NCBI GenBank assembly: GCA_028139685.1
Contig: JAOINQ010000033.1
Span: 1-6,969 of the forward strand
DNA: 6,969 nucleotides
Direction of reading: 5' to 3'
Source of the DNA: Betaproteobacteria bacterium
GTDB lineage: Bacteria; Pseudomonadota; Gammaproteobacteria; Burkholderiales; Burkholderiaceae_A
Within the stretch, counting starts at the first letter, position 1; the number at the start of each line of letters is the position of its first letter. Under the pieces are notes generated by a model, which saw nothing but the letters and a program-made list of their open reading frames with translations, made no database searches and had not been told where the DNA came from. The position numbers were made by a program, and so were the translations under genes. Below, piece after piece: positions 1 through 6,969 of this stretch.

Positions 1-765
1 TTGTTACCCTTTGATACTAACCAAAAAATAATTTTTTGCAGGGATGTAACAAAACTGAGACAACTAGAAATTGAAAAGAGAGACTTCGTTGCTAGCGCTT
101 CCCATGAGCTAAAAACGCCCTTGACAGTCATCAACGGATATTTAGAAACTATCTCCGAAATAGAAATTAACAAAGTTGAAAGAAATAAAATGCTCGCAGA
201 AATGCTTCTTCAAACTAAGCGAATGGATGAGTTAATCAATGATCTGCTATTACTATCGAAACTAGAAAAATCCTACCCCGCAAAAAATACCCATCGAACA
301 AACATAAGTTTATTAACGAGGGAGTTATCAAAATTGAGTGCAAATGTTGACAAAAATCAACATTCAATTTATTTCAATATCGAGGATAATGTTTTCGTAT
401 CTGGAGCTGAAGAAAACCTTAGAAGCGCTTTTTGGAATTTAATTAATAACGCGATAATCTACACCCAAAAAGGCGGTAAAATATGGGTGAGTTGTTTTAA
501 TTCAGAGGAAAATAATGTGGTTTTCGCTGTGAGCGATAACGGCCCTGGAATTGAGGCGCATCACATCGACAAGTTGACTGAAAGGTTTTATAGAGTTGAT
601 AGTACGGGATCAAGGGAAATTAGGGGTACTGGACTTGGACTATCTATAGTTAATGAGATTGTCCAAAAGTATGGAGCCTCACTTAAAATAGAGAGTCAAC
701 CAAATATCGGAAGCAAATTCAGTATAATCTTCTCGCCAATAGTTGCCGACATTTTGATTAAATAA
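1..765 (+). CDS. phoR: Sensor histidine kinase, PhoR-like, 3' part (5' end outside window)
   Basis: This is the C-terminal 254 residues of a two-component sensor kinase, which autophosphorylates on histidine and passes the phosphate to a response regulator; PhoR-type proteins act with PhoB in phosphate sensing. The visible part begins in what looks like the end of a PAS domain (RDVTKLRQLE). The HisKA dimerisation domain follows, with the H-box SHELKTPL (phospho-accepting His at visible residue 35). The HATPase domain has the N-box around NLINNA (146-151), the G1 box DNGPGI (179-184), the F-box ERFYRVD (194-200) and the G2 box GTGLGLSIV (209-217). All catalytic boxes are intact. Full-length PhoR proteins have roughly 430 residues, so the membrane segments and most of the PAS domain lie upstream of the window. 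The TTG at position 1 is probably an internal Leu codon, not a start. The assignment to PhoR rather than another HisKA kinase rests on the PAS-HisKA junction and is less certain than the kinase call. The next gene starts 8 nt after the stop. Confidence 0.8.
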   Translation: MLPFDTNQKIIFCRDVTKLRQLEIEKRDFVASASHELKTPLTVINGYLETISEIEINKVERNKMLAEMLLQTKRMDELINDLLLLSKLEKSYPAKNTHRTNISLLTRELSKLSANVDKNQHSIYFNIEDNVFVSGAEENLRSAFWNLINNAIIYTQKGGKIWVSCFNSEENNVVFAVSDNGPGIEAHHIDKLTERFYRVDSTGSREIRGTGLGLSIVNEIVQKYGASLKIESQPNIGSKFSIIFSPIVADILIK

Positions 766-773
766 TTAGACAA

Positions 774-2330
774 ATGAACAGTAAGCAGAAAAAAGATATT
801 TTAGATATATACCTGAAGAAAATTTTATGCGCTAACGTTTACGACGTCGCGACAGAATCAAAATTAGAGTTTGCGCCCATTATCAGTAGGAAGATAGGGA
901 AAAAGATTTTTTACAAAAGAGAAGATCAACAAGAGACGTTCTCCTTTAAGATACGAGGCGCCTACAATAAAATGTCAAATTTAAGCCCCAAAGAGCTTAT
1001 TAAAGGAGTTATTGCTGCATCAGCGGGCAATCATGGGCAAGGGGTTAGTCTTGCTGCCAAAAAACTCAAAATAAGATCGACCATAGTGATGCCACAAACT
1101 ACGCCATCAGTGAAAGTACTATCAGTGAAAAGATTAGGCTCCGATGTGGTGTTGCATGGCGATTCTTATTCCGATGCTTTTGAAGAGGCAAGGAAAATCG
1201 CAAGACTTAGTAAGAAACAATTAATCCATCCTTTCGACGACATGCACGTTATCGCAGGTCAAGGAACCATAGGAATGGAAATCATCAGGCAGATGTCCGA
1301 ACCAATTGATGCCATATTTATTGCGGTTGGTGGTGGCGGTTTAATATCAGGTATAGGTTGTTACATTAAGTCAATCAGACCAAACATAAAGATTATTGGT
1401 GTTCAAACTGCGGATTCCGATGCAATGGCGCGTTCTATTGATAAAGGCAAAAGGATTAAGCTTAAACACGTGGGGATTTTTTCTGATGGAACTGCTGTCA
1501 AGCAAGTAGGATTTGAAACTTTTAAGCTTGCTAAAATTGTCGTTGATGATTTTTGTATAGTCAGTGCTGATGAAATCTGTGCTGCGACAAAGGATATATT
1601 TGAGGATACTCGCACAATTCAAGAGCCCGCTGGAGCAATGGCACTTGCAGGACTTAAAAAGTATGTTGCAGTTAATGGTCACACGCAAAAATTAGACAAT
1701 TTAGTCGCGATTACTTGTGGTGCTAATGTTAACTTTGATAGATTGAGAATAATAGCGGAACGATCGGAGCTAGGAGAAAACAAGGAGGCTTTGCTAGCAG
1801 TATCTTTGCCTGAAAGGAGGGGATCTTTCTTGAAGTTATGTGAAACATTAGGAAATCGTCATATAACGGAATTTAATTACAGGATGGAAGACTCGAACAT
1901 GGCTGTTGTCTTTGCTGGTATCGAAGTAAAAGACTCTAAAGAGAAAATTAAAACTCTGAAGGCACTAAAGATACATGGGTTCAAGGTTTTTGACCTGTCA
2001 GACGACGAAATCTCAAAATCACACATACGGCATATGGTCGGAGGAAAATCAAACCTTACCGATAACGAAAAATTATTTAAGTTTGATTTCCCTGAACGCC
2101 CAGGCGCTCTCACTAGTTTTCTATCTAAGATGCATCCCTCGTGGAATATTTCTTTATTTAATTACAAGAATAATGGGACTGACAGTGGAAAGATATTAAT
2201 TGGATTACAAGTGCCTGAGGATGAGGGACGACTTTTGGAAAAATTCCTCAAGCAATTAGGGTACGAATATACAAACGAATCGCAAAATCTTGCTTACAAG
2301 CTATTTCTCAATAAAAAATCCCCAAGATAA
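774..2330 (+). CDS. ilvA: Biosynthetic threonine ammonia-lyase (threonine dehydratase)
   Basis: IlvA is a cytoplasmic PLP enzyme that deaminates L-threonine to 2-oxobutanoate and ammonia, the first step committed to isoleucine. The 518-residue product has the usual length of the biosynthetic form (E. coli about 514). The fold-type II catalytic domain fills about residues 18-325. The PLP lysine is K59 in SFKIRGAYN, the cofactor-contacting loop is SAGNHGQG (83-90), the glycine loop that holds the PLP phosphate is GGGGL (186-190), and CGANVNFDRLR (315-325) closes the domain. Two ACT-like regulatory domains follow, about 338-410 (starting near LLAVSLPERRGSF) and 434-510 (starting near FKFDFPERPGAL), joined by a HMVGG motif at 420-424. 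Two ACT domains imply allosteric inhibition by isoleucine and activation by valine, as known for this family. The ATG at 774 gives the expected N-terminus, although no clear Shine-Dalgarno sequence precedes it. The 8-nt gap from the kinase gene suggests co-transcription. Confidence 0.96.
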   Translation: MNSKQKKDILDIYLKKILCANVYDVATESKLEFAPIISRKIGKKIFYKREDQQETFSFKIRGAYNKMSNLSPKELIKGVIAASAGNHGQGVSLAAKKLKIRSTIVMPQTTPSVKVLSVKRLGSDVVLHGDSYSDAFEEARKIARLSKKQLIHPFDDMHVIAGQGTIGMEIIRQMSEPIDAIFIAVGGGGLISGIGCYIKSIRPNIKIIGVQTADSDAMARSIDKGKRIKLKHVGIFSDGTAVKQVGFETFKLAKIVVDDFCIVSADEICAATKDIFEDTRTIQEPAGAMALAGLKKYVAVNGHTQKLDNLVAITCGANVNFDRLRIIAERSELGENKEALLAVSLPERRGSFLKLCETLGNRHITEFNYRMEDSNMAVVFAGIEVKDSKEKIKTLKALKIHGFKVFDLSDDEISKSHIRHMVGGKSNLTDNEKLFKFDFPERPGALTSFLSKMHPSWNISLFNYKNNGTDSGKILIGLQVPEDEGRLLEKFLKQLGYEYTNESQNLAYKLFLNKKSPR

Positions 2331-2342
2331 AACAAAACTGTA

Positions 2343-3623
2343 ATGGACTTTAAATATTTTATTATTGGTTTAAATCATAAAAGCGCTGATTTGTCACTGC
2401 GGGAGCGTGTCAGCATCCCAGAAAATAAAATTTTGCAAGCACAACAACAATTAAAAACGCTTTTGGATCCTCTTGCGATTGAGCAGGTTATTTTATCGAC
2501 GTGTAACCGTACGGAATTTTATTTTTATGGTGATAATTTATCAAACATATTTGATAAAACACTAAATTGGCTAGCAATGCATTCAAACGAAAATATTGAA
2601 AAAATCCAAGCACATACATATAAACGAGAAGGAAAGGATGCCGTTTCCCATATTTTTTGTTTGGCATGTGGATTAGATTCTATGGCAATGGGTGAGACTC
2701 AGATTTTAGGTCAGCTAAAATCCGCAACTCGTATATCAAAAGAACTCGGTTATGCCGGTAATAACCTTGATTATTTAACTCAAAAAGCGTTCAATGTAGC
2801 AAAGCTAGTTCGAAGCGAGACAGATATTGGGAAACAATCAATATCTTTAGCATCTTTATCCATCCAGCTAACCAAAAAGATTTTTGGCGACCTATCCAAT
2901 TGTGATGTTTTGTTTATTGGTGCAGGTGAAATGATAAACCTCTGTCTAAATCATATTTCAGGACAAAATCCTAAGTCGGTAACCTTAACAAATAGGGACC
3001 TAAAGCGAGGGCAAGAGCTTATAAAAAAATTCAGTGGGAGCTACTTTCCAATTTCAGATTTAAATAGGAACCTGGAGAATTTTGACGTAATAATTAGCTG
3101 CACGGCCAGTTCTTTGCCTTTGGTTGGTCTTGGTGCAATTTCGACCGCTTTAAAAAAAAGGAAAAATCGTCCTATTGTTTGTATAGACTTAGCTGTTCCA
3201 AGGGATTTTGAACCTGAGGTTAAAAAACTCGATAACGTTTTTCTTTTTTCGATAGATGACTTAGGTGCTCAGATAGATGAAAATATTAAGTCAAGAATAT
3301 CATCCGCTGGAGAAGCTAGAGAGATTATAGAGGACAGTATCGAAGAATTTTTCAATTGGAAAGAAAAACGTAAAATTGTTCCAATAATACAGCAATTAAA
3401 AAGCAAGAGTGATCAGGCAATTAAAAGTGAGGTCAAAAATGCGATTAGAAAAGTTGAGAATGGCACAACCGTAGAGGACGTTCTATCCGAACTGGCAAAT
3501 AAGATTTCGAATAAATTTTTACACAATGCTTACGTAGCTTTAAATGATCATAATTCAGAAAAATATTCAGAAATAAGGCATTGGATTAAAAAACTATACG
3601 GGATAGAGCTCGATGATAAATGA
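2343..3623 (+). CDS. hemA: Glutamyl-tRNA reductase
   Basis: HemA uses NADPH to reduce glutamyl-tRNA(Glu) to glutamate-1-semialdehyde, the first committed step of the C5 route to heme and other tetrapyrroles. The 426-residue product is of normal length. The N-terminal catalytic domain begins with FIIGLNHKSADLSLRE (residues 6-21) and carries the nucleophilic cysteine C54 in STCNRTE; a conserved GETQILGQ segment lies at 117-124. The NADPH-binding Rossmann domain has the glycine motif GAGEM (193-197) and the DLAVPRDFEP segment (282-291). A helical C-terminal dimerisation domain runs from about residue 310, including the conserved region around FFNWK. The gene starts 12 nt after ilvA. Its last 11 nt overlap the start of prfA, which suggests translational coupling. 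hemA next to prfA and prmC is a common proteobacterial arrangement. Confidence 0.97.
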   Translation: MDFKYFIIGLNHKSADLSLRERVSIPENKILQAQQQLKTLLDPLAIEQVILSTCNRTEFYFYGDNLSNIFDKTLNWLAMHSNENIEKIQAHTYKREGKDAVSHIFCLACGLDSMAMGETQILGQLKSATRISKELGYAGNNLDYLTQKAFNVAKLVRSETDIGKQSISLASLSIQLTKKIFGDLSNCDVLFIGAGEMINLCLNHISGQNPKSVTLTNRDLKRGQELIKKFSGSYFPISDLNRNLENFDVIISCTASSLPLVGLGAISTALKKRKNRPIVCIDLAVPRDFEPEVKKLDNVFLFSIDDLGAQIDENIKSRISSAGEAREIIEDSIEEFFNWKEKRKIVPIIQQLKSKSDQAIKSEVKNAIRKVENGTTVEDVLSELANKISNKFLHNAYVALNDHNSEKYSEIRHWIKKLYGIELDDK

Positions 3624-4692
3624 AAGTTTAAGGAAAAGGCTGGAAAAGATTAATTCACGTTTAACAGACGTCGAGCTAGAATTAGCCAATCCTGAGGTGA
3701 CTAAAAATATAAAGAAATTTCAAGCACTTTCTATCGAAAGGGCAGAGTTATTACCCATTGTAGATCGGGCGAGAAATTTGGATAGCCTGAGCAAAGACAT
3801 TGAAACGACTGAATCTTGGACCTCAGACCCAGAACTAAAAGAAGACGCAGTCATTGAGTTAGAAGGTTTAAAAAAAAGAGTGACAGAAGTTGAAAATGAG
3901 CTCAAAGGGTTACTTTTACCAAAAGATCCGAATGATAAAAAAAATGTGCTTTTGGAAATTCGAGCAGGGACAGGTGGTGATGAGTCGACCCTGTTTGCAG
4001 CCGACTTAATGCGCATGTACACAAAATTTGCTGAGAGAAAGAAATGGAAAATAGAAATTATCTCTTCCCATGAGTCTGGCCTGGGGGGATTTAAAGAAAT
4101 CATCATAAAATTAGTTGGTAAGAATGTTTACTCTACCCTCAAGTTTGAATCTGGTGGTCACCGAGTTCAACGGATTCCTGTTACAGAAACACAAGGAAGA
4201 ATACATACTTCAGCATGCACTGTAGCTGTTTTGGCTGAAGTAGAAAACATTAGTGAAATTAATATTAAGCCTGAAGAGATAAGGGTTGATGTATTCCGTG
4301 CATCTGGAGCTGGAGGACAGCATGTAAACAAAACAGAGTCCGCTGTCAGAATTACTCATTTACCGACAGGGACAGTAGCTGAGTGTCAAGATGACCGTAG
4401 CCAACACAAAAACAAAGAAAAAGCACTCAAAGTTTTATGCGCACGAATAAAAGATCAAGAACTTGCTAACCAGCAAAAGTCCATAGCAGACACGCGTAAA
4501 ACGCTCATAGGTTCCGGAGATCGGTCAGAGCGAATTCGAACATATAATTTCCCCCAGGGTAGAGTTACAGACCATAGAATAAACCTAACGTCTTACAAAT
4601 TGGACCAGGTACTTGAAGGTATGCTAGAGGAGTTCACGGATATGCTTGTCGCACAACATCAGGCAGAAAGATTATCGTCGATGGTAGATTAG
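3613..4692 (+). CDS. prfA: Peptide chain release factor 1
   Basis: RF1 recognises UAA and UAG stop codons in the ribosomal A site and triggers hydrolysis of peptidyl-tRNA. At 359 residues the length matches the family (E. coli 360). Domain 1 is helical (about 1-100). The codon-recognition tripeptide that identifies RF1 rather than RF2 is PVT at 189-191, within RIPVTETQGRIHTSA; PVT is an accepted variant of the more common PAT. The catalytic GGQ is at 234-236 in SGAGGQHVNKTES; its Gln236 is the residue methylated by PrmC, whose gene comes next. The YNFPQGRVTDHR segment (311-322) is also typical of RF1. The start ATG lies inside the last codons of hemA in another frame. The ATG at 3620 is out of frame, so the start at 3613 is well supported. 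The stop is TAG, one of the codons RF1 itself reads. Confidence 0.97.
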   Translation: MINESLRKRLEKINSRLTDVELELANPEVTKNIKKFQALSIERAELLPIVDRARNLDSLSKDIETTESWTSDPELKEDAVIELEGLKKRVTEVENELKGLLLPKDPNDKKNVLLEIRAGTGGDESTLFAADLMRMYTKFAERKKWKIEIISSHESGLGGFKEIIIKLVGKNVYSTLKFESGGHRVQRIPVTETQGRIHTSACTVAVLAEVENISEINIKPEEIRVDVFRASGAGGQHVNKTESAVRITHLPTGTVAECQDDRSQHKNKEKALKVLCARIKDQELANQQKSIADTRKTLIGSGDRSERIRTYNFPQGRVTDHRINLTSYKLDQVLEGMLEEFTDMLVAQHQAERLSSMVD

Positions 4693-4696
4693 GTGA

Positions 4697-5518
4697 ATGA
4701 ATGATATTAAATACAACACGTATATCCGAAAACTCATTTCACATATAGCAAAAAAACCTGATTATTGGCATCTTGCTCACCAATGTGAGGAACTTCCGGA
4801 TGAATCTTGCTATGCCTTGTTATCCGAGTCTCTAAAGAAATTGGATGCAGGGATTCCCTTTGAATATATCGTCGGTTGGACTGAATTTTACAAATTCAAG
4901 TTTCAAGTTACTGAAAATGTTTTAATACCGCGAGGGGAAACTGAAATTCTCGTGGAAGAATCTATTATTACTCTATCTAATTCCAAAAAAAACAACCTTA
5001 AAATTCTAGAACTAGGAGTCGGATCTGGTGCAGTTATTTCTAGTATATTGTTATCTATTTCCAAATCAATATATGCCATGGCAACGGACTGCTCGCCAAA
5101 GGCAATATCGGAAGCGAGGAATAACTCCATTAGACTCGGCGTCAATATACATTTCAGGCTGGGCGACTGGTGGGATGCTTTAGATTCTGACGAAGATGGA
5201 CCCTTTGACTTGATAATTACAAACCCGCCGTATGTAGGTACGAAAAAAACCAATGGGGAAAATACATTATCTGGTTATGAACCCTCTATATCACTTTATG
5301 GAAAAGAGCCCACTCAATCTGGAACCAAAGACGCAATGAAAATCATTAGCGGAGCAAGTGATTGGTTAAAAGATGATGGTAGACTGTTAATTGAACACGG
5401 ATTTGACCAAAGGAACCTACTTAGTGATTTTGCTATATTAAAAGGATTGGTTGTGTTGGAACAAATTGATGATTTATCAGGTCTACCGAGAGTATTGATA
5501 TTGGGAAAGTCAACGTAA
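4697..5518 (+). CDS. prmC: Release factor glutamine N5-methyltransferase, divergent PrmC
   Basis: PrmC transfers a methyl group from S-adenosylmethionine to the glutamine of the GGQ motif in RF1 and RF2, which raises termination efficiency. The 273-residue product has a short helical N-terminal domain (about 1-68), where WTEFYKFKFQVT (61-72) matches the conserved GxxEFYG-like stretch. A Rossmann methyltransferase domain follows. The SAM-binding motif is ELGVGSGAV (105-113), and the substrate-glutamine motif NPPYV (176-180) is intact. The family motif IPRPETE is IPRGETE here (77-83), with Gly for Pro, and the segment after NPPY is also unlike typical members (LYGKEPTQSGTKDAM). The identification rests on NPPY, on the motif order and on the position 4 nt after prfA. 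AGGTG lies only 1 nt from the ATG, which is too close for a normal ribosome site, so initiation may depend on coupling to prfA termination. HemK is a synonym. Confidence 0.93.
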   Translation: MNDIKYNTYIRKLISHIAKKPDYWHLAHQCEELPDESCYALLSESLKKLDAGIPFEYIVGWTEFYKFKFQVTENVLIPRGETEILVEESIITLSNSKKNNLKILELGVGSGAVISSILLSISKSIYAMATDCSPKAISEARNNSIRLGVNIHFRLGDWWDALDSDEDGPFDLIITNPPYVGTKKTNGENTLSGYEPSISLYGKEPTQSGTKDAMKIISGASDWLKDDGRLLIEHGFDQRNLLSDFAILKGLVVLEQIDDLSGLPRVLILGKST

Positions 5519-5524
5519 TGAATA

Positions 5525-5531
5525 GGGGAGG
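5525..5531 (+). promoter_or_regulatory. Ribosome binding site that decides the grxD start
   Basis: GGGGAGG is the strongest Shine-Dalgarno-like sequence in the plus-strand gene run and lies 10 nt before the ATG at 5542. Because it falls within the first codons of the longer possible reading frame from 5518, it argues for the shorter 109-residue GrxD. Confidence 0.65.
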
Positions 5532-5541
5532 CGTAGTTCAT

Positions 5542-5871
5542 ATGGAAGCAAGCGATTTTATAAAAGATGCTATAACCAATAATAAAGTAGTTCTCTTTAT
5601 GAAAGGAACTGCACAGTTCCCGCAGTGTGGTTTCTCGGGACAAGTTATTCAAATCTTAAAGAAAAGCGGACTCAGGGATATCGCGACCATCAACGTTTTG
5701 GAAGATGAACAAGTCAGGCAAGAGATTAAAGAATTTTCGCAATGGCCGACTATTCCACAGCTTTATATAAATGAAAAATTTATCGGCGGAGCAGATATCG
5801 TTAGTGAAATGTACGAAACTGGAGAATTGTTGGAATTGTTGCGAAAAGAAGCCATACTCTCTGCAGAATGA
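5542..5871 (+). CDS. grxD: Monothiol glutaredoxin, Grx4 family
   Basis: Monothiol CGFS glutaredoxins bind a [2Fe-2S] cluster with glutathione, often together with BolA proteins, and pass it to Fe-S targets. Counting from the chosen start, the product has 109 residues, close to E. coli GrxD (about 115). The active-site CGFS is at residues 29-32, after MKGTAQFPQ. WPTIPQLYI with its cis-proline region and the glutathione-contacting GGADIV follow, then EMYETGEL near the C-terminus. The reading frame extends upstream to an ATG at 5518 that overlaps the prmC stop. I prefer the ATG at 5542 because its product aligns with the usual N-terminus of the family, and a strong purine-rich Shine-Dalgarno (GGGGAGG, 5525-5531) sits 10 nt before it, inside the longer frame. 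This is the last gene of the plus-strand run and converges on the tRNA-Thr gene 43 nt away. Confidence 0.94.
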   Translation: MEASDFIKDAITNNKVVLFMKGTAQFPQCGFSGQVIQILKKSGLRDIATINVLEDEQVRQEIKEFSQWPTIPQLYINEKFIGGADIVSEMYETGELLELLRKEAILSAE

Positions 5872-5890
5872 AATTTCTCACAAGCGTCTC

Positions 5891-5914
5891 TCGGAAAAAT
5901 TTTACCGAAAAAAA
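5891..5914. terminator. Possible termination region between convergent grxD and tRNA-Thr
   Basis: An imperfect inverted repeat spans 5891-5908 (TCGG against CCGA, with A/T pairs inside and one A/A mismatch), followed on the plus strand by a run of A. Read on the minus strand, seven U residues come directly after the CCA end of the tRNA, before the inverted repeat. The layout is not a standard hairpin followed by a U-run in either direction. I offer it only because two convergent transcripts must end in this 43-nt gap and no better candidate is visible. Confidence 0.3.
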
Positions 5915-6204
5915 TGGTGCCGGTTATCGGATTTGAACTGATGACCTACCGCTTCATAATTCTCAACCATTTTCACAGTCGACAACAATTGTCGTGAGAA
6001 TTTGGACTTTCTCTTCATCATATTGATTAGCATCAACTTAGATGCTCCCCGTCAAGTCTCTACACGTTCACCCACAAAGGTGCTTCGCTCGGGATTGCCA
6101 TTTTAAAGGTTTCCCCGAATTTGAGGAGTGGTCATCTCAATGTTTCCAAAGAGAGTTGCAATTTAACTTACAAGGCGGTTGCTCTACCACTGAGCTAAAC
6201 CGGC
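5915..6204 (-). tRNA. tRNA-Thr(UGU), split by a group I intron
   Basis: Read on the minus strand, exon 1 is 6170-6204 (35 nt) and exon 2 is 5915-5954 (40 nt including an encoded CCA). Joined, they give a 75-nt cloverleaf. The acceptor stem GCCGGTT pairs fully with AACCGGC, with discriminator A. The D-arm is GCTC/GAGC with a 7-nt loop. The anticodon stem ACCGC pairs with GCGGT around the loop CTTGTAA, giving anticodon UGU for ACA and related threonine codons. The variable loop is AGGTC and the T-loop TTCAAAT. The T-stem ATCAG/CCGAT contains one A.C mismatch (positions 52-62). The exons closely resemble threonine tRNAs of other proteobacteria. The 215-nt insertion lies between position 36, the last anticodon base, and A37, so no functional anticodon loop exists until it is removed. 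The gene lies downstream of sspB on the same strand and converges on grxD. Confidence 0.95.
5955..6169 (-). ncRNA. Self-splicing group I intron (probably IC3) in tRNA-Thr
   Basis: This 215-nt intron interrupts the anticodon loop after U36. Hand folding of the minus strand gives the conserved core. P1: exon UUGU pairs with guide GCAA, with the U.G wobble at the splice site. P2 carries a GAAA loop (plus positions 6143-6146). P3: CUCCUC/GGGGAG (6123-6128 with 6045-6050). P4: CGGGG/UCCCG (6113-6117 with 6090-6094), preceded by J3/4 AAAUU and followed by AAACC. P7: GACUU/AAGUC (6054-6058 with 6005-6009), the guanosine-binding helix. P8: CAUC/GAUG. P9: an 8-bp AAUUCUCA/UGAGAAUU helix (5995-6002 with 5958-5965) enclosing a 6-bp hairpin at 5980-5994. 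The last intron base is G. Segments such as GAGACUUGACGGGGAGC and GGCAAUCCCGAGC resemble the R and Q motifs of the cyanobacterial tRNA-Leu and Azoarcus tRNA-Ile introns, which are IC3. No homing endonuclease or maturase ORF is present. Splicing would use an external guanosine. Confidence 0.93.
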
Positions 6205-6333
6205 ACGGATTCAAATATAACATGCACTACCCATTATTTCCGTAATTTTTTTTATTATTTGCGAATTTAGTGTTGAAGTCCATCGTTTTGCGTTCTTCAA
6301 ATTACCTGAGTTTGTCTTTCGGGAGAATCATCC
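6205..6333. other. Spacer between sspB and tRNA-Thr
   Basis: This 129-nt A/T-rich stretch has no plausible ORF. It holds the probable tRNA promoter and an 8-base T run (plus strand, 6246-6253). A short inverted repeat GGGA/TCCC lies near 6320-6333, just past the sspB stop; it has no U-run on the minus strand, so I do not call it a terminator. Confidence 0.6.
6214..6222 (-). promoter_or_regulatory. Probable extended -10 promoter of tRNA-Thr
   Basis: On the minus strand, TGT followed by TATATT forms an extended -10 element (TGnTATATT). A start about seven bases downstream, near 6207, would leave a leader of only about 3 nt before the first base of the mature tRNA. A weak -35-like TTACGG lies 19-20 bases upstream, and an A/T-rich stretch (6241-6260) could act as an UP element. 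Read-through from sspB is the alternative. Confidence 0.55.
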
Positions 6334-6825
6334 CTACTTTACTCTCTTGAGAAAAGTTGTGGTTTTTCTTTTTCCCGCGGAGTGTTTTCTTTTTTTTGAC
6401 TCCTTTTTTGACTCGATCATGACAAAACGATCTCTCCCGCTGGTGTTTTCGTTTTTTGAAAAGCCAGATTGTTGATCAGTTTTGAGCTCCGGATCAGCAG
6501 TATTTTCGAAAGTAACACCTTGCCCAGTCTCCTTAGAAAAAATTGCCAAAACATTTTTAACCGGGACCCAAATCTCCATGGCGCTACCGGCGAATCTGCC
6601 GGTAAACGAAATATCATTGTTTGTTAAATCCAGCTTATGAGCCGCGATGGGAGAGATATTTAAAATAATCATTCCGCTTTCCACATAATCTCGAGGAACT
6701 CTGGTATTCGGACAAACAAGCGCTTGAATGCACGGGCTGAATCCAAAATCTAAGCACCACTGGTATGTTGCTCTTAATATATAAGGCTTTAGTATACTTC
6801 CAGACTCGGTGGTAACAGTAACCAT
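6334..6825 (-). CDS. sspB: ClpXP protease specificity-enhancing factor SspB
   Basis: SspB is a dimeric adaptor that binds ssrA-tagged peptides from stalled ribosomes and delivers them to the ClpXP protease. The 163-residue product is almost the same length as E. coli SspB (165). The folded substrate-binding domain covers about residues 12-106. Recognisable stretches are KPYILRATYQWCLDFGFSP (13-31), RVPRDYV (42-48), MIILNISP (52-59), DISFTGRF (71-78) and VLAIFSKETGQGVTF (92-106). A polar, flexible, strongly basic tail follows, ending in LKRVK. In E. coli the tail ends in LRVVK, which contacts the zinc-binding domain of ClpX, so the final residues probably do the same job here. The ATG at 6825 is preceded by AGGGA (6831-6835) at 5 nt. 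The gene lies 66 nt downstream of petC on the same strand. The sspA gene that normally precedes sspB is absent from this position. Confidence 0.95.
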   Translation of the reverse strand: MVTVTTESGSILKPYILRATYQWCLDFGFSPCIQALVCPNTRVPRDYVESGMIILNISPIAAHKLDLTNNDISFTGRFAGSAMEIWVPVKNVLAIFSKETGQGVTFENTADPELKTDQQSGFSKNENTSGRDRFVMIESKKESKKRKHSAGKRKTTTFLKRVK

Positions 6826-6891
6826 CTAGGTCCCTATCGTCAATAAACCAGAAAGATTTGAAGAAATAACGTAAACCAAGAAATCTATATT

Positions 6892-6969
6892 TTACTTAAT
6901 ATCTTTCCAATATGCCGCATTAAGCCTCCAGGCCACAAATACGAAAATTCCTAAAAAGAGCAAGACCCA
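6892..6969 (-). CDS. petC: Cytochrome c1 of the bc1 complex, C-terminal fragment
   Basis: The last 25 codons and a TAA stop of a gene entering from the right edge are visible. The peptide is a hydrophobic membrane anchor (WVLLFLGIFVFVAW) followed by RLNAAYWKDIK. Cytochrome c1 ends in such a C-terminal transmembrane helix with a short cytoplasmic tail, and tails close to YWKDVK are typical of betaproteobacterial PetC. Cytochrome c1 passes electrons from the Rieske protein to soluble or membrane cytochrome c on the periplasmic side. The neighbour sspB supports the call, because petABC commonly precede the ssp genes in betaproteobacteria. Only the tail is visible; the heme-binding region lies outside the window. 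Confidence 0.8.
   Translation of the reverse strand, partial: WVLLFLGIFVFVAWRLNAAYWKDIK

Follow-up and report, generated by a model that had tools for sequence, protein, structure and literature searches.

Does the window, the whole 6,969-nt stretch of DNA analysed here, contain a tRNA-Thr(UGU) gene split by a group I intron, would such a gene work, and from where could its intron have come? Run without introns on the whole window, ARAGORN detected zero tRNA genes. With introns allowed, it detected a split tRNA-Thr(tgt) on the minus strand from 6204 to 5915 (c[5915,6204]). The intron measures 215 nt and follows base 35 of the gene; owing to the short D loop, this base has tRNA position 36. 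The split threonine tRNA that a preliminary description had read in the letters of 5915..6204 was thus recovered to the base.

Exons, splice junction and gene neighbourhood

Joining the two exons yields a 75-nt sequence with an encoded CCA, which ARAGORN calls tRNA-Thr(tgt) with anticodon UGU and which resembles the intact tRNA-Thr(UGU) of 18 relatives. Its single flaw, in keeping with the near-perfect tRNA first described, lies in the T stem, where all five aligned species (the window and four relatives) have an A-C mismatch. The same site is a T-A pair in the intron-less relatives L130-L133. The elements of the gene are the following (a slash denotes the interrupted bond here and below):

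6170..6204, minus strand: 5' exon, tRNA-Thr(UGU) positions 1-36 (ARAGORN with introns; identical in four relatives)
5915..5954, minus strand: 3' exon, tRNA-Thr(UGU) positions 37-76, CCA encoded (ARAGORN; identical in four relatives)
6214..6222, minus strand: candidate extended -10-like element TGTTATATT, upstream of the tRNA (by eye, 5/5 species)

The extended -10-like element at 6214..6222 was missed by a consensus scan.

From the window sequence alone, the splice junction could be placed at positions up to 3 nt apart, AAG being the start of both the intron and the 3' exon. In the five-species alignment, the first base of the G415 intron is G and the first base of its 3' exon is A, and therefore 36/37 is the sole fitting junction. 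Together with the ARAGORN call, this confirms the size of 215 nt and the insertion 3' of base 36 given in the preliminary description. At this junction the 5' exon ends with U, which forms a U.G pair in P1, and the intron ends with G. Group I introns follow the rule that a U ends the 5' exon, that this U forms a U.G pair in P1 and that the intron terminates with G. The uninterrupted gene reads CCTTGT/AAGCGG at the junction in 11 of the 18 relatives and CCTTGT/AAGCGA in the other 7.

The genes of the window are, on the plus strand, part of phoR, ilvA, hemA, prfA, prmC and a Grx4 glutaredoxin gene and, on the minus strand, a gene for an SspB-like ClpXP specificity factor; the interrupted tRNA gene lies between grx4 and sspB. 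The best relative of PrfA among the matches listed is that of locus L001, a Betaproteobacteria MAG (60% identity, search of genome contigs). From L001 we inferred the wider order and class searched, taken as Burkholderiales and Gammaproteobacteria in the GTDB sense; the family is represented by 26 searched genomes including G001, the genome of L001.

Identity and structure of the intron

A group I intron had been proposed, and the covariance search agrees: cmscan matched RF00028 (Intron_gpI) on the minus strand from 6179 to 5983 with a score of 58.2 bits (gathering score 50) and an E-value of 3.8e-13, much better than chance would give; it is the sole match in the whole window at E<=1. The match stops at 5983, 28 nt short of the splice site, and pairing in that part is poor. 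The G415 intron scores 46 bits, below the gathering score of 50. The ORF list contains no ORF of at least 60 amino acids on the intron's own strand, so that the intron is now unlikely to home actively by means of an enzyme that it encodes. The intron and its helices are located as follows:

5955..6169, minus strand: group I intron, 215 nt (RF00028 match, five-species alignment; ORF list)
6156..6173, minus strand: P1, exon UUGU plus intron AA with UUGCAA (6161-6156), U36.G at the 5' splice site (five species)
6135..6154, minus strand: P2 hairpin with GAAA loop at 6146-6143 (five-species structure)
6045..6128, minus strand: P3 (6128-6123 with 6050-6045), enclosing P4 (6119-6114/6093-6088), a very short P5, P6 and P6a (RF00028 and five-species structure)
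6004..6060, minus strand: P7 guanosine-binding helix with a bulged A (6060-6055 with 6008-6004), forming a pseudoknot with P3 (invariant in five species)
6016..6044, minus strand: P8 (five-species alignment; A-U to G-C double change in G415)
5958..6002, minus strand: P9 (6002-5995/5965-5958) with hairpins P9a (5994-5980) and P9b (5979-5966, GAAA loop 5974-5971) (five-species structure)

Helices P1 to P9b were traced manually on the Rfam alignment, partly from the window sequence itself, with P7 as a pseudoknot. Over the five species, 99.1% of the 320 cells of this structure are standard pairs. Sliding the partners by 1-3 columns left 34-48% of the cells paired, a control which a structure drawn from its own sequence is expected to beat. 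P1 is paired in 30/30 cells, the U36.G wobble being present in 5/5 species, and P3, P4, P7 and P8 are likewise paired in all five; the unpaired cells are two in P9a and one in P9b. The intron ends with ..AUG or ..GUG ahead of AAGCGG in 5/5 species. The internal loop of P8 (UCUAAG...UAUGA) presumably resembles a GAAA receptor. As for P10, the only candidate seen by eye is an AA/UU pairing in competition with the intron's own first bases.

Double-sided changes occur in two pairs, one in P8 (A-U to G-C) and one in P9b (C-G to U-A). Shuffled alignments reached the observed number of double changes in 46/500 cases and the observed covariation score in 32/500, a weak result because the five sequences are close; covariation was therefore dropped as a claim of significance, five close sequences giving too little. 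Folded alone, the intron has a free-energy z-score of -1.9, and thermodynamic folding alone did not recover P7/P3 and P9 as drawn.

The intron is 215 nt long, interrupts the anticodon loop, has a P5 hairpin of 12 nt and has no P5abc. In the tree described below, it is found on the same side of a 100/99 branch as the introns of tRNA-Leu(UAA) and the Azoarcus-like introns of tRNA-Ile, which we take to be textbook IC3. It belongs to the tRNA-intron (IC3-like) kind of group I introns.

Conservation of the intron and its empty site in the family

RF00028 matches were found in 5 of the 26 family genomes (above the gathering score in 4). The Thr introns among these matches are those of G308, G249, G414 and G415 alone, located between grx4 and sspB as in the window and 215 or 216 nt long; the same insertion is thus seen in related genomes, where the preliminary description had suggested looking for it. 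In the fifth genome, G070, the host is a tRNA-Asn(GUU). HemA is 91-93% identical to that of the window in G308 and G249, and prmC 81% in G414 and 59% in G415.

An uninterrupted tRNA-Thr(UGU) was detected in 18 of the 26 genomes (at most 3 mismatches to an arm pattern). Within the roughly 1.5 kb fetched on each side, its neighbours include sspB in 18/18 and also grx4 in 15/18. From this shared gene order, the uninterrupted tRNA-Thr(UGU) beside sspB is read as the empty site. The gene of G403 is an intact variant of tRNA-Thr(UGU), and in G001, G406 and G188 the patterns used detected neither the intact nor the interrupted form.

An intact tRNA-Thr(UGU) elsewhere, which the preliminary description had regarded as counter-evidence, was not found in the draft assemblies of the four intron-bearing relatives with a looser pattern allowing 1 mismatch. 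UGU-like matches in G308 and G249 were discarded as intact tRNAs, their anticodon stem being unpaired by eye. The looser pattern recovered Thr(CGU) in 4/4 of these genomes and Thr(GGU) in 1/4; Thr(GGU) was likewise not found in the other three drafts.

Compared with the window, the exons of the four relatives are 100% identical and their introns 87-94% identical. The flanks are 54-71% identical over 110 nt upstream and 42-59% over 43 nt downstream, and in G308 and G249 the DNA of four nearby genes is 83-91% identical. This gradient (exons above intron above flanks) is the strongest sign of function that sequence comparison provides. It bears on the alternative of a dead interrupted gene, with another gene reading ACA. 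The T-stem mismatch could be taken as a symptom of decay, and function is here judged from sequence. We nevertheless regard such a loss as highly improbable, given that the exons are invariant in five species, that the intron is more conserved than the flanks and that no intact UGU gene was found in the four relatives.

Predicted function of the interrupted gene

With high confidence, we thus propose that an uncultured betaproteobacterium has here a working tRNA-Thr(UGU) gene, split by a small IC3-like group I intron. The intron is real and conserved, and very probably active. The interrupted precursor would be transcribed, and the last four exon bases, UUGU, would pair with the guide GCAA to form P1. 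Group I splicing proceeds by two transesterifications with guanosine: here, a guanosine bound in P7 would cut 3' of U36, which would then attack 3' of the terminal G of the intron, and the exons would be ligated as CUUGUAA. Since no other UGU tRNA was found in the intron-bearing relatives, the reading of ACA codons would require this splicing reaction. That absence and the conservation of exons and intron suggest that splicing is probably essential. The intron has no endonuclease ORF; it probably entered an ancestor of the five species and was passed on vertically from then on.

Host tRNAs of bacterial group I introns

RF00028 was matched at E<=0.001 in 39 of 399 genomes of the order and in 56 of 369 genomes of the class. 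We read 114 match loci from the family, order and class searches, among which the place in G308 recurs. Because the anticodons given by ARAGORN for intron-containing genes are often wrong (for instance 'Gln(ctg)' for CAU), the hosts were re-read with a script. The script demands a U before and a G after the splice sites, so that the U rule is assumed and cannot be tested by it. The hosts read were CAU tRNAs (36/37 and 33/34), Leu(UAA) at 34/35, Arg(CCU), Lys(CUU), Asn(GUU) at 35/36 and Thr(UGU) at 36/37. Match places devoid of a tRNA call were given no host, and some appear rRNA-like by eye.

Besides the window, 8 bacterial genomes exhibit a Thr(UGU) intron at 36/37: G308, G249, G414 and G415 within the family and G593, G743, G532 and G650 outside it. 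The Thr(UGU) loci split at 36/37 in the four genomes outside the family, which are of the same class, are L142, L144, L147 and L150. L324 was excluded from the Thr count, the script having read it once as Leu and once as Thr, and L241, read as Thr at 33/34, was not counted, Asn(GUU) fitting equally well. Arg(CCU) introns at 36/37 were identified at L314, L322 and L349.

Several other sites were encountered. According to the script, CAU tRNAs are interrupted between U33 and C34 at L107, L312, L340, L350 and L354-L358; 8 of these 9 introns fall in one 98/97 clade, with L340 apart. We know of no earlier description of an insertion between U33 and C34. tRNA-Asn(GUU) introns between U35 and U36, at L084, L094 and L105, belong to two distant intron classes. 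Finally, positions 1454-1767 of L153 hold a tRNA-Lys(CUU) with a 237-nt group I intron at 36/37.

The preliminary description had supposed that tRNA-Thr(UGU) might be a new host. Among the open papers listed, titles, abstract beginnings and passages name no bacterial tRNA-Thr as a host of a group I intron; the passages of PMC11835236, PMC11878797, PMC7886860, PMC6125680, PMC4177764, PMC2813288 and PMC13096335 mention no Thr host. To this extent the supposition stands, but the host is shared with the 8 other genomes and with two phage-like contigs. In its accessible part, PMC8450103 reports group I introns in fMet and Ile2. The part of PMC5733544 available to us describes cyanobacterial introns in Arg, Gly and Lys, one of nucleotides 38 to 74 and one of 49 nt, in our judgement too short for a group I core.

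Introns of phages, viral contigs and plasmids

A P3-P6 core pattern derived from the window and its relatives matched four viral contigs, and a looser core pattern matched at least 120. A pattern of the split Thr gene matched four viral contigs. Core matches devoid of a tRNA call amount to 75 of 127 viral loci. From 131 viral loci, 57 introns could be resolved by the script: 33 in Leu(UAA), 7 in Arg(UCU) at 34/35, Thr(UGU) introns at 36/37 in 3 cases (L171, L295 and L296) and at 34/35 in one (L294), and further ones, in part doubtful. The viral contig of L294 holds a tRNA array in which tRNA-Thr(UGU) is split at the Leu-type site 34/35 (L294:2344-2629).

L171 and L296 come from one metagenome and carry a near-identical Thr intron, amid 9 and 10 tRNA genes, respectively. 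Both contigs have ORFs with matches to homing-endonuclease families; in L171, one such ORF shares ten bases with the end of the Thr gene. Most of the scanned ORFs of the two contigs have no family match or match only families devoid of a known function; we nevertheless take these phage-like contigs as phage. They differ in tRNA-Leu(UAA), which is split in L171 and continuous in L296. L295 was not counted as phage because its contig, alongside a RIIA-like match, has a GGDEF-EAL gene and may be bacterial.

Longer tRNA-Leu-type introns of about 700 nt were observed in L172 (3907-4665 of a 297-kb viral contig), with an ORF matching HNH endonuclease families, and in L306 (the 595-kb uncultured phage LR756511). 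A distant blastn search of 50,697 phage records recovered 7 records with a similar stretch. Of the five read, two (uncultured phages of 735 kb and 595 kb) place the stretch in tRNA-Leu(UAA), two place it between capsid genes and one has no tRNA call. Plasmid matches were found in 6 records, the one read being a tRNA-Leu intron (L305). These phage tRNA introns contrast with a 2014 review (PMC3984707), which states, in the part accessible to us, that the phage introns observed until then were all in protein-coding genes.

Origin of the Thr introns

A tree was built from 99 introns and 191 columns. The misread or odd rows L344, L155, L351, L346, L256, L193 and L324 were left out, and the tree was thinned by omitting every other gamma CAU intron at 36/37 and every other Burkholderiales Leu intron; a first tree already omitted every other phage Leu intron, introns above 330 nt, duplicates and rows lacking the P7 motif. 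A 100/99 branch of length about 0.7 parts class A (25 rows) from class B (74 rows); for class A with L094/L105, the tree tool issued a warning about meeting long branches. Inside class B, the Thr intron of the window and those of its four relatives form a 99/96 clade; the other seven Thr introns at 36/37 are all in class A.

We had expected beforehand a single origin for all Thr(UGU) introns. Holding the 12 together costs 88 log units and is rejected (p-AU 0.003, an unadjusted value for a group picked after the first FastTree tree). The site was therefore probably colonised at least twice. The seven class A Thr introns held together are not rejected (p-AU 0.309), and therefore two origins are claimed and not three. 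In the light of these trees, the 36/37 bond of tRNA-Thr(UGU) has probably been invaded at least twice.

No sister of the five Thr introns is supported within class B, and none of four candidate donor groups is rejected. Held with the Azoarcus-like Ile introns, the five Thr introns give a p-AU of 0.187 at a cost of 25.7 log units. Held with the Arg(CCU) introns, they give a p-AU of 0.547 and a likelihood 3.2 above the free tree, and with the Asn(GUU) introns at 35/36 a p-AU of 0.607 and a likelihood 8.8 above it; since these two held trees beat the free tree, the latter is not the best one. The union with the phage Leu/Arg introns at 34/35 has a p-AU of 0.40.

Accordance of site had led the preliminary description to suggest spread from the Arg and Ile introns. 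More broadly, another bacterial anticodon-loop intron (in Ile(CAU), Arg(CCU) or Asn(GUU)) may have reached tRNA-Thr by reverse splicing or homologous capture, a plausible course to which we give somewhat less than even weight. Ile(CAU)-type and Arg(CCU) introns share the 36/37 site, and a tree in which the five Thr introns join those of Arg(CCU) or those of Asn(GUU) is slightly likelier than the free tree. However, none of the Ile, Arg and Asn groups is supported as sister, the Azoarcus-like Ile introns carry the cost given above, and the Asn(GUU) intron of the family member G070 is of the other class. Of the initial suggestion, it holds that unions with Ile and Arg are not rejected; neither is singled out as the source.

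Alternatively, the intron could derive from a phage intron of the tRNA-Leu/Arg type, its site having changed from 34/35 to 36/37. If the close relatives are set aside, the introns compared that come nearest are those of a phage-contig tRNA-Leu (L171; 0.815 in the core, 0.70 over the 191 columns) and of a phage-contig tRNA-Arg(UCU) (L173; 0.79 in the core). Many tRNA introns were found on viral contigs, at least one with an HNH ORF, and P9, with its outer stem, variable hairpin and GAAA hairpin, is by eye arranged similarly to that of the Leu type. But L170-L173 were retrieved with the core pattern of the window and its relatives, so that their closeness is biased and a lead alone. Moreover, three other genomes of the phylum have the core with at most 3 mismatches in tRNA-Leu(UAA), and the tree, while not rejecting the phage union, supports no sister. 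We thus consider a phage source unlikely.

A wider scenario can be advanced tentatively, as a conjecture we would not call probable: tRNA-Thr(UGU) would be a recurrent, unreported target, invaded at 36/37 by two distant classes, and phage tRNA clusters with homing endonucleases would shuttle introns between tRNAs and hosts. If so, any U of the anticodon loop could serve as a 5' splice site, and every tRNA with U36, those reading ANN codons, would be open to invasion.

Significance and comparison with known systems

The intron is of an ordinary kind, its host tRNA is unusual and, as far as could be checked, new, and the locus belongs to a broader pattern of recurrent tRNA invasion. With it, tRNA-Thr(UGU) joins the hosts of group I introns, and the examined relatives provide a case in which the sole tRNA seen for a codon would depend on a predicted ribozyme. 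The apparent repeat invasion of one bond makes host switching by tRNA introns testable by sampling. Because plain ARAGORN misses the gene, such genomes could be scored as lacking tRNA-Thr(UGU), and intron-aware tRNA annotation matters for genomes like that of the window.

The intron of Azoarcus sp. BH72 pre-tRNA-Ile(CAU), which L095 resembles, is an IC3 intron of about 205-215 nt, inserted after U36, with a GAAA L2 and no ORF. It shares with the window intron its size, its site after U36, the P1-P9 order, the GAAA L2, a short P5 devoid of P5abc and the lack of an ORF. The two differ by the host, tRNA-Thr(UGU) in the window, by P5, almost absent here, and by P9, which bears two hairpins on an outer stem in the window and is one simple hairpin in Azoarcus; a sister relation between the window intron and the Azoarcus-like Ile introns has no support, yet is not rejected. 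With tRNA-Leu introns, the window intron has in common its class B position, a P4-P6 core with at most 3 mismatches in three genomes and, by eye, a similar P9 layout, but Leu introns are inserted between U34 and A35 and the window intron between U36 and A37. The Thr introns of L142, L144, L147, L150, L171 and L296 occupy the same host tRNA and the same 36/37 site; they belong to class A and the window intron to class B, in line with the rejected common origin. Bacterial tRNA-Arg(CCU) introns share with the window intron both the 36/37 site and the class, and differ from it by their host.
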